Source of the DNA: an uncultured Clostridia bacterium
GTDB lineage: Bacteria > Bacillota > Clostridia > Christensenellales > Borkfalkiaceae
Direction: 5' to 3'
Length of the DNA: 64,000 nt
Assembly: GCA_904419075.1 (NCBI GenBank)
Contig: CAJFQM010000001.1
Span: 1-64,000, forward strand
A program made the translations under genes and the position numbers. Below are positions 1 to 64,000 of the stretch, one piece after another (within the stretch, counting starts at the first letter, position 1; each line of letters starts with the position of its first letter). The notes below the pieces were generated by a model. It did not search any database. It had not been told where the DNA came from and saw nothing but the letters and a program-made list of their open reading frames with translations.

Positions 1-127
1 ATATGCCGATTTGCCGCCGAATAAAGAACAAGCAAAACGGCTGTCAAAGCGGATCTATAAAGACGCAATGACAGCCGTTTGCACGGAGCAAGCCAGCGGT
101 AAGGCATTAGCCCCGGCTTGCGACTAA
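1..127 (+). CDS. C-terminal end of an unknown protein (partial)
   Basis: An open frame entering from the left edge, read from base 2, gives 41 residues and stops with TAA at 125-127. It is rich in Lys, Arg and Ala and ends in APACD. No family is recognised from this tail. A hairpin terminator at 264-296 in the same direction fits the end of this transcription unit. The frame is short enough to be chance, so confidence is low. Confidence 0.4.
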   Translation, partial: YADLPPNKEQAKRLSKRIYKDAMTAVCTEQASGKALAPACD

Positions 128-263
128 TTGTTTGCCGTATAGCGGATAATCCGAAAGCGGTAAATCGACTTGGCAATAGTATTCAGTTCTATTTATCTGA
201 TATAATACAGTGTGCGTTTTTGCGGCTTTCAGTTCCACCAATCGTTCGTGAGACGAACTACGG

Positions 264-296
264 AAAAAGTCTGTTACGCTGTAACGGACTTTTCTT
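264..296 (+). terminator. Rho-independent terminator
   Basis: GTCTGTTAC at 269-277 pairs with GTAACGGAC at 281-289 (one G-U pair) around a three-base loop and is followed by TTTTCTTTATT. It lies between the left-edge gene and the two-component operon. The rest of 128-360 shows no convincing gene; the frames there look like chance. Confidence 0.75.
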
Positions 297-360
297 TATT
301 ATGACCGGGAATTTGTCGGGAAAACGGATCATTGGAAAAGAAAAATCAAAAGTTTCTTCC

Positions 361-415
361 TTTAACAAAAGTTTAACATTTTTTTAGCAAGAGGAAAACA
401 AAGCTGCTGTATAAT
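361..415 (+). promoter_or_regulatory. Activator-type promoter with three 11-bp-phased TTAACA boxes
   Basis: TTTAACA at 361-367, TTTAACA at 372-378 and TTTAGCA at 383-389 are spaced exactly 11 bp apart. A TATAAT -10 hexamer lies at 410-415, and no -35 hexamer is visible at the expected place (387-392). Direct TTAACA-type repeats every 11 bp are the known binding pattern of Gram-positive PhoP-like response regulators. Autoregulation by the regulator at 440 is inferred. A related array sits at 3452-3513. Confidence 0.6.
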
Positions 416-439
416 AATAAAAAACGGACGGATGGAAAA

Positions 440-1111
440 ATGACTAAAATTCTGGTGGTGGAAGACGACGAAAAAATCAACGAGGCGGTATGCAGATGCC
501 TCGTCGACGCCGGATATGGAATAAAAGGGTGCTTGAACGGAGAAAACGCACTGGAACAGATGGACAAAGAAAAATTCGATATGGTCATCAGCGATATCAT
601 GATGCCGGGAATGGACGGCTTTGCGCTCGCGCAAGAAATTCGCGCGGTCGATAAAGCATTGCCGATTTTATTCATTTCCGCCCGCGACGACATGCCTGCA
701 AAAAGGAAGGGGTTCTCTATCGGAATAGACGATTATCTCGTCAAACCCTTTGAACTCGACGAGCTGCGTCTCCGCGTCGGGGCGCTTCTGAGACGCGCGA
801 AAATAGAGGCCGGGAATAAAATCGAAGCGGGAAACCTCGTCATGGATAAAGAGGAACATACCGCTTACGTGGACGGAGAGGAATTGCCGCTCACCGTCAG
901 GGAATTCGATTTATTATATAAATTGCTCTCTTATCCCAAAAAGACTTTCTCCCGCCCGCAACTCATGGAGGAGTTTTGGGGATTCGATTCCTCCGCTACA
1001 TCCAGAACGGTAGACGTATATATCGTAAAACTCAGGGAAAAGACGGCAAATTGTACGGGATTTGAAATCGTTACCGTCCATGGTCTGGGTTATAAGGCGG
1101 TATTGAAATGA
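440..1111 (+). CDS. OmpR/PhoB-family response regulator
   Basis: A 223-residue DNA-binding response regulator. The receiver domain (about 1-115) has the acidic pair E8-D9/D10, phospho-acceptor D52 in SDIMMPGMDG and the conserved lysine K102. A winged-helix DNA-binding domain fills about 127-222. It overlaps the downstream histidine kinase by ATGA, so the two form a cognate pair. The promoter carries phased TTAACA boxes, which suggests autoregulation. Family assignment is firm; the signal and regulon are unknown, although the operator style resembles PhoP. Confidence 0.95.
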   Translation: MTKILVVEDDEKINEAVCRCLVDAGYGIKGCLNGENALEQMDKEKFDMVISDIMMPGMDGFALAQEIRAVDKALPILFISARDDMPAKRKGFSIGIDDYLVKPFELDELRLRVGALLRRAKIEAGNKIEAGNLVMDKEEHTAYVDGEELPLTVREFDLLYKLLSYPKKTFSRPQLMEEFWGFDSSATSRTVDVYIVKLREKTANCTGFEIVTVHGLGYKAVLK

Positions 1112-2157
1112 AGAGAAAAACGCATAAGACGCGCTTTTCTGCGTGGGGATATTTTTGGATGTTCGTTTCGGTGACTCTCGTCGCTTCCGGTTCTATTCTG
1201 TTGTATTCCGCGGTTTCCGAACGAAGCGGCGGCAATCGCGCTTTGAGCGCCGGTTTGTCGCTGTTGAATATTTTTCTTCTGACGACGATCTATGTCGCCA
1301 TAGATGCCGTTCGGAGAAAGCTCACGGTAGAACGTCCGGTGGAAAAAATTCTCGAAGCGACGGAACGGATTACGAAAGGGGATTTTTCCGTTCGATTGCA
1401 GCCTTCGCACGGTTGGAGCAGATATGACGAATACGATATGATTATGGACAACCTCAATCGCATGACGGAGGAGCTGGAAAAGAACGAAATTTTGAAAACG
1501 GATTTCATTTCAAACGTATCGCACGAAATCAAAACGCCTCTGTCGGTCATACAAAATTATGCCTCCATGCTCAAAGACGAGCCTTCTCCCGAGAGAAGAA
1601 AAGAATATTCCGATACTCTGTCGGCCGCCGCAAAACGGCTCACTGCCCTTACTTCCAACATTTTGAGGCTCAGCAAACTGGAAAATCAGGCCATTGCTCC
1701 GCAAAAGACGGAAATACGTTTGGACGAGTCCCTGACGGAATGTATTTTGCAATTTGAAGAAGAAATCGACGGGAAAGAACTCGAACTCGATTGCGACATT
1801 CGGGAAATAACCGCCGTTTCCGATGAAAGCTGTCTCGAATTGATCTGGAATAATCTGATTTCCAACGCGATAAAGTTTACCGACAAGGGCGGAAAAATTC
1901 AAATTTCTTTAAGAGAAGAAGGCGATTCGGCGGTATTCGTCATTTCCGATACGGGTTGCGGAATGTCGTCGGAAACGGGGGCGCACATTTTTGATAAATT
2001 CTATCAGGGAGACACCTCTCATTCCAAAGAAGGGAACGGTCTGGGACTCGCATTGGTCAAAAAAGTCATCGATGTTTTGGGCGGAGAAATCGGCGTTTCC
2101 AGCGAGTTGGGAAAAGGCAGTACCTTTACCGTCAGATTGCGGAAAGACGCGCGATGA
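1108..2157 (+). CDS. Membrane sensor histidine kinase
   Basis: A 349-residue kinase with two membrane helices (about 15-35 and 47-68) enclosing only a short extracytoplasmic loop, then a HAMP linker (about 70-122). The phospho-accepting H139 lies in SHEIKTPLS, and the catalytic domain shows N, G1 (DTGCGM) and G2 boxes. The tiny outer loop suggests it senses within the membrane or through a partner. It overlaps the response regulator upstream (ATGA) and the membrane protein downstream (ATGA), so all three are translationally coupled. Confidence 0.95.
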   Translation: MKRKTHKTRFSAWGYFWMFVSVTLVASGSILLYSAVSERSGGNRALSAGLSLLNIFLLTTIYVAIDAVRRKLTVERPVEKILEATERITKGDFSVRLQPSHGWSRYDEYDMIMDNLNRMTEELEKNEILKTDFISNVSHEIKTPLSVIQNYASMLKDEPSPERRKEYSDTLSAAAKRLTALTSNILRLSKLENQAIAPQKTEIRLDESLTECILQFEEEIDGKELELDCDIREITAVSDESCLELIWNNLISNAIKFTDKGGKIQISLREEGDSAVFVISDTGCGMSSETGAHIFDKFYQGDTSHSKEGNGLGLALVKKVIDVLGGEIGVSSELGKGSTFTVRLRKDAR

Positions 2158-3065
2158 AAAAGAAAAGATTTTTTGAGATTTTAAGGTCTCCAAACGGTAC
2201 TTTTCTGGTCATCGTCTATCTGCTGACCATTGCGACGGTCGTCACTTCTTTGATTTGCGTGGCGACGGATTTTTCGCCTCCCGCGGTCTATGTCGTGTAT
2301 GCGGCCGCCGCAATTACTCTGTCTTATTCCGTCTATACGTTCGTGCGCATAGGGAAAAAGATGAAGAAAAAAATTTCGAGCGTCGCGGACAGATATTCGT
2401 TTACAAAAAAATTTATACACGATTACGGGTTCCGTTCCTTCGTCTTTGCGTCCGTTTCTTTTATCGTAAATGCCGGATATGCGGTATTCGAAGCCGTAAT
2501 GGGCATCGTTTTTCGTTCCGTTTGGTACGGGGCGCTCTCCGGATACCATTTTGCTCTGGGGGCGCTTCGTTTCGGGGTTTTGCGCGGGGAGCGGAAGGCG
2601 GAAGAAAACGACGAGAAGAAAAAGCTGGGGATTTATCGCGCCTGCGGGTTCGCTTTGGTCGGATTGTCCGTCGCCATGATTCCGGCTGTCACTCAAATGG
2701 TTCTTTCCGAAAAAAACACAGAGGTCTCTTCGGGAATCATGATTTATGCGACGGCCGCGTATACGTTCTATCGCGTGATCTTGGCCGTGAGCAATATATT
2801 CAAGGCAAAACGATTCAACGATCCCGCGGTGCAGGCGCTCAGAAATATCGGTTTTGTGGATGCAATGACCTCCTTGGTTCCGTTGCAGGTGGCTCTGATC
2901 GGAACTTTTTCTGAGGGGGAAGGCATGCCGTTCATGAATGCGTTGACGGGCGGTCTGGCGTGTTTGATGACGGTGGGGATAGGCATCGGAATGGCGGTCG
3001 CCGCAAATGCAAGAATTCGTCGCTTAAAAGAGGAAAAACAGAATGCAGGAAGAAAATCGGAATAA
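2154..3065 (+). CDS. Polytopic membrane protein of the two-component operon
   Basis: A 303-residue integral membrane protein with about seven hydrophobic helices and a charged cytoplasmic loop near 150-160 (KAEENDEKKK). I recognise no characterised family. It overlaps the kinase by ATGA and the next small gene by 23 bases, so it is part of the regulatory operon. A role as accessory sensor or as a protein handling the stress sensed by the kinase is inference from position only. Confidence 0.8.
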   Translation: MKKKRFFEILRSPNGTFLVIVYLLTIATVVTSLICVATDFSPPAVYVVYAAAAITLSYSVYTFVRIGKKMKKKISSVADRYSFTKKFIHDYGFRSFVFASVSFIVNAGYAVFEAVMGIVFRSVWYGALSGYHFALGALRFGVLRGERKAEENDEKKKLGIYRACGFALVGLSVAMIPAVTQMVLSEKNTEVSSGIMIYATAAYTFYRVILAVSNIFKAKRFNDPAVQALRNIGFVDAMTSLVPLQVALIGTFSEGEGMPFMNALTGGLACLMTVGIGIGMAVAANARIRRLKEEKQNAGRKSE

Positions 3066-3456
3066 ATTTAATTATACTTACTCGGCTCCGACAGAGAGCG
3101 AAAGAAAAGAAATTGAAGAGATCCGCAGAGAATATCTGCCCGAATCCGAAAACGGCGAAAAAACTCAACGTCTGAAAGCCCTGGATTCTTTTGTCAGGAA
3201 TACGGCGAAGGCGGCCGCGCTCGCTTTCGGAGTTTTCGGCATACTCGTTTTCGGGTTGGGGCTGAGTATGGTGCTCTCCTGGAATATAATGGTCTGGGGC
3301 AGCGTTGTCTGCATGGCGGGCGCGAGTTTTTCGGTCGCCGCTTATCCTGTCTACCGAATTGTTTTGCGCAAAAACAAGAAAAAGTACGGGCCGGAAATTC
3401 AGAGATTGAGCCGCGAACTCCTGAATGAGCAAACCGATACGGAAAATTCCGATTAA
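3043..3456 (+). CDS. Small membrane protein, paralogue of the product at 3563-3910
   Basis: A 137-residue protein with a charged N-terminal half (about 1-50), two membrane helices (about 56-78 and 84-104) and a basic tail with KKYG and LSRELLNE. The same layout and tail (KKYGANI..LSDELLGN) recur in the 115-residue product at 3563. Homologues are often labelled dihydropteridine reductase in databases, but no nucleotide-binding or catalytic motif is visible, so I do not transfer that name. Function unknown. Confidence 0.75.
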   Translation: MQEENRNKFNYTYSAPTESERKEIEEIRREYLPESENGEKTQRLKALDSFVRNTAKAAALAFGVFGILVFGLGLSMVLSWNIMVWGSVVCMAGASFSVAAYPVYRIVLRKNKKKYGPEIQRLSRELLNEQTDTENSD

Positions 3457-3528
3457 CAAAATATTTACAATACAAATACTCTTGTTTAACAAAATTCGAA
3501 CGAAAGATAAACAAACGTCTGCTATAAT
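3452..3528 (+). promoter_or_regulatory. Promoter with a phased array of TTAACA-like boxes
   Basis: ATTAACA (3452), ATTTACA (3463), TTTAACA (3485) and ATAAACA (3507) lie in one 11-bp register. The two intervening positions (3474, 3496) hold weaker matches, AAATACT and TCGAACG. The -10 TATAAT is at 3523-3528 with no good -35. The box at 3485 is 38 bases from the -10, the same distance as the box at 372 in the promoter of the regulator gene. Control by the response regulator at 440 is inferred. Confidence 0.6.
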
Positions 3529-3562
3529 GGGGGTACAAAATAAATCGAGGAGATAAAAAGTT

Positions 3563-3910
3563 ATGGACAGACAGCAAGAAAGAAAATTTGCGGAAATGTT
3601 GCGAGACGAATATTCCGAACACAAAGAGACGAAATTGGATTCTCTTAAAAAGATGGACAGACGGGTGAAACGTCCGGCAAAAATTTTTGCCTGCACGTTC
3701 GGGACGGCGGGAACGTTGATTCTCGGAACAGGAATGTGTTTTGCGATGAAAGTCATCGGAAATCTCGTCCCTTTGGGAATCGTCATTGGATTGGTCGGAA
3801 TCGCTATGGTTTCCGTTAATTATTTTCTTTATCGGCATATCCTTGCGTCAAGAAGAAAAAAATACGGCGCGAACATTGTCGCGCTCAGCGATGAATTGCT
3901 CGGGAACTGA
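3563..3910 (+). CDS. Small membrane protein, paralogue of the product at 3043-3456
   Basis: A 115-residue protein with a charged N-terminus, two membrane helices (about 45-67 and 71-91) and a basic tail KKYGANIVALSDELL. It shares gene order, topology and tail with the 137-residue product just upstream, so a tandem duplication is likely. A GAGGAGAT ribosome site precedes the ATG. It has its own promoter with a long TTAACA-box array, so it can be induced separately. Molecular function is unknown. Confidence 0.75.
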   Translation: MDRQQERKFAEMLRDEYSEHKETKLDSLKKMDRRVKRPAKIFACTFGTAGTLILGTGMCFAMKVIGNLVPLGIVIGLVGIAMVSVNYFLYRHILASRRKKYGANIVALSDELLGN

Positions 3911-3911
3911 A

Positions 3912-3956
3912 AGAAAAAATCCCGCCCGTCGAAAACCGAAGGGCGGGGTTTTTTTG
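3912..3956. terminator. Bidirectional terminator between convergent genes
   Basis: CCCGCCC at 3921-3927 pairs with GGGCGGG at 3941-3947. An A-run lies to the left and seven T to the right, so it can end both the plus-strand gene at 3563 and the minus-strand PurF-like gene. Confidence 0.85.
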
Positions 3957-3961
3957 CCAAA

Positions 3962-5365
3962 TTACTTTTTACCGTTCCAGCAATAGGTACAGAATTTACA
4001 GGACGGAAGCCCCGTGGACGCAATCATGTCATCGAGACGATGATATTTGAGAGTCGTGAATTTGAGTTCTTTTCTGATCGCTTCAACCATTGCCGCATAT
4101 TGGTCGGAATCGGGATCGAGATAAGGCGCAAGTTTCTCTTCCGAATCGCTGCCTTCGAGTTCCGCGATTTTTCGGCGCGCGATCAATTCCATGGAAGAAT
4201 TGGAGCGGGAAAAATTCAGATAAGGGCATCCGTAAAGAAGCGGGGGACAAGCAAGACGGATATGCACTTCTTTGGCTCCGTTTCGATAGAGGAAGTCTGC
4301 CGTTCCGTGCATTTGCGTTCCCCTGACGAGGGAATCGTCTATCAGAATGAGTTTTTTGCCGCGGATCATGGAATCTATGGGAATAAGTTTCATGTGGGCA
4401 ATCAAATCCCTTCGGGTTTGGTTTTGCGGCATAAACGAGCGCGGCCATGTAGGCGTATACTTGACAAAGGGACGGGAAAGGGGAATTTTCGAGCGATTCG
4501 CGTATCCCACCGCGTGAGCGGTTCCCGAATCGGGAAGTCCCGCGACGCTGTCTGCGGAGACGTTGTCCCTTCTCGCCAGCATGTCGCCGCAGTTATAACG
4601 CATCTTTTCGACGTTCAACCCCTCATAAGAAGATGCGGGGTATCCGTAGTAGACCCACAGGAAAGAACAGATTTTTGTCGTATCGGAGGGAGGAATAATG
4701 ACTTCCGCGCCGTCCGGCGTAATAAAATCGATTTCTCCCGGTCCGAGCTCTTTATAATCTTCATAACCGAGATTGAGGTAGGAAAAAGATTCAAAGGCGA
4801 CGCAACAGGCATCTTTTTTTCTTCCGAGCACCACGGGCGTACGACCCATGCTGTCGCGTGCGGCATAAATTCCGTTCTGCGTGAGCACGAGGATGGACAG
4901 GGAACCGTCTATCATGCTTTGAGCGTAGCGTATCCCTTCGGGAATGGTATTGCCGCGGTTGATGAGCGCCGCGGTGAGCTCCGTTGCGTTGATGCTGCCT
5001 CCGCTCATTTCAAGGAAATGGGAGGTTCCCGCGGCGAAAGCCGCTTTGACGAGTTCATCCGTATTATTGATTCTTCCGACCGTCGTAATGGCGAAATTTC
5101 CGAAATGCGAACGGACCAGCAGCGGCTGAGGTTCGCTGTCCGAAATACAGCCGATTCCGATATTCCCTTTCATTTCTTCAAAATCGCGTTCAAATTTTGT
5201 GCGGAAAGGGGAATTTTCGATATTATGAATTGCGCGGTTAAAGCCGCTCTCTCCGTAGACGGCCATTCCGCCGCGCCTCGTTCCGAGATGAGAATGATAG
5301 TCCGTGCCGAAAAATAAGTCGAAAACACAATCTTTTTTTGAAGCTACTCCGAAAAATCCGCTCAA
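3962..5365 (-). CDS. Amidophosphoribosyltransferase (PurF) homologue without the N-terminal cysteine
   Basis: A 467-residue protein with an N-terminal Ntn-glutaminase-like domain (about 1-230) and a C-terminal phosphoribosyltransferase domain whose PRPP loop ILIDDSLVRGTQ lies near 337-348. Canonical PurF starts Met-Cys, and the cysteine becomes the glutaminase nucleophile. Here the start is MSGFFGV, so Ser replaces Cys. The C-terminal cysteines (CPPLLYGC, CKFCTYC) resemble the Fe-S ligands of Bacillus-type PurF. It may be ammonia-dependent or have another role. It stands alone, with no other pur gene beside it. The ribosome site is ACGGAGG. Confidence 0.85.
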   Translation of the reverse strand: MSGFFGVASKKDCVFDLFFGTDYHSHLGTRRGGMAVYGESGFNRAIHNIENSPFRTKFERDFEEMKGNIGIGCISDSEPQPLLVRSHFGNFAITTVGRINNTDELVKAAFAAGTSHFLEMSGGSINATELTAALINRGNTIPEGIRYAQSMIDGSLSILVLTQNGIYAARDSMGRTPVVLGRKKDACCVAFESFSYLNLGYEDYKELGPGEIDFITPDGAEVIIPPSDTTKICSFLWVYYGYPASSYEGLNVEKMRYNCGDMLARRDNVSADSVAGLPDSGTAHAVGYANRSKIPLSRPFVKYTPTWPRSFMPQNQTRRDLIAHMKLIPIDSMIRGKKLILIDDSLVRGTQMHGTADFLYRNGAKEVHIRLACPPLLYGCPYLNFSRSNSSMELIARRKIAELEGSDSEEKLAPYLDPDSDQYAAMVEAIRKELKFTTLKYHRLDDMIASTGLPSCKFCTYCWNGKK

Positions 5366-5447
5366 TATTTTTACCTCCGTAATTCCGATACCGACGAGAC
5401 GATTCTCGCGAGGAGAAGCGTCTCTTTCTTTTCCTTTGTACGGAAAT

Positions 5448-5476
5448 AGTATATCATAAAAGCGGAAGAAAGTCAG
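5448..5476 (-). promoter_or_regulatory. Promoter of the PurF-like gene
   Basis: On the minus strand CTGACT (5476-5471), a 17-base spacer and TATACT (5453-5448) lie 83 bases before the start codon. Confidence 0.6.
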
Positions 5477-5591
5477 CCGTTCAAAGGGGGATTACAAAAA
5501 AATTTTCGTGGGGAAAGAAATAATTTTTATCATCAGTATTAAAATCGGGTATCAAAAGGTTGACAGGCTATATAAGCCGAATATTGCTTTT

Positions 5592-5600
5592 TGCTATAAT
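5592..5600 (+). promoter_or_regulatory. Extended -10 promoter candidate for yihY-like gene
   Basis: TGCTATAAT at 5592-5600 is a perfect extended -10 element. A TTGACA at 5560-5565 is too far away to pair with it. The element lies inside the longest open frame upstream of the YihY-like gene, so the true translation start must be further downstream. Confidence 0.5.
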
Positions 5601-5774
5601 AAAAAGATAGGATCTTCGGCTCGCAAAAACATTTCTGACATAATTGCGGCGTCATTTATCATCGTATCGGCTTTTTCGGCGCAGTCAAAGAGATTCCGAA
5701 TTTTATTTTCATGTTTTTGTGATTCGACGGAAGAAACAAGTAAGAAAAATCAATCTTTTGTCCATAATAGTAAA

Positions 5775-6572
5775 ATGAATAAAATGCGGACATTTATCCT
5801 TTGGGTGAAAGGAAAATATGAAATTCTTGCGGGGAAAAAGTACACGACGATAGCGGGAATGTTGGTGTATTTTTTAATTATGTCGATTACCCCTTTTGCG
5901 TTCTGGCTGACGCTGTTATTCGGCAAATTGGAAATCGATACCGAAAGCGTTCTTGCTCTGCCGGTTTTTGAGTCCGTGCAGGATATCCTTTTATATATCC
6001 GCTCGGAAGCGATGAACGCGACGGCGGGCGCTTCGATTTTTTTGATCGCCACGACTTTGTATTCCTCCACGAATCTCTTTTATCACATGCGTCGGAGCGG
6101 AGAGCTCATCTATTCCTATAAGAGAAAAAAACACGGACTTCTGGTTCGTCTGGGCGCTTTATTGTTGATGTTCGCGGTTATGTTTCTCACGGTTGTTTCG
6201 GGCGCGGTTTTGGGCGGAGGAGCCTTTATCTTTTCCCGACTGTTTCCGCGTTGGCTGGAACTTGTTTTGGATTATATTCTCATTCTCGCGGTTTCGTTCT
6301 TTCTCGCTTTGATCCTCAATGTCTATGTATGTCCGTATAAGGTAAAACTCAAAGAGCTGCTGCCCGGGACGTCGATCACGGTGGCGGCATGGTCGGTTGC
6401 TCTCATCGGATTTACGATTTATCTGAAAATAGGCAATATGGGGAAATTATACGGGGCACTCAGTGCGATTATCGTCTTTATGCTTTGGCTGTATGTTTTG
6501 ATGATTTGCTTTGTCGTAGGCGTGATTTTCAACAGCGAAAAAATTTCGGCGAGAGAAAGCAAAACGCTTTGA
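5775..6572 (+). CDS. YihY/BrkB-family membrane protein
   Basis: A 265-residue polytopic membrane protein of the YihY/UPF0761 family, once wrongly called RNase BN. About six helices and the N-terminal KKYTTIAGMLVYFLIMSITP segment are typical, as is the aromatic-rich C-terminal pair of helices. The frame is open back to 5508, but residues upstream of 5775 do not look like the family and contain the promoter, so I place the start at ATG 5775 (ATG 5784 is possible). Neither has a good ribosome site. Cellular role is unknown. Confidence 0.75.
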   Translation: MNKMRTFILWVKGKYEILAGKKYTTIAGMLVYFLIMSITPFAFWLTLLFGKLEIDTESVLALPVFESVQDILLYIRSEAMNATAGASIFLIATTLYSSTNLFYHMRRSGELIYSYKRKKHGLLVRLGALLLMFAVMFLTVVSGAVLGGGAFIFSRLFPRWLELVLDYILILAVSFFLALILNVYVCPYKVKLKELLPGTSITVAAWSVALIGFTIYLKIGNMGKLYGALSAIIVFMLWLYVLMICFVVGVIFNSEKISARESKTL

Positions 6573-6606
6573 TTTCATTGGGTCAAAAACGTCTGCCAAT
6601 GGGTAT

Positions 6607-6636
6607 TGTCTCCCATAGGGAGGGGTTTTCTTTTAT
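6607..6636 (+). terminator. Weak terminator after yihY-like gene
   Basis: CTCCC (6610-6614) and GGGAG (6618-6622) form a short stem followed by a T-rich tract to 6634. The stem is only five pairs. Confidence 0.4.
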
Positions 6637-6650
6637 CCCCGTAAAACAAC

Positions 6651-6679
6651 TTGAATGGAAGCGGTTTTTTTGATATAAT
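6651..6679 (+). promoter_or_regulatory. Sigma-A promoter
   Basis: TTGAAT at 6651-6656, a 17-base spacer and TATAAT at 6674-6679, upstream of the DinB-like gene. Confidence 0.75.
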
Positions 6680-6709
6680 AAAATCGCCGATCATAAGAGG
6701 GGGTAACTG

Positions 6710-7369
6710 ATGATGAATAAGGTATGGTCAGAACTGAATAAAACGGTGCAGGCGCAACTCCGAAAGGAAGATACCTATAAAGCGGGTATCGGCACATTCA
6801 TTGATTTGCGAAATCAATTAATGGAAATTTTAACATCATTTAGGGAGGAGTTGAGCAGAGAAGATTTTGACAAAATTCCGTTCCTAAATTCGGACGGTTA
6901 TCATAATAAAACGATTGCATATTCGATTTGGCATATTTTTCGTATTGAAGATATAGTTGCACACACATTGATAAGTGAAAGAGAGCAGGTGTTTTTTTCG
7001 GGATATTATCGGGAACGTATCAATTCGCCCATCATCACAACGGGAAATGAACTTATAAAAGAGCAGATTGCCGATTTTTCAAAACGACTTGACTTGAAAG
7101 AACTGTATTCTTATATTTTTGAGGTAAAGGAAAGCACCGAGAAAATAATAGATAATTTATCCTATAATGAATTGAAAAAGAAAATATCGGAAGAAAGAAA
7201 AGAACATTTAAAATCATTAAACGTTGTAAGTCATGATAAAAATGCAATTTGGCTTATTGATTATTGGTGCGTTAAAGATATTCGGGGATTAATACAAATG
7301 CCCCTTTTAAGACATTGGATTATGCACATAGAAGCAAGTTTGCGTATAAAAAACAAGATACATTCATAG
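6710..7369 (+). CDS. DinB-superfamily-like protein
   Basis: A 219-residue soluble, helical protein. Histidines in SIWHIFR and IVAHTLI (about 70-85) and a C-terminal LLRHWIMHIEAS fit the three-histidine metal site of the DinB/YfiT four-helix-bundle superfamily, which includes thiol-dependent transferases. The start follows GAGGGGGTAACTG. The gene is more AT-rich than its neighbours (AAA- and ATA-rich codons), which may reflect recent acquisition. It is monocistronic between its own promoter and a terminator. Substrate unknown. Confidence 0.6.
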   Translation: MMNKVWSELNKTVQAQLRKEDTYKAGIGTFIDLRNQLMEILTSFREELSREDFDKIPFLNSDGYHNKTIAYSIWHIFRIEDIVAHTLISEREQVFFSGYYRERINSPIITTGNELIKEQIADFSKRLDLKELYSYIFEVKESTEKIIDNLSYNELKKKISEERKEHLKSLNVVSHDKNAIWLIDYWCVKDIRGLIQMPLLRHWIMHIEASLRIKNKIHS

Positions 7370-7470
7370 GTGAAGGTGGCAATTTATCGGATCGAGACAG
7401 TGTGCGGACAATAATTTTTCAAGATAGAGCTATATTTTCCGGGAAAAGTCGTGTGGCGCTTTTGCGATAC

Positions 7471-7510
7471 AAAAAAAGGATAACGAAAAAATTTCGCTAT
7501 CCTTTTATTT
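7471..7510. terminator. Bidirectional terminator between convergent genes
   Basis: AAAAGGATAACGAAA (7474-7488) pairs with TTTCGCTATCCTTTT (7492-7506). Flanking A and T runs allow use from both sides. The rest of 7370-7553 holds no gene that I can see. Confidence 0.8.
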
Positions 7511-7553
7511 TATCTGAAAATTCCTATGAGCGATGCTTTTTGAGAACAACTTT

Positions 7554-8426
7554 TTATTTCAAGATTCTTGTACAACCGACCGCCAAAGCGCCCGGGCCGA
7601 TATGGCAGGCGACGCTTAAGGATAACGGATCGGAGAAACGGAAGGGAATATCGGGAAACATTTCTTTCAGCTCTGCCGCAAAAGTATCCGCTTCCCCATA
7701 ATTGTCCGTGTGTGCCACGGATATCGTCATTTCTCCTTCTTCGACCAAAGTTTTGAAACGGGTGTTCAGATCTTTCCGAATCGCTTCTTTCATGATTTCT
7801 TTTGCTTTCGGAAGGCTCCTGGCCAAAGCAAATTTATCCAGTTTGTCTCCCTGTATCTGTAAAACGGGTTTGATTTTCAAAATAGATCCGATTGCAGCCG
7901 CCGCAGGGGTCACTCTGCCTCCCTTTTTGAGATACTTCATCGTATCTACCGCGATATAAATGGAGGAATCCAATTTTGTCGCTTCGAGATAGTCTTTGAT
8001 TTCGGAAGCGCTCTTTCCGCGTTCGAGCAATTTTTTCGCATCGAATACGCTTTCTTTCTGCGTGATGGAAATGCGCTGATTGTTGACGACATATACCTTT
8101 CCGCCGAAATCCTTCGCGAGAGCGGTCGCCGTGGCACAGGACTGACTGAGCCCGGACGACATGGGAATATGCAGTATTTCGTCGTGCGTCTTTAAAATAT
8201 CGTTCCAGAAATCGGATAAATCGCCGATACTGGGTTGAGAGGTGGAAACCGAAGTATCCTTTTGTTCGAGATGCTTGTAAAATTCCGATTGTGTAAGATT
8301 GATATCTTCGAGATAGGGGGTTCCGTCGATGAGAAAGGGCATAGGCAGGACGAAAATTCCCGCTTCTTTTCCTTCTTGTTGTGTAATTCCGCTGTTACTG
8401 TCCGTAACGATAGCTGTCTTCGCCAT
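7554..8426 (-). CDS. DegV-family fatty-acid-binding protein
   Basis: A 290-residue DegV protein. It opens with KTAIVTDSNSGIT and carries the Ser/Thr-rich DTSVSTSQPS and HIPMSSGLSQS motifs that contact the fatty-acid carboxylate in this family. In Firmicutes these proteins (FakB) present fatty acids to the kinase FakA for phospholipid synthesis. The annotated start is ATG at 8426, seven bases after an AGGAGA site; an upstream ATG at 8441 is less likely. It stands alone, and no FakA gene is nearby. Confidence 0.9.
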   Translation of the reverse strand: MAKTAIVTDSNSGITQQEGKEAGIFVLPMPFLIDGTPYLEDINLTQSEFYKHLEQKDTSVSTSQPSIGDLSDFWNDILKTHDEILHIPMSSGLSQSCATATALAKDFGGKVYVVNNQRISITQKESVFDAKKLLERGKSASEIKDYLEATKLDSSIYIAVDTMKYLKKGGRVTPAAAAIGSILKIKPVLQIQGDKLDKFALARSLPKAKEIMKEAIRKDLNTRFKTLVEEGEMTISVAHTDNYGEADTFAAELKEMFPDIPFRFSDPLSLSVACHIGPGALAVGCTRILK

Positions 8427-8508
8427 AAATTCTCCTTTCATGATTGGGCCGAAGCCGTATATCCATAATCCTTGATACTTTTACATGAGAATACAAGTAT
8501 CTATTATT

Positions 8509-8537
8509 ATGATAGCAGACTTATCAAAATAAGTCAA
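8509..8537 (-). promoter_or_regulatory. Promoter of the DegV gene
   Basis: On the minus strand TTGACT (8537-8532), a 17-base spacer and TATCAT (8514-8509). Confidence 0.7.
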
Positions 8538-8635
8538 TCTTTTTCCCGACAAATGTTACATTTTGCATAAAACAGTATTACAATTTTCAAAAATGAACAG
8601 ACAGAGATGTTTTCCCGAAATCCTTGAAGGAATGT

Positions 8636-8664
8636 TTTACAAAATCGGCGGAATATGGTATAAT
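8636..8664 (+). promoter_or_regulatory. Sigma-A promoter of the dehydrogenase/serine dehydratase operon
   Basis: TTTACA at 8636-8641, a 17-base spacer and TATAAT at 8659-8664, 34 bases before the start codon. Confidence 0.7.
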
Positions 8665-8698
8665 TAACCGCGGAAGAATTCAATCGGAGTATAACATC

Positions 8699-9685
8699 AT
8701 GAAATTTACTTTTTATGGCATGTGGGAAGACGAACGTGCAAAACTGAACGAGCTTCAAAAGAAATACGCTTTTGAATGCGCTTCGACTTCGGAGGAAATT
8801 TCTCTGAATAACGTCGGTCTTAGTGGAGGAAGCATAGGTGTATCTATTCTCGGCAAAGGACGGATAGACGAAAAAATTCTGTGTGCTCTTTCCGAAATCG
8901 GAGTACGGTTTCTTTCCACCCGCAGTATCGGATATAACCATATCGATTTGAATGCCGCAAAAAAATATGGGTTCAAACTTTGCAACTCTCAATATCCGCC
9001 CGACTCCGTAGCAGAGTTTACCGTCATGTTTATGCTGATGTCTTTAAGAAAATATAAACAGGCGCTTTGGTTGCAGCAGGTCAACGATTATGCATTGGAT
9101 TATCTCAAAGGCGGGGTGCTCCGTCAAAAGACGGTAGGGGTCATCGGGACGGGACACATCGGCGGAAGAGTGATAGAGATTCTTTCCGGATTCGGGTGTC
9201 GGATTCTTTGTCATTCGGCGGATCATAACCCCGAAACGGCACGGCTGGCGGAATATACGGATTTGGAAACTCTTTATAAGCAGAGCGATATCATTACTTT
9301 CCATGTGCCTCTGCTGCCTTCGACAAAGTATATGGTCAACTCGGAGTCTTTGACAAAAATGAAGGACGGAGTCGTATTGATCAATACGGCCCGCGGGGAG
9401 TTATTCGATACGGAAGCCATAATAGAGGGCGTCGAAAACGGAAAAATAGGGGCTCTCGCCATGGATGTCTTTGAAGGTGAGGACGGAATTTATCATGTGG
9501 ATCGCACGGACGACATTCTCCGCAACCGCAATATGGCCTATCTCAGACAATTCCCGAATGTGGTGCTCACGCCGCACATGGCTTTCTATACGCAACTGAG
9601 CATGGACAGCATGATGCAAAACAGTGTGGAAGGACTCATCGATTTTGTGCATACAGGCACGAATCGGTTTGAAATCAAATTATAA
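8699..9685 (+). CDS. D-lactate dehydrogenase-like 2-hydroxyacid dehydrogenase
   Basis: A 328-residue NAD-dependent D-2-hydroxyacid dehydrogenase. The Rossmann loop GVIGTGHIGG lies near 146. The catalytic Arg is in NTARGE (about 232), and the catalytic His is in LTPHMAF (about 291). The N-terminal STRSIGYNHIDL segment is typical of D-lactate dehydrogenases and of the VanH group. Likely reaction: pyruvate to D-lactate with NADH. The start ATG at 8699 follows CGGAG. Serine dehydratase begins four bases after the stop, so the pair may link serine to pyruvate to D-lactate. No van genes are nearby. Confidence 0.85.
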   Translation: MKFTFYGMWEDERAKLNELQKKYAFECASTSEEISLNNVGLSGGSIGVSILGKGRIDEKILCALSEIGVRFLSTRSIGYNHIDLNAAKKYGFKLCNSQYPPDSVAEFTVMFMLMSLRKYKQALWLQQVNDYALDYLKGGVLRQKTVGVIGTGHIGGRVIEILSGFGCRILCHSADHNPETARLAEYTDLETLYKQSDIITFHVPLLPSTKYMVNSESLTKMKDGVVLINTARGELFDTEAIIEGVENGKIGALAMDVFEGEDGIYHVDRTDDILRNRNMAYLRQFPNVVLTPHMAFYTQLSMDSMMQNSVEGLIDFVHTGTNRFEIKL

Positions 9686-9689
9686 AAAA

Positions 9690-10883
9690 ATGAAATCGTT
9701 AAGAGAATTATACCGAATCGGAAAAGGCCCTTCCTCTTCGCACACGATCGGGCCCGAAAGAGCATGTCGTCTGTTTTTGCAGGAAAATCCTTCCGCGGAT
9801 TCGTTTAAGGCCGTCTTATACGGCTCTTTGGCGAAAACGGGAATCGGACACGGTACGGATGCCGTAATCAAAAGTATTTTGAATCGCGTGGAAATCGTAT
9901 GCGACGAAAATACGCTTTCCCTTCCTCACCCCAATACGATGGATCTTTTTGCCTTTCAAGGGGATAAAGAAATCGGCCGCATGCGGATTTACAGCGTGGG
10001 CGGCGGTTCGATCCGCATAGAGGGCCGCTCTTTCGACGAGGGAGCGGATGTCTATACTTTACAAAATTTTTCGGAAATCCGCCGCTATTGCGAACGGAAC
10101 GGTCTGCGGCTTTCCGATTACGTATTCGAGTGTGAAGGTCCGAAGATCAAGGAATATCTTTCGCGCGTCTGGCAGGCGATGAAATCGGCGATTTCCGCAG
10201 GATTGAAAGCGCAGGGCGTTTTGCCCGGCGGATTGGGCGTCGAGCGGAAAGCTCGCCTTCTCTATCGCCAGAAACATATCGATGAGAGCGCGGAAACGAG
10301 GGAAAACCGATTGGTCTGCGCGTATGCTTTTGCCATGAGCGAACAGAACGCCGCGGGGGAAACGATCGTCACCGCGCCGACTTGCGGAGCTTGCGGCGTA
10401 TTGCCCGCAGTGCTCAGATACGTACAGGAAAAGAGAAATTTTTCAGATGAAAAGATGCTTCGTGCACTGGCGGCGGGCGGATTGATCGGAAATCTCATCA
10501 AGACCAACGCTTCTATTTCCGGCGCGGAGTGCGGGTGTCAGGCCGAGATTGGCAGCGCATGTTGTATGGCGGCCGCCGCTTTGGGCGAACTTTACGAAAT
10601 GGAATTAGGACAGATAGAGTATGCTTCCGAAATCGCGATGGAGCATCACTTGGGACTTACCTGCGATCCGATCGCGGGATTGGTACAGATTCCTTGTATC
10701 GAAAGGAACGCCGTGGCGGCAATGCGCGCGATCAATGCGGTTTCCTTGGCGGATTTTCTTTCGGACAGCCGTAAGATTTCTTTCGATCTCGTCATCCGCA
10801 CAATGTACGAAACGGGAAAGGATCTTTCGCGTTCCTATCGGGAAACGGCGGAAGGCGGTCTTGCAAAATTGTATAAGAAGTAA
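9690..10883 (+). CDS. L-serine ammonia-lyase, iron-sulfur type, single chain
   Basis: A 397-residue fusion of the beta (about 1-150) and alpha (about 165-395) domains of Fe-S L-serine dehydratase, which turns L-serine into pyruvate and ammonia. The N-terminal GPSSSHTIGPERA motif and the conserved cysteines in GAECGCQAEIGSACC and LTCDPIAG..PCIERN fit binding of the oxygen-sensitive 4Fe-4S cluster. The length is a little below the 450 residues of enterobacterial SdaA. It is co-transcribed with the dehydrogenase upstream. The ribosome site is weak, so coupling to the preceding gene is likely. Confidence 0.9.
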   Translation: MKSLRELYRIGKGPSSSHTIGPERACRLFLQENPSADSFKAVLYGSLAKTGIGHGTDAVIKSILNRVEIVCDENTLSLPHPNTMDLFAFQGDKEIGRMRIYSVGGGSIRIEGRSFDEGADVYTLQNFSEIRRYCERNGLRLSDYVFECEGPKIKEYLSRVWQAMKSAISAGLKAQGVLPGGLGVERKARLLYRQKHIDESAETRENRLVCAYAFAMSEQNAAGETIVTAPTCGACGVLPAVLRYVQEKRNFSDEKMLRALAAGGLIGNLIKTNASISGAECGCQAEIGSACCMAAAALGELYEMELGQIEYASEIAMEHHLGLTCDPIAGLVQIPCIERNAVAAMRAINAVSLADFLSDSRKISFDLVIRTMYETGKDLSRSYRETAEGGLAKLYKK

Positions 10884-10983
10884 AGAAAGAGAGCGGCAGG
10901 GCTGTATTTACGCTATACAAGACCGCAAGCGGAAAAGAGATGGAAAAATTTTAGAAAATTTGTTTTAAAAAGGGAAAAAACGC

Positions 10984-11012
10984 TTGACAAATATGAAAAA
11001 ATAGATTATTAT
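10984..11012 (+). promoter_or_regulatory. Promoter of the tRNA cluster
   Basis: TTGACA at 10984-10989, a 17-base spacer and TATTAT at 11007-11012, 31 bases before the first tRNA. Confidence 0.75.
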
Positions 11013-11043
11013 AATCAAGCATTATTTGTGAAGCGCATAGTAC

Positions 11044-11121
11044 GGCCCAATAGCTCAGTTTGGTTAGAGCGCCAGCCTGTCACGCTGGAGGTCACGAGTT
11101 CGAGCCTCGTTTGGGTCGCCA
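11044..11121 (+). tRNA. tRNA-Asp (GTC)
   Basis: Cloverleaf with acceptor stem GGCCCAA/TTGGGTC, anticodon loop CCTGTCACG, T-loop GTTCGAGCC and an encoded CCA end. Confidence 0.95.
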
Positions 11122-11161
11122 TAATTTTCGTTCTCAGAAAGATATTTCCGAAAACGGATAT

Positions 11162-11237
11162 GCCTCGATAGCTCAGTTGGTAGAGCAAGGGACTGAAAAT
11201 CCCTCTGTCGGCGGTTCGATTCCACCTTGAGGCACCA
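11162..11237 (+). tRNA. tRNA-Phe (GAA)
   Basis: Cloverleaf with acceptor stem GCCTCGA/TTGAGGC, anticodon GAA in the loop ACTGAAAAT, T-loop GGTTCGATTCC and an encoded CCA. Confidence 0.95.
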
Positions 11238-11240
11238 TGC

Positions 11241-11316
11241 GCCGGTGTAGCTCAATTGGCAGAGCAGCTGATTTGTAATCAGCAGGTTGTGGGTTCGAGT
11301 CCAATCACCGGCTCCA
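11241..11316 (+). tRNA. tRNA-Thr (TGT)
   Basis: Cloverleaf with acceptor stem GCCGGTG/CACCGGC, anticodon TGT, T-loop GGTTCGAGTCC and an encoded CCA. Only three bases separate it from tRNA-Phe. Confidence 0.95.
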
Positions 11317-11344
11317 CAGCTTGCATCGCTGCACCGAGCGAAGC

Positions 11345-11429
11345 GGACAGATTCCAGAGCGGCCAAATGGATCAGACTGTAAATCTGACGTCTCAGACTT
11401 CGGTGGTTCGAATCCACCTCTGTCCACCA
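11345..11429 (+). tRNA. tRNA-Tyr (GTA)
   Basis: A long-variable-arm tRNA with acceptor stem GGACAGA/TCTGTCC, anticodon GTA in ACTGTAAAT, T-loop GGTTCGAATCC and an encoded CCA. Confidence 0.95.
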
Positions 11430-11457
11430 AAAAGACACCTTTGCAGGTGTCTTTTTT
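11430..11457 (+). terminator. Terminator of the tRNA operon
   Basis: AAAAGACACCT and AGGTGTCTTTTTT form a perfect stem with loop TTGC and a T-run, starting one base after the tRNA-Tyr CCA. Confidence 0.9.
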
Positions 11458-11579
11458 CGTGACGCACTCGATAAGAAAAACGCCGTATTTGCGGTGGTTA
11501 GCGCGAGGAGCGGAAATCGAAATCGTCCGAATACACAGCACGGCTGACACTTTGGTTCTGCCAATCGCCTCTGATCGAA

Positions 11580-11611
11580 AGTAAAAAGCACCTTAACGGC
11601 TGCTTTTTACT
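11580..11611 (+). terminator. Perfect 10-bp inverted repeat, possible terminator
   Basis: GTAAAAAGCA at 11581-11590 pairs with TGCTTTTTAC at 11601-11610. There is no separate T-run. The surrounding 11458-11671 shows no gene. Confidence 0.45.
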
Positions 11612-11671
11612 GTATGAAAAACTATAAAAAACGTAATTGCGATTTACGCGAAAAGCGGGAAACAGAAAGGT

Positions 11672-12440
11672 TTGAAAAAAGCAAAATTCGGTTTTCATAA
11701 AATTTCCGTCCTTTGTTTTTTCGTACTTTTTGTAATAGTTGCGGCATTTTCTTCCGCTACGTTTTCTCGTTTTTATGCGAAAATGTCCTCGGAAAACGGC
11801 GCTGAAATCGCCGACGCGATAACGCGTTACGAGTGCGAACGGCTTTTGCTTGTCTCCAGTGACGAGAAAACGACAATCACAATCGACGAAGATTCGGAAC
11901 AAATTGAAATTAGAGATATTCAGAAAGAAGATGAAATAGATTTCTATTTTTCCGTATCGGATACCGACGGAAGACTCCATAACGAAGTATATCTCCGCGT
12001 AATGATCACTTTTACGGTTCGCTTGGAAATGATTTGTGGAGAAAAACGTAAAAGAACGGGATTCAGCGCGGGGGAAGATTACTTCTCTTCTTCAACGGCG
12101 CCGGGGAGCCGAGTTGACATTTCAGTGCAGCGTCGGAACGGCTTCGGAAGGCGTAACCGATTACCGCCATGAAGGTTCTGAGTATGTCTGGCGGATCGAA
12201 AAGACCGCGGGCGACGCGATCGACTATAATGCGGAAAAATCGGTTTTTGACGAGGTATTCGGGCAAAACGCGGAACTCATCGTCACGACTACGGGAATCT
12301 ATTGTTCTTCAGAAGCCGTCGGAAGCATAGAGGTAGACGACCTAAACGGATATACCGTTTCCCTGCTCGAAGTACGCAATCCGCAGTATCCCGCCGCGGG
12401 CGCGGTATTGTGGTCGAACGATTCTTATTTGAATCAATAA
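11672..12440 (+). pseudogene. Frameshifted camelysin/TasA-like surface protein gene
   Basis: Two overlapping frames together look like one secreted protein. The first (11672-12172, TTG start) has a signal-anchor helix at about residues 10-30 followed by SATFSRFYAK, as in small TasA/camelysin-type surface proteins, then an Ig-like beta region. After EVYLRVMITFTV the homologous-looking reading moves to the other frame (12036-12440: GKITSLLQ.., LTFQCSVGTASEG). A one-base deletion in the A-run at 12041-12045 would join them into about 255 residues. It is either a real frameshift mutation or a sequence error. A SipW-type peptidase would be expected elsewhere. Confidence 0.55.
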
Positions 12441-12451
12441 TGCTTCTCCAT

Positions 12452-12488
12452 ACAGTCGGGCCGTCTTTTGCGGTTCGGCTGTTTTTTA
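12452..12488 (+). terminator. Terminator after the frameshifted gene
   Basis: ACAGTCGGGCCG (12452-12463) pairs with CGGTTCGGCTGT (12471-12482) using G-U pairs and is followed by TTTTTT. Confidence 0.75.
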
Positions 12489-12582
12489 TGTCTCTTTTTC
12501 CTAAATAACCTGCTGTATCGTCTTTATTTGAATCGTAAAAAATACGTCAAAAAATTTTTTCGAAAAATTTTTCTTGAAATGC

Positions 12583-12633
12583 TTGACACGGTGTCAGAAC
12601 AGTGGTAAAATATAGATACTGACATGATGTCAG
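12583..12633 (+). promoter_or_regulatory. Promoter with two palindromic TetR operators
   Basis: TTGACA (12583-12588), 17 bases and TAAAAT (12606-12611). A perfect palindrome TGACAC-G-GTGTCA at 12584-12596 covers the -35. A second, CTGACAT-G-ATGTCAG at 12619-12633, covers the expected transcription start. The centres are 36 bp apart. They share TGACAYnRTGTCA and are very likely the sites of the TetR protein encoded next, which would repress the whole operon. Confidence 0.85.
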
Positions 12634-12656
12634 AATAGATTTTTTGAGAGGAAGAA

Positions 12657-13274
12657 ATGCCGAAAGGGTCGGAGGAGCTGACGGCGGCTCGTCGGGAGGA
12701 AATCATCAATGCTTGTGAAAAACTTTATCGGACGATGAGGTTTAAGGAGATCACGATAAAGGAGATCGGGCGGGCGACGTCGTTTACGCGGACATCGATT
12801 TACAATTATTTTGAAACGAAGGAAGAAATTTTTCTGGCGCTTTTGAAGCGGGAATATGACTGCTGGTGCGAAAGTCTTGCGGAAATCGCGGCGTGTAAGG
12901 ACGAAAGGGCGGAGCTTGCCGAGCTTTTGGCCCGTTCCTTGGAGGCGAGGCCGAACATGTTGAAGCTGTTGTCCATGAATATGTACGATATCGAGGAGAA
13001 CAGCCGTATGGAATGTCTGACGGACTTCAAAGTTTCTTTCGGCCGATCCATGGCGTTGGTGCGGGAGTGTCTGAAAAGATTTTTTCCCGACATGGACGAC
13101 GGGGAACAAAAGCGGTTTATTTATTCGTTTTTTCCGTTCATTCACGGGATATATCCCTATACGTCCGCGACGGAAAAGCAGAAATGCGCGATGAAAAACG
13201 CGAAGGTGGAGTATGTGCATATCGGCATTTACGAAATCGCGTATCGCGCGCTCGAAAAATTATTAAAGCGTTAA
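12657..13274 (+). CDS. TetR/AcrR-family transcriptional regulator
   Basis: A 205-residue regulator with an N-terminal helix-turn-helix (about 15-60) containing ITIKEIGRATSFTRTSIYNY and a helical ligand-binding domain of no assignable specificity. It is the first gene of a roughly 6.4-kb operon of redox enzymes. Two matching palindromes at its own promoter indicate autorepression. The ligand is probably a substrate or electrophile handled by the downstream reductases (inference). A ribosome site GAGAGGAAG precedes the ATG. Confidence 0.9.
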   Translation: MPKGSEELTAARREEIINACEKLYRTMRFKEITIKEIGRATSFTRTSIYNYFETKEEIFLALLKREYDCWCESLAEIAACKDERAELAELLARSLEARPNMLKLLSMNMYDIEENSRMECLTDFKVSFGRSMALVRECLKRFFPDMDDGEQKRFIYSFFPFIHGIYPYTSATEKQKCAMKNAKVEYVHIGIYEIAYRALEKLLKR

Positions 13275-13332
13275 AGCGGAAGCGACCGAAAGGTTATCTT
13301 TTCGGTAAAAATAAAATTAAGGAGACGGAGAT

Positions 13333-14499
13333 ATGTTAGGAAATTTCACTTATTGCAATCCGACGAAGCTGCATTTCGGAAAAGATTCGTTGAACATGCT
13401 CAAAGGAGAACTTGAAAAGTTCGGAAAAAACGTAATGCTCTCCTATGGAGGAGGTTCCATAAAGAAAAACGGCATTTACGATAAAGTCGTTGCTATTTTG
13501 AAAGCGTGCGGAAAAAATATTTTCGAGGACGGAGGGGTAATGCCCAATCCCACGGTGGAAAAGCTGTACGAGGGATGTAAAATCGTAAGGGAAAACAATA
13601 TTGATTTGATTTTGGCCGTCGGCGGCGGTTCTACCTGCGATTATGCGAAAGCGGTCTCCGTTTCGGCCTATTGCGAAGAGGACCCGTGGCAAAAGTACTA
13701 TATCCGTTTCGAGGAGCCTTCCTGCCGTATCGTACCCGTCGGCTGCGTATTGACGATGGTCGGAACGGGCAGCGAAATGAACGGCGGAGCGGTTATTACC
13801 AATCACGCGGAAAAGCTGAAAATCGGACACGTATTCGGGGAGGAAGTATTTCCGAAATTTGCCGTTCTCAATCCCGAATTTACCTTTACCGTTCCCGAAT
13901 ATCAGATGAAATCGGGAATTTACGATATCATGTCCCACATTCTCGAACAATATTTTTCGGGTGAGGACGACAATACGTCCGACTATATCGCAGAGGGTTT
14001 GCTCCGTTCGCTCATTCACAGTGCGGAAATCGCCGTAAAAAATCCCAAAGACTACGAAGCTAGAAGCAATATCATGTGGACGGCGACATGGGCGCTGAAC
14101 ACGCTCATCGCTCAGGGCAAGTCCACCGACTGGGAAGTTCACATGCTCGGGCAGGCGGTGTCGGCTCATACGGATGCCACGCACGGCATGACGCTCGCGG
14201 CGGTTTCGCTTCCGTATTATCGCTATATTCTGCCCTACGGACTGAAAAAATTTAAACGGTATGCGGTCAACGTATGGGGCGTCGTTCCCGACGGAAAGAC
14301 GGATGCGGAAATCGCGGCCGAAGGGCTGGACAAAATGGAAGCATGGATGAAGAAAATCGGGCTCGTCATGCGGCTTCGCGAACTCGGCGTAAAAGAGGAC
14401 ATGTTCGACGCGATTGCGGACAGCACCCTGATTATGGAAGGGGGATACAAAGTTCTCACCAAAGCGGAAGCGGTACAAATTTTGAAAGAGAGTTATTAA
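13333..14499 (+). CDS. Iron-containing alcohol dehydrogenase (YqhD/BdhA type)
   Basis: A 388-residue NAD(P)H-dependent alcohol dehydrogenase of the YqhD/butanol-dehydrogenase branch. It has the nucleotide-binding AVGGGSTCDYAKA segment (about 95-107) and metal ligands D198, H202, H270 and H284, matching YqhD D194, H198, H267 and H281. It probably reduces short-chain or reactive aldehydes. It is the second gene of the TetR operon, with site AAGGAGACGGAG. Substrate is inferred from family only. Confidence 0.9.
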   Translation: MLGNFTYCNPTKLHFGKDSLNMLKGELEKFGKNVMLSYGGGSIKKNGIYDKVVAILKACGKNIFEDGGVMPNPTVEKLYEGCKIVRENNIDLILAVGGGSTCDYAKAVSVSAYCEEDPWQKYYIRFEEPSCRIVPVGCVLTMVGTGSEMNGGAVITNHAEKLKIGHVFGEEVFPKFAVLNPEFTFTVPEYQMKSGIYDIMSHILEQYFSGEDDNTSDYIAEGLLRSLIHSAEIAVKNPKDYEARSNIMWTATWALNTLIAQGKSTDWEVHMLGQAVSAHTDATHGMTLAAVSLPYYRYILPYGLKKFKRYAVNVWGVVPDGKTDAEIAAEGLDKMEAWMKKIGLVMRLRELGVKEDMFDAIADSTLIMEGGYKVLTKAEAVQILKESY

Positions 14500-14512
14500 A
14501 GGAGGCTTTTAT

Positions 14513-14992
14513 ATGAGTAAAACATTGGTTGCATACTTTTCGGCGAGTGGAGTGACCGCAAAACTTGCGGAGAAAGTTGCGAAAGTCGTAAACGGCGATT
14601 TATACGAAATCGTTCCCGCCAAGCCCTATACGGCCGCGGATCTGGATTGGACGAACGATAAAAGCCGTTCCAGCGTGGAAATGAAAAATAAATCTTTCCG
14701 TCCCGAAATTTCGGGCAAGGCGGAAAACATGTCGGATTACGATACGATTTATCTCGGATTCCCCATTTGGTGGTACGTCGCTCCGACGATCGTCAATACG
14801 TTTTTGGAAAGTTACGATCTGAGCGGGAAAACGATCATTCCGTTTGCGACGAGCGGCAGCAGCGGCATGGGCGGCACGAATGCAGAATTGAAAGATTCCT
14901 GTAAGGGTGCGGTTCTGAAAGAGGGAAAACGCTTTTCTTCCGATGCGACCGAAAAAGAAATCGAAACTTGGGTAAAGAGTTTTTCGAGATAA
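14513..14992 (+). CDS. Flavodoxin
   Basis: A 159-residue flavodoxin. The N-terminal phosphate-binding loop FSASGVTAK binds FMN phosphate, and GFPIWWYVAPT around residue 85 supplies the aromatic flavin-stacking loop. It probably carries electrons for the neighbouring reductases. The start follows GGAGG with good spacing, 13 bases after the dehydrogenase stop. Confidence 0.9.
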   Translation: MSKTLVAYFSASGVTAKLAEKVAKVVNGDLYEIVPAKPYTAADLDWTNDKSRSSVEMKNKSFRPEISGKAENMSDYDTIYLGFPIWWYVAPTIVNTFLESYDLSGKTIIPFATSGSSGMGGTNAELKDSCKGAVLKEGKRFSSDATEKEIETWVKSFSR

Positions 14993-15025
14993 AACAAATC
15001 CCGTTTTGAGAAAGGAGAAAAGCCT

Positions 15026-15811
15026 ATGGATAAAGTTACGGCAAAGGATAAAACGGCGGCCAAAAATAAAGTCACGGCGGGGAAAGACGCGCTCGGCGAT
15101 TTTGCTCCGCAATTTGCTCACCTCAACGACGAGGTTTTGTTCGGAGAAGTTTGGTCGAGAGAGGACAAACTTTCGCCCCGCGACCGCAGCATCATTACGA
15201 TCACCGCGTTACTGACGAGCGGTATTTTCGATTCTTCCTTTTCTTTTCATTTGAAAAAGGCGAAAGAAAACGGCGTGACCAAAACGGAAATAGCGGAAAT
15301 TCTCACGCAGCTCGCTTTTTACAGCAGCTGGCCGAAGGCGTGGTCTGCATTTCGGCTCGCCAAAGAGATTTGGTCGGAAGGGACCTCCGTGAAGGAATTT
15401 TCAAACGTATCTCTTTTCCCGATCGGGGAACCGAATACCGCGTATGCGAAATATTTCGACGGAAACAGCTATCTTGCACCGCTCGCTGTGAACGGTGTCA
15501 GAATTTCCAACGTCACTTTCGAGCCCGGCTGCCGCAATCATTGGCACGTTCATAAGGCAAAGAGCGGCGGCGGACAAATATTGCTCTGTACGGAGGGAGA
15601 GGGCTGGTATCAGGAATGGGGCAAGCCCGCGAGAAAACTCCGCGCGGGCGACTGCGTTACGATTCCCGCGGGGGTAAAACATTGGCACGGAGCGGTCAAA
15701 GACGGTTGGTTTTCACATCTTTCCGTCGAGGTTCCGGGCGAGGATACGGAAAACGAGTGGCTGGAAAGCGTCAGTCAGGCGGATTATGACGCGCTTGAAG
15801 CTGAGAAATAA
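15026..15811 (+). CDS. Carboxymuconolactone decarboxylase-cupin fusion protein
   Basis: A 261-residue two-domain protein. An AhpD/carboxymuconolactone-decarboxylase-like helical domain (about 20-115; LSPRDRSIITITALLTSGI) is fused to a C-terminal cupin (about 145-250; HWHVHKAKSGGGQ, PAGVKHWHGA) whose histidines can hold a metal. Such fusions often sit with aldo/keto reductases and flavodoxin in anaerobes. A role in quinone or peroxide chemistry is possible. The conserved CxxC pair of AhpD peroxidases is absent, so peroxidase activity is doubtful. Confidence 0.85.
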   Translation: MDKVTAKDKTAAKNKVTAGKDALGDFAPQFAHLNDEVLFGEVWSREDKLSPRDRSIITITALLTSGIFDSSFSFHLKKAKENGVTKTEIAEILTQLAFYSSWPKAWSAFRLAKEIWSEGTSVKEFSNVSLFPIGEPNTAYAKYFDGNSYLAPLAVNGVRISNVTFEPGCRNHWHVHKAKSGGGQILLCTEGEGWYQEWGKPARKLRAGDCVTIPAGVKHWHGAVKDGWFSHLSVEVPGEDTENEWLESVSQADYDALEAEK

Positions 15812-15843
15812 AGCGTGCGGAACTCCGCAGGGAGACGGAGAAA

Positions 15844-16947
15844 ATGGAATACAGAACCAATCGCCGTACGGGAGATAAAATAAGCGTCATCGGCTTCGGT
15901 ACGAGCGCTATTCCCCAAACGGCGGAAAAAGAATTTATCAAAACACTGAATTTGGCCTACGAGAACGGAATCAACTATTACGACCTTGCCACGAGCGACG
16001 CCTCGTGTTTTCCCGTTTTCGGAAAGGCCTTTGAAGGAGTGCGCGGAAACGTCATGTATCAGTTGCATTTCGGCGCCGATTATACGAAGGGCGGTTATGG
16101 CTGGACGACGGACGCGGAGACAATAAAACGTTCCGTGGAATGGCAGCTTCGACAATTGAAAACAGATTATATTGACTATGCGTTTATCCATTGTATGGAC
16201 GAGGCTTCCGATTGGAAAAAGTACAGGGACGGCGGAACGCTCGGCTATATCGGGCGCTTGAAGGAACAGGGCGTCGTCAGACATATCGGAATGTCGTCCC
16301 ATTCTCCTTCGATGGTGCAAAAGGTATTGGACTGCATGGCGCTCGACATGGTGATGTTCAGTATTAATCCCGCTTATGATTTCGAGCGCGGCGACGAATA
16401 CGGAATAGGTTCGTGCGCAGAGCGCCAAAAGCTGTACCGTCGTTGCGAAGCTGCGGGCGTGGGAGTTTCCGTCATGAAAGCATTTTCGGGAGGACAGCTT
16501 CTTTCGGAAAAAACGTCTCCTTTCGGAAAAGCGCTTACAGAGTATCAGTGTATACGCTATGCGCTCGATAAACCGGGAGTTTTAACGGTTCTGCCGGGCG
16601 TCCGCGGAGAAAGCGATTTAAGAAGGATTCTCGGATATCTTTCGGCGAGCGAACAAGAAAAGGACTATTCGGTTATCGCTTCATTCACGCCGAAGGAAGC
16701 GGACGGGAAATGCGTGTATTGTAATCATTGTCAGCCCTGTCCTGCGAGGATAGATATAGGCATGGCAAATAAATATTACGACCTTGCACGGGCAGGGGAC
16801 GTTTTGGCGGCCGATCACTATAAAAAATTGGAAAAGAATGCTTCGGATTGTATTGCGTGCGGACATTGTAACCGCCGTTGTCCCTTCCATGTCGATCAGA
16901 TGTCTAGAATAAAGGAAATCGCCGCATATTTTCGAGAAAGACAATAA
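15844..16947 (+). CDS. Ferredoxin-type aldo/keto reductase
   Basis: A 367-residue fusion of an aldo/keto reductase TIM barrel (about 1-280) with a C-terminal two-cluster ferredoxin-like region: CVYCNHCQPC near 286-295 and CIACGHCNRRC near 337-347. The Fe-S tail suggests electrons enter from ferredoxin or flavodoxin rather than NADPH alone. The usual barrel start is modified (GFGTSAIPQT, YDLATSD), so the standard Asp-Tyr active site may be incomplete. It is followed at 16963 by a second protein of the same architecture. Confidence 0.85.
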   Translation: MEYRTNRRTGDKISVIGFGTSAIPQTAEKEFIKTLNLAYENGINYYDLATSDASCFPVFGKAFEGVRGNVMYQLHFGADYTKGGYGWTTDAETIKRSVEWQLRQLKTDYIDYAFIHCMDEASDWKKYRDGGTLGYIGRLKEQGVVRHIGMSSHSPSMVQKVLDCMALDMVMFSINPAYDFERGDEYGIGSCAERQKLYRRCEAAGVGVSVMKAFSGGQLLSEKTSPFGKALTEYQCIRYALDKPGVLTVLPGVRGESDLRRILGYLSASEQEKDYSVIASFTPKEADGKCVYCNHCQPCPARIDIGMANKYYDLARAGDVLAADHYKKLEKNASDCIACGHCNRRCPFHVDQMSRIKEIAAYFRERQ

Positions 16948-16962
16948 GGAGATTTATAGAGT

Positions 16963-18090
16963 ATGGGATATTTGGGAGAAGAAATAAAGAAACTCGGATT
17001 CGGACTCATGCGTTTGCCTCAGAAAGACGGGAAAATCGACATCGAACAGACGAAAGAAATGGTCGATTTGTTTTTGGAGGCGGGTTTTACATATTTCGAC
17101 ACCGCACGGGTATATGCGGGGAGCGAGGAAGCGGTTCGCGAGGCGCTCGTCGAGAGATACCCCCGCGAGCGCTATCAGCTCGCGACAAAGAACGCTGCAT
17201 GGTGGAATTGTAAGACACGGGAGGACGCCATCGCTCAGTTCGATACGTCGCTGAAATTGACGGGAGCGGGATATTTCGATTTTTATCTGCTGCATAACCT
17301 CGGGGAAAGCCGTACGCGTTATTTCGATGATTTCGGCCTTTGGTCTTGGGTATGGGAAAAGAAGCGCGAAGGCCTTGTCAGGCACGTCGGTTTTTCTTTC
17401 CATTCCACGCCGGAGGAACTGGAAACGATTTTGACCGCTCACCCGGAAATGGAATTCGTGCAGTTGCAAATCAATTATGCCGATTGGGAAAATCCCGCAG
17501 TACAGTCCCGCGCCTGCTATGAGGTCGCGAGAAAACACGGAAAGCCCGTCATTATTATGGAGCCCGTCAAAGGCGGCATGTTGGCGACTCCGCCCGCGTC
17601 CGTAGCGGAAATTCTTAAACGTGCGGAACCGGATTCGTCTCCCGCCTCTTGGGCGCTTCGTTTCGCGGCAAATCTCGACGGGGTCATCACGGTACTTTCG
17701 GGAATGAGCGATTTGGCGCAGATGAAAGACAATCTTTCTCGCATGAAGAATTTTACCCGTCTTACGCAGGAAGAACTCTCTACGCTCTCTCGCGCGCAGG
17801 AAGCGCTTCGGAAAATACCGCTGATTCCCTGTACGAAGTGTAACTACTGCGCGAAAGTATGTCCGAAAAATATCGGTATTTCCGATACGTTTTCCGCAAT
17901 GAACACTCTTACGTTCTACGGGGATAAAGAGCGGGCAAAACGTCAGGAAAAATCTTCGGTATCGGAGAAGGGAAAAGCTGCCGCGACGGATTGCATTAAA
18001 TGCGGCCGCTGCGAACAGGCATGCCCTCAGCATATTTCGATTCGAAAAGAACTCGACAGGGCTGCAAAAGAATTTTATGGAAAGGAGTAA
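16963..18090 (+). CDS. Ferredoxin-type aldo/keto reductase, second copy
   Basis: A 375-residue aldo/keto reductase barrel (about 1-275; GFGLMRLPQ, FDTARVYAGSE with the expected Asp and Tyr) joined to two cysteine clusters, CTKCNYCAKVC (about 287-297) and CIKCGRCEQAC (about 345-355). It keeps the conserved catalytic start that the upstream paralogue has lost, so the two may work on different substrates or as a pair. The ECF-like membrane gene begins five bases after its stop. Confidence 0.9.
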   Translation: MGYLGEEIKKLGFGLMRLPQKDGKIDIEQTKEMVDLFLEAGFTYFDTARVYAGSEEAVREALVERYPRERYQLATKNAAWWNCKTREDAIAQFDTSLKLTGAGYFDFYLLHNLGESRTRYFDDFGLWSWVWEKKREGLVRHVGFSFHSTPEELETILTAHPEMEFVQLQINYADWENPAVQSRACYEVARKHGKPVIIMEPVKGGMLATPPASVAEILKRAEPDSSPASWALRFAANLDGVITVLSGMSDLAQMKDNLSRMKNFTRLTQEELSTLSRAQEALRKIPLIPCTKCNYCAKVCPKNIGISDTFSAMNTLTFYGDKERAKRQEKSSVSEKGKAAATDCIKCGRCEQACPQHISIRKELDRAAKEFYGKE

Positions 18091-18094
18091 AAAC

Positions 18095-18679
18095 ATGATA
18101 GAAAATATACTTGCCCGCAAAGGGATTTCTTTGAAAATCAGATTGACGGTCAAAAGTTTGGTGTCCGCAGGCATCGTCGTCCTTGCGGTAATGCTGCCGC
18201 AGCTCGTACATCTCGCCGCGGGCCCTTCGGGCGGAATGACATGGCTTCCCATGTATCTGCCTGTATTGCTGGGCGGCTGTCTGCTCGGAAAGTGGTGGGG
18301 ACTCGGTGTGGGAATTCTCTCTCCGCTCGTCAGCTTTGCGGTTACGTCGGCCATGGGAAACGCGATGCCTGCGGCTGCCCGTTTGCCGTTCATGACGGCA
18401 GAACTCGCCGTATTCGCCGCTGTTTCCGGACTGTTTTCCGAAAAGATTTCCGAAAACGGCTGGATGGCATTTCCCGCAGTATTGCTCGCAGCGGTGAGCG
18501 GTCGTGCGGTATTTCTTCTCCTCACGGCGATTTTCCAAAGCATTGCACCCTTTACGGTTTCCGTTGTCTGGTCGCAGATTCAGAGCGGTTTTATCGGTTT
18601 GATTTTACAGGCCGTACTCGTGCCGCTGATGGTTATGGGAATACGCGCACTCATGCGGAGAGACAAGAAGAATGACTGA
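18095..18679 (+). CDS. ECF transporter S component-like membrane protein
   Basis: A 194-residue protein with five to six helices. The LPVLLGGCLLGKWWGLGVGI segment and PxxxAR loops resemble substrate-binding S components of energy-coupling-factor transporters. ATG at 18095 is chosen because AAGGAG precedes it; the frame opens 18 bases earlier. It overlaps the next gene by 8 bases. If an S component, it would share the EcfAAT module from elsewhere and might bring in a cofactor or substrate for this operon (inference). Confidence 0.75.
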   Translation: MIENILARKGISLKIRLTVKSLVSAGIVVLAVMLPQLVHLAAGPSGGMTWLPMYLPVLLGGCLLGKWWGLGVGILSPLVSFAVTSAMGNAMPAAARLPFMTAELAVFAAVSGLFSEKISENGWMAFPAVLLAAVSGRAVFLLLTAIFQSIAPFTVSVVWSQIQSGFIGLILQAVLVPLMVMGIRALMRRDKKND

Positions 18680-19082
18680 TTTGGAACTTGCAAAGCGGAA
18701 TCTCGCGGGACATACGATTTGTCTTTGTAAAGACGGAAGGCTTTTGACGAGCGACAAGCGCGGGATTTCTCCGATGATGGATTTTATCGAAGAAGACTGC
18801 GACGTGGCGGGATATTCCGTCGCGGATAAGATAGTCGGCAAAGCGGCGGCGTTTCTCTTCGTCCTCGCGAGGATCAGGGAAGTATATGCGGAGGTTTTGT
18901 CTGCCGAGGGAAAGAGGGTCTTGGACGAAAACGGCATTCCGTGTTCGTTCTCTGCTTTGACGGATAAGATCATCAATCGGAAGGGAGACGGCATGTGCCC
19001 GATGGAAACTCTCGTACAAAAAGAAACCGATCCGGAAAGAGCCTATGCGCTTTTGAAAAAGAAACTGTCCGAAAATAGTTAA
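18672..19082 (+). CDS. DUF1893-domain protein
   Basis: A 136-residue soluble protein matching the DUF1893 pattern. It has a start like CLCKDGRLLTSDKRGISP, then DVAGYSVADKIVGKAAAFL, which in this family resembles a cytidine-deaminase-like fold without its zinc motif. It is the last gene of the TetR operon and overlaps the upstream gene. A terminator follows within a few bases. Function is not established. Confidence 0.8.
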   Translation: MTDLELAKRNLAGHTICLCKDGRLLTSDKRGISPMMDFIEEDCDVAGYSVADKIVGKAAAFLFVLARIREVYAEVLSAEGKRVLDENGIPCSFSALTDKIINRKGDGMCPMETLVQKETDPERAYALLKKKLSENS

Positions 19083-19083
19083 A

Positions 19084-19122
19084 AAAATCCCGCCCGAATA
19101 TTTTTCGGACGGGATTTTTTCG
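19084..19122 (+). terminator. Terminator of the TetR redox operon
   Basis: AATCCCGCCCGAA (19086-19098) pairs with TTCGGACGGGATT (one mismatch) and runs into TTTTTT. Confidence 0.9.
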
Positions 19123-19173
19123 TTTGGTGTCACTAAAAAAACAAAAAGCAAACATATTGGACAAACAATTTAA

Positions 19174-19202
19174 TTGCAATTTTCATAAAAAACCGTTATA
19201 AT
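19174..19202 (+). promoter_or_regulatory. Promoter of the KDPG aldolase-kinase operon
   Basis: TTGCAA (19174-19179), 17 bases and TATAAT (19197-19202). Confidence 0.75.
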
Positions 19203-19257
19203 AAAATAAACGATATTTAAAGCCCGAAAGGTATGGGGCGAAAAGGAGCATGGATCA

Positions 19258-19800
19258 ATGGAGAAAAAAATCCCCGTTGTAGTTATCAAACAGTTGGAGG
19301 ATACGCGAAAAATTCTTTTCGCCTTGCGGGAATACGGTATTCGCTGTGCGGAAATCACGTTCCGAACAGAGTGCGCGGAGGAAGCTATCAGGCTTGCGGT
19401 AAAAGAATTTCCCGATATGGAAATAGGGGCGGGGACGGTCATCAACGCGAAACAATGCGAAAGCGCTTTGACCGCCGGCGCCGAGTTTATCGTTTCTCCG
19501 GGACTTTCCGTCGAAGTAGCGGAAATGTGTAAAGAAAAGAATATTCCCTATTATCCCGGCTGTGTGACGCCTACGGAAATCATGCAGGCTTTATCCTTAG
19601 GAATTACCACGGTAAAATTCTTTCCCGCGAATATTTACGGCGGCTTAAAAGCATTAAAGGCACTTTCCACGCCGTTCCCGCAGATCAGGTTTATTCCTAC
19701 GGGGGGCGTGGATAAGGAGAATATGGATGAATATCTGGCGTTTGAAAAAGTCGCGGCGATAGGGGGCAGTTTTTTTGTGGAGGAGGCGTTGTCGAAATGA
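19258..19800 (+). CDS. eda: KDPG/KHG aldolase
   Basis: A 180-residue class I aldolase that splits 2-keto-3-deoxy-6-phosphogluconate into pyruvate and glyceraldehyde 3-phosphate. Catalytic E32 (AEITFRTE) and Schiff-base lysine K120 (TTVKFFPAN) are in place. It is some 25-30 residues shorter than E. coli Eda, mainly at the ends. The start follows AAAAGGAG. It overlaps the downstream sugar kinase by ATGA, giving the lower Entner-Doudoroff branch used for uronic acids. Confidence 0.9.
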   Translation: MEKKIPVVVIKQLEDTRKILFALREYGIRCAEITFRTECAEEAIRLAVKEFPDMEIGAGTVINAKQCESALTAGAEFIVSPGLSVEVAEMCKEKNIPYYPGCVTPTEIMQALSLGITTVKFFPANIYGGLKALKALSTPFPQIRFIPTGGVDKENMDEYLAFEKVAAIGGSFFVEEALSK

Positions 19801-20819
19801 AAAGAGCGATTACTTTCGGAGAACTCATGCTGCGGCTGGCACCCGAAAATTATCTTCGGTTTGTGCAGAGCGAAAAATACGAAGCGACGTTCGGCGGAGC
19901 GGAAGCCAATGTCGCGGTGAGCCTTGCAAATTACGGGATAGATACAGCGTTCGTGAGTAAACTCCCGTCGCATGAAATCGGTCAGGCCGCGGTAAACAGT
20001 CTGAGAAAATTCGGCGTGGATACTTCTCTCGTCGTCCGCGGCGGAGAGCGCGTGGGAATTTATTTCTGTGAGAAGGGAGCCAGCCAGCGCCCCTCGAAAG
20101 TCATTTACGATCGGGCATACAGCAGTATTGCCACGGCGGAAAAAGAAGATTTTGATTGGCAGAAAATTTTTAAGGGGGCAGATTGGTTCCACTTTACGGG
20201 AATTACGCCGGCTCTTTCGGAACGGACGGCAGAAATTTGTCTCGATGCGGTCAAGGAGGCAAAAAAAGTTGGCGTTACGGTTTCCTGTGACCTGAATTTC
20301 CGAAAAAAACTTTGGAGCAAGGAACGTGCCCGAGAGATTATGAGCGAGCTTTGCTGCTATGTGGATTATTGCATCGCCAACGAGGAGGACGCAAAGGACG
20401 TTTTCGGAATAGAGGCGGAAAATACGGATATTTACGGCGGCAAGCTGAATGAAGCCGGATATATCTCCGTCGCGGAAAAGCTGTCGAAAAAATTCGGATT
20501 CAAGGGCGTTGCGATTACGCTTCGGGAAAGTCTTTCCGCGAGCGACAATAATTGGAGCGGCATGTTCTATACGGAAGGGAAGGCGTACTTTTCCAAGAAA
20601 TATGCCGTGCATATCGTGGACAGAGTCGGCGGCGGCGACAGCTTTGGCGGCGGACTGATCTATTCTTTGTTAAACGGTTTTGAGCCTCAAAGGGCGATTG
20701 AATTTGCCGCTGCGGCGAGCTGTCTCAAACATAGTATCGAAGGAGATTATAATCTCGTGTCGGCGGGCGAAGTGGAGAGCCTTGCAAACGGAAACGCTAG
20801 CGGCCGCGTACAGAGATGA
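19797..20819 (+). CDS. kdgK: PfkB-family 2-keto-3-deoxygluconate kinase
   Basis: A 340-residue ribokinase-family kinase. It has the N-terminal GELMLRLAP and FGGAEANVAVSLA signatures and the C-terminal DRVGGGDSFGGGL motif with catalytic base D281. Together with the coupled KDPG aldolase, the likely reaction is ATP-dependent phosphorylation of 2-keto-3-deoxygluconate. Substrate specificity rests on this context. A strong terminator follows. Confidence 0.88.
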   Translation: MKRAITFGELMLRLAPENYLRFVQSEKYEATFGGAEANVAVSLANYGIDTAFVSKLPSHEIGQAAVNSLRKFGVDTSLVVRGGERVGIYFCEKGASQRPSKVIYDRAYSSIATAEKEDFDWQKIFKGADWFHFTGITPALSERTAEICLDAVKEAKKVGVTVSCDLNFRKKLWSKERAREIMSELCCYVDYCIANEEDAKDVFGIEAENTDIYGGKLNEAGYISVAEKLSKKFGFKGVAITLRESLSASDNNWSGMFYTEGKAYFSKKYAVHIVDRVGGGDSFGGGLIYSLLNGFEPQRAIEFAAAASCLKHSIEGDYNLVSAGEVESLANGNASGRVQR

Positions 20820-20837
20820 TCGGAAAGGAAATATTGT

Positions 20838-20884
20838 TATAAAACAGTCCGTCCCGCTTATGATAGCGGGACGGACTGTTTTGT
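20838..20884. terminator. Strong bidirectional terminator
   Basis: AAAACAGTCCGTCCCGC (20841-20857) pairs perfectly with GCGGGACGGACTGTTTT (20866-20882). It ends the kinase operon and can also serve the minus-strand anti-sigma gene. Confidence 0.9.
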
Positions 20885-20983
20885 TTTACAGAATTTTTTA
20901 TACTGTAAAAGGGGATAGAATCTTTTCTTCAAAATTTGAAATGTCTAAAATTAAAGAATGATAAAAGCGAAAATATATAAAAA

Positions 20984-22114
20984 TTAATCATCGTCGTCTT
21001 CGTCGTCAAAACGGTCATGATCGGAAGATTCTCCGTTTTCGAAAACATAATGATATTCGCCTTGCCGGATATAAATTCGGAAACGAACGTCTTCGCCGTC
21101 AATATTTCCTCGGACAAAAAGGATCCGTTCTCCGTCTTCCGTCTCGTCGTTGAAAATGAGTTCTTCTTTTTTTCCGTCTTTGGAAACCGTCATTTTCAGT
21201 TCGAGTTCGTCGTCTTCTGTTTCATATTTGATTTCCGTCTTTTCAATCAGTTTGTTTTTTGAATAGACGGAGTAGACATATTCTTTTTCCGTTTCCGATT
21301 CTCCGTCGTCTTCCTCCGTTTCGGTCTCTTGTTCCACTTCAATATAGGAATTTTTCTCCGTATCCGTAAACGCTTTAAAATACAGTGCGTTTTCCGTTTC
21401 GTCTTCGGAAAATTCCGTTTCATAGCTCCCTTCGACGGGATAGACCGTATCTTCTATGACGAGTATACCTGAAAGGGAATAACTTTCTTCCGTCTCGTCG
21501 TCTTCTGTTTCGCCTTTGAGAAAAATTTTGTCATAGTACATGACATAAGAGACGCTGTCACCCAAAAGGTCGGTATAGGAAACAGTCATTCCGTAGGTAT
21601 AACCCATTTCTCCCGCAATGTCTTCTCCCGTTATGGCTCCGTCGCTCAAAAGACTTTCCACCAAAGCCATATATTTATTGATTGTATCGATTTGTTCGGA
21701 AGAATTCTTCCGAACGACAGCGGACATCGCCCGTACTCTTTGGATTGCGGGAGCAGCGGATTTTTCAGAGGACAAGATTGTTCCTATGGAAGCGGCGCCG
21801 TAAGCATAAAAGGAATCCGCGTCGGTAATATCTGCAAATTTGTTTTCGTTCGGATTGGGAAAGAAAGGGTTTTTCGATTTATGCAGAAAAACAGGGAGAA
21901 AAATACAAAGAGCCAAAAGGACTGCAAAAACCGACGCGCAGAGCGCAATGAGTTTATTGCGATTTTCTTTAACCGTTTTTTCGCCGCCGTGCGCATAGGA
22001 CAGAGATACTTCTTTTTCCTCGTAGCCGAGTTGCCGTTTAATATTGTCTTTTATATGCTTATCGGGAAGAATTTCCGCAGAATGTTCCGATAATAATTTT
22101 TTTATCTTTTTCAT
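20984..22114 (-). CDS. Membrane anti-sigma factor with large acidic sensor domain
   Basis: A 376-residue protein overlapping the sigma gene by ATGA. Residues 1-52 are cytoplasmic and would bind the sigma factor. One helix (about 54-77, LIALCASVFAVLLALCIFLP) crosses the membrane, and about 290 residues lie outside, strongly acidic and ending DDEDDDD. The outer domain carries YMALVESLLSDG and a Tyr-rich VSYVMYYDKI stretch that recur almost unchanged in the divergent lipoprotein at 22852. No zinc-binding anti-sigma motif is visible. Role is inferred from operon and topology. Confidence 0.8.
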   Translation of the reverse strand: MKKIKKLLSEHSAEILPDKHIKDNIKRQLGYEEKEVSLSYAHGGEKTVKENRNKLIALCASVFAVLLALCIFLPVFLHKSKNPFFPNPNENKFADITDADSFYAYGAASIGTILSSEKSAAPAIQRVRAMSAVVRKNSSEQIDTINKYMALVESLLSDGAITGEDIAGEMGYTYGMTVSYTDLLGDSVSYVMYYDKIFLKGETEDDETEESYSLSGILVIEDTVYPVEGSYETEFSEDETENALYFKAFTDTEKNSYIEVEQETETEEDDGESETEKEYVYSVYSKNKLIEKTEIKYETEDDELELKMTVSKDGKKEELIFNDETEDGERILFVRGNIDGEDVRFRIYIRQGEYHYVFENGESSDHDRFDDEDDDD

Positions 22115-22641
22115 AAATCTGCCTCCTCCTTGATAAGATGAGCTTTTAGCTTTTTCAGGGCCTCATTGTTTTTCCAGGTAACCGTTCCGACAGGAATATC
22201 AAGCATCTCGGAAACTTCCCGTCGTTTATATCCCGAGACTTGACATAGCATAAGAATTTTATATTCGTCTTCGGACAGAATTTTTGCCGCAACGTCGAAA
22301 ATATAAGGAAGTTCTGTTTCATGGTGGCCGTATTTGTAGGAATCGGTTTCAAAATCCGTGGGAATTTCCCGCCGATATTTTTTTAGATGATTGAGTGCGA
22401 GCGATTTTCCGATTCTGCATATCCAAGCAGAGAAATTCGTCCCCGGCTGATATTGATTCAACGCGGAGATTGCCCGAATGAATGTATCCTGTAAAATGTC
22501 CTCTGCATACATCTTGTCGCGGACGATATAGAGAATCGCAAAATAAACGGAACGGTTCGTGCGTTCGTAAATATAATCGAAAGCGCGTTTATTCCCACCC
22601 TTTAATTCGGCAATTTTCTTTTCGAGTTTGTCGCGGTTCAT
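22111..22641 (-). CDS. ECF-subfamily RNA polymerase sigma factor
   Basis: A 176-residue sigma-70 protein with region 2 (about 20-90; DILQDTFIRAISALNQY, FSAWICRIGKSLALNHLKK) and region 4 (about 118-170; GYKRREVSEMLDIPVGTV). No region 3 or 1.1 is present, as in extracytoplasmic-function sigma factors. The anti-sigma gene is translationally coupled behind it. Likely targets include its own locus. A sigma-A-type promoter lies upstream. Confidence 0.93.
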   Translation of the reverse strand: MNRDKLEKKIAELKGGNKRAFDYIYERTNRSVYFAILYIVRDKMYAEDILQDTFIRAISALNQYQPGTNFSAWICRIGKSLALNHLKKYRREIPTDFETDSYKYGHHETELPYIFDVAAKILSEDEYKILMLCQVSGYKRREVSEMLDIPVGTVTWKNNEALKKLKAHLIKEEADL

Positions 22642-22708
22642 AATTTCTCCCTAATAATAACAATCGAAAAAGGAAAATTGTTGGTAAAAAGAACAAATTC
22701 TATACAAT

Positions 22709-22737
22709 ATAATATCAGGAACGAAAAAAATAGTCAA
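22709..22737 (-). promoter_or_regulatory. Promoter of the sigma/anti-sigma operon
   Basis: On the minus strand TTGACT (22737-22732), 17 bases and TATTAT (22714-22709). On the plus strand no clear sigma-A promoter precedes the lipoprotein. A CCAACA at 22770-22775 with TTGTTATAT about 17 bases later could be an ECF-type promoter (speculative). Confidence 0.65.
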
Positions 22738-22851
22738 GATAAGAGACAAAAAATTTTTTTCTGAAAATTCCAACAAAATGCAAAAGAAGAATTGTTATAT
22801 AGGTGTGAAAGGGAAAAAAGAGTCCCAAAAAATTCTTTGAGGAGATGTAAA

Positions 22852-23871
22852 ATGAAAAAATTTTTGGCAATTTTTGCAATGACTTCTGTATTGGCACTCG
22901 GCTTTGCCTCTTGTTCGGACGGCGGGAGAAAAACGGGAGACGTCAATAACAAATTTGACGAACTGACGACTACGGAAGCTGTGTACGGATTCAGCGCGGC
23001 TTCGGCCGGTATGTTGATTTCGTCGATGAACAATCAGGGAAGCGCAAAACGGCTTGCGTCGGAAAAGGGAATCGATTTCGTAACGGAAGAAACAACTTCT
23101 TTGAATGCCGAAATCCCGTTTTCTTCGGAGGCAAAAAGAAAAAAAAGCGGCTTTTCGGGAAACGTAACAGAACCGGAAAATTCTTCCGGCGGTATTGCGG
23201 AATCGGACGCGGATTTATCCGAATTTGACGAATATATGGCGCTGGTCGAGAGCCTTTTAAGCGACGGAGGTTTCAAAATACAGTCACAGACATCGGACAG
23301 ACCCGAATTTGAAGAAAAAATGGTTGTCGGATATAACGATATGGTAGGAAATTCCCTGCAATATATCATGTACTATAACCAAATTCTTACCGATATAGAA
23401 GACGACGACGGCGAAAAGGAAGAGAAATACCGGATAGAAGGGGTAATGAATATTGACGGCACAGACTATGAAATTTTTGGCCAAAAGGAAGATGAGTCGG
23501 ACGGAGGAGAATCGGAGAGCGAGACGGAATTCAGAGTCATACTCGGAGAAAATAAATATATGTCGGTAGAGCAGAGTTTCGAAACGGAAGACGGGGAAAC
23601 GGAACAGGAATATAGCTATTCCGTTATCGAAAACAAAAAAGTTTTGGAGCGCAGTTCTTTTGAGTATGAGGAAGAACGGGGAGAGCTGGAACTCAAAATG
23701 GTTTCATACAAAAACGGAAAGACCCAAGTCGTCTATTTTGAAAAAGAGAAGGTGAAAGGGGAAGAGGTCATTTACCTGCGCGTGGGACAGGGGGCCGATA
23801 CGCGGCGATATATCGCGCGCGTGAAAACAGACGCAAACGGGAATTCTTATTACGAGTATGAACTCGTTTGA
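22852..23871 (+). CDS. Lipoprotein paralogous to the anti-sigma sensor domain
   Basis: A 339-residue lipoprotein with lipobox FASC (Cys at about 21). From about 40 on it matches the extracytoplasmic part of the divergent anti-sigma factor in order: YGFSAASAGMLISS, YMALVESLLSDG, a Tyr-rich SLQYIMYYNQI stretch, then Glu/Asp-rich beta segments including RGELELKMVS. It lacks the cytoplasmic and membrane parts. I infer a ligand-capturing decoy, co-sensor or regulon member. The start follows GAGGAGATGT; the longer frame upstream lacks a site. Confidence 0.85.
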   Translation: MKKFLAIFAMTSVLALGFASCSDGGRKTGDVNNKFDELTTTEAVYGFSAASAGMLISSMNNQGSAKRLASEKGIDFVTEETTSLNAEIPFSSEAKRKKSGFSGNVTEPENSSGGIAESDADLSEFDEYMALVESLLSDGGFKIQSQTSDRPEFEEKMVVGYNDMVGNSLQYIMYYNQILTDIEDDDGEKEEKYRIEGVMNIDGTDYEIFGQKEDESDGGESESETEFRVILGENKYMSVEQSFETEDGETEQEYSYSVIENKKVLERSSFEYEEERGELELKMVSYKNGKTQVVYFEKEKVKGEEVIYLRVGQGADTRRYIARVKTDANGNSYYEYELV

Positions 23872-23912
23872 TCTGCTCTCGATTGCCGTAAAATAGAAAA
23901 AATTTCATTTTT

Positions 23913-23961
23913 TGCAGAATGGGAGGTCTTCGGAAGAATACCTCCCATTCTGCATGTTTTT
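23913..23961 (+). terminator. Long perfect hairpin terminator
   Basis: TGCAGAATGGGAGGT (23913-23927) and ACCTCCCATTCTGCA (23940-23954) form a perfect 15-bp stem followed by TGTTTTT. The loop itself contains CTTCGGAAG. Confidence 0.85.
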
Positions 23962-24075
23962 GAGAAAAAAGTGAAAAATATCCGAAATTTTTATCGGGAT
24001 AAAGAGCGGAACAATGCTGAAAAATCCATGGGAAAAAGAGGAAAATTTTTTAAGAAAGAGTTGCGCATTTCTCCA

Positions 24076-24104
24076 TTGTATTGGCGGGAAATATATTTTA
24101 TAAT
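24076..24104 (+). promoter_or_regulatory. Promoter of the polysaccharide-utilisation operon
   Basis: TTGTAT (24076-24081), 17 bases and TATAAT (24099-24104). The transcript would have a leader of about 180 bases (24111-24289). A 70-codon open frame there (24081-24293) starts inside the promoter and has no ribosome site, so I read the region as untranslated leader. Apart from the terminator at 23913, I see nothing else in 23872-24075. Confidence 0.65.
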
Positions 24105-24289
24105 AGAATCATCGAAAAAAGGGGAAAAATAAGCCGAGATTTGAAAATAGAAGTACAAAAAAGGCTGCAATTTCTGAAAAATTTACTCTTTATCTGCCTG
24201 AAAAATAAAGGTAAAGAGAGGACGATTCCTTTCGGAAATGTATTGGACAAAAGCGCAAAAATGAAAAGACTTATATGGGAGATTTTAAC

Positions 24290-25573
24290 ATGAAAATCGT
24301 AAAAGTAGTTGTAGTCGGTTTCGGAGACAGGGGCGGCGCGTATACGAAATATGCGATCGATCACCCCGACAGATTGAAGGTGCAGGCCGTGGTAGATCCC
24401 GATCCTTTTCGTCGTCAGCTTGCCAAGGAACGTTTTTCTTTATCGGAAGAAATGCTGTTTGAAAGTGTGACAGATTGCGTAAATCGGGGAAAGATCGCCG
24501 ATGCGGTCATCAATACCACGATGGACGAACTACATATCGAAACCGCGTTGCCTTTTTTGAAACTCGGCTATGACATGTTGCTTGAAAAACCCGTTACCAA
24601 CAATAAAAAAGATCTCCTTATGCTGAAAAGCATCGCGGACAGATACGGCTGCAAGTTGATGGTTTGTCACGTGCTCCGCTATACTCCGTTTTACTTAAAA
24701 ATCAAGGAAATCGTTCTGAGCGGAGAAATCGGGAAAATCGTGGAGATAGAATCCAACGAAATGGTAGGCGTGGCGCATGCCAGCGCTTCTTATATCCGAG
24801 GAAAATGGAATAATCGAGAAAAGTGCGGTTCCTCTATGCTCCTTGCGAAGTGCTGTCACGATATGGATCTTTTGTGTTGGTTCAACAGCGGTACGGCGCC
24901 CGTCAAGGCAGCGAGCTACGGCGGCAGACACTATTTTATTCCCGAAAATGCTCCTTCGGGTGCGGGGACGAGGTGTCTTATAGACTGTAAGGCGGAAAAA
25001 GAATGTCCGTATTCCTGCAAAAAACTGCTTTTGGACAATGAGTATTTCAATCAGTATACGTTCACCTGCCTGAACAAAAAATACGAAGACTTGACTTATG
25101 AGGAGAAAAAACGCTCCTTGGAGACGGATAATCCGCAAGGGAGATGTATTTTCAAAACGGATGCGGATATCGTGGACAGACAGGCGGTCATCGTGGAATT
25201 TGCCGACGGCTCGGTTGCGACGCACAGCATGGTGTCCGGCGTCGCCCGCCCGGGAAGAAATATTCACATTATCGGAACGAAGGGGGAAATTCAAGGCTTT
25301 TTGGAGGACAATAAATTTAAGGTGCGTACCTATAATCCCCAAAATTGCCTGTATTTTGAACGGGAAGAAGAAATTACGAATGTCGTCGCGGGCGACGGTC
25401 ACAGCGGCGGAGACAGCCGTATCGTCAACGATTTCGTCAATATGGAGCTGGGCCTTCCCCGCTCGATTTCCTCGACGGTGATAGAGGATTCCATAAACGG
25501 ACATTTAATCGTATACGCGGCGGACGAATCGCTCGATAACGGCGGAGTGAGCGTTAAGATAGAATCGATATGA
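24290..25573 (+). CDS. Gfo/Idh/MocA-family oxidoreductase
   Basis: A 427-residue NAD(P)-dependent sugar oxidoreductase or related enzyme. The Rossmann GFGDRGGAY motif lies near residue 10, LLEKPVTNN near 100 and a catalytic-type HDMD in CCHDMDLLCW near 189. A Cys-containing insert (ECPYSCKKLL) is seen in a subgroup of the family. ATG at 24290 has a GGGAG site; an ATG at 24275 is the alternative. It is the first gene of the glycan operon and overlaps the glycosidase downstream by ATGA. The sugar substrate is unknown. Confidence 0.85.
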   Translation: MKIVKVVVVGFGDRGGAYTKYAIDHPDRLKVQAVVDPDPFRRQLAKERFSLSEEMLFESVTDCVNRGKIADAVINTTMDELHIETALPFLKLGYDMLLEKPVTNNKKDLLMLKSIADRYGCKLMVCHVLRYTPFYLKIKEIVLSGEIGKIVEIESNEMVGVAHASASYIRGKWNNREKCGSSMLLAKCCHDMDLLCWFNSGTAPVKAASYGGRHYFIPENAPSGAGTRCLIDCKAEKECPYSCKKLLLDNEYFNQYTFTCLNKKYEDLTYEEKKRSLETDNPQGRCIFKTDADIVDRQAVIVEFADGSVATHSMVSGVARPGRNIHIIGTKGEIQGFLEDNKFKVRTYNPQNCLYFEREEEITNVVAGDGHSGGDSRIVNDFVNMELGLPRSISSTVIEDSINGHLIVYAADESLDNGGVSVKIESI

Positions 25574-27549
25574 GAACACGAGCAACTTGGATTTGGTACC
25601 CGGGGGATTTCGAAGCGGCGCTTTTCAATAAGTGCATGGCGAGAAGATACGAACGGGACGTACTGATTACGCCTTTTTGGCGTATGGACAGCCATTTTGT
25701 AACCGTCAAGTTCTATGCGAAATTCAATCTTCCCGAAAGGGACAGAATCGACATAAAGGCGGACGGGAGCTTTAATATTTTCGTTGATAAGCTCGGCTAT
25801 ATCCGCGATTTCAAGGGATACGTGGATTTGGAGTCGGGGGAATATGAAATGCAGATACTCGTCAACAATGTGGCGGCGCTGCCCTGCGTCTATGTGGACG
25901 GCAAATATCTGAAATCGGGCGGCGATACGTTTACCGTCACCTGTCAGGATAATGTCTTTTATCCTGCCGCGTGCTGGAATTTCGACTCCCCGGAACAAAG
26001 TCCCAATTCCTATCGGCTCGCCACTCGGGAAACCCCGTATCTGACAAAGGAAATCCTCCCCGACGGTATATTGTACGATTTCGGGCGCGAAATAACGGCG
26101 GGACTCCGTTTTGAGCGTGCTTTTTCCCCCATAGCCTGTTATTACGGAGAATCGCGGGAAGAGGCTCTGGACAAAGAAAATTGTGAGCAGACGGATTTTC
26201 TTTCGCCCTTGAAAGGAACTGCGGAAACGGAATTTACGAAGGCTTTCCGTTACGTATACGTTGTCTCCCGAACGCCTTACGGGGAACTGACCGCATTGGA
26301 AGAGGCGCCCGACGAACCTCTCTGTTCGTTCGAGTGCGGGGACGAACGCCTGAAACGGATTTTTGATACGGCGCTTTATACGTTCGGGCTCTGTAAAAAA
26401 GAATTTATTCTTGACGGAGTCAAGCGTGACAGGTGGGCATGGTGCGGAGACGTTTACCAAAGCGCACTCGTAAATTATTATTCCTATCACGATACAGAGG
26501 TCGTCAAACGTTCCCTTCGAGCGCTGAAAGGAAAGGAGCCCGTCGACGCGCATATCAATCATATTACCGACTACACTATGTATTGGATTTTATCGCTCTG
26601 CGATTATTACCGATATACGGGTGACGGGAAATTTATCGAAGAAATGCTTCCTTGGGCAGAAAAATATATGTCCTTTCTCAAAGGGAGAACGAACGAGGAC
26701 GGATTTCTTTATTACCATCCCGACGATTGGATGTTTATCGATTGGGCGCCCATGGATAACCGAGGAATCACCTCCTTTGAACAGATTCTTTATTCGGCGG
26801 CGTTGAAAGGATATTCTGAGCTCTGTGAAGTATGCGGGAAGGACGGGACGGCGTATCTCGTCCAGTCCGAAAGACTTTGGAAAAAAACAGTGGAGACTTT
26901 TTGGCGTGACGGGAAATTTTTACACGGGAAAATCGACGGGCGGCTCACGGGCGAGGTGACGAGATACGCAAATATGTTCGCCGTACTCTACGGATTTGCC
27001 GATGAAAAGATGCGGGAGGATATTTGGAAAAATGTTCTCGGAAATCCTAAAATCCAACAGATAACGACGCCGTATATGAAGTTTTACGAATTAAAGACTA
27101 TGGCGGAATACGGTCGGTTCGATGAAATAATGGACGAAATTCGCAGTTATTGGGGCGGTATGCTCGACAGCGGCGCTACGACCTTTTGGGAAACCTTCGA
27201 TCCCACGGAGAAGGGACTTGAAAAGTATGCCATGTACGGACGGAAATACGGCAAAAGTCTCTGTCACGCTTGGGGAGCTTCGCCCGTATATCTCATCGCC
27301 GCATATATAATCGGAATACAACCGGAAAAAAATAGCTTTAAGTGCCGTCCCAAGCTCGGCGTGCTGCCGCCTTTCCGTTTCATCTGCCCGACTGCGGGAG
27401 GATTGCTGACGCTCGGTTATGACGGCAAGAAATTTTCCGCCTTTGCGGAAGGCTGCCACGGAACGCTTGAATTTGAGAAGAACAGCGGTTTTCCGAAAGG
27501 GAGTATCGAGATCGAAAGCGGGAGGAAGTACATCTTTGAAAAGGAATAA
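25570..27549 (+). CDS. GH78-like alpha-L-rhamnosidase
   Basis: A 659-residue cytoplasmic glycoside hydrolase with no signal peptide. After N-terminal beta domains comes an (alpha/alpha)6 barrel. LDGVKRDRWAWCGD near 283-296 matches the acidic motif of GH78 that carries the general acid, and FWETFDPTEK plus SLCHAWGASP near 540-580 are family hallmarks. It is shorter than most GH78 enzymes (about 900), lacking extra N-terminal modules. Being intracellular, it probably trims imported rhamnosides. An AraC regulator follows four bases later. Confidence 0.82.
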   Translation: MRTRATWIWYPGDFEAALFNKCMARRYERDVLITPFWRMDSHFVTVKFYAKFNLPERDRIDIKADGSFNIFVDKLGYIRDFKGYVDLESGEYEMQILVNNVAALPCVYVDGKYLKSGGDTFTVTCQDNVFYPAACWNFDSPEQSPNSYRLATRETPYLTKEILPDGILYDFGREITAGLRFERAFSPIACYYGESREEALDKENCEQTDFLSPLKGTAETEFTKAFRYVYVVSRTPYGELTALEEAPDEPLCSFECGDERLKRIFDTALYTFGLCKKEFILDGVKRDRWAWCGDVYQSALVNYYSYHDTEVVKRSLRALKGKEPVDAHINHITDYTMYWILSLCDYYRYTGDGKFIEEMLPWAEKYMSFLKGRTNEDGFLYYHPDDWMFIDWAPMDNRGITSFEQILYSAALKGYSELCEVCGKDGTAYLVQSERLWKKTVETFWRDGKFLHGKIDGRLTGEVTRYANMFAVLYGFADEKMREDIWKNVLGNPKIQQITTPYMKFYELKTMAEYGRFDEIMDEIRSYWGGMLDSGATTFWETFDPTEKGLEKYAMYGRKYGKSLCHAWGASPVYLIAAYIIGIQPEKNSFKCRPKLGVLPPFRFICPTAGGLLTLGYDGKKFSAFAEGCHGTLEFEKNSGFPKGSIEIESGRKYIFEKE

Positions 27550-27552
27550 ATT

Positions 27553-28383
27553 ATGTCGTTCAGTTTGAAAATGTTCGATTCAAAAGTCAACGTGGCCGTA
27601 GTGGAGAGCGGCGGAGTAGGATCTATCGTACCCCACTCGCACGAGTTTGTCGAAACGGTCTATGTCAAAAGCGGCCACGGAGAACACATCATCGGAGATA
27701 AACACGTAAAAATCGAAAAGGGGAATCTTTTCGTCATTGCCGACAAGAGCGTGGTACATTCGATTATTCCGCTGGGAAACGCCGATGAATTTACTATTCT
27801 GAATATCATTTTCCCCTATGAATTTTATCGTTTTAACTACTATCTTTTGAAGCCTGAACACGTCTATCATGTAAAGGATATCCCGAACGGAGAAGCGTTG
27901 ATTGAACGAATCCGCGCGGAATATTCGGAAAAAAAATGGCTTTACGGGGAGATGACGCACGCCTTGACGCAGGTGCTCATGAGCGAGATTTTCAGGCTCA
28001 CGCCGACCAAGCGGAGGAAGACTGAACGGGACGGAAGTACGCAGAAACAAAACGTGGATTACATCGATACCGCAATGAAATTCATTCATTCGCATTACGA
28101 CAGTCAAATAGACGTAGATGACGTGGCTTCGGCGTGCGGAGTTTGTAAGGCATATATTCAGAGACTGTTCAGAAAGGAAAGGGATACCTCTATCAAGGAA
28201 TATCTTATCAAATACAGGATAGAGCAAAGCTGTAAATATCTCATCAATACCGATTATTCGGTAGCGGTGGTATCCGAAATGGTGGGATTTAACGACATCA
28301 AATATTTCTATATGAAGTTTAAGGAAATCGTCGGGATGACGCCCATTCAATACAAGCAATCGCAAGGAGGAAGAACGCGATGA
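27553..28383 (+). CDS. AraC-family transcriptional regulator
   Basis: A 276-residue regulator with an N-terminal cupin sensor (about 10-100; VPHSHEFVETVYV) and a C-terminal double helix-turn-helix (about 178-272; VDDVASACGVCKAYIQRLFRK and MVGFNDIKYFYMKFKEIVG). Proteins of this type bind a sugar through the cupin and activate glycan operons. It overlaps the permease gene by ATGA, so it is inside the operon it probably controls. Confidence 0.92.
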   Translation: MSFSLKMFDSKVNVAVVESGGVGSIVPHSHEFVETVYVKSGHGEHIIGDKHVKIEKGNLFVIADKSVVHSIIPLGNADEFTILNIIFPYEFYRFNYYLLKPEHVYHVKDIPNGEALIERIRAEYSEKKWLYGEMTHALTQVLMSEIFRLTPTKRRKTERDGSTQKQNVDYIDTAMKFIHSHYDSQIDVDDVASACGVCKAYIQRLFRKERDTSIKEYLIKYRIEQSCKYLINTDYSVAVVSEMVGFNDIKYFYMKFKEIVGMTPIQYKQSQGGRTR

Positions 28384-29849
28384 CCGCGGAAAAATCAATG
28401 ACGAAGCTGCAAAGGGAAAAGGGGCGGAAGGAAGCGGAAAACAGTCTGATAGTCAAGACGATTATTCAGCTCGGACTCATGCTTTTTGTTGCGGCGGTTT
28501 TTCTGTTCAGCGGCTATATCACTTATTCCGACGAGACAATGTCCGTCCCTTTGACGGGCGGAAATGCCATTTTAAGTTTGTTTTACGGCTGCAAGCTCGG
28601 ATATGTCAATTACGGAAACGTCGTTTATATTACCGTGCCATGGTATGCCGTTGCCGTCGGATTGGTCTGCGTGGCCGCGCCTGTCGGTTTCGCCGTATGG
28701 GGAGCCGTAGAAGGATTTGTAAAAAAGCGTGACCTCCCCGTTCTCGGTATCGCGCAAATGGGATTTGCCGCGTTTCTCGTCTTATTTTACGTCCTTTGTC
28801 TCACGTGCGATTTTATCGGCGCCACGTCGGGGACGGGGGAAAGGCTTCCCTTTTATAAATTATATGAAATTCGGCCGTTGTTTCTTCTCACTGCCTTCTT
28901 GTTTTTACTCGCGGGCGGGGTTCAGTATGGTTGTCGGCTTACGCAGATTCCCGCGGTCAAAAGATTTTTTCCTTTCTATTTGATTCTCGTGATTCCCACG
29001 TTGCTGATACTTATATTCAACGTATATCCCAGCATTTTACAGACAATTTTGGCATTCAAAAATTATCTTTTGAAAGACGGAGTTTGGGGCAGCGAGTGGA
29101 TAGGATTGGAAAACTTCCGTTACATAGTGTCCAATCCCGACATGAGAATGGTCATCTGGCAAACGATTTATCTTAGTTTTTTAAGGTTGCTGGCGGGTAT
29201 CATTCCCGCGGTATTTTTCGCGCTGGTGTTCTATCATATCACCTCCAAGAGATACCGCTCCGTGGTGCAGACGATTGTCTATATTCCGCATTTTTTCAGT
29301 TGGGTAGTCATCTATGCGATCGTATCCGCCTTCCTCACGCCGAACGGCGTCGTCAATAATATCATAGTGAATCTGTTTCACGGCGAGCCGATAGATTTTC
29401 TCTCAAAGCCCGAATTGTTCTATACGAATATGATTTTTTCTTCCATCTGGAAAGAAGCGGGCTGGGGGTCTATTTTGTTCATGGCCAGTCTGATGGGAAT
29501 CGATAAATCTCTGTATGAAGCGGCTTCCATAGACGGAGCGGGAGTCATGCGCAAAATGTGGCATATCACACTCCCCGGAATGGTGCCAATTCTGGTCTAT
29601 CAGGTCGTCATGGCGGTGGGCAATCTTCTCAAAGGCGCAGGGGGAGAACAGATTCTCATTTTCTCCACCAGCGCGGTACAGAACAATAAAGCTTTGGTTA
29701 TCGATACATGGCTGTATTGGGAGGGCTTGCAGGAGCTCAAATACGGGCTTTCGGGCGCGATTTCCTTCGTTCAGGCGGTGATCGGTTTCGCGATGGTCAT
29801 CGGCGCGCATAAACTTTCACAAAAACTCGTCGGAATCGGTGCATGGTAA
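28380..29849 (+). CDS. ABC sugar transporter permease (LplB-like)
   Basis: A 489-residue membrane protein. The C-terminal part (about 200-480) is a CUT1 permease with the EAA loop EAASIDGAGVMRKMWHITLP that docks the ATPase. The first 190 residues add about four helices not found in the usual 300-residue family members. It pairs with the permease at 29863 and the lipoprotein at 30781. No ATPase gene is present, as is common where one MsmK-type ATPase serves many importers. Confidence 0.9.
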   Translation: MTAEKSMTKLQREKGRKEAENSLIVKTIIQLGLMLFVAAVFLFSGYITYSDETMSVPLTGGNAILSLFYGCKLGYVNYGNVVYITVPWYAVAVGLVCVAAPVGFAVWGAVEGFVKKRDLPVLGIAQMGFAAFLVLFYVLCLTCDFIGATSGTGERLPFYKLYEIRPLFLLTAFLFLLAGGVQYGCRLTQIPAVKRFFPFYLILVIPTLLILIFNVYPSILQTILAFKNYLLKDGVWGSEWIGLENFRYIVSNPDMRMVIWQTIYLSFLRLLAGIIPAVFFALVFYHITSKRYRSVVQTIVYIPHFFSWVVIYAIVSAFLTPNGVVNNIIVNLFHGEPIDFLSKPELFYTNMIFSSIWKEAGWGSILFMASLMGIDKSLYEAASIDGAGVMRKMWHITLPGMVPILVYQVVMAVGNLLKGAGGEQILIFSTSAVQNNKALVIDTWLYWEGLQELKYGLSGAISFVQAVIGFAMVIGAHKLSQKLVGIGAW

Positions 29850-29862
29850 AGGAGGGGATAAG

Positions 29863-30747
29863 ATGATAAGAAGCAAAGACGATAAAATTTTTGAAATCGT
29901 ATGTATTGTCCTCGCCAGCTTGTTTATGCTCGTTTGCCTCTATCCGCTCCTTTATTCGCTGGGTATTTCCCTCTGCGGAGAGGCGGAATGGACGGAAAAA
30001 AACGGACTTATCCTGCTCTTTCCCTCCTCGCCCACTTTCCTCGCTTATCGGAAAATTTTCGGCGTGGGAAGCTATGTCCTCAAAGCGCTTTGGATGTCCC
30101 TTTTGAGGACGGTAGTCGGAACTCTTACGTCCGTTTCAATCAATGCGCTGGTAGGATATGCGCTCTCACGGGGAAAATTCCCGGGGAAAGATAAGTATAT
30201 CTATCTCTTGCTCTTTACAATATTCTTTTCGGGCGGACTCATTCCCAATTATCTCGTCATTAAGGAACTCAACCTTCTGAATAATTTTTGGGCGCTCATT
30301 TTGCCCAATATCGTAAGCGCTTGGAATATCCTCATCTTCAAGCAGTTTTTCCTCGGTATCCCGGCGGAGATACAGGAGGCGGCGACCGTGGACGGAATCG
30401 GGGAAATGCGGCTGTTCACTTCCATTATCCTGCCGCTCTCTACGCCCGTCGTCGCGTCTATCGGACTCTTTACCATGGTCGCGCATTGGAATAACTGGTT
30501 CGACGTCATGATTTACATCGACCAAGCTCATTCCGCGCTTTGGACCTTGCAATATTACATCATGATCAATTTCAATAATCTCGCTCAAATCGATTCCTCG
30601 GTCATCGAGATTACGGGCGGGGGAGTGACGCAGGAAACGCTGCGAATGGCGCTGACGATTACGGGATTTTTGCCTATACTCTGTATCTATCCCTTTTTCC
30701 AGAAATTCTTTAAGGACGGCGTATATCTCGGTGCCGTCAAGGGTTAA
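29863..30747 (+). CDS. ABC sugar transporter permease (YtcP-like)
   Basis: A 294-residue CUT1 permease with six helices and the EAA loop EAATVDGIGEMRLFTSIILP (about 175-195). The Gly-rich YALSRGKFPGKDKY segment and the C-terminal YLGAVKG are typical of the YtcP/LplC branch for oligosaccharides. The start is ATG 29863 after AAAGGAGGGG. Confidence 0.92.
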   Translation: MIRSKDDKIFEIVCIVLASLFMLVCLYPLLYSLGISLCGEAEWTEKNGLILLFPSSPTFLAYRKIFGVGSYVLKALWMSLLRTVVGTLTSVSINALVGYALSRGKFPGKDKYIYLLLFTIFFSGGLIPNYLVIKELNLLNNFWALILPNIVSAWNILIFKQFFLGIPAEIQEAATVDGIGEMRLFTSIILPLSTPVVASIGLFTMVAHWNNWFDVMIYIDQAHSALWTLQYYIMINFNNLAQIDSSVIEITGGGVTQETLRMALTITGFLPILCIYPFFQKFFKDGVYLGAVKG

Positions 30748-30780
30748 AAAAACAAATTCCAATTCGGAGGAGTTAAAATT

Positions 30781-32541
30781 ATGAAAACATTCAAAAAAAT
30801 ACTTTGTACGACGATAGCCGCCGTAGTGACCTTGGCCGCGACGGGTTGCGGTGATGGAAATATTGTCGGCGGGATTACGTCGTCCGATAATATCACGATT
30901 CTGACGACCGCCGCGGTAGGTACGCCCACAACGGAAAATGACCCGTATAAACAGTACATAAAGGATAATTACGGACTCAATGCCACTTTGATTGCAGCGA
31001 CTGATTTCGCTACGACGGCTCAGCTTCAATTTTCCAATACCGAGAATATGCCCGACATCGTGGCGTTTGAGAGCGTGGATTCCTTCCGTACCATTTTTAA
31101 TCAGGGCGTGCTCCTTTCCGACTGGACGCCGTATCTCGATAAAATGCCCAATTTTTCCAAAATCATCAATACGGAGGACGCCGACCGCCCTGGAGAACCG
31201 TCTATTGCGAAGCTCATGCTTACGGAAGAGGATAAGCTGACGGCGCTTTGGACTTTGCCCGACCCTCCGACTTGGTCTTTGAAAATCCGGGAGGACTGGG
31301 CGGACGAATATCGTGCGACCACGGAGCCTTATTATCTCGACGGTCAAATATACTATCCTGCGGGAAATACGGCTACGGACGGCGGGGAATGGCAGCCGAA
31401 TACGCCCGACGACCTTCTCAATTTCGCGCGATTTATCAAGATTACCAAAAATCCCGATCAAAATAACTTGACCTGTTTCGGCTTCTCGACCGCGGGTGAG
31501 CAAAAGGACTTCGGCGTTTTGGGAACATGGATTCCCCTGATGTACGGCTCTGTATGTCAACTTCCTTGGGGAATTTATTTCGACGAGGAAGGGAACGTAG
31601 ATTTCGGCATTACGGACGGAACGGAAAAGAAGATGCTCGATTTTATTTCCACGCTCATCAAAGAAGAGCTTATTGAACCGAATTGGTATTATCAGAACGC
31701 TTCGCAAAAGACGTCCACCGCGGGCAAAATCGGTATCGAATGGTATACGGGCGAACTGAGCGAGACGACGCAGGCTTATTATACGAGAAACAATATCATA
31801 GACCCCGCAACGGGAGAGGTTTACGATACGAAAGATTGGTGGGAAACCTACCCCGTTCCCAAGGATCCTGCCAGTCCTTACGGCGGCTATCAGCCCTCGG
31901 ACGGATTCCTCGGCACCATTATCACCGTTTCCGTAAAAGCGGCTAACGATACGGAAAAAATGCAGAAAATCATTAAATTCCTCGACGACCTCGCAATGAC
32001 AAAGACGGAAAACGCCGACGGTACGGTGACTTATAACCGCTCAAAGGCCTATGACGCACTTCGTTGGGGGGTAGGGATTGAGGACAGCCTCAATTTCCAG
32101 ACGATTGAAAATTCCTCTCAGGTGTATATCTATACCGGCGATGAAGCGGAAGGAACGGAGCGCTCCTATCGCTCGCAATACCCCGGTGCTTGGGATTGGG
32201 GAATGTTTTTCCGCTCCACCGACGACGGCGTAGTGCAGGGGACTACCTCGCCCGTAGTCACTTCTATCGTCAATAAGGTCATTGAACACGATTCCACGAC
32301 GGCAGGCTATAAGCGCCGTTTGCAATACGGCTCGGTTCTGAAACTCGATTCCTCCGTCATTTCGACGCTCACGAAGAAAATGCAAGAGTTTGAATATAAG
32401 TACGTCAACGACAAAAATAAGACTGCGGCGGCCGCTCAAAAGATGTACGATGATTTTGTTGCGGACTGGAAAAAGAGCGGCGGAACGGAGCTCCTCAAAG
32501 AGGCAGAAAAGCAATTCCGTTCTTACGGCTGGATAAAATGA
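30781..32541 (+). CDS. Extracellular oligosaccharide-binding lipoprotein
   Basis: A 586-residue family-1 solute-binding protein of the large LplA type. Its lipobox ends ATGC (Cys at about 23), which anchors it outside the membrane. It should deliver glycan fragments to the two permeases upstream. The many Trp and Tyr residues (WTPY, WYYQN, DWWETYP) fit aromatic stacking on sugars. The start follows CGGAGGAG. Confidence 0.92.
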   Translation: MKTFKKILCTTIAAVVTLAATGCGDGNIVGGITSSDNITILTTAAVGTPTTENDPYKQYIKDNYGLNATLIAATDFATTAQLQFSNTENMPDIVAFESVDSFRTIFNQGVLLSDWTPYLDKMPNFSKIINTEDADRPGEPSIAKLMLTEEDKLTALWTLPDPPTWSLKIREDWADEYRATTEPYYLDGQIYYPAGNTATDGGEWQPNTPDDLLNFARFIKITKNPDQNNLTCFGFSTAGEQKDFGVLGTWIPLMYGSVCQLPWGIYFDEEGNVDFGITDGTEKKMLDFISTLIKEELIEPNWYYQNASQKTSTAGKIGIEWYTGELSETTQAYYTRNNIIDPATGEVYDTKDWWETYPVPKDPASPYGGYQPSDGFLGTIITVSVKAANDTEKMQKIIKFLDDLAMTKTENADGTVTYNRSKAYDALRWGVGIEDSLNFQTIENSSQVYIYTGDEAEGTERSYRSQYPGAWDWGMFFRSTDDGVVQGTTSPVVTSIVNKVIEHDSTTAGYKRRLQYGSVLKLDSSVISTLTKKMQEFEYKYVNDKNKTAAAAQKMYDDFVADWKKSGGTELLKEAEKQFRSYGWIK

Positions 32542-32559
32542 GGGAGGGGAAACCGCAAG

Positions 32560-33918
32560 ATGATGAAAAAATTTCTTTCGCTGTCCGCCGCGGTGCTTTT
32601 AGCGTTCAGCCTGCTTTCCGTGCCCGCAGTCGAAACGAACGCAAAGGCAGAGGAATCTTCCGCCGAGGCCTCGCCGTATGTTTTGGATTTTTCCGACGAA
32701 AATACAGCGGAGAGGCTCATGCCCGTGTATGTCGCCGAAAATGCGGCTAAGGGGGAAGAGGAGTCACTCTCGGAACATTGGTTGTCGGATACAAAAGCGG
32801 GTACACTGACGAGAATCAACGACGTCGGCGGGCAAGACGTTACGGGGAATTACGCGGCGCTCTATTTCAAGGATTGTTACCTTCGATATTTTGAACTCAC
32901 GGCGGAAATAAAAATCGGAGCCGCGGGACTCGAAGGAATTATTTTCGGCAACAAGGATATGTCTTTGAGGCACATGGCGAGCGGGAACGGCGTCTATTTC
33001 ATGCCTGACCCGTGCGTGGAAGTGAAAGGACTGACGATCAGTAAACCTTCGACCTCTTCAAAATTTGCGGCAAAGGACGATTTTTATAAATTTACCGTAG
33101 CTGTCTGCGAGGAATATTTCCGGGTATATGTAGACGATGTCTTGCGGATAGATACCCAATATCCCGCCGAACTTATCGAATACGGACGAGTGGGGCTGTT
33201 CACCGCAAATACGGAAGGAGCTTTCCGAGGAAAGGTGGAAATCTATCCTTTGACGGCGGACGGAGAGAAGCAAAGTTTTGAGAAGGCGGCTTTGGTGGAA
33301 GGGATCGAGGCCGAAGAAGAAACGATTGAAATGGAGTACGGAGATGACCCCGTAAAACTCGGATATCGTATATTGCCCGAAAACAGCGCCGAAAAGGCAG
33401 TCCGTTTTCTGTCGGAAAACCCCGATGTGGCGACGGTAGATACGGACGGATATCTGCATGCGTTAAAGGAGGGGACGACGGTTATCCAAATGATTACGAA
33501 GGACGGCGGTTTTATCGCGGAGACGGTAGTACAGGTGACAAAGACGATTCCCGAAATCGCAGGAGTGACCTTGAATGTCAATGACGCGGCTCTTTCCGTC
33601 GGGGAAAAACTGTATCTCGAAGCGGGGTATTATCCCGCCGAGGCGGAAAATTTGGGCTTCAAGTGGAGCAGTTCGGATACGTCGGTCGCTATCGTCAACA
33701 ACGGAACGGTAACTGCGATGGGAGAGGGTGAATGTGTGATTTCCGTGCGTGACTATTACGGAAATTTCAAGGCTGAATGCAAAGTCGTCGTGGGAACAAA
33801 GAAATCGGAATCGGAGGGAGGCTGTAAATCCAACCTGAGCGGTATTTCCGTGGCGGCCGTGGCGATGCTCGCGGCGGCAGGATTCTCGTTAAAAGCAAGG
33901 AGGAACAAAAATGGGTAA
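32560..33918 (+). CDS. Secreted Ig-like domain protein with Gly-Cys/TM/Arg tail
   Basis: A 452-residue exported protein. A signal peptide (about 1-28) is followed by a jelly-roll, LamG/DUF1080-like region (about 45-235) and two BIG2-type Ig-like domains (about 245-330 and 335-412; KEGTTVIQMI, GEGECVISVRD). The end is SESEGGC, a hydrophobic helix and KARRNKNG. No catalytic residues are evident, so it probably binds carbohydrate. The tail matches those at 38873 and 42018, which suggests sorting to the envelope. Confidence 0.8.
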   Translation: MMKKFLSLSAAVLLAFSLLSVPAVETNAKAEESSAEASPYVLDFSDENTAERLMPVYVAENAAKGEEESLSEHWLSDTKAGTLTRINDVGGQDVTGNYAALYFKDCYLRYFELTAEIKIGAAGLEGIIFGNKDMSLRHMASGNGVYFMPDPCVEVKGLTISKPSTSSKFAAKDDFYKFTVAVCEEYFRVYVDDVLRIDTQYPAELIEYGRVGLFTANTEGAFRGKVEIYPLTADGEKQSFEKAALVEGIEAEEETIEMEYGDDPVKLGYRILPENSAEKAVRFLSENPDVATVDTDGYLHALKEGTTVIQMITKDGGFIAETVVQVTKTIPEIAGVTLNVNDAALSVGEKLYLEAGYYPAEAENLGFKWSSSDTSVAIVNNGTVTAMGEGECVISVRDYYGNFKAECKVVVGTKKSESEGGCKSNLSGISVAAVAMLAAAGFSLKARRNKNG

Positions 33919-36433
33919 GAAAGCGGCGGCATGCGTCTTTGCTGCAATTTTGACTTTTACCTGCCAAAGCTGCGGGAAGAACGGAACCTCGCAAAACGGC
34001 GGCGGAAATTATATCGGGGCAAACATGAAGGAAATCGTATACGAAGAATCCCAAAATCCGAGAAAGACGGGCAGTAACGTCAATCTCGTCATTCCCGTTT
34101 CTTCCTCCGCGGTGACGGGCGCAAAGCTGACGGCGTACGTCATGCTGGATACGGCGCTCGAAAATTATAACTATTACGTAGTGGACTGGGGGGACGGGAC
34201 ATGGAGTTATAACGGTCCTTACGTTTATGACGACGAACATAAAGTGCTCGGAGAAGTCTATCACACTTATAAGAAGGCGGGTACGTATGCCATACGCGCT
34301 TGCGGAGTCAATCTGGCGCTCGGAACCTTGTATGGCTGGACGGAGGCACAGTATCTGAAAGTGACAGGTCCCGATTATACGGGGAACATGATAAAATCGG
34401 TCAAACCGATTTCTTCGGGAAACCGTTCGTCGGAAACAGGCGCGGAAAAGATTGCGGATAACGATAATTCGACCGCTTGGGAGAGCGAGGTTTCCGATTC
34501 CGTCGCTTCCGACGAATATGTGGGTTATCTGTTCGATAAATACTACACCTTGGATACGCTGGAAGTGAAAATTCCTTCCTCACTGTCCGTATTCCCGTCC
34601 AACATTTCCGTGGAGTATACCACGGACGGAGGGGAAAATTGGTATATGCTTCCGCATTACTATTACGTTCTGCCCAATTCGGAAGGACAGTATTCCTGTA
34701 TCATGAATTTTCCGAATCCGAAAGGAGCAACGTTGGTTCTTCCCCTCGACGGAATAACCGCGAACGGAATCAGGATTCGTTCCCTGATGTACCCCGTGGC
34801 GAGCTCGGGCGTAAAGTATTTCAGCGTATCCGAAATGCGGGCCTACGGGACGGACGAAATGCCGCTTTATACCTCTTATGACGGATATTATAACGCCGAC
34901 CTCAGCAATATGTGGGCTATTTTCGGGCTGGCTCAGACGGAACCGAGAATGTACAATTCTCTGCGCGGCGGCGCCACGAACGTCGAACCCTTCCGTTCCG
35001 GACAGACGATGACCGCTTCCGTGGAATGGATGGCTTGGAACGGTCAGAAACTCAATTGGAGCGGCTATGACGACGCCATAAACATTCACGTCAATTCCCT
35101 CAAAAATGCGGTTTACGGAGGAGACGGCTGGTATTACGACGAGAGCGACAAGACCTATAAAGTCGATACTTCCGAATACGACGATAACAAACGGGACGAC
35201 GGCTATATCTGGGCGACGGAAAGCGCTCCGCAGCACCTCGGAGAACAAAACCACTATACGAACAATTCCTCCCTGATCATCGCTTCGAGGGATTATCTTC
35301 TGACGGGAAACAATACGGCGGGCTTTCTCGATTCGGTCAATGCAAAGGGGCAGAAGATGATAGATAAGCTCCGCAAAGCCATGGAATATATGCTGATAAA
35401 TCTCAACGGGGATTCCGGACTCATGACTATTTACGATCCGAGAAACGACGGGACGGTGCACGGACTTTCGTCCAACTATTGGGATTCCCTGAACTTCTTC
35501 GGATATAATTCCCCTTATGAAAATATTCTTTTTTATCAGGCTGTTCTTGCAATGTCCGATATCGAAAACTATCTCGGCAATACCTTAGACGCGGATTATT
35601 ATACCGATCTTGCGGAAAAAATTAAAAGGGTATTCAACGAAACTTTTTGGGACGAGGAAAAGGGAAGATATATCACCTCTATAAACATCAAAGGCGACCG
35701 CTTGGATTTCGGACTTACGTTCGTCAATTTCATGGCGGCTTCGGCGGGGCTCGCAAACGAGGAGCAGCTCGAACAAATTTATTCCTGGGTGGACGGAGAG
35801 AGAACGATAGAAGGGGATACCTCGACGGGGGAGGATATCTATAATTTCAAAGTTTCCGCGCGCTCCAATACGGTGGCGGTGGAATCCGTGGAGGAGGACG
35901 GGCTGCACTACTGGTGGTATAACGGCCATTCCTTCAACGACGTTCTGCCCGGCATGTGGGGAGAGTACGGTCTGCAAATGCAGAACGGGGGAACGATTTT
36001 CTATACCTCTCACTACGATATTTCCGGCCGCACGGGGTTATCCGGCGACAAAGCAATGGAGCGGTTCAACGTCATTATGGACGAATTTCATAAGGATCAG
36101 CTCCGCCGCGACCCGAGGACTTCTTTCGGCGTCTATCAGGTGAGCATCAACGGGGAATTTCCCGAAAGCGGCTTGGTGCCTCTGACGTTCGTGACGGATA
36201 TTGTCGGAATTACGCCCGATCTTTTGGGATTGAAAATAGAGAGCTGTCTGCCCTCGGATATGACTTATGCGGGAGTAAATACTTACGAATACGGCAACAG
36301 AACTTATTCCATAGAGGTGAACAAGACGATTTCTCAGCCGCAAGTGACGAAAGAGAACGGAAAATATTACGTCAAATTGCCCGCGGGAAAGACGTGGTAT
36401 ATCACGCTCGAAAATAAGCTGATAGAGGGGTGA
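33911..36433 (+). CDS. Lipoprotein glycosidase with PKD and F5/8C modules
   Basis: An 840-residue lipoprotein (signal ending TCQSC). Order of modules: a PKD-like beta domain (about 40-155; VVDWGDGTW, HTYKKAGTYAIRACG), an F5/8 type C binding domain (about 160-315; DNDNSTAWESE) and an (alpha/alpha)6 barrel (about 330-790) with YWDSLNFFGYNSPYENIL and NETFWDEEKGRY, as in GH78/GH63-type enzymes. The exact family is not clear. It overlaps the gene upstream by 8 bases. It probably degrades the glycan at the cell surface before import. Confidence 0.75.
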   Translation: MGKKAAACVFAAILTFTCQSCGKNGTSQNGGGNYIGANMKEIVYEESQNPRKTGSNVNLVIPVSSSAVTGAKLTAYVMLDTALENYNYYVVDWGDGTWSYNGPYVYDDEHKVLGEVYHTYKKAGTYAIRACGVNLALGTLYGWTEAQYLKVTGPDYTGNMIKSVKPISSGNRSSETGAEKIADNDNSTAWESEVSDSVASDEYVGYLFDKYYTLDTLEVKIPSSLSVFPSNISVEYTTDGGENWYMLPHYYYVLPNSEGQYSCIMNFPNPKGATLVLPLDGITANGIRIRSLMYPVASSGVKYFSVSEMRAYGTDEMPLYTSYDGYYNADLSNMWAIFGLAQTEPRMYNSLRGGATNVEPFRSGQTMTASVEWMAWNGQKLNWSGYDDAINIHVNSLKNAVYGGDGWYYDESDKTYKVDTSEYDDNKRDDGYIWATESAPQHLGEQNHYTNNSSLIIASRDYLLTGNNTAGFLDSVNAKGQKMIDKLRKAMEYMLINLNGDSGLMTIYDPRNDGTVHGLSSNYWDSLNFFGYNSPYENILFYQAVLAMSDIENYLGNTLDADYYTDLAEKIKRVFNETFWDEEKGRYITSINIKGDRLDFGLTFVNFMAASAGLANEEQLEQIYSWVDGERTIEGDTSTGEDIYNFKVSARSNTVAVESVEEDGLHYWWYNGHSFNDVLPGMWGEYGLQMQNGGTIFYTSHYDISGRTGLSGDKAMERFNVIMDEFHKDQLRRDPRTSFGVYQVSINGEFPESGLVPLTFVTDIVGITPDLLGLKIESCLPSDMTYAGVNTYEYGNRTYSIEVNKTISQPQVTKENGKYYVKLPAGKTWYITLENKLIEG

Positions 36434-36437
36434 GCAA

Positions 36438-38849
36438 ATGAAACGATTATCCAGATTATTTTGTGTTGCTTTGGCGACTTCGCTTCTTCTGTCTCCGTTC
36501 GGCTGCGGAAGCGGAACGGCTGTCGCGGAAGATTCGACGGAGGATACGGAATGGGATAGCGAAATCGGTTTCGATTCATTGGCGGAGATAGAGGAAAATT
36601 TCGCTTTTCATTTCGTTTCCACGCAGAACGAACGACGCAGCGACGAATTCAATTATAGTTGGACGCTGGTCGACGGCGCCGTACAAAGAGTTGGTAATAT
36701 CGACGCCTATTCCGATACGGTAAATATCGCCATCATGACATATACGGGGAACGTATACAGCGATTTTGAGCTCAGCGTAGACGTCCGTTGCGGAACGTCG
36801 ACTTCCTATTGGCCCGTCATCGGAATCCGTCAGCAGATTCCCGGGAAATATTATACGACCGAGGGCGGCGGAACGTTCTCCGAGCTTTTGGCGGACGGAA
36901 AAGCAGTTCCTTCGTCGGGATTTGAAAGGCTGGCTTCCCGCCTGACGTTAAAGGCTTCCTACTTAAAAACTCTGTCCGCGGGCGAACATGTCTTTACGCT
37001 CGTGACGGACGGAGGAGAGGTCGAATTTCTCGTCACGGTGGAGATAGACGGAATTAACTTTACCGATACGGAAAGAGTGAAAAAATATTCCGTGGCGGAC
37101 GTCGGATTTTCCGTAGATTTCGGCGGCGGAACACCGGCAAAGATTACCGTTTGCGGAGCCGAGGTCGGCGGAGGCGCTTGGAGTTATTCCGACGGAAGAT
37201 TGACCTTCAAAAAGGCCTATCTCGAAACTCTTTTTGACGGCGTATACGATATCAGGATTTGCGACGAAGAGGGGAAATACGAAAATTGCGTCATCGTCAA
37301 GGGAATGGAAATAAACAAACTTCTGCGCTTTGATTTCGACGCTTTTTCTTCTAAGATCAACGGATTCGGACAGGATTTGGAAATTTCCGAAGAGGCGAAC
37401 GGAATCGACGGAAATTCTTGTCGGATCGTCAATCAAAAATCGGGAACTTTGCTCAACATCGGCGAAGGGAATATCGATTATTCCTTTACGGAAGGAGAAA
37501 AATATGCGCTGTCCTTTGAACTTAAATTGGAAGAGATCGTCGAGGGAACGAGCAGTGTATCCGATTTATTTATTCCCGTATATTTCAAAACGGCGGCCAA
37601 TAATGCCGATATCGGTTTTATTCGCTATAACGAAACGGACGGATTATATTTTACCGCGGAAAGCAAATGTACGGCTTATTCGTTTACCGAGATCGACGGT
37701 ATCTGGCGGTTTTACGCCGAATTTGTATACGAAAGCGGATTTACTTCCTTTGAACTTCCCGTCTGGATGCAGTCGTCCTTTCTCATCGATAACATTCAGA
37801 TAACTCCCAAGACCGGATTGATGACGATTTTGGAAAAGACGGAAACGGAGGTAGCCGCGGGGGCGTTTGAGGACCTCGTATTCGATTTCGGGGAGGTTTC
37901 CGTTCTCGGTGCGTCGATTGCGGGAGCGACGCTTCCCGAGGGAAGCTGGTCGTCCGCGGACGGAAAATTTACGCTGGACGGGGAATATATTGCAAATCTG
38001 ACGGCGGGAAGCGTTAACAAAATTACGGTCTATACCTCTCTCGGAAAACAAAATATCGTCATTCGGGTCAATAAGTATTCCCTCAAAATTACGGGAGAAA
38101 CCTTCAATTATGCTTTGGACGGGAAGGATATGCTCTTTGAGGTACAGACTGCGGGGTATTCGCTCGAAGAAGCAGAAATTTCCGATTCCCGAGGGACGCT
38201 CGTCAAAGGGACGGATTATCTCGCGGACGGCGCTTCGCTGACCCTGAAATCCGATTATCTCGAACAGGTGGTTTTGCAGGAAAAATTAAATATAAAATTT
38301 GCGGAAGACGCCGTTTTGTCTTTCGAGGTGACCTCCAATAAAATGCTGTTTGTCGATTTCGATTCGTTCAAGGCTCCCGAAAAGGGATTCGGACTCGGTT
38401 TTGTCGCTTCGGAGGCGGAAGGAAGGGGCGGTAAAGGCTGCCGTTTAGTAAACGAAAATACCTCTACCTTTTTGGCTCTCGGCGGAAACTTCTGTCCCAT
38501 GACGTTTGAAGCGGGAAAGTCGTACACCGTGGAATTCGATATTAAAATCAATTCGGTGAACTTTGATAATTTCGTCATTGAAGGAAACAGCTGTTATATG
38601 CCGATTACGTTCGGGACAGGATATGACGTCACTTTTATAAGGCTTTCAGACGACGGGCAGGGCGGTATCGATATGAAGAACGAAGCGCAGTCCGTAGGAA
38701 CGGAATCGAATATTCCCGTCAAGGGAGAAGACGGATTCTACCATATTTCTTTCAGTTTTGTTCCGACGGAAGAGTGTACTACGTTGACCTTTGACGTATG
38801 GATGGCGAGCGATATTGTCGTGGATAATATCATTTTGATGAGAAAATAA
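36438..38849 (+). CDS. Large surface lipoprotein with repeated beta modules
   Basis: An 803-residue lipoprotein (lipobox PFGC, Cys about 23). It shows two copies of an all-beta module beginning LLRFDFDAFSSKINGFG (about 295) and MLFVDFDSFKAPEKGFG (about 635), each some 160 residues and ending VDNI or IDNI, like carbohydrate-binding jelly rolls. Between and before them are shorter Ig/X2-like repeats with the pattern LTFKKAYLETLFDG. No catalytic domain is recognised. A glycan-capture role is inferred from context. Confidence 0.7.
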   Translation: MKRLSRLFCVALATSLLLSPFGCGSGTAVAEDSTEDTEWDSEIGFDSLAEIEENFAFHFVSTQNERRSDEFNYSWTLVDGAVQRVGNIDAYSDTVNIAIMTYTGNVYSDFELSVDVRCGTSTSYWPVIGIRQQIPGKYYTTEGGGTFSELLADGKAVPSSGFERLASRLTLKASYLKTLSAGEHVFTLVTDGGEVEFLVTVEIDGINFTDTERVKKYSVADVGFSVDFGGGTPAKITVCGAEVGGGAWSYSDGRLTFKKAYLETLFDGVYDIRICDEEGKYENCVIVKGMEINKLLRFDFDAFSSKINGFGQDLEISEEANGIDGNSCRIVNQKSGTLLNIGEGNIDYSFTEGEKYALSFELKLEEIVEGTSSVSDLFIPVYFKTAANNADIGFIRYNETDGLYFTAESKCTAYSFTEIDGIWRFYAEFVYESGFTSFELPVWMQSSFLIDNIQITPKTGLMTILEKTETEVAAGAFEDLVFDFGEVSVLGASIAGATLPEGSWSSADGKFTLDGEYIANLTAGSVNKITVYTSLGKQNIVIRVNKYSLKITGETFNYALDGKDMLFEVQTAGYSLEEAEISDSRGTLVKGTDYLADGASLTLKSDYLEQVVLQEKLNIKFAEDAVLSFEVTSNKMLFVDFDSFKAPEKGFGLGFVASEAEGRGGKGCRLVNENTSTFLALGGNFCPMTFEAGKSYTVEFDIKINSVNFDNFVIEGNSCYMPITFGTGYDVTFIRLSDDGQGGIDMKNEAQSVGTESNIPVKGEDGFYHISFSFVPTEECTTLTFDVWMASDIVVDNIILMRK

Positions 38850-38872
38850 ATAAAAAACAGAGAGGGGAAATC

Positions 38873-41800
38873 ATGAAAAATTTTTTTAAGTCACTCGCTT
38901 CTGCGGGTTTGGCGGTGTTGTTCGGTGTGGGGGCGATGGGAAGCACCGCCGCTTTAGCGGAAATGAGCGAGCATCGCGGGGAAAACGTCCCCGAAGAAGT
39001 CAAGACGGAAAATGTCGCTCTCGGAAAAGAAGTGACGTTCCGTTCGTTGATGGATATGAACGAAACTTTGACCATGTACAGTTATTTTCCGAATAACGGA
39101 GGAATCGACGGCACGGGCTGTTACGACATTTCCGCGGGCGGTAACGTTATGACGGACGGGGTCAACAGCGAATGGGGCGGATATACGGTTAATTCCACTT
39201 GGGCGGGCGTGAGAGGCTGGGCATATCTCGACCTCGGAAAGAGCTACGATATTTCCGCCGTCAAAGTACATATGTTGGCGGCATGGTGTTTTATGGACGT
39301 CGTCGTTCAGGTGTCTGACGATGCGTTGTTCCAAAAAGACGTGGCGACGATATTCAGTGTCTGCGATACATTGTCTTCGGAAGGGGCAACGGTCTATGAC
39401 GGCGGAAAAGTAGGCTGTACGGAGGAAACAAAGGGAGAAACGGGCTGGAACGGCAGGGAAGGCGTGGACTCAAAGCAGGCGGAAGGAAATATTTTTTCCT
39501 GTAATGTTTCCGCCAGATATGTCCGCTTTACGAATAATTGCGGAACGCCCGAACAAAACGGCGGTGCGGACGAAAATACCGCCATTTCGGAAATAGAGGT
39601 CTATGCGCGCACTTCAGGCCTTGCGGCGCCGAAGGCTTCCGTTGAATCGGGCTCTTACGAAAGTCTCGAAACCGTGGAACTTACTTCTTCTTATGCCGAT
39701 GCAAAAATCTATTATACGTTAGACGGCAGTTATCCCACGGAAGAATCCGCGTTGTATGAAGGTCCCGTAGACCTTTCGGGAAAAACAGGCGCGGTAGCGC
39801 TCCGCGCAATTGCCGTCGTCGACGGGAAACAGAGCTATCCCGCCGATTATCAATATAAGGTCGTCGAGGGGGCTTACGGAAATCAAGCCCTCGGTAAAGA
39901 GATAACGTTCCGTTCGTTGACGGACATGAACGAGGTCCTGACCATGTATAACTATTTCCCCGACGGACAGGGAATCGACGGCACGGGCTGCTATGATATT
40001 TCCACGAAGGGAAATGTGATGACGGACGGACAGAATACGGATTGGATGGGCTTTAATGTCAATTCCACCGCGGCAAACGTTCAGGGTTGGGCTTTCCTCG
40101 ATCTCGGAAAGAGTTGCGACATTTCCGAAGTCAAGGTATACTTTTTGGCAAAATGGTGTTTCCAGAACGTTATTATTCAGGCCTCCGACGACCCCGAATT
40201 TAAGACGGGAGTAACGACGATATTCAGCTGCTGTGACACTTTGGAAGCGGACGGAATAACGGTGTATGACGGCGGAAAAGTAGGTTGTACGGAAGAAACG
40301 CAGGTGGCGACTGGCTGGAACGGACAAATCGGCGTGGATTCAAAAATGGATATGCCGACGCCCGAAGAAATGGGCAACGTATTTACTTGCAATGTATCTG
40401 CGAGATATATTCGCCTGACGAATACGAATCTCGGAAACGGCGGCGCGGATTCCAATACGAATTTTACGGAAATAGAGGTTTACGGAGGGCAAACCGTTCC
40501 CGAGGATGTAGTTTTGGAAAAAGCCGTCAAGTCCGTAAAGGCAGACCTTGACGCCATAGAAGTCGCAAACGGCACGACGAAGGAGGAAGTGCTTTCGGAG
40601 CTTCCCCAAAGTGTAACGATTGAAACGACGGACGAAAAGGAGACCGAGGCGACGGCAATTTGGAATTCAGAAAATTATAACGGAAATACGGCAGGAGAAT
40701 ACATTTTTACGCTCGAAACGGAGCTTCCCGAACATGTTTCGGATATTTTCGGAACGCTGGACGGATTATCCGTTAAAGTCACCGTCCTGCCAGCCGCCGA
40801 TAAAACGGCATTGGAAACCTCGATTGAATCGGCGAGCGCTCTCAAAGAGGAGGAGTATACCTCCGATTCCTGGACGATATTGAAAAATGCCTTAAATGCC
40901 GCAGAACGTATAGCCGCCGACGGAAAAGCGAGTCAGCAACAGGTGGACGAATGTACCGCGGCGCTCGAAAAAGCAGTTTCCGATCTGATACTTCGTGCAA
41001 AGGATAAGACTGCGCTTAAAGCGGCTATCGACGAAGCAAAGGCAATCGACGGAGATAAATATTTATCGGACGGAGTTGCAGGGCTGACGGAGGCACTTGC
41101 GGACGCCGAAGCCGTTTATGCCGACGTCGATGCTTCCGTAAAAGAGGCCGAGGACGCTTTGAAGATTTTGGCGGAAGCTATCGATGCCTTACAGGAAAAG
41201 GCGGATTTGTCCGCTTTGTCCGCTTTGATCAAAACGGTAAAGGAAGCGGGATATAAGGCTGACGAATACACGCAGGCGACTTATGCTGCATTGGAAGACG
41301 CTTTGGAAGAGGCGGAAGCGATGTTGACTCAATCCGAAGTTTCCGCCGAAGAGGCGGAGAGGGCTTATAACGCGCTCGATACAGCTGTGAAAGGGTTAGA
41401 AAAATACGGGGATTCTTCTGCTTTGAAGGCGTTGATGGAGACGGCTAAGGCGCTGAATGAGGAGGATTATAGCAAAAATAGTTTCGATGCGTTAAAGGAA
41501 CAGCTCTTAAAAGCGGAAGAGACGGCGGCAAAGAAGGAAATGCAATCCGTTTATGACGAGGCGGAAACTGCCTTGCAGGAAAAGATAAATTCTCTCGTCA
41601 GTCTTGTAGGCTTAAAGGAAAAACTCGATTCGGCAAAGGGATATTCCGCCGAAGATTATACGCAGCTCTCTTTTGAAGGCCTGAAAACTGCGATTGCCGA
41701 AGCCGAACTTTTGCTCGATCAGGCAGGTGCTACGGCGGAGGAGGTGGCCGAGGCGGAAGCCGCTATTAAAGACGCCGTCGCAGCATTGGAGCATATTGAA

Positions 41801-41947
41801 ACAGATAGTTCGGGCTCCTCGTCCTCATTCTCGTCTGAATCTTCTTCATCTTCCGAAGGGAAAGGCTGCGGGAGCGTAGCGGGAATTTCGGCGGGAATTT
41901 GCCTGTTGTTTGCGGGCGCCGCTTTGGTGTTGAAAAAGAGAAGATAA
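38873..41947 (+). CDS. Giant secreted carbohydrate-binding protein with FIVAR-like stalk
   Basis: A 1024-residue exported protein. Signal peptide 1-29; F5/8C-like domain A (about 47-243); chitobiase C-terminal-like domain (about 248-333; IYYTLDGSYPTEE); F5/8C-like domain B (about 336-540), highly similar to A; Ig-like domain (545-640); five helical repeats of about 65 residues (642-975); Ser-rich linker; GKGCG, a membrane helix and KKRR. No enzyme domain is seen, so it looks like an adhesin or glycan-docking protein on a helical stalk. The start follows GAGGGG. Confidence 0.85.
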   Translation: MKNFFKSLASAGLAVLFGVGAMGSTAALAEMSEHRGENVPEEVKTENVALGKEVTFRSLMDMNETLTMYSYFPNNGGIDGTGCYDISAGGNVMTDGVNSEWGGYTVNSTWAGVRGWAYLDLGKSYDISAVKVHMLAAWCFMDVVVQVSDDALFQKDVATIFSVCDTLSSEGATVYDGGKVGCTEETKGETGWNGREGVDSKQAEGNIFSCNVSARYVRFTNNCGTPEQNGGADENTAISEIEVYARTSGLAAPKASVESGSYESLETVELTSSYADAKIYYTLDGSYPTEESALYEGPVDLSGKTGAVALRAIAVVDGKQSYPADYQYKVVEGAYGNQALGKEITFRSLTDMNEVLTMYNYFPDGQGIDGTGCYDISTKGNVMTDGQNTDWMGFNVNSTAANVQGWAFLDLGKSCDISEVKVYFLAKWCFQNVIIQASDDPEFKTGVTTIFSCCDTLEADGITVYDGGKVGCTEETQVATGWNGQIGVDSKMDMPTPEEMGNVFTCNVSARYIRLTNTNLGNGGADSNTNFTEIEVYGGQTVPEDVVLEKAVKSVKADLDAIEVANGTTKEEVLSELPQSVTIETTDEKETEATAIWNSENYNGNTAGEYIFTLETELPEHVSDIFGTLDGLSVKVTVLPAADKTALETSIESASALKEEEYTSDSWTILKNALNAAERIAADGKASQQQVDECTAALEKAVSDLILRAKDKTALKAAIDEAKAIDGDKYLSDGVAGLTEALADAEAVYADVDASVKEAEDALKILAEAIDALQEKADLSALSALIKTVKEAGYKADEYTQATYAALEDALEEAEAMLTQSEVSAEEAERAYNALDTAVKGLEKYGDSSALKALMETAKALNEEDYSKNSFDALKEQLLKAEETAAKKEMQSVYDEAETALQEKINSLVSLVGLKEKLDSAKGYSAEDYTQLSFEGLKTAIAEAELLLDQAGATAEEVAEAEAAIKDAVAALEHIETDSSGSSSSFSSESSSSSEGKGCGSVAGISAGICLLFAGAALVLKKRR
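39011..40491 (+). repeat. Intragenic duplication of F5/8C domain
   Basis: The segments 39011-39612 and 39881-40491 encode matching domains: TFRSLMDMNE against TFRSLTDMNE, GIDGTGCYDIS in both, VYDGGKVGCTEET in both. The DNA itself is still closely similar, which indicates a fairly recent duplication or gene conversion. Confidence 0.85.
40799..41803 (+). repeat. Five tandem FIVAR-like helical repeats
   Basis: Units of about 65 codons, each opening with DKTALE, DKTALK, ADLSAL, DSSALK or GLKEKL, followed by a Y-T/S-x-x-S/T-(W/F)-x-x-L core and an EA(E)xAL finish. They are diverged and form a coiled stalk between the binding domains and the membrane tail. Confidence 0.75.
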
Positions 41948-41956
41948 AAATTTATT

Positions 41957-41988
41957 CGTTTCCCGTCCGTCGAAAAGCGGACGGGAAA
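41957..41988 (+). other. Intercistronic stem-loop
   Basis: GTTTCCCGTCCG and CGGACGGGAAAC form a perfect 12-bp stem around TCGAAAAG. There is no T-run, so it is more likely an mRNA processing or stability hairpin, or a leaky terminator, between the two giant surface genes. Confidence 0.7.
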
Positions 41989-42017
41989 CATAGAAGGGAT
42001 AAGGAGAAAAAAGGAAA

Positions 42018-45000
42018 ATGAAAAGGAATATGAAATGTGCCGTCGCGGCGATCATGATTTCGGCATTGGCTGTATCGGGTGCTTACGGGCTGGCTTTAAC
42101 GAGAGCGGAGGAAACGGGGGAAGAAGATATGCCGAGGAATACCATAAATGAATTTCTTCTTTCCACTTGGAAAGGATATTACGATTTCGATATTGCTTCT
42201 TACGATTTTCAGACGAAAGAGCTCGCCGAAGCAGGAATGAATTTTATCTGGCACCCCGGCTATTCCTCCGCGATAGGACAGAAAACCGATTATCGTGAAA
42301 TAGAAAAAATCTATGCAAAATACGGCATGAACTACCTTTATACGGCGGACGGACAATTTGAGTACGACGAAGCGTTGATGAACGACTTGGAGTACTGCCT
42401 CGGATATTATGTAAAAGATGAACCCAGCGCTTCGCAGTTCAATTCCACGAAAGAATTATTTCATCAATATCTGTCTGCGGATTCCGAGCGGTCTCCGTTT
42501 GTCAATCTGTATCCGAACTATGCGGGAACGACGGCTTTGGGCGGTACATACGAACAATATGTAAACAACTGGATCGAAACGGTCGGCGCGGAAAATATGG
42601 AGTATCTCTATTACGATCATTATCCGTTTACGGCGACGGAAGAAGTAAGAAGCTCGTATTTCTCGGATATGGAAACGATACGCCGCGCCGCATGGGAACA
42701 CGGACGCATGAAGACGGGCGGATTTACGCAAACGGGGTGGTGGGCAGGAATGAGAAAGCCCGACGAGGACGAATTCCGTTGGAATATGTCCACCTATATC
42801 GCTTACGGCTTTAAGAGCATTTCTCATTTCTGCTGGGTCTCTCCCGACCGCGTGTCTGTCGAGGACGGCGGCGAGGATATGCGCGATCACGTAATCGATC
42901 AAGAGGGGAATAAAACGGAATTGTATGCCCCAGCGGTCTGTTATAATTGGCAGGTGCGTCAACTTGGCGACCTGCTCATGGGAATCGACTGTATGCACGC
43001 CTATCATTCAGGCGCAAATACGGCAGAGGGAGCGGAAGTTCTTCCCAAAAATTTTCTGATTCAGCCGGAAAGTAAAACAGATAATTATATCATCAGTCTT
43101 TTTACCTCAAAGGACGATTCGGAAAAATATATCATGCTGATGAACAACTCTACCTCCGAAAGCAGGGAAGGCACGTTTACGATTTCCGCGGATTCCGGAG
43201 TAGAGGGTTTGACAAAGATTTCTCCGACAATCGATCCCGAAAATCTTCCCGACCCCTTGAATTTGGAGGAGACGCTCGGGCAGCCTGCAAGAACTTCCGT
43301 TGAAATCTCGGACGGGGAGTTTACCGAAAGTTTTCTGCCGGGAGAGGTGAAAATTTATAAGTTGGAAGGCGAAGAAATCGTTATCGACGAGGGCTTGGAA
43401 CTCCCCCGCGTTTCCTTGGAATCGGGAACTTATACGGGAAGCCAGACAGTAAAGCTCACAACCGCTCAAAAGAATGTATCGCTCTATTATACGTTGGACG
43501 GCTCTTATCCGAAGGTTTTTGCGGACGGCAGGCCGGGAGAGGGAACCTTTCTCTATGAGGAAGAAATAAAGCTCGGCGAGGACGGAAAATGGGAATATAT
43601 TCCCCTGCGAGCCGCCGCTTATAAAAACGGAGAGCTCAGTCGGACTGTGAACAGAGATTATTTCATTACGGAAAACAGCGAAAATATCGCACTCGGTAAG
43701 CCCGTTACCTTCTATGACAGGACGTTTGAAAAGGAAATCACCGTTTCGGACGAAAAGAACGAGGTAGCGACGGGCAGCGTCGTTACGGACGGGTATCATG
43801 ACCCTTATACCGAGGTATTTACCGCCGAAAATACGACAGGTTGGGCGGTAGTGGATTTCGGAAAAGAATATAATACGGATAAGGCGGTCGTTTCTTTTTG
43901 GAACGACTGGCCGTTTGAGGACGTCATCATTCAGGTTTCTTCCGATTTCAAAAATTGGGAAAGTATTTTCAATAACGATACGGACGGCTCAATGAAGGAC
44001 GTCACGGGAGAAACGGGAAGCGACGGAGAATATAAGGACCAGATGTACGCCGGACAGGTGATTACTTATACGCCGAAATCTTTCCGATATATCCGTGCTT
44101 ACAACATAGGAAGCGGGGGCGGAGGTTTTAACGGACGAAGCGTATTTCAGGAAATTTCCGTGTATTCCGGTTTTGATTCTTCCGACCTTCCGAACGCTGA
44201 AAGCCTGCTCGACGAAACCGTTCTTTCCGATTGGAATGAGCTCGGCGGTTCCGATTGGACTTTGAAGGATGGAACGCTCTCGGTTTCGGGAACGGGTGAT
44301 TGGGGGCGTGCGATTGCCTTTACAGGGAAAAAGTATAAAAATTTTGTCATAGAAGGCAGATTTTCCATGACGGACATTGCCTCAGGACTCGTCGGCTTTG
44401 AATTATATAAGACGACGTACACGGGCAGTCTGAACGGCAATAACGGCTATGTGGTATTCGTGGAAAACGGAGGACGAGTAGGCGCTTACGACGGCGTAAA
44501 CGGCGGTTCACAGGAATTCGGTCCCACAAATATTCAAGCGATCGGATTCAGCCCTTCCGATTTTGCGTTCCGCGTAATCTCCGTCAACGATATTCTTTCG
44601 GTGAGCATCAACGGAACGCCCGTCTATACGGTGCGAAACAACCGTGCGGATATGGAGGCGGGATATATTGCCGTGCATGCCGGTTCCATAGGTATTTCCG
44701 TCCGCGATTTATGGATTATGGAACTCGGCGAGGAAAACGGTTGTGCAAATACGGAGCCGGAAGATGCTCTCGATTATCAGTCGGAAACGGTGCAGCGCGC
44801 CGTAGCTCTGTACGAAAAGCGTAATGATGTATTGTCGCTGCTGCCTGAAACGGTAGAGTTTGCTACCGTCAACGGAAATACGGTAACGGTTCCCGTAAAC
44901 GGCTGGACAACGGAGGATTATGACAGAAAAGCGGCAGGGTGGTATAATTTTACGGCAGATGTAGACGTATCTTCCCTCGGTCGCCTGTCCAACGCTTTCG

Positions 45001-45764
45001 GAGTTAAAGCGACTGCGAGGGTATGGGTCTCCGCCGGAATCGATACCGATGCAATTAATATCTATATCGGAATCGCGGAAAGCCTGAACGAATCGGATTA
45101 TACGCCCGAAAGCTGGGCGGAAATGGCGCAAAAGCTCACCGTGGCACTGGAAATTATCGGCGACCCTTATGCCGTTCAAAATTCTGTCGGCGTGGCTTCG
45201 TTCCAGTTGAAGGACGCCATTGACGCGCTCGTTAATATTCATCAGGATAAGACGGCTCTCGGAGATGAGATAGAAAAATGCAAAGAAACTTATTTTGAAG
45301 AAGCATATACAAAAATTTCTTACGGATATTATTTAGAAACTTTAACTTCCGCAGAGGAGATTTTTGCAAGTAATATCGTTTCTCAGAAAGAAATCGACGG
45401 GGCTTTGTCGAAATTGAAGAAAGCGGAAAATTCTCTGATTGCTTTGGGCGACAAAACGGTATTAAACGGCGCAATAGAGAAAGTAAAGGCGTTGAAGAAA
45501 TCCGATTATACGGCGGAATCTTATGCCGCCGTTGAAAAGGCATTAAAGGATGCGGAGAGGGTTTTGGCTCTCGAAGAGCCTACTCTGAAACAGACGGAAA
45601 TTGCCGCTGAAAATTTAGAAAACACAATGAAAGAGTTGGTTTCCGTATCGACGGAACAAAAAGGTTCCGACAGCGAATCTTCGGGCTGCAACGGAGCTTT
45701 GGGAATTCCGCTCGTCGGCGTCGGGGCCGCAGTCGGGTTGGTTTTGAAGAAACGTCGGAAATAA
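42018..45764 (+). CDS. Giant secreted modular putative glycoside hydrolase
   Basis: A 1248-residue exported protein. Signal peptide 1-30; TIM-barrel-like domain (about 37-430) with GYYVKDEPS near 130-138, whose Glu is a candidate acid/base, and several Trp-rich strands; chitobiase C-terminal-like domain (about 462-548; YYTLDGSYP); F5/8C domain (about 555-715); LamG-like domain (about 735-905); Ig-like region; three FIVAR-like repeats (about 1015-1215); SSGCN, a membrane helix and KKRRK. I cannot assign the barrel to a known GH family. Confidence 0.75.
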   Translation: MKRNMKCAVAAIMISALAVSGAYGLALTRAEETGEEDMPRNTINEFLLSTWKGYYDFDIASYDFQTKELAEAGMNFIWHPGYSSAIGQKTDYREIEKIYAKYGMNYLYTADGQFEYDEALMNDLEYCLGYYVKDEPSASQFNSTKELFHQYLSADSERSPFVNLYPNYAGTTALGGTYEQYVNNWIETVGAENMEYLYYDHYPFTATEEVRSSYFSDMETIRRAAWEHGRMKTGGFTQTGWWAGMRKPDEDEFRWNMSTYIAYGFKSISHFCWVSPDRVSVEDGGEDMRDHVIDQEGNKTELYAPAVCYNWQVRQLGDLLMGIDCMHAYHSGANTAEGAEVLPKNFLIQPESKTDNYIISLFTSKDDSEKYIMLMNNSTSESREGTFTISADSGVEGLTKISPTIDPENLPDPLNLEETLGQPARTSVEISDGEFTESFLPGEVKIYKLEGEEIVIDEGLELPRVSLESGTYTGSQTVKLTTAQKNVSLYYTLDGSYPKVFADGRPGEGTFLYEEEIKLGEDGKWEYIPLRAAAYKNGELSRTVNRDYFITENSENIALGKPVTFYDRTFEKEITVSDEKNEVATGSVVTDGYHDPYTEVFTAENTTGWAVVDFGKEYNTDKAVVSFWNDWPFEDVIIQVSSDFKNWESIFNNDTDGSMKDVTGETGSDGEYKDQMYAGQVITYTPKSFRYIRAYNIGSGGGGFNGRSVFQEISVYSGFDSSDLPNAESLLDETVLSDWNELGGSDWTLKDGTLSVSGTGDWGRAIAFTGKKYKNFVIEGRFSMTDIASGLVGFELYKTTYTGSLNGNNGYVVFVENGGRVGAYDGVNGGSQEFGPTNIQAIGFSPSDFAFRVISVNDILSVSINGTPVYTVRNNRADMEAGYIAVHAGSIGISVRDLWIMELGEENGCANTEPEDALDYQSETVQRAVALYEKRNDVLSLLPETVEFATVNGNTVTVPVNGWTTEDYDRKAAGWYNFTADVDVSSLGRLSNAFGVKATARVWVSAGIDTDAINIYIGIAESLNESDYTPESWAEMAQKLTVALEIIGDPYAVQNSVGVASFQLKDAIDALVNIHQDKTALGDEIEKCKETYFEEAYTKISYGYYLETLTSAEEIFASNIVSQKEIDGALSKLKKAENSLIALGDKTVLNGAIEKVKALKKSDYTAESYAAVEKALKDAERVLALEEPTLKQTEIAAENLENTMKELVSVSTEQKGSDSESSGCNGALGIPLVGVGAAVGLVLKKRRK

Positions 45765-45777
45765 AATAGAAAAGGAT

Positions 45778-45819
45778 AAAAGCAGAAGTCCGGGCATTAC
45801 GGTCCGGACTTCTGCTTTC
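45778..45819. terminator. Bidirectional terminator between convergent genes
   Basis: AGCAGAAGTCCGG (45781-45793) and CCGGACTTCTGCT (45804-45816) form a 13-bp stem flanked by AAA and TTT. It overlaps the last codons of the minus-strand AraC gene. Confidence 0.8.
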
Positions 45820-46648
45820 GATATTGTAAGGGGGTAACAGAGTGTATTTTTTTGAACATAGAGAAAAAATACTCGTACTCCTTAAAGCCGCACATATAGG
45901 AGATTTCTTTGACCGTCAGAGACGTTTTTTTCAAAAGTTCTTCTGCTTTCGTCATTTTCAGGGCATTGATATAGGAGACGACGGAGATGCCCTCTTTTTT
46001 TCTGAAAACTCTGCATAAATGGGAATGAGAAATGTGCAGCATGGCACATAGGTATTCAATGGAAAAATTTTCGTTCAGATACTTTACCTCGATGAACCGT
46101 TTCACCTCTTCTACATAGTCGTCTTCGTGAAAGAATATGTTTTCCGTTTTTTCTTCTACGGATGCAAAAAGCAAATATAAGACGGAGAGTGCGGAAAAAT
46201 AAGAAACGGAGATTTGCTTTTCTATTTTTTCGAAAAGTTCGGATAACTCCGAACGCAGTTTTTGCGGCATGTTACAGCTTTTTACGGGTTCGGATTCGGA
46301 AAATCCCAAATGACGGACAAAATCTTTTGCCGCCGTTCCGTCGAAAACGAACCAAATGTATTCCCAAGGATCTTCCGCCGAAGGATAATAAGAAAAAATA
46401 CAGTCCTTTTCCACGACGAATACCTCATGTTTGTGCACGGGATATTTTTGACCGTTGACGTTCAGTAGACCGCTTCCCGAAAGGATAAAATGGACGGTAA
46501 AATATTTTTGTATCCGGTTGAAAAGATAAGGTTTTATAGTGTGAAAATCATGATACCCGACAGATTGAATAAAAAATTCGAGTTCATCGCGCACGGGAAA
46601 ACATTTTATGCATTCCGAACTGTCCATGAAAGAATTATATTTTTTCAT
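45797..46648 (-). CDS. AraC-family transcriptional regulator, probably leaderless
   Basis: A 283-residue regulator with an N-terminal cupin sensor (about 30-130; VNGQKYPVHKHEVFVV) and C-terminal AraC helix-turn-helices (about 180-280; SIEYLCAMLHISHSHLCRVFR, MCGFKEYEYFFSMFKKIH). It is transcribed towards the glycan operon and divergently from a GH109-like gene, its likely target. The -10 hexamer ends six bases before the ATG and no ribosome site exists, so the mRNA would begin at the start codon. ATG 46627 is an alternative, also without a site. Confidence 0.88.
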   Translation of the reverse strand: MKKYNSFMDSSECIKCFPVRDELEFFIQSVGYHDFHTIKPYLFNRIQKYFTVHFILSGSGLLNVNGQKYPVHKHEVFVVEKDCIFSYYPSAEDPWEYIWFVFDGTAAKDFVRHLGFSESEPVKSCNMPQKLRSELSELFEKIEKQISVSYFSALSVLYLLFASVEEKTENIFFHEDDYVEEVKRFIEVKYLNENFSIEYLCAMLHISHSHLCRVFRKKEGISVVSYINALKMTKAEELLKKTSLTVKEISYMCGFKEYEYFFSMFKKIHSVTPLQYRKQKSGP

Positions 46649-46654
46649 AATTGA

Positions 46655-46683
46655 ATTATAGCATAACTCTATACCGACGTCAA
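46655..46683 (-). promoter_or_regulatory. Promoter of the AraC gene
   Basis: On the minus strand TTGACG (46683-46678), 17 bases and TATAAT (46660-46655). The expected transcription start coincides with the A of ATG 46648. Confidence 0.75.
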
Positions 46684-46725
46684 TAAAAATGATAAAAAAT
46701 TATAGTAACAGAAAAAATAATTTCA

Positions 46726-46753
46726 TTGTGAAAATCAGAAAAAGTGCTATAAT
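46726..46753 (+). promoter_or_regulatory. Promoter of the GH109-like gene
   Basis: TTGTGA (46726-46731), 16 bases and TATAAT (46748-46753), divergent from the AraC promoter. Confidence 0.6.
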
Positions 46754-46794
46754 GAATGACAGAATTCATTTTATTTATCAAAGAGGTATTTTAG

Positions 46795-48036
46795 ATGACA
46801 GAGAAGATAAAAACGGGAATTATAGGTTTGGGTTGCCGCGGATTTTCCCTTTTGGATACGATATTGGCCTGTGAAAATGCGGAAATCGCCGCCGTTTGCG
46901 ATGTATATCCCGACAGAATAGATCGGGCGTTTGAAAAAATCTGCAAAAAGCAGAAAAAGCAGCCTGCAAAATATGCCGATTATTGCGAATTGCTTGCCGA
47001 CGGAGAAATAGAAGCTGTATTGATATGTTCTTCTTGGGACGAACATATCCGCATGGCGATTCAAAGTATGCGGGCAGGCAAAATCACGGCAATGGAAGTT
47101 GGCGGAGCTTATGACATAGAAGAGTGTTGGGAACTTGTCCGCACTTATGAAGAGACAAAAACGCCGATCATGCTCATGGAAAACTGTTGTTTTGACAGGT
47201 TTGAGCTTCTTGCCACTTCGCTCGTACGCGCGGGAAAATTGGGTGAAATCGTACATTGTCACGGCGCATACAGCCATGACCTCAGAGATGAAGTTTTAGG
47301 GGGATATGTAAACCGCCATTATAGGCTCGATAATTATAAAAAGCGTAACTGCGAAAATTATCCGACGCACGAGCTCGGGCCGATCGCCAAACTTTTGGAT
47401 ATCAATCGGGGCAACAGAATGATTTCATTGGTTTCCGTTGCATCCAAATCAGCGGGGCTGGAAGCGTTTTCGCAAACGGAAAAGAATCCCGACGCTTCTC
47501 TTCGCGGGGTAAAATTTGCGCAGGGCGATATCGTGAATACGATTATTACCTGTGCGAACGGAGAGACGATTTCCTTAAAATTGGACACGACTCTGCCGAA
47601 ATACTATTCGCGGGAATTTACCGTCCGCGGGACAAAGGGACTTTGCAATCAGGAAGCGAACATGGTTATGTTGGAGGACGAAAGTAATTTTCATGAATTT
47701 TTCGAACCCGAAAAGACATTGGAAAGACAATTGAACAGCGCTCAAAAGTATAATAGTTACCTTCCGTCCGCGTGGAGAGATATTACCGCGGAGGAAAAGG
47801 CGCTCGGACACGGCGGAATGGATTACTTTATGCTCAAAGAATTTTTTAATTGTGTCGAAGAGAAACGAGAGTTTCCCATCGATGTATATGACGCGGCTTC
47901 CTGGATGTGTATAACGGCTCTGTCCGAACAATCCGTCGCGGCGGGAGGAGCGGTCAGGTTTATCCCCGACTTTACAAGGGGCAAATGGATAAAACGCCCG
48001 CGTAAAGACGTGGTTTCATTTCCCGATGAGAAATAA
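46795..48036 (+). CDS. GH109-like Gfo/Idh/MocA-family protein
   Basis: A 413-residue protein with a Rossmann start (GIIGLGCRGFS) and the motifs NCCFDRFELLATSLVRAG, HGAYSHDLRDE and YPTHELGP, which are characteristic of family GH109. GH109 members use tightly bound NAD to cleave glycosides such as alpha-N-acetylgalactosamine. It has no Tat or Sec signal, unlike many GH109 proteins, so it would act in the cytoplasm. The divergent AraC regulator suggests glycan-dependent induction. Hydrolase versus dehydrogenase activity cannot be settled here. Confidence 0.8.
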   Translation: MTEKIKTGIIGLGCRGFSLLDTILACENAEIAAVCDVYPDRIDRAFEKICKKQKKQPAKYADYCELLADGEIEAVLICSSWDEHIRMAIQSMRAGKITAMEVGGAYDIEECWELVRTYEETKTPIMLMENCCFDRFELLATSLVRAGKLGEIVHCHGAYSHDLRDEVLGGYVNRHYRLDNYKKRNCENYPTHELGPIAKLLDINRGNRMISLVSVASKSAGLEAFSQTEKNPDASLRGVKFAQGDIVNTIITCANGETISLKLDTTLPKYYSREFTVRGTKGLCNQEANMVMLEDESNFHEFFEPEKTLERQLNSAQKYNSYLPSAWRDITAEEKALGHGGMDYFMLKEFFNCVEEKREFPIDVYDAASWMCITALSEQSVAAGGAVRFIPDFTRGKWIKRPRKDVVSFPDEK

Positions 48037-48084
48037 GCCAAAAGTATGCAAAATAGTTCTCAAAAATAAACGGGCGGAAAAGCC

Positions 48085-48113
48085 TTGACAATTTTCGGAA
48101 AATAAGTTAAAAT
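48085..48113 (+). promoter_or_regulatory. Promoter of the small peptide gene
   Basis: TTGACA (48085-48090), 17 bases and TAAAAT (48108-48113). Confidence 0.75.
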
Positions 48114-48145
48114 ATAGATATATTTTTACGAGGAAGGGGAAAAGT

Positions 48146-48277
48146 ATGAAGAAAAAATATGAAAATCCGAAAATTGAAATCATTTTGCTCGAATGCGCCG
48201 ATATAATTCGGACGAGTGGTTATGACGGGTATATGAACGATACCGAATGGGGCGCGGATATTTTTGAAGAAAATTAA
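48146..48277 (+). CDS. Small acidic peptide of 43 residues
   Basis: An unannotated-size gene with consensus promoter, a GAGGAAGGGG ribosome site and a terminator right after the stop. The product begins MKKKYENPKIEIILLECADI, continues IRTSGYDGYMND and ends acidic (EWGADIFEEN). Many Clostridia have short proteins with this Y-x-x-P start, a central D-I/V-I-x-T-S and an acidic Gly-rich tail. They have the look of exported or modified peptide precursors, but no role is established. No modifying enzyme is adjacent. Confidence 0.7.
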   Translation: MKKKYENPKIEIILLECADIIRTSGYDGYMNDTEWGADIFEEN

Positions 48278-48280
48278 CAG

Positions 48281-48313
48281 AAAACCGGAGCGAAAAGACG
48301 CTCCGGTTTTTCA
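48281..48313 (+). terminator. Terminator after the small peptide gene
   Basis: AAACCGGAGC and GCTCCGGTTTTT form a 10-bp stem with a T-run. The next ribosome site begins one base later, so read-through may feed the GrpB-GNAT gene. Confidence 0.85.
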
Positions 48314-48328
48314 AAGGAGTTTTGAGAA

Positions 48329-49543
48329 GTGAAAGTAGAAGTAGTAAAATATCGTTCGGAGTGGTCACGGGAATTTGAAGCGGAAGCGGAGCGGATAAAA
48401 GAAATTCTGGGCGACGAGGCGATTGAGATTTATCATATCGGCAGTACTTCGGTGGAAGGACTTTCCGCAAAGCCGATTATCGACATCATGCCCGTCGTAA
48501 AGGATGTTTCGCGGATCGATAAATTAAATCCGGCCTTTGAAGCGCTGGGTTACGAATGTATGGGCGAATTCGGAATTCCGGGCAGGAGATATTTCAGAAA
48601 GGGCGGAGAGAAACGAACGCATCAGATTCATGTTTTCGGCCGCGAAAGCGAATACGATATTTTCCGACATCTCGCCGTACGGGATTATCTTCGCCGCCAT
48701 GCGGACAAAGCGGAAGAATACGGATGTCTGAAAGAGGAATTGGTGGAAAAATATCCTTTCGATATAGAAGGATATTGCGACGGAAAGGATTCTTTCGTAA
48801 AAAATATGGAGCGGGAAGCACTGAAAGAGTTTTATGCGCTCGGCTACCTTTCGCGCGATAGAAATTCCTATGTGGATATGTCGGAATGTATTTCCCGCGG
48901 AGCGGCAAAAATTCTGTTTTCAGGGAGTGCGGGTGTATTGTTATATGAGAAATCGAGCGGGATTTATATGCTGGCCGCAGAAGAAAAGGAAGCTGCGGAA
49001 AAAATTTTGAAATTTCTCGGTGAGGAGGACTTGAAGCGTAGAAGCGGACTGTTGGTCGTTCACGGAGAAGCGGCTCGGTCGGCGGCATACGAAAGATTGG
49101 GACTGAAAGGCGAAACGGCCTGTTTTCAGGTTGTATATACATCTAAAACTCCGCGTATCTTAAAAGGGAATCTGATTTTTCGTATTCCCGAGAGGGCGGA
49201 AATCGAGAGGATAAAGAGCGAATATCATTTGGAATCCCCTGAAAATATCGAAAAACTTTGTTCGGAAAGAAAAATTTGGTGCGGTTTTTTGAAGTCGGGA
49301 GAATTTGTCGGATTTATCGGCCGTCATCCCGAAGGCAGTATGGGACTTTTACAGGTATTTCCCGAATATCGCCGCCAAGGATACGGAGAAGAGCTGGAAA
49401 GTTTCATGATTAATCGTTTTTTGGATGAAGGCCGCGTCCCTTACGCGCATATTATCGTGGATAACGAAAAATCCATGAATTTACAAAAAAAGTTGGGATA
49501 CGAGGTGGCAGACAAAAAAATTTATTGGTTGTTTGAAAAGTAA
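48329..49543 (+). CDS. GrpB-GNAT fusion protein
   Basis: A 404-residue fusion. The N-terminal 170 residues are a GrpB/UPF0157 nucleotidyltransferase-fold domain (HIGSTSVEGLSAKPIIDI, RTHQIHVF). The C-terminal part from about 180 ends in a GNAT acetyltransferase domain (about 300-400; VFPEYRRQGYGEELESFM as the acetyl-CoA loop). The start is GTG 48329, eight bases after AAAGGAG. It has no clear promoter except read-through from the peptide gene. Substrates of both domains are unknown. Confidence 0.85.
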   Translation: MKVEVVKYRSEWSREFEAEAERIKEILGDEAIEIYHIGSTSVEGLSAKPIIDIMPVVKDVSRIDKLNPAFEALGYECMGEFGIPGRRYFRKGGEKRTHQIHVFGRESEYDIFRHLAVRDYLRRHADKAEEYGCLKEELVEKYPFDIEGYCDGKDSFVKNMEREALKEFYALGYLSRDRNSYVDMSECISRGAAKILFSGSAGVLLYEKSSGIYMLAAEEKEAAEKILKFLGEEDLKRRSGLLVVHGEAARSAAYERLGLKGETACFQVVYTSKTPRILKGNLIFRIPERAEIERIKSEYHLESPENIEKLCSERKIWCGFLKSGEFVGFIGRHPEGSMGLLQVFPEYRRQGYGEELESFMINRFLDEGRVPYAHIIVDNEKSMNLQKKLGYEVADKKIYWLFEK

Positions 49544-49608
49544 TTTTATCATAAATTTATACATAAAAACCCTTCAATTTGCAGAAATTGAATTTGAAGG
49601 GGGAGTTT

Positions 49609-50274
49609 ATGACAAAACTCGGGAAGGAAAAGGAAGAGGCGACGAGAGTCCCGCCAAAGGGCTTGAGAAGAATTTCGGTCGTCTCGTTGATGTTTTTTCT
49701 CATTTCTTTCTTGGGCTGGTGCATGGAGACGATCTATTGCTCTTCGTGGTTTACGGATTTTGATGACAGGGGATTTCTCACGCTTCCTTTCTGCGTCATT
49801 TACGGCACGCCTCTCTGTCTCGTTTTTCTTCTTTTGGGAACTCCGAAGGAAGGATTTTTGGCGAGGAACATAGAAAAAACAAAGCTGAAAAGAGGCATGA
49901 AAATTTTTTTGCGTTATGCTTTGTATTTTCTTTTGTCTGTCGGAATTGCCACTTTGTTTGAGCTCGTTTTCGGCTTGCTGTTCGATTCTCTCGGCGTCAG
50001 GCTTTGGAGTTATCGCCGTTTTCCGTTGAACTATAAAGGATATGTCTGCCTTTATTTTTCATTGCTTTGGGGAGCTTTGATCACGCTCTCCATGTCTACT
50101 TTTTTCGATCCCTTATATCGCGCTTTGGCGCGTATCCCCCCAAAAATTGCGATTGCGGCGAATGTTGTTTTATGGGTAGCCGTAATTTCGGATTTTTCTT
50201 TCAATATTGTTTATTTATTGCGAGAAGGACATCATTTTGAACTGATTTTTTCTTTATTGTCAGGCTTTTTATAA
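49609..50274 (+). CDS. CmpB-type membrane protein (putative ABC transporter type IV family)
   Basis: A 221-residue membrane protein with about five helices. ISFLGWCMETIYCS, DRGFLTLPFCVIYG and the later VCLYFSLLWG are signatures of the family named putative ABC-transporter type IV (PF06541). No ATPase is nearby. The start ATG 49609 follows GAAGGGGGAG; the frame opens 30 bases earlier without a site. Function is not established. Confidence 0.78.
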   Translation: MTKLGKEKEEATRVPPKGLRRISVVSLMFFLISFLGWCMETIYCSSWFTDFDDRGFLTLPFCVIYGTPLCLVFLLLGTPKEGFLARNIEKTKLKRGMKIFLRYALYFLLSVGIATLFELVFGLLFDSLGVRLWSYRRFPLNYKGYVCLYFSLLWGALITLSMSTFFDPLYRALARIPPKIAIAANVVLWVAVISDFSFNIVYLLREGHHFELIFSLLSGFL

Positions 50275-50278
50275 TAGA

Positions 50279-50312
50279 GCGCCCCGATTTCATTTTCTGA
50301 AATCGGGGCGTT
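50279..50312 (+). terminator. Hairpin, probable terminator
   Basis: CGCCCCGATTTCA (50280-50292) and TGAAATCGGGGCG (50298-50310) form a perfect 13-bp stem, but only TT follows before an A-run. Confidence 0.6.
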
Positions 50313-50332
50313 AAAAAATAGCTTCGGAGAGA

Positions 50333-50361
50333 TTGATTTTTTCTCTGATTTATGTTATACT
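50333..50361 (+). promoter_or_regulatory. Promoter of the operon 50390-56538
   Basis: TTGATT (50333-50338), 17 bases and TATACT (50356-50361). No further clear promoter is seen before 53752, so this may drive the Bce-type genes as well. Confidence 0.65.
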
Positions 50362-50389
50362 GCAAAGGAATTCAAGTGAGGAGAAAGAT

Positions 50390-51235
50390 ATGCTGGACTG
50401 TATAATCGTCGGCAGCGGAATCGCGGGAATTTCCGCTGCGCTTACGTTAAAAGCAAACGGAAAAAATTTCATGCTGTTGGGTTCGCCCGATCTGAGCGTC
50501 AAAATAAGCCGTGCGGAATGTATCCGAAATTATCCCGGACTCTCTTCCGTAACCGGACGTGAATTTGCGCGGGCGTTGAAAAAACAACTTGCCGAAGCGG
50601 AAATTTCTGTCACGGACGAGCGCGTATCGGGCGTTTACGCGATGGGGGATAAATTTACGGTTCTGACGCAGAGCGGAGCTTCTTTCGAGTCCAAAACCGT
50701 CATTTTGGCGACGGGAGTGGAGTCCGTAAAACGTTTGGAGGGCGAAGAGGAGTTTCTCGGCCGAGGCGTCAGCTATTGCGCCACGTGCGACGGTTTTCTC
50801 TATAAAGGAAAGACGATAGGTGTCCTTTCCACCTCAAAACGTTTTGAACACGAGGTGGAATATTTGGCGAAACTCGCGGGAAAAGTTTATTTGATGCCGA
50901 TGTATAAGGACGTGGGAGATTTTTCGGAAAACGTGGAAAAAATCATAAAGATGCCCTTGGCGGTCAAAGGGGAAAAGAAGGTAACCCGTTTGGTATTCAA
51001 GGACGGCGAACTGCCCGTAGACGGCGTATTTTTGCTGAAAGAGAGCATTTCTCCCGCCGTTTTAGTGGGGGGCTTGGAAATGTCGGAAGGGCATGTTGTC
51101 GTCGCGCGGGATATGTCTACGAATCTGAAAGGTTGCTTTGCCGCGGGCGACTGTACGGGGCGGCCGTATCAGTATGCAAAGGCCGCGGGAGAAGGAAACA
51201 TTGCCGCTCATTCCGTGTCTGCAATGAAGGAGTAA
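50390..51235 (+). CDS. Thioredoxin reductase-like flavoprotein
   Basis: A 281-residue FAD/NAD-linked disulfide reductase of the TrxB group. The FAD-binding loop is IIVGSGIAGISAAL near residue 5, the redox-active pair is SYCATCDGF near 128-136, and the FAD end motif is CFAAGDCTGRPYQYAKAAGEG. The NADPH loop is degenerate (GVLSTSKRFE instead of GGGNSA), so the electron donor may not be NADPH; ferredoxin-dependent enzymes with such changes are known in clostridia. The start at 50390 follows GTGAGGAG. Confidence 0.88.
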   Translation: MLDCIIVGSGIAGISAALTLKANGKNFMLLGSPDLSVKISRAECIRNYPGLSSVTGREFARALKKQLAEAEISVTDERVSGVYAMGDKFTVLTQSGASFESKTVILATGVESVKRLEGEEEFLGRGVSYCATCDGFLYKGKTIGVLSTSKRFEHEVEYLAKLAGKVYLMPMYKDVGDFSENVEKIIKMPLAVKGEKKVTRLVFKDGELPVDGVFLLKESISPAVLVGGLEMSEGHVVVARDMSTNLKGCFAAGDCTGRPYQYAKAAGEGNIAAHSVSAMKE

Positions 51236-51241
51236 GGGGAT

Positions 51242-52102
51242 ATGGAATTGCTGAAACTCGCCGTCGTACAGCATAAGACGACGGAAAACGATGTAGAAAA
51301 AAATACGGCCGCGGCGATTCGATTTATCGAAGAAGCTACGGAGAACGGTGCGGATTTCGTGCTCTTCCCCGAATGTTTTCTGACTTCTTATACCTGCCCC
51401 GAAATTTGTCATACCTTGTCTCCGGTTGCAGAAATCGAAGGAGATTCGGAATTTTCCGCGTGGTGTCGAAACGCTTTGACGGATAACGGAAAAGTACTCG
51501 CAAAAATCAGACAAACGGCGGCAGAACAAAATATCGGAGTATGTATCACGGGATTTACGAAAGGAAAGAAATATCCGCAAAACAGCGCCTATGTAATCGG
51601 ACGAAAGGGCGAAATATTGCTGAAATATTCCAAGGTACATACCTGCGATTTCGATTGGGAACGCTATCTCGAAGGCGGCGAAGAATTTTTCGTGTGCGAT
51701 TTCGACGGCGTAAAACTCGGCGTGATGATTTGTTATGACCGCGAACACCCCGAAAGCGCGAGAGAGCTCGCACTCCAAGGCGCGGAACTCATTTTCGTGC
51801 CGAACGACTGCGGCGGAATGTCTCCGAGACTCAAAGAATTGTCCGTGCGTGCTATGGAGAATATGACGGGAGTTGCAATGGCGAATCCTCCCGGAAACAA
51901 CGCGGGAAATTCCTGTGCTTTTCTCCCCATGGTCTGGGACGAGGAGGGACGGGGAATGGATAATATGATTGCCTTGGCGGACGAATATTTCGACGGAATT
52001 TTATATGCGGATTTCGATATTCGTAAAATCCGCAATTACCGCGAAAGCGAATTTCTCGGAAAAAACAGAAAGCCGAAAGCCTATAAGCATTTGTGCAAAT
52101 GA
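51242..52102 (+). CDS. Carbon-nitrogen hydrolase (nitrilase superfamily)
   Basis: A 286-residue cytoplasmic hydrolase with the complete Glu-Lys-Cys triad: E44 in LFPECF, K131 in KYSKVHTCDF and C164 in VMICYDREHP. Members cleave amides or carbamoyl groups. Specificity is not apparent; it does not carry the features of NAD synthetase or biotinidase. It begins six bases after the reductase stop and precedes the response regulator by 31 bases. Confidence 0.88.
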   Translation: MELLKLAVVQHKTTENDVEKNTAAAIRFIEEATENGADFVLFPECFLTSYTCPEICHTLSPVAEIEGDSEFSAWCRNALTDNGKVLAKIRQTAAEQNIGVCITGFTKGKKYPQNSAYVIGRKGEILLKYSKVHTCDFDWERYLEGGEEFFVCDFDGVKLGVMICYDREHPESARELALQGAELIFVPNDCGGMSPRLKELSVRAMENMTGVAMANPPGNNAGNSCAFLPMVWDEEGRGMDNMIALADEYFDGILYADFDIRKIRNYRESEFLGKNRKPKAYKHLCK

Positions 52103-52133
52103 ACAATTTTCAAAAGCGGGAGTTATCAGCGTC

Positions 52134-52745
52134 ATGGAAAAAATTTTAGTGGTGGAAGATGACGAAAGCATTCGGGAAGAACTGATCACCCTCCTTCGTG
52201 CAAACGGATATCAGACGGTGGAGGCGCCGCCGTGCGACCTCGCCCTTTTGGACGTGAATCTGCCCGGGGAGAGCGGGTTCGAGCGCTGTCGGAAACTGCG
52301 CATGCAGTCGGATGTTCCCGTCATTTTTCTGACGGCTCGGGAGTCTGCGGAGGATGAAATCGTAGGCTTCGGCGTCGGCGCGGACGACTATATCCGAAAA
52401 CCTTATAATTCATCCGTATTGCTCGCCCGTATCGCCAGACTCTTAAAACACCGCTCTTCGCCCCTGCTTTCCGTCCGGGGATTGTCGCTCAATTTGTCGG
52501 ACATGACCGTATCTTATAAGGACAACAAAGCGGAGCTTACGAAAAACGAAACCCGTATTCTTTCCTGCCTCATGAAAAAAGAACTGTGTACCCGGGAAGA
52601 AATCTTTGAAGACTTATGGAATAACAGTTTGTATGTAGACGAAAACACGCTGTATGTCAACATCAACAGATTGCGGGAAAAACTCAGGTCTTTGGGGGCG
52701 GAGGATTTTATCAGAACGGTGCGCGGCGTGGGGTATCGGTTATGA
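52134..52745 (+). CDS. Response regulator with shortened receiver domain (BceR-like)
   Basis: A 203-residue OmpR-type regulator. The phospho-acceptor is D40 (LALLDVNLP) and the conserved lysine K89, each about 12-13 residues earlier than in the 440 regulator (D52, K102). The missing piece is the second helix region between strands 2 and 3. The winged helix (about 105-203) is complete and ends RTVRGVGYRL. ATG 52134 follows GGGAG. It is coupled by ATGA to the kinase. Confidence 0.9.
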   Translation: MEKILVVEDDESIREELITLLRANGYQTVEAPPCDLALLDVNLPGESGFERCRKLRMQSDVPVIFLTARESAEDEIVGFGVGADDYIRKPYNSSVLLARIARLLKHRSSPLLSVRGLSLNLSDMTVSYKDNKAELTKNETRILSCLMKKELCTREEIFEDLWNNSLYVDENTLYVNINRLREKLRSLGAEDFIRTVRGVGYRL

Positions 52746-53752
52746 AATGGAGAGAATATATCGCTTCCAAAGCGGCGGGGCTTTGTTTTTTAGGCATCGC
52801 CGCTCTTTTATGGGGAATTTTTGCATATTTTGCGGGCGCGAACGCGGCCGTGCTTTGGGGCAGCGAGATTTTTTTCGCTTGCGCTGCGGCGATATGGTTG
52901 GCGCTTGGATTTTTTTTCGTCTCCAAACGCCTGAAAAAGCTGGAAAAGACGTTGGAGGGCTTAAAAGAGCCTTATCTGCTGGGAGAGCTTCTCGAAAAAC
53001 CGCGCGACGCCGCGGAAAAGGAATATTTCCGCGTCATGAAAGAAGTGTCGCGTTCGGCGATCGGAACCGCGGAGATTGCGTTGAAGGAGAAAGAAGAATA
53101 TTGCGAATATGTCGAGAGCTGGATTCATGAAATCAAGACGCCCCTGACGGCATGTTCTCTCATTCTCGATAACGGCGGCGATACGGGAAAACTCAAACGG
53201 GAACTCAAACGCGCGGACAACCTGACGGAGACGATACTCTATTACGCACGGCTGAGAAGCAGTGAAAAGGATATCAAAATCGGAAAAATAAATGCGGCGG
53301 ACATCGTGGCGGAAGCGGTGAAAAGCCAAAGGGAGCTCCTTGTCGCGGCGCGGATAGGCGTGGAGGCGAAAGGGGATTTTTCCGTATACACGGACGGAAA
53401 ATCCCTCTGCTTCATCCTGAAACAGCTTTTAATCAACTGTGCGAAATACTGCCGCGGCTGCCGCGTGGAAATTACGGTCGAGGACGGCTGTATTTCCGTC
53501 TCCGACAACGGGCCGGGGATTCCCTCGCACGAGCTTCGACGGGTGACTTCCCGCGGTTTTACGGGCGCAAACGGAAAGAGTGCGGGCGGTACGGGTATGG
53601 GGCTTTACATCGTTTCCGAGCTGTGCAAAAAGCTGGAAATCGAATTGGAAATTTTTTCGGAGGTCGGAAAGGGGACAAAATTTGTTCTCCGTTTTGAGAG
53701 TTTGAAAAAATCTTACGAAAACGTAAGGGAGGAAAAAGACGGCGTTAGATAA
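52742..53752 (+). CDS. BceS-like intramembrane-sensing histidine kinase
   Basis: A 336-residue kinase with two close membrane helices (about 11-32 and 38-60) and almost no external loop, the hallmark of BceS-type kinases that sense through their ABC transporter. H129 lies in WIHEIKTPLTA. N-box and G-boxes (DNGPGIPS, GGTGMGLYIVSEL) are intact. The cognate transporter follows directly. Confidence 0.93.
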   Translation: MKWREYIASKAAGLCFLGIAALLWGIFAYFAGANAAVLWGSEIFFACAAAIWLALGFFFVSKRLKKLEKTLEGLKEPYLLGELLEKPRDAAEKEYFRVMKEVSRSAIGTAEIALKEKEEYCEYVESWIHEIKTPLTACSLILDNGGDTGKLKRELKRADNLTETILYYARLRSSEKDIKIGKINAADIVAEAVKSQRELLVAARIGVEAKGDFSVYTDGKSLCFILKQLLINCAKYCRGCRVEITVEDGCISVSDNGPGIPSHELRRVTSRGFTGANGKSAGGTGMGLYIVSELCKKLEIELEIFSEVGKGTKFVLRFESLKKSYENVREEKDGVR

Positions 53753-53796
53753 AAACGGGCTTTGCCGTGGTATCATGGTAATCGGAATTCGGAAAA

Positions 53797-53834
53797 AAGG
53801 AGGTTGCCGCGGATTTCCCGCGGCGCATGAAATG
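53797..53834 (+). promoter_or_regulatory. Hairpin between ribosome site and start codon
   Basis: AAGGAGG (53797-53803) lies 28 bases before ATG 53832, too far for normal use. In between, GCCGCGG (53806-53812) and CCGCGGC (53818-53824) form a 7-bp all-GC hairpin. When folded, it brings the site to an effective spacing of about 9 bases. Confidence 0.6.
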
Positions 53835-54596
53835 AAAACAATTCTGGAAGTAAAAAACGTTACCAAATACTACGGCGGCGGCAGCGTCGTCACGAAGGCA
53901 CTCGACGGTATCTCTCTTACGGTGGAAAAGGGCGAGTTCGTCGCCATTATGGGCGCTTCGGGTTCGGGCAAAAGTACGCTTCTCAATGTCATCTCCACCA
54001 TTGACAGAGTAAGTTCCGGGGAAATTCTCGTCGAAGGGAAAAACGTCTGTAACATGAAAGAGGACGATTTGTCCGCTTTCAGAAGAGATAAGCTCGGTTT
54101 TGTCTTTCAGGAATATAACCTGTTGGACACCCTGACCATCGGCGAAAATATTTCCTTGCCGCTCAATTTGAAGCGCGTCCCCGAGGATGAGACGAGAAAG
54201 GCACTCAAACGAGTTTCCGAAGCATTGGGCGTCGCGGATCAACTGAATAAGTTTCCCGCCGAGCTTTCGGGCGGTCAGCGGCAGCGCGCCGCCTGCGCTC
54301 GGGCAATTATCACTTCTCCCGCTTTGGTGCTCGCGGACGAACCGACGGGCGCGCTCGATTCCAAAAATTCAAAAATCCTCATGAAGACCTTTGAGCTCAT
54401 GAACGAATCTTTGGGCTCTACCATTCTCGCGGTGACGCACGATGCCGTCGTAGGCAGCTACGCGGGCAGAGTATTGTTTCTGAAAGACGGCAAAATCTGG
54501 AACGAACTCGTTCGGGGAGACCGCGACCGCAGGGAGATGTACGCCGAAATCCTCTCCGTCACGGCGGCGCTGGGAGGTGACGCAGATGTTTTCTAA
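53832..54596 (+). CDS. BceA-like ABC transporter ATPase
   Basis: A 254-residue ATPase of the MacB/BceA branch with Walker A GASGSGKST, Q-loop VFQEYNLLD, signature LSGGQRQR and Walker B ALVLADEPTGALD. It would power the FtsX-type permease downstream for resistance to, and sensing of, peptide antibiotics such as bacitracin or lantibiotics. The start is fixed by the conserved MKTILEV opening; the frame continues to 53775. It overlaps the permease by 11 bases. Confidence 0.93.
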   Translation: MKTILEVKNVTKYYGGGSVVTKALDGISLTVEKGEFVAIMGASGSGKSTLLNVISTIDRVSSGEILVEGKNVCNMKEDDLSAFRRDKLGFVFQEYNLLDTLTIGENISLPLNLKRVPEDETRKALKRVSEALGVADQLNKFPAELSGGQRQRAACARAIITSPALVLADEPTGALDSKNSKILMKTFELMNESLGSTILAVTHDAVVGSYAGRVLFLKDGKIWNELVRGDRDRREMYAEILSVTAALGGDADVF

Positions 54597-56538
54597 ACTC
54601 GCTTTCCGCAACGTCAAACGGCAAATCGGCAACTACCTCATTTATTTTATAACCGTATCTTTGACCGTCGCTTTGATGTTCGCCGTCAACAGCGCTATTT
54701 TCAGCCGCGAGCTCATGGAAAAAGCCTCTGCGATTCAAGAGCTCCGCGCGGGGCTGATCGCGCTCACGGTTTTTGTTTCCCTCATCGTCGCCTTTGTGCT
54801 CGGGTATGCCACTTCCTTTATGCTTAAACTGAGAAAACGAGAGTTCGGCACCTATCTGACGCTCGGCATGACCAGGAAAAATATTTTATCCGTCTTTCTT
54901 TTGGAATCGTCGATTCTCTGTCTCGCCTCGCTCGGAACGGGGCTCTTGTTGGGACTGATGTTCTATCAGGGACTCATGGCAATTGTCTCCAATCTCATGG
55001 AAATAGACTTTTTCTTTTCCGCCTATTCTCTCAACGGCCTGCTTCTTACGGTGGGGCTGGTCTGTCTCGTGTTCGTCCTTTCCTCTTTCACTTCCGCCGT
55101 ATATCTCAAACGGGTAAGTATTTACAATCTCATTCACGGTGACAAAAAAGTAGAAAAGAAAGTTCGTTTCCCCATGGTTTGGCTGGCGGTTACGATACTT
55201 TCCCTGATTGCCGTGGTAGGGGCTTGCGTCGTATTTTCCGCGGAAGTGGAAAAAACCATGAAAAACGGCGGGTCGGGATTGGATATGCTGATATGCTTCG
55301 TCGTCCTCGCCGTCGGTATCGTTCTCTTTCATGTGGGCGCGGCGAAGAGCATCGTACATCTGCTCCTTAAAAACAGGCGCTTTAAGAACCGCGGAACCAA
55401 TACGTTCACGCTTCGGCAGCTCTCGGGAAAACTGAGCCCGAATGCCGTTATGGCGGGAGCTTTGGCGTTTCTCCTTGCCTTTGCGATTATCGGAGCCAAC
55501 GTCTCCTTTGTCCAAAAGGTAAGCAATCGTGAAATATTGGACAAAGGTTATCCCTTTGATATCAGCGCGGAGCTGGAACGGGGAAAAGATGCCGTCGGTT
55601 TCGACGAAGCGGAAAAAATTATCGAAAAATATGCGACAATCGATAAAAAAATAGCATATTCCGTCTATACTTCCGACGATAATTATCTGCATAGCTTTAC
55701 GCAGTGGTCGGGAGAAGGGTATGACGGATTGACCGATACCTTTATGACTGAGAGCGAATTCAATGCGCTTTACGGGGCGTTGGGATATGCGCCTATTGAG
55801 CTGGAAGGCGGATTCAAAATTATCGATAACGATGCCCGAATGGATAAATTTGATTTTTCCGCCGCCGTGTTGCAGCTTTCGGGCGGACCGTATTTTTATA
55901 AGGGGCGGGAATCGGGGTATCCGTCCCTCGGGTATTATTATTTCCTTGCGGTTATTCCCGATGAAGCCGCTGCCGGTTTGACGGTAAGCTATGACGGAGC
56001 TGCATACGATTTGAAGGAGGAAACATACGATGCGCGGGCGCTGAGGGAGGAACTGACATACGAGTACACGACGCAGAACGGGTATACCTATCTGAAATGC
56101 GATTACAGAATACGGGAATATTCGCGCATGGAACAGAATGCCAATACGGCGGTATTCATTATTGCAGCGCTTTATATCTCGGCGGTATTCGTATTTATGG
56201 CTATGGCGATTTTGGCGCTCAAAACACTGTCGGGAATTTCCGAAGACAGACGCCGCTACGAAATCCTGTATCGTTTGGGGGCGAGCAAAAAGGAGCAGAG
56301 CCGTACCCTTCTCAAACAAATTTTCGCGTTCTTTTTCCTGCCGTTTGCGCTTCCCATGCTTTTGAGTATTCCCTCGGGACTAATCTGCGCGCAAATCATG
56401 CGGCTGGGCGGATATGCTTCGGTCGTTTCGGAGGTGCTTTGCGTGGCGGGCGGTATCGCGCTCGTAATCACCGCCGTTTATGTCCTGTATTTCTCCGCTA
56501 CTTATCTTGTCGCTAAACGCAGCGTCGTAAGAGAATAA
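54586..56538 (+). CDS. BceB-like ABC transporter permease
   Basis: A 650-residue FtsX-domain permease with about ten helices and one large extracytoplasmic domain between helices 7 and 8 (about 315-515), as in BceB/YxdM/VraG, where this domain binds the antibiotic or its lipid target. The N-terminal MFSKLAFRNVKRQ is typical. The start ATG 54586 follows GGGAGGTGA. The complete RR-HK-ATPase-permease order supports a peptide-antibiotic sensing and detoxification module. Confidence 0.92.
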   Translation: MFSKLAFRNVKRQIGNYLIYFITVSLTVALMFAVNSAIFSRELMEKASAIQELRAGLIALTVFVSLIVAFVLGYATSFMLKLRKREFGTYLTLGMTRKNILSVFLLESSILCLASLGTGLLLGLMFYQGLMAIVSNLMEIDFFFSAYSLNGLLLTVGLVCLVFVLSSFTSAVYLKRVSIYNLIHGDKKVEKKVRFPMVWLAVTILSLIAVVGACVVFSAEVEKTMKNGGSGLDMLICFVVLAVGIVLFHVGAAKSIVHLLLKNRRFKNRGTNTFTLRQLSGKLSPNAVMAGALAFLLAFAIIGANVSFVQKVSNREILDKGYPFDISAELERGKDAVGFDEAEKIIEKYATIDKKIAYSVYTSDDNYLHSFTQWSGEGYDGLTDTFMTESEFNALYGALGYAPIELEGGFKIIDNDARMDKFDFSAAVLQLSGGPYFYKGRESGYPSLGYYYFLAVIPDEAAAGLTVSYDGAAYDLKEETYDARALREELTYEYTTQNGYTYLKCDYRIREYSRMEQNANTAVFIIAALYISAVFVFMAMAILALKTLSGISEDRRRYEILYRLGASKKEQSRTLLKQIFAFFFLPFALPMLLSIPSGLICAQIMRLGGYASVVSEVLCVAGGIALVITAVYVLYFSATYLVAKRSVVRE

Positions 56539-56542
56539 AACA

Positions 56543-56571
56543 TGCTCCCCGCCGAAGAAAAGCGGGGAGGA
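56543..56571. terminator. Hairpin between convergent genes
   Basis: CTCCCCGC (56545-56552) pairs with GCGGGGAG (56562-56569). A-rich flanks on the left would give T-rich RNA in the minus direction; plus-strand use is weaker. Confidence 0.55.
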
Positions 56572-56596
56572 TTGATAAAAAAGTTTATATCGGATA

Positions 56597-58378
56597 TTAT
56601 TCGGCTGTCCAAACCGCGAAAAGAGTTAAATTTTTGAGTAATTCGTTTAACTCCTGCCGTTCTTCAAAAGTAAGTTGTGGGCAAACGGGCGGAAATTCAG
56701 GAGCGGTTCCGCCTTCTTCCGTCGTCCATCCGGCGAGGGTGTACCCGATCCGCGTGGGCGGAATCGACTTGGCTCTCTGAAGGTAGTGACTGGAAGTGAT
56801 GGAATAGACATAAGGATAGGCCCCGTCATATTTCAGACCGCAGAGCCAAAAATGACTTTGTTCAAAGGAAAACTCCATAATGCTTCCCGGAGAAGAGTCA
56901 AGGTCAAAAGGAAAGTAAACACTCTTGCAGTTATAAAAAACGTAGGCTTCTTCTCCCGGAGTGACAATTTTTTGGACGGTATCGGGTACGGTGACGCTTA
57001 ATTTTTGACAATAATAAAAGGCATAAGGGCCTATTTTTGTCACGGAGGAGGGGATGAAGATCCGTTCCAGATTCGGGCAGGAAAAAAAGGCCTCTTGTTC
57101 AATGGTCTGAATATGATCGGGAATAATAAATTCCGTCATCGTACAATGCGCAAACGCGTCCTCTCCGATGGTATGGACGTAATCGGGAATGACGCTGTCG
57201 GGAATGCCTTTTATCAAGACATTGTCGGAAGTACGGATGAGACAGTTTCCGTCTGCCTTATAGGCCGTATTGCCATCGGCGACCGTTATTTTGGATAAAT
57301 CGTTACAGTAGGAAAAAGCCCCGGCAGCGATTTCTTTGACGGACGCGGGAATGTTCAGGGAGGTCATACCCGTACTGAACCAAAAAGAATAGCCTTCGAT
57401 GGAGCGGACATAATCGGGAATGACGGCGTTGGGAGAACCGAGAACCAAAGCGTTGTCTTCCCTGCGGATGACGCAGTTTTGGTCGGCTGTATATTGGTCA
57501 TTTTCCTCGGAAAATCTCAGTTCGGTCAGATTTTCACAGCCGCCGAAAACATAGTAAGACGATATACGTTCCAGATTTTTGGGAAGAACGACGTTGGTCA
57601 GATTTTTACAATCCAGAAAAATTCGATCTTGTATCTGCGTGACGCTGTCGGGAAAACGGAAGTCTGTCAAACCGGAACAGCCGCTGAAAGCGCAGGTATC
57701 GACGGAGAGAAGCGAGTCGGGAAAAGAAATGAAGGATAATTTTTCGCAGCCATTGAAAGTGAAATAAGAAAGTGTTTCAAGGTAGGCGGGCAGTTTGACG
57801 CGGGTTAAAGAAGTGCAGTCCTCAAAGACGGCTCTGTCAAATTCCAAAACAGAATCGGGAATGATGACGGAAGTGATGTTTTTGCAGTCGGCGAAAGCGT
57901 CGTCTGCGAGAACAGTGACGGGAAGGCCGTTGATTTTTTCCGGGATAATCAATTTGCCTTTGAGAGAAAGCTTCTGGGAAGAGGCGGCACAAATTTCCAT
58001 TCCTTTTCCGTCTTTGGTGGGTTTTACGGCTAAACCTTGGGGGACGGAAACGGTATACTTTGTCTCGGCCCAGTCGGAATCGAGAACTTCTCTGAAATTT
58101 CCGTAAGCCATGACCTTGATATGATAGGTGTCGGGCTTGGAGGTGAGTTCAAATAAATCGAAGCGGTTGGTTTCCGTTTCGTATTCTTTGCCGTCGATGT
58201 CGACAAAGTACCCGAGCGCGTCGTCGACGGGGTCCCAGGTGAGATAATCGTCGTCCGTCACGCGTAGATTGGCGGGAGTATCCATTTTCGGGTCCTCGTC
58301 CCCGCCGCAGGCGACGAGGAGAAACAGCCCGCCCAAAAGAATCAGAAGAAAAAGGAGACAGGAACGGAATTTTTTCAT
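56597..58378 (-). CDS. Lipoprotein with BspA-type leucine-rich repeats
   Basis: A 593-residue lipoprotein (lipobox LVAC, Cys about 24). A fibronectin-like domain (about 35-110) is followed by some fifteen LRR_5/BspA repeats (about 125-500; patterns such as AFADCKNITSVIIPDSV and AFSGCSGLTDFRFPDSV) and a C-terminal InlB-like B repeat (RIGYTLAGWTTEEGG, LTLFAVW). Such proteins bind host or bacterial surface ligands. It lies four bases behind the secreted protein at 58382 in one operon. Confidence 0.88.
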   Translation of the reverse strand: MKKFRSCLLFLLILLGGLFLLVACGGDEDPKMDTPANLRVTDDDYLTWDPVDDALGYFVDIDGKEYETETNRFDLFELTSKPDTYHIKVMAYGNFREVLDSDWAETKYTVSVPQGLAVKPTKDGKGMEICAASSQKLSLKGKLIIPEKINGLPVTVLADDAFADCKNITSVIIPDSVLEFDRAVFEDCTSLTRVKLPAYLETLSYFTFNGCEKLSFISFPDSLLSVDTCAFSGCSGLTDFRFPDSVTQIQDRIFLDCKNLTNVVLPKNLERISSYYVFGGCENLTELRFSEENDQYTADQNCVIRREDNALVLGSPNAVIPDYVRSIEGYSFWFSTGMTSLNIPASVKEIAAGAFSYCNDLSKITVADGNTAYKADGNCLIRTSDNVLIKGIPDSVIPDYVHTIGEDAFAHCTMTEFIIPDHIQTIEQEAFFSCPNLERIFIPSSVTKIGPYAFYYCQKLSVTVPDTVQKIVTPGEEAYVFYNCKSVYFPFDLDSSPGSIMEFSFEQSHFWLCGLKYDGAYPYVYSITSSHYLQRAKSIPPTRIGYTLAGWTTEEGGTAPEFPPVCPQLTFEERQELNELLKNLTLFAVWTAE

Positions 58379-58381
58379 GGG

Positions 58382-59602
58382 TTATTCTTTTCCGTAATAA
58401 AACCGATAGGTTTCGGGGTCCATAGCTACTTGCCAGCCTTCTGGAAGGTCATAATATTCATAAGTCCTTATCTCCCATCCGCTTTCTCCCGATTCGATCG
58501 GTTTGAAAGTAACATAACTTCTTCCCGGCCAATTGCCGTAACTGGAAAGATCGTCGTCGTTTATAAAACCGAATACCATTTCTTTCAGATATTCCTGAAA
58601 AGTGCATTCGTACATTCCCAGTGTTTGAAAATATTCAATCGGGCAGACTTCACCGAGAATGACGTCTCCCTGAATTAACATATAAGCTGGCATTTCCATA
58701 TAATCGAGGGCATCTTTCATATCGACGACAAATTGCTGGAACAACGAATCACTATAGTAATTATTTCCGATTGCATAAATCGGTTTATCGAAAGAATCAT
58801 AGATTTCTTCCGTGTCACGATAATTTCCGAAAAACTGCTCTTCCCCCGTAATTTTATTGATAAGGAATCCGTATTCAGAAACATAAAACAAACAATGGTC
58901 TATTGCATTCAGTTTCTTCCATGTTTCCGAAGCAGAATAATCGTCTGCAGAGATATTAAATTCTGCTCGAAAGAGAGGAAGGAGGAATGTGTCGATAGCG
59001 TAAGAAAAGCCTTGATCGAAAATAAGGGAAACGTCTGAGATTCTATCTTCGCGGTCTTCCATGTCTTTGAGGATATTATATATAAAAGGGGTAATCAAAT
59101 CGGTATTGATATGTACATCCACATAATCGAGAAAATCGGTGGCATCATTGAACCTTGCTTCATCCGTTCCGCATATAAACATTGTGCGGCAGTCTTCATT
59201 TTTTACGGCTTTGAAAAAATTAAGGAGAGAATCCGCCCACGAGTCGCCGTCATTCGGCATCGGCTTTATGGAATTCCGTATATCGAGGATGACTAAAGAA
59301 TCGGAAGTGATGTTATCGAGAAAATTGCTTTCAAAGAACCGATCTTCGAATTGGTCAGGAAAATAAATAAATGGTTCAAAATAGATTTCTGTTTGACTTT
59401 CGCTTTCATAATAATTACAGACTTCTTCCAAAATTTCAACATATTTTAGATTAGCGGAATCGCTGAAATAATAGAGGTCGAGGGGCTCGTTTTCCGCTTT
59501 TGCTGACAGAGGAACCCATCCGAAAGAAGAAGTGAAAAGCGCCAAAGTCAGTAAGGAAGCTCCGAACAGTTTTCCTGTTTTTTTGATTTGCCTTGTTTTC
59601 AT
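58382..59602 (-). CDS. Secreted protein of unknown family
   Basis: A 406-residue exported protein with a signal peptide ending SAKAEN (about 36). The mature part is acidic and rich in Phe, Tyr and Asp (DLYYFSDSANL, YFEPFIYFPDQF). It alternates alpha and beta segments in a way that vaguely recalls solute-binding folds, but I recognise no family. It is first in an operon with the leucine-rich-repeat lipoprotein; GGGGAGG precedes the ATG. Confidence 0.75.
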   Translation of the reverse strand: MKTRQIKKTGKLFGASLLTLALFTSSFGWVPLSAKAENEPLDLYYFSDSANLKYVEILEEVCNYYESESQTEIYFEPFIYFPDQFEDRFFESNFLDNITSDSLVILDIRNSIKPMPNDGDSWADSLLNFFKAVKNEDCRTMFICGTDEARFNDATDFLDYVDVHINTDLITPFIYNILKDMEDREDRISDVSLIFDQGFSYAIDTFLLPLFRAEFNISADDYSASETWKKLNAIDHCLFYVSEYGFLINKITGEEQFFGNYRDTEEIYDSFDKPIYAIGNNYYSDSLFQQFVVDMKDALDYMEMPAYMLIQGDVILGEVCPIEYFQTLGMYECTFQEYLKEMVFGFINDDDLSSYGNWPGRSYVTFKPIESGESGWEIRTYEYYDLPEGWQVAMDPETYRFYYGKE

Positions 59603-59635
59603 CGTTTTACCTCCCCAAAATAAATTCTTATAAAA

Positions 59636-59664
59636 ATTATATCACGGCAGGAAAAATTTGTCAA
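59636..59664 (-). promoter_or_regulatory. Promoter of the secreted-protein operon
   Basis: On the minus strand TTGACA (59664-59659), 17 bases and TATAAT (59641-59636): perfect consensus. Confidence 0.85.
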
Positions 59665-59681
59665 GTGTTATATTAATGATA

Positions 59682-59728
59682 AAACAAAAACGGCTCCTAC
59701 TTAAAAAGTAGGAGCCGTTTTTGTTTTT
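59682..59728 (-). terminator. Terminator of the Ntn-hydrolase gene
   Basis: AAAAACGGCTCCTACTT and AAGTAGGAGCCGTTTTT form a perfect stem with A/T flanks on both sides, just past the minus-strand stop. Confidence 0.9.
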
Positions 59729-60947
59729 ACAGGGAGAATGAGAGAGTATAAGCCTCTTCTCCGTAGTGTTCGTTGGGTACCCAAAGCACCGTTTTGTCCG
59801 TGAGGTTATACACGACGCTATGTACCGTGCAGCCGTTCGCGTCGTCGTTGTCCCAATTTCTGCGGCCGACTTCGCCTAAAATACTCATGGCTGCCGATTC
59901 GTCTTCGACGATTCCGTTCGTAGGGCTGAGCCTTTCGTAAATATGGTCATATCTGTCCAAGCCGGGTTTTTCCGAATCGTTTTCGTAATATCCGGGCTGA
60001 ATGATAAAGTTTGTAATCCATTGGAAATCGGATTTTCCTTCTTCTTCCCCGATATACTCGTCTCCCGTGTTGTAGGTGACGACGAGTTTTCTCGCCGAGC
60101 CGTCGTTGTCCGTTTTATCCGTTCCGTTTACCCATTCGAGAATGGCGCTTTTGCCCGTGGAATCGGCTATCATATAATGATAGGAGGTTGCCGCGGAGTC
60201 ATGCAAATCGTATTTGGAGACGAGCTCCACCGCTTCGTCCACACTGCCCGCATAGTCTAAAATCATGCGGAGCATGGTAGTGGAAGTAAGGTCGGGCTTG
60301 TCGGTGTTCTGGTCGGTGGGGACGGTGGTTTCGCCCTGATAACTCATGTAGATGCCGCAGCTTACGCCCGCGGAATTCATTCCGTCGAGCGGAGTATAGG
60401 GCGCCGCAAGACAAGTGATTTTATTCATTAAGCCTTCTACGTCCTTATTCACGTCCATACCGATGAATTGCAGGTCTACCGTGGATACGGAGGCGTATCT
60501 CCCGTCGCCCGGGTCAGTGAATACAAGACAGGTGTTCGTCTTGGAAAAATCATAATTGCGCGCGAATAATTTGTCGCCGTCCTTCGTCGTAGCCGTAAAG
60601 GAGGCGCAGGCGATTTCGCTTTCTTCTATCGTAAGGTCGATAAGCCCTTTCGTAATATTCTGCGTAATGAAATTAATGAGGGAAGTATCGTTTTTTGCCC
60701 CGTCGCTTTCAAGGAATTTGTCGAAGTAAAAACCGCCTTTCACGTCCATGCGGTAAACGGAGCCGTCGAGATGCTCGTCGTTGCGGTTAAATATTTTCTT
60801 GAACGACGAAACGGTAGCGATTTCGTTGCCCCATACGCAGCCTACCGTAATGCCCAGCGCCGCGACGAGCGCGACGATGACTGCCAGCGCGATAATGAGT
60901 ATCCGCTGCCACAGTTTGAGTTTCTTTTTCGTTTTTTCGTTTTCCAT
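59727..60947 (-). CDS. Membrane-anchored Ntn hydrolase (choloylglycine hydrolase/C45-like)
   Basis: A 406-residue protein with an N-terminal membrane helix (about 15-38) and an outside-facing amidase domain. C114 in IACASFTATT is followed by ARNYDF (130-134), the Cys and Arg-Asn-x-Asp arrangement of linear-amide Ntn hydrolases such as bile-salt hydrolases, penicillin V acylases and C45 peptidases. The Cys is internal, so it would need cleavage of about 113 residues to become N-terminal. Substrate unknown: bile salts, acyl-homoserine lactones or peptides are options. Confidence 0.78.
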   Translation of the reverse strand: MENEKTKKKLKLWQRILIIALAVIVALVAALGITVGCVWGNEIATVSSFKKIFNRNDEHLDGSVYRMDVKGGFYFDKFLESDGAKNDTSLINFITQNITKGLIDLTIEESEIACASFTATTKDGDKLFARNYDFSKTNTCLVFTDPGDGRYASVSTVDLQFIGMDVNKDVEGLMNKITCLAAPYTPLDGMNSAGVSCGIYMSYQGETTVPTDQNTDKPDLTSTTMLRMILDYAGSVDEAVELVSKYDLHDSAATSYHYMIADSTGKSAILEWVNGTDKTDNDGSARKLVVTYNTGDEYIGEEEGKSDFQWITNFIIQPGYYENDSEKPGLDRYDHIYERLSPTNGIVEDESAAMSILGEVGRRNWDNDDANGCTVHSVVYNLTDKTVLWVPNEHYGEEAYTLSFSL

Positions 60948-60979
60948 GGATTGCCTCCTTGTTTGATAAAATCTTGTAC

Positions 60980-61008
60980 ATTATACGTCTTTGCTTGTTT
61001 GATGTCAA
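60980..61008 (-). promoter_or_regulatory. Promoter of the Ntn-hydrolase gene
   Basis: On the minus strand TTGACA (61008-61003), 17 bases and TATAAT (60985-60980): perfect consensus. Confidence 0.85.
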
Positions 61009-61069
61009 TAAAGTAATGGATTGATGTGACAATATGCGGAAAAGTGTGACATGATTTTTCAAAAAAGCA

Positions 61070-61098
61070 TTGACAAAACGGGCGGTTTGGTTTATAAT
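61070..61098 (+). promoter_or_regulatory. Promoter of dinB
   Basis: TTGACA (61070-61075), 17 bases and TATAAT (61093-61098). No Gram-positive LexA box (CGAAC-N4-GTTCG) is visible here. Confidence 0.85.
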
Positions 61099-61137
61099 AA
61101 TAAAAACAAATGTTTGCTTTGAATGCGGGAGGCATCG

Positions 61138-62403
61138 ATGCGGGAGCGGGTAATTCTTTATTCGGATTTGAATAATTTTTTTGCTTCGGTGGAGACGCTT
61201 CTGCACCCGGAGTTGAAAGGAAGGCCGTTGATTGTATGCGGAGATCCGCGAGAGCGGCGGGGCGTGGTCTTTGCGAAGAACGAAGAAGCGAAAAGATACG
61301 GAATCCGTACGGCGGAGACGGTGGCGGAGGCGTTCAGGAAATGCCCGCATCTTCTGACGGTGGAGACGCACTTCGGGGAATATAAACGATTTTCAAGAAA
61401 AGTGAGGGAGATTTACGAGCGTTTTACCGATTGCATAGAAGCATGCAGCATCGACGAATGTGCACTGGACATGACGGCGAGTGTCGCTCTGTTCGGCAGC
61501 GGAGAGGAGATAGCGGAAAAGATAAGAAAAGCCGTGAAAGAGGAATTGGGGCTGACGGTTTCGGTCGGGGTGAGCTTCAACAAGGTCTTTGCGAAGTTGG
61601 CTTCGGACATGAAAAAGCCGGACGCCGTGACGGTGATTTCGAGGGAGAATTATCGGGAAAAGGTATTTCCGTTGCCCGTGACCGATTTATTGTTTGTGGG
61701 GAAAGCCACGGCCGAGCTGTTGCGTGCGAGGGGGATTCGTACGATCGGGGATTTGGCTTGCGCGGAGGAAGCTGCGCTGGTCAGACTGTTGGGAAAGCGG
61801 GGACGCCAGCTTTGGATTTATGCGCGCGGAGAGGACGACGAGCCCGTAAAATCCGCGAACGAAAAGGAGGAAATAAAATCTGTCGGAAATTCGATGACGC
61901 TTCCGAGGGATGTTTTTGACCGCGAAGAAATCAAGCGTCTGCTGTTTGTGCTGTCGGAAAGCGTAGCCGCCAGGCTCAGGGACGCGGACGTAGGAAAATG
62001 CGATACCGTGCATATTGTCGTCCGTAACGAGCGGATGTCGGACGTGACCTGTCAGAAAAAGGTTCCGCCTACCGCGCTTTGCGGGGATATTGCGAAAGCC
62101 GCGTTCGAGCTGTTTAGTAAAAATTTTTCTTTGGGTACGAAGGTGCATATGCTGGGCGTGAGCGTTTCCGGCTTCGATTATCACATAGAACAGCTTTCTC
62201 TGTGCGGGGAAATCGGCAGGGATTACGGAAAGAGCGAGAGAGCGGAAAAGGCGGTGGCGAAAATCAGGGAAAAATACGGTTACGGAAAGCTGCAACGGGG
62301 AATCATGCTGGAAGACGAACGGCTTTCCTCGTTGGATATCCGCGGGAAAAAGCTGGAAACGCCCGATGGCGGACAGGATAAAAACGGCAGGAGAGGAAAA
62401 TAA
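61138..62403 (+). CDS. dinB: DNA polymerase IV (Y family)
   Basis: A 421-residue translesion polymerase. The first catalytic aspartate is D10 in LYSDLNNFFASVE, the second acidic pair is D106-E107 in CSIDECALD, and the little-finger domain occupies about 240-360. The residue after SIDE is Cys-Ala instead of the usual Val-Tyr, a small departure near the active site. ATG 61138 follows GGGAGG; the frame opens 15 bases earlier. It is longer than E. coli Pol IV (351) because of a basic C-terminal tail. Confidence 0.92.
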   Translation: MRERVILYSDLNNFFASVETLLHPELKGRPLIVCGDPRERRGVVFAKNEEAKRYGIRTAETVAEAFRKCPHLLTVETHFGEYKRFSRKVREIYERFTDCIEACSIDECALDMTASVALFGSGEEIAEKIRKAVKEELGLTVSVGVSFNKVFAKLASDMKKPDAVTVISRENYREKVFPLPVTDLLFVGKATAELLRARGIRTIGDLACAEEAALVRLLGKRGRQLWIYARGEDDEPVKSANEKEEIKSVGNSMTLPRDVFDREEIKRLLFVLSESVAARLRDADVGKCDTVHIVVRNERMSDVTCQKKVPPTALCGDIAKAAFELFSKNFSLGTKVHMLGVSVSGFDYHIEQLSLCGEIGRDYGKSERAEKAVAKIREKYGYGKLQRGIMLEDERLSSLDIRGKKLETPDGGQDKNGRRGK

Positions 62404-62427
62404 AGAAAACACCGGTTCTTCCGCATA

Positions 62428-62537
62428 TCCCGCCGTGTTTTGACGAATACTGTATTTATCGGCGGGAATACTTTGTGTGTTTTTCGCTTTTATATATAAG
62501 GGGAGCTTCGGAAAGAGATTTTCGGTGCTCTCTTTTT
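62428..62537 (+). terminator. Two hairpins after dinB
   Basis: TCCCGCCG (62428-62435) pairs with CGGCGGGA (62460-62467) across a long loop. Then GGGAGC (62501-62506) pairs with GCTCTC (62527-62532) before TTTTT. The second is the better terminator. I see no gene in 62404-62588. Confidence 0.5.
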
Positions 62538-62588
62538 ACGTGCGAAAATCGTGTTATCGGAAACAAATAAGCGGCATATATATAGAGC

Positions 62589-63584
62589 ATGAAAAAGAGA
62601 CAAATAGTTCAATCCACGATATGTTTTGCGCTGGCGGGGATTTTATGTGCGCTGTCGCTGATTTTCGCCGTGCCGGCCCTGACGGCGGAATCGACGGATT
62701 CCCCGTCCCGCGCGGGAATCGTAAGGCTGTGGAATATCGATACTTTCGAGGGAGGGAAGGGATCTCGGACTGCTTTTTTGAATCGCGTTTCCGCCGCGTA
62801 TGAAAAGAAACACGAGGGCGTCTATATCATGGTTTCCTCCTATACGGCGGAAGGGGCCGCCGCGGCTTTGAAAGAGGGGAATTTCCCCGATATGATCTCT
62901 TTCGGAATAGGGTTTTCGGAAGCCGCGGAAAAATGCAGAAAGATAAATTCCCGTTCTTTTGCGGGCGGTCTTGTCGGAAATGAATGCCGCGCAGTGCCTT
63001 GGTGCCGCGGCGGGTATGCGCTGTTTTCCTTGGAAAATAATTTCGACGCCGCAGATGCCGCAAATACGGTCGTTTCGTCGGGCGGAAACAATCTGCCGCT
63101 CGTCGCCGCGGCGTTATATCCTTTTGAGGGAATTCCCGTCGTGGAAGATTCGACATCTGCTTACGTGCGTTTTCTGAGCGGGAAATATAAATATCTCCTG
63201 GGTACTCAACGGGATATCTGCCGTTTTGCTTCGCGCGGCGTAAACGTCTATTGCCGTCCCGTGAACGAATTTTCCGACCTCTATCAATATATCGGAGTAC
63301 TGACGGACGACGAGGCTTTGAAGGGTATCTGCGAGGATTATATCGACGCGCTTTTAAGCGGGGAAACGCAGAAAAAATTGACGGAGATCGGGATGCTGAG
63401 CCCGTATTTCGATATTTATTCTGCGGATAATTCCGCGGCGGACGAAATGGAAAAGGCCGGTATTCGTTATACATTGAACGTCTTTACCTCGGACAGCGGA
63501 ATGACAGACGTTGAGACGGCGGCAAGAGAAACCCTGACGGGAGGAAATGCGGAAGTTTTGAAAAATTTTCTGAAAGCGATTTGA
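62589..63584 (+). CDS. Orphan exported solute-binding-like protein
   Basis: A 331-residue exported protein with a signal peptide (about 1-33, ending ALTAES) and no lipobox cysteine. The mature part opens IVRLWNIDTFEGGKGSR and has AYEKKHEGVYIMVSSY and NFPDMISFG, the pattern of type 1 sugar-binding proteins, but is shorter (about 300 residues against 400). No permease or ATPase is adjacent. It may act as a sensor or envelope protein rather than for import. The ribosome site is weak. Confidence 0.72.
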   Translation: MKKRQIVQSTICFALAGILCALSLIFAVPALTAESTDSPSRAGIVRLWNIDTFEGGKGSRTAFLNRVSAAYEKKHEGVYIMVSSYTAEGAAAALKEGNFPDMISFGIGFSEAAEKCRKINSRSFAGGLVGNECRAVPWCRGGYALFSLENNFDAADAANTVVSSGGNNLPLVAAALYPFEGIPVVEDSTSAYVRFLSGKYKYLLGTQRDICRFASRGVNVYCRPVNEFSDLYQYIGVLTDDEALKGICEDYIDALLSGETQKKLTEIGMLSPYFDIYSADNSAADEMEKAGIRYTLNVFTSDSGMTDVETAARETLTGGNAEVLKNFLKAI

Positions 63585-63589
63585 AACAC

Positions 63590-63618
63590 TTTCAAAAAAC
63601 AAAAAAATATGCTAAAAT
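63590..63618 (+). promoter_or_regulatory. Promoter candidate of the murB-like gene
   Basis: TTTCAA (63590-63595), 17 bases and TAAAAT (63613-63618), just before AAAGGAGAG. Confidence 0.5.
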
Positions 63619-63633
63619 AAAGGAGAGAAAAAT

Positions 63634-64000
63634 TTGATTGATTGGATGCGTTTGCTTGCCGAAGATTGTTCGGGAATTTTGCACGAATCGCCCTTCTCTT
63701 TTTCTGAAAATTGTACGATTGGCTGCGGAGGCAGTGCCCGCGCGGCATTTTTTCCCGCCAATATCGCGGAATTGCTTTTGCTGGTGGATTTTTTCAAGCG
63801 GGAAGGCGTAAAATTTGTCGTCCTCGGCAACATGAGCAATGTTCTCCCCGCCGACGGAATGTTCGAAGGCGCGCTCATTTTTACCAAGAGGCTCAAATCG
63901 GTGGGAATAGGCCAGACGGTATTCGCTTTGGCGGGCGTCAGGGCAAAGGCGTTTTTGGACTCTTGCGAGCGCCACGGAAAGGGCGGTGCGGAATTTCTCG
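63634..64000 (+). CDS. murB: MurB-like UDP-N-acetylenolpyruvoylglucosamine reductase (partial)
   Basis: The first 122 residues of a FAD-dependent MurB, cut by the window edge. FSENCTIGCGGSARAAFFP corresponds to the family's T-(x)-G-I-G-G-x-A FAD-binding opening, and VVLGNMSNVLPADGMFEGALI to the LGxGSNxL loop, here with Asn-Met replacing Gly-x-Gly. The start is TTG 63634, eight bases after GGAG; ATG 63646 is too far from the site. MurB makes UDP-MurNAc for peptidoglycan. Confidence 0.82.
   Translation, partial: MIDWMRLLAEDCSGILHESPFSFSENCTIGCGGSARAAFFPANIAELLLLVDFFKREGVKFVVLGNMSNVLPADGMFEGALIFTKRLKSVGIGQTVFALAGVRAKAFLDSCERHGKGGAEFL

Follow-up and report, generated by a model that had tools for sequence, protein, structure and literature searches.

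RsiV, the single-pass anti-sigma factor of sigma-V in Bacillus subtilis, parallels the circuit proposed here, its ectodomain being both receptor and inhibitor of its ligand; it binds and inhibits lysozyme, and in the part of the source available its authors propose an autoregulatory loop in which further binding domain is made until titration of the ligand is complete (PMC5014341). RsgI6, the anti-sigma factor of sigma-I6 in Clostridium thermocellum, has a sensor module that is a homologue of Xyn10D, itself a member of the RsgI6 regulon, and sigma-I6 activated the Xyn10D promoter in a B. subtilis host, as far as the accessible sections of the paper go (PMC4711584). In Streptomyces, the lipoprotein CseA is encoded with the ECF sigma factor of the sigma-E/CseBC system and, in the available excerpt, is not presented as a copy of a sensor domain (PMC6767563), and IutY (ECF243) is given in a partly available source as a sigma/anti-sigma fusion (PMC8999054).

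The locus compared here lies in a 64,000-nucleotide stretch of DNA from an uncultured Clostridia bacterium of the Borkfalkiaceae (contig CAJFQM010000001.1; the whole stretch is called the window) and differs from each of these systems. RsiV, as portrayed in the available text, unites both roles in one protein and its operon also encodes OatA, whereas the window locus holds a second copy of the domain as a separate lipoprotein, and the DUF4163 and DUF3298 domains of the RsiV ectodomain were not found by Pfam in the window anti-sigma factor or its family. SigI carries sigma-I-C in place of sigma-4, whereas the window sigma factor matches sigma-70 region 4; the targets of the RsgI6/sigma-I6 system are cellulosome enzymes, and RsgI_M is absent from the window anti-sigma factor (Pfam) and present in distant relatives of the locus. 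CseA, likened to the window lipoprotein by description only, belongs in the excerpt at hand to a two-component system with no anti-sigma factor, whereas the window operon contains no two-component system, and the two genes scanned on its flanks are of carbohydrate type, one encoding a PfkB kinase and the other a GFO/IDH/MocA oxidoreductase. These flanks are not iron-uptake genes and the window sigma and anti-sigma factors are separate, in contrast to IutY, whose fusion into one protein recurs in some relatives of the locus. The earlier suggestion that no such system had been described holds in that no lipid-anchored copy of an anti-sigma sensor is among the matches listed in the literature search, though the principle of RsgI6/Xyn10D and of RsiV is close.

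ECF sigma factors contain sigma-70 regions 2 and 4 only. The window sigma factor matches TIGR02937 with 73.5 bits (cut-off 42.9), Sigma70_r2 with 52.2 bits (cut-off 24), and Sigma70_r4_2 with 25.5 bits, slightly below the cut-off of 25.7; its gene overlaps the anti-sigma gene by 4 bp, both are kept together across loci, and the pair reads as an ECF sigma factor with a putative co-transcribed membrane anti-sigma factor, in which the Pfam scan of the window protein found no domain above cut-off. Signal peptide, lipobox, and Cys at +1 mark the third product as a predicted bacterial lipoprotein. The coordinates that the sequence-only reading had given for the three genes were correct on re-examination (Table 1).

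Table 1. Mapped parts of the sigma, anti-sigma, and lipoprotein locus, in window positions.
Feature	Position	Strand	Description
Anti-sigma gene	20984..22114	-	376 aa; cytoplasmic N-terminus, one TM helix (aa 52-77), and ectodomain
Anti-sigma TM helix, aa 52-77	21884..21961	-	Helix prediction and hydropathy
Anti-sigma ectodomain membrane-proximal helices	21647..21841	-	aa 92-130 and 136-156; contain FYAYGAAS.G and YMALVESLLSDG
Anti-sigma ectodomain antiparallel beta-meander	21017..21631	-	aa 162-366; 15 predicted strands; one acidic face
ECF sigma gene	22111..22641	-	176 aa; sigma-70 regions 2 and 4
Predicted sigma/anti-sigma operon promoter	22657..22684	-	CCAACAA-N14-TTGTTAT
Predicted lipoprotein promoter	22770..22799	+	CCAACAA-N15-TTGTTATA
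Lipoprotein gene with shared domain	22852..23871	+	ATG at 22852; 339 aa; lipobox LGFASC
Lipobox cysteine codon (Cys21)	22912..22914	+	Cys invariant in 60 aligned lipoproteins
Lipoprotein membrane-proximal helices	22951..23031	+	aa 34-60; contain YGFSAASAGM
Lipoprotein second helix	23218..23262	+	aa 123-137; YMALVESLLSDG
Lipoprotein antiparallel beta-meander	23272..23865	+	aa 141-338; 14 predicted strands; one acidic face

The lipoprotein and the anti-sigma ectodomain had been proposed to share a sensor domain, and the evidence is stronger than was then stated. Profile-profile comparison matches them with probability 100 and E 3e-75 over 283 columns, which is the whole domain; blastp of the window pair, with low-complexity filter and composition correction on, gives E 7e-18, and local alignment scores 365, where the best of 500 shuffles reaches 104. 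Masking all Asp and Glu residues leaves a score of 188, with 51 as the highest shuffled value, which rules out acidic low complexity as the source; the similarity spans the folded domain and is due neither to chance nor to composition. The stretch YMALVESLLSDG is, as first noticed, identical at 12/12 positions in the window pair, an exactness peculiar to the window's genome, being found at one of the 51 loci in which patterns located both motifs (median 8 of 12). Net charge is strongly negative in both proteins (median -48 in 56 anti-sigma factors and -42.5 in 62 lipoproteins). Across 44 loci, with twelve excluded as odd in the tree or for doubtful starts or gaps, sensor distances covary with lipoprotein distances beyond the sigma distance (partial r 0.40), a value reached in 0 of 2000 permutations.

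In the predicted structure of both proteins, a helix close to the membrane leads through a flexible linker to a second helix, which is followed by an antiparallel beta domain of 14-15 strands; the strand pattern is alike, and alternate-residue comparison gives one acidic face. Block mean pLDDT of the beta-meander is mostly at least 90 in the anti-sigma factor and 91-97 in the lipoprotein, but 81 at 161-170. The conserved Tyr of helix 1 lies a median of 21 residues from the lipidated Cys (quartiles 20-22.25; 62 loci) and 24.5 from the anti-sigma TM end (quartiles 23-26; 50 of the 56 anti-sigma factors), which would set the domain at nearly equal distances from the membrane. As modelled, a single putative new domain forms both the mature lipoprotein and the ectodomain of the anti-sigma factor; it has no confident Pfam or PDB match: PDB profile searches and NCBIfam gave no result for it, and in Pfam at E 0.01 any one family matched at most two of 54 anti-sigma factors and one of 60 lipoproteins. 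RseB and MucB are periplasmic regulators with a LolA-like fold that bind the anti-sigma factor; a fold search with the shared domain, in which that fold was in question, gave no match with E <= 0.001. The best matches were up-and-down barrels, insignificant and therefore left out as a guide to function.

A shared promoter motif, CCAACAA-N15/16-TGTTATATAGGTG, precedes the sigma gene in 53 of 55 regions (a count in which AACA and GTT belong to the search pattern itself) and the lipoprotein gene in 60 of 61. The regions with no site (L050_S, L053_S, and L082_L) all have doubtful starts, start codons having been chosen by script, and at L053_S and L082_L the genome-wide scan does list a site near the expected place. 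Since the same predicted promoter also stands before the lipoprotein genes of L037, L079, and L087, in whose fetched sequence no sigma gene is present, the lipoprotein very probably belongs to the sigma regulon, as had been surmised. The predicted autoregulated sigma promoter has AAC in its -35 element and TGTT at -10, not CGT, the usual -10 form of ECF promoters in the available part of the source (PMC8103513). A transcription-factor dyad (palindrome-like AACAA...TTGTT) was rejected, as spacer length differs by one base among sites and only one of the two sides has a conserved downstream TATAGGTG.

Scanning of 53 genomes, chosen from those having the locus, gave 89 promoter matches, 72 at the locus and 17 elsewhere against 14 in the control; with off-locus sites as rare as in the control, the regulon that can be read from the motif is confined to the locus. 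The lipoprotein promoter is the single match to CCAACA-N15-18-GTTATA in the window's own genome, and the GTTNTA variant brings one extra place (contig C18), while in the window CCAACA..GTTWT matches only the two locus promoters; these counts do not support a larger regulon. The looser CAACA..GTTWT gives 38 matches in the same genome, 36 of them off locus against 22 in the reversed control, and since the regulon is read from motifs this excess leaves room for weaker targets; the 28 of these 36 that were scored do not exceed 11.1 bits, whereas the two locus sites, which helped train the matrix, score 34.9 and 35.8 (scores of sigma upstream regions were left unused, the scan having ended before the ATG). 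The sigma factor appears, on these motifs, to control little more than its own operon and one surface lipoprotein.

Sigma, anti-sigma, and lipoprotein genes form a triplet at 56 of 63 loci and at 60 of 68 in a second, overlapping collection, so that the lipoprotein stays by the sigma gene in homologous loci. The system is patchy, with 3 of 57 genomes in its own genus and at least 141 of 398 in its own family (up to five candidates scored per genome, possibly too low a figure). A GTDB scan with a single sequence found no relative; with an alignment it found relatives that include Candidatus Borkfalkia, Coproplasma, Gallimonas, and Scatosoma, from metagenome assemblies. Order-wide, sigma factor and lipoprotein stay paired, with an anti-sigma ectodomain of either the RsgI-like or the lipoprotein type (no ectodomain call for L288, L291, L297, L298, L302, and L305); RsgI_M is present in 9 of 10 distant relatives scanned and in L343, and absent from L304 and L302. 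Some locus sets were chosen for having matches, and proportions in these sets are not a survey. The RsgI-like sensor beside the same lipoprotein in many relatives indicates that lipoprotein function needs no matching sensor.

The sequence-only reading had the lipoprotein copying the sensor, which is probably the wrong direction, for the lipoprotein family reaches beyond the loci with an anti-sigma copy: its members also occur beside sigma factors with an RsgI-like anti-sigma factor and, in some genomes, with no sigma gene nearby. As the sigma-lipoprotein pair is constant while the anti-sigma ectodomain switches repeatedly, the sensor probably copies the lipoprotein. On the sigma tree, where L302 and L305, missed by the pattern, are labelled RsgI (Pfam finds no RsgI_M in L302), the ectodomain type switches about eight times, and strong branches force at least four of these; on the domain tree the lipoprotein/anti-sigma label requires 8 changes (bootstraps 8-8). 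Several sensors nest among lipoproteins in trees, those domain trees and the sigma tree being built from hand-picked subsets. In the main clade of the domain trees, one of which leaves out L042 and L072 (contig ends), sensor and lipoprotein are distinct yet conserved since an old split. For window-type sensors a lipoprotein origin fits one domain tree and the 8-change tree gives no decision; copying from lipoprotein to sensor is likely in the window's own clade. At L344 the two domains are identical at 874 of 878 bp (99.5%), a near-identity that could be an assembly artefact. Taken from the trees, the domain most likely sat first on the lipoprotein and was then transferred to the anti-sigma factor on more than one occasion; covariation and re-matching could come partly from recombination of neighbouring paralogues and from relatedness.

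A sensor built from the lipoprotein's domain suggests a self-limiting circuit that senses and mops up. We lean, at a little under even chances, toward a self-contained ECF homeostat for one ligand or partner, made of a receptor and a lipid-anchored sink. The sigma factor would transcribe its own operon and the lipoprotein gene, as predicted from the conserved promoters; on meeting the ligand or partner, the anti-sigma factor would be inactivated, probably by regulated proteolysis, and the released sigma factor would give rise to many lipid-anchored copies of the domain, which would capture that ligand or partner and, by removing the threat, bring the signal to an end. Whole-ectodomain homology, the same predicted architecture and strand pattern, similar membrane spacing, negative charge in both proteins, the conserved triplet, the same promoter, the lack of an off-locus excess across genomes, covariation, repeated re-matching, and the RsiV precedent all support this circuit, whereas the RsgI-like ectodomains of many relatives, a regulon read from motifs, and the patchy distribution speak against it. 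Ligand competition and feedback by the lipoprotein, both raised earlier, are plausible. Slightly more tentative is the wider proposal that sensing through a mimic of the effector recurs, an ECF sigma factor with a regulon of essentially one lipoprotein repeatedly re-equipping its anti-sigma factor with that lipoprotein's domain.

Similar height above the membrane and a common helix motif (Tyr, aromatic, small residue, A-A-S-x-G) would also suit direct feedback by the product, in which the lipoprotein uses the shared membrane-proximal helices to pair side by side with the anti-sigma ectodomain and protects it from cleavage; accumulated lipoprotein would then turn the sigma factor off without a ligand sink, and we consider both the pairing and this consequence unlikely. 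Covariation of sensor and lipoprotein is in keeping with such pairing, as is the rise of the sigE promoter on loss of CseA in Streptomyces, reported in the available portion of the source (PMC6767563), but the entire beta domain is conserved, beyond the need of a docking helix, and at many loci the lipoprotein is paired with an RsgI-like ectodomain. A little less likely still, the lipoprotein may have its own envelope job that the anti-sigma copy monitors, for example by competing for a shared cellular partner, with scarcity of the lipoprotein, no more probable, raising the signal. Regulon-derived sensors do exist, the GH10 module of RsgI6 being 57% identical to Xyn10D in the accessible text (PMC4711584), and at 10 of 60 loci (L303 and L308 close to contig ends) the fetched sequence around the lipoprotein gene contains no sigma gene; however, no conserved neighbours point to a partner, the genes beside the lipoprotein differing in the eight of these ten loci where some were scanned (Tyr-tRNA synthetase, S9, MFS, rubrerythrin and FeoB, ABC transporter, among others) and giving no hint of function. 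That the likeness comes from gene conversion alone, through occasional recombination of neighbouring paralogues with no functional matching, is improbable: close pairs adjoin, many in tandem, and L344 holds a near-perfect copy, but simple gene conversion does not account for a swap with an RsgI-like ectodomain, which is non-homologous, and the main-clade sensor and lipoprotein have long been distinct.

How anti-sigma factors gain new sensors is, to our knowledge, poorly understood. Comparison can put this question to the test here, since one sigma-lipoprotein core is found with two unrelated kinds of anti-sigma ectodomain, with several switches between them and a single near-identical copy. 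The relatives come from metagenome assemblies, so culture can tell little about how these bacteria handle surface stress. The circuit has a new domain and, given its small size, could be moved in one piece into a model host. If the proposed circuit is real, the sensor would read exactly what the effector does, and a minimal homeostat of sigma factor, receptor, and sink, built on a new beta domain, would operate order-wide in uncultured gut Clostridia.

The anti-sigma ectodomain (the sensor) and the mature lipoprotein are homologous by sequence comparison across their whole folded length. The two proteins align with an E-value of 7e-18 (blastp with filtering and composition correction) and a profile of 60 lipoproteins matches a profile of 54 anti-sigma factors with probability 100 and an E-value of 3e-75, which extends the likeness noted in the sequence-only reading to the whole folded domain. 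This likeness is not confined to acidic stretches, as the alignment scored 188 with all aspartates and glutamates masked, and no shuffle out of 500 exceeded 51. The 12-residue stretch reported as identical at all 12 positions is so in the window pair, but that exactness is peculiar to the window genome (a single locus out of 51, the median being 8 positions), and it is the motif of the stretch that recurs family-wide.

Coordinates of the features at the locus and in relatives
Feature	Location	Strand
Membrane anti-sigma factor, partner of the ECF sigma factor	20984-22114	-
ECF sigma factor	22111-22641	-
Predicted sigma promoter	22657-22684	
Lipoprotein, divergent from sigma/anti-sigma	22852-23871	+
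Fused sigma/RsgI-like anti-sigma loci	L286:3167-4744; L287, L289, L290, L292-L295, L301, L324	
Near-identical pair in L344	306-1334 and 2246-3394	

AlphaFold2 models of the lipoprotein and the anti-sigma ectodomain share the same plan, in which a membrane-proximal helical segment is followed by a low-confidence linker, a second helix carrying the YMALVESLLSDG motif, and lastly a long beta-meander whose antiparallel strands number 14 in the lipoprotein and 15 in the anti-sigma factor (pLDDT mostly >90). Alternate strand residues form one more hydrophobic set and one acidic set (mean acid fraction 0.35 vs 0.07-0.11). The linker between helices 1 and 2 (lipoprotein aa 63-117) is variable and of low confidence in the lipoprotein and its relatives, several of which have a stalk-like Pro/Thr/Glu repeat there. 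At E 0.01, no single Pfam family matched more than 2 of 54 anti-sigma factors or 1 of 60 lipoproteins, and among solved structures the shared domain found nothing convincing by sequence (best E 0.055) and no fold match at E 0.001. The helix-1 tyrosine lies a median of 21 residues from the lipidated cysteine (62 loci) and 24.5 residues from the anti-sigma transmembrane end (50 loci), and this similar spacing puts the two copies of the domain about equally far out from the membrane.

Matches occur in 3 of 57 genomes of the same genus and 141 of 398 of the same family (Borkfalkiaceae, order Christensenellales). The triplet of sigma factor, anti-sigma factor and lipoprotein is complete in 56 of 63 loci (the window and 62 fetched; 34 divergent, 22 tandem) and in 60 of 68 loci of a second, overlapping set of named assemblies covering Candidatus Borkfalkia, Coproplasma, Gallimonas, Scatosoma and others. 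Four of the seven incomplete loci (L042, L072, L080, and L094) lie near contig ends; the other three (L037, L079, and L087) keep the predicted promoter site before the lipoprotein gene, with no sigma gene within the fetched stretch.

That site, TTTTTCCAACAA-N15/16-TGTT, stands before the sigma gene in 53 of 55 cases and before the lipoprotein gene in 60 of 61; AACA and GTT were built into the search pattern, and CC, the next A and the -10 flank were not. The TGTT is followed by ATATAGGTG, most strongly before lipoprotein genes. In the window, AACAA stands 41 bp upstream of the sigma ATG, so that a transcript leader would be almost absent, and the predicted promoter is similarly near the ATG in many relatives; L070 and L071 (G062:C86 and G094:C116) carry the motif twice before the lipoprotein gene, ∼80-90 bp apart. 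Across 53 picked genomes, CCAACAW-N14-17-TGTTNTA was found in 51 (zero in G066 and G087), with 89 matches in all; 72 of these fall at the locus and 17 outside it, compared with 14 for the reversed control pattern. In the window's own genome the strict pattern matches the lipoprotein promoter, loosening by one base adds one further place (contig C18), and a far looser pattern gives 36 matches beyond the locus vs 22 for its control. On these counts the readable regulon, as predicted from motifs, would be the locus itself.

In a sample of the order, the lipoprotein profile matches 84 of 396 genomes and 36 of 142 genera. Among 60 loci picked from the matches (L286-L345), an ECF sigma gene adjoins the lipoprotein gene in 50, and none was seen nearby in 10, of which L303 and L308 lie near contig ends. 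Of these 50 loci, 14 have the shared domain as their anti-sigma ectodomain, plus L314 (weak); at least 29 have an RsgI-like one (27 recognised by pattern, and L300 and L320 through Pfam), and 6 are unassigned. Pfam RsgI_M scored above cut-off in 9 of 10 anti-sigma factors scanned, the tenth (L304) having the shared domain, and also in L343; L302 is without it. In 10 loci the sigma factor and RsgI-like anti-sigma factor form a single ORF of 499-529 aa, adjoining and downstream of the lipoprotein gene (2 of 10 confirmed by Pfam), and, judged by length and transmembrane segment, the 537-aa ORF of L291 may be a further fusion of this kind. Two consecutive lipoprotein copies occur near sigma and RsgI-like anti-sigma genes in L334, L335, and L336.

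In a tree built on 117 domains of window-type loci, lipoproteins and sensors fall into two old groups and the label changes twice, the sensors of L090, L093, L095, and L096 falling with lipoproteins and the lipoproteins of L069, L073, L078, and L081 with sensors. A tree that also includes distant lipoproteins unites the sensors and lipoproteins of window type in a single clade (97/88), itself placed among lipoproteins; the sensor of L304 lies within a group of distant lipoproteins (100/97). A third tree of 99 rows requires 8 label changes (8-8 in bootstraps) and nests the sensors of L304, L326, L327, L328, and L344 among distant lipoproteins; it does not fix the order in which the sensors of window type, the lipoproteins of window type and the distant lipoproteins branch. 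At L344 the sensor matches the lipoprotein at 874 of 878 bp from just past the anchor through the stop codon, which may reflect a fresh copy, conversion or an assembly artefact. Because the trees are midpoint-rooted, the direction for the window-type clade, likely lipoprotein first with the sensor derived, leans chiefly on the lipoprotein occurring more widely than the sensor. The sigma tree requires 8 switches of ectodomain type (bootstrap range 7-9; the L302 label is unsure), at least 4 of them forced by strong branches, and the pairing in L343 of a window-type sigma factor with an RsgI-like anti-sigma factor suggests that changes may run both ways.

Homology, predicted architecture, spacing, the common promoter motif and co-conservation are read from sequence; in the mechanism proposed, the ectodomain would bind a ligand, the anti-sigma factor would be removed by proteolysis, and the lipoprotein would act as a sink. 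As both lipoprotein and sensor are acidic, a positively charged ligand, whether peptide, protein or metal, would fit, as a guess. No lipid-anchored copy of an anti-sigma sensor is described among the literature matches listed, subscription papers and preprints being outside their scope. RsiV is demonstrated to act as a receptor for lysozyme and to inhibit it in vitro, with a titrating loop proposed by its authors (PMC5014341), and RsgI6 illustrates that an anti-sigma sensor can have a homologue among regulon products (PMC4711584). The window locus would join both ideas, with receptor and sink as two separate membrane-held copies.
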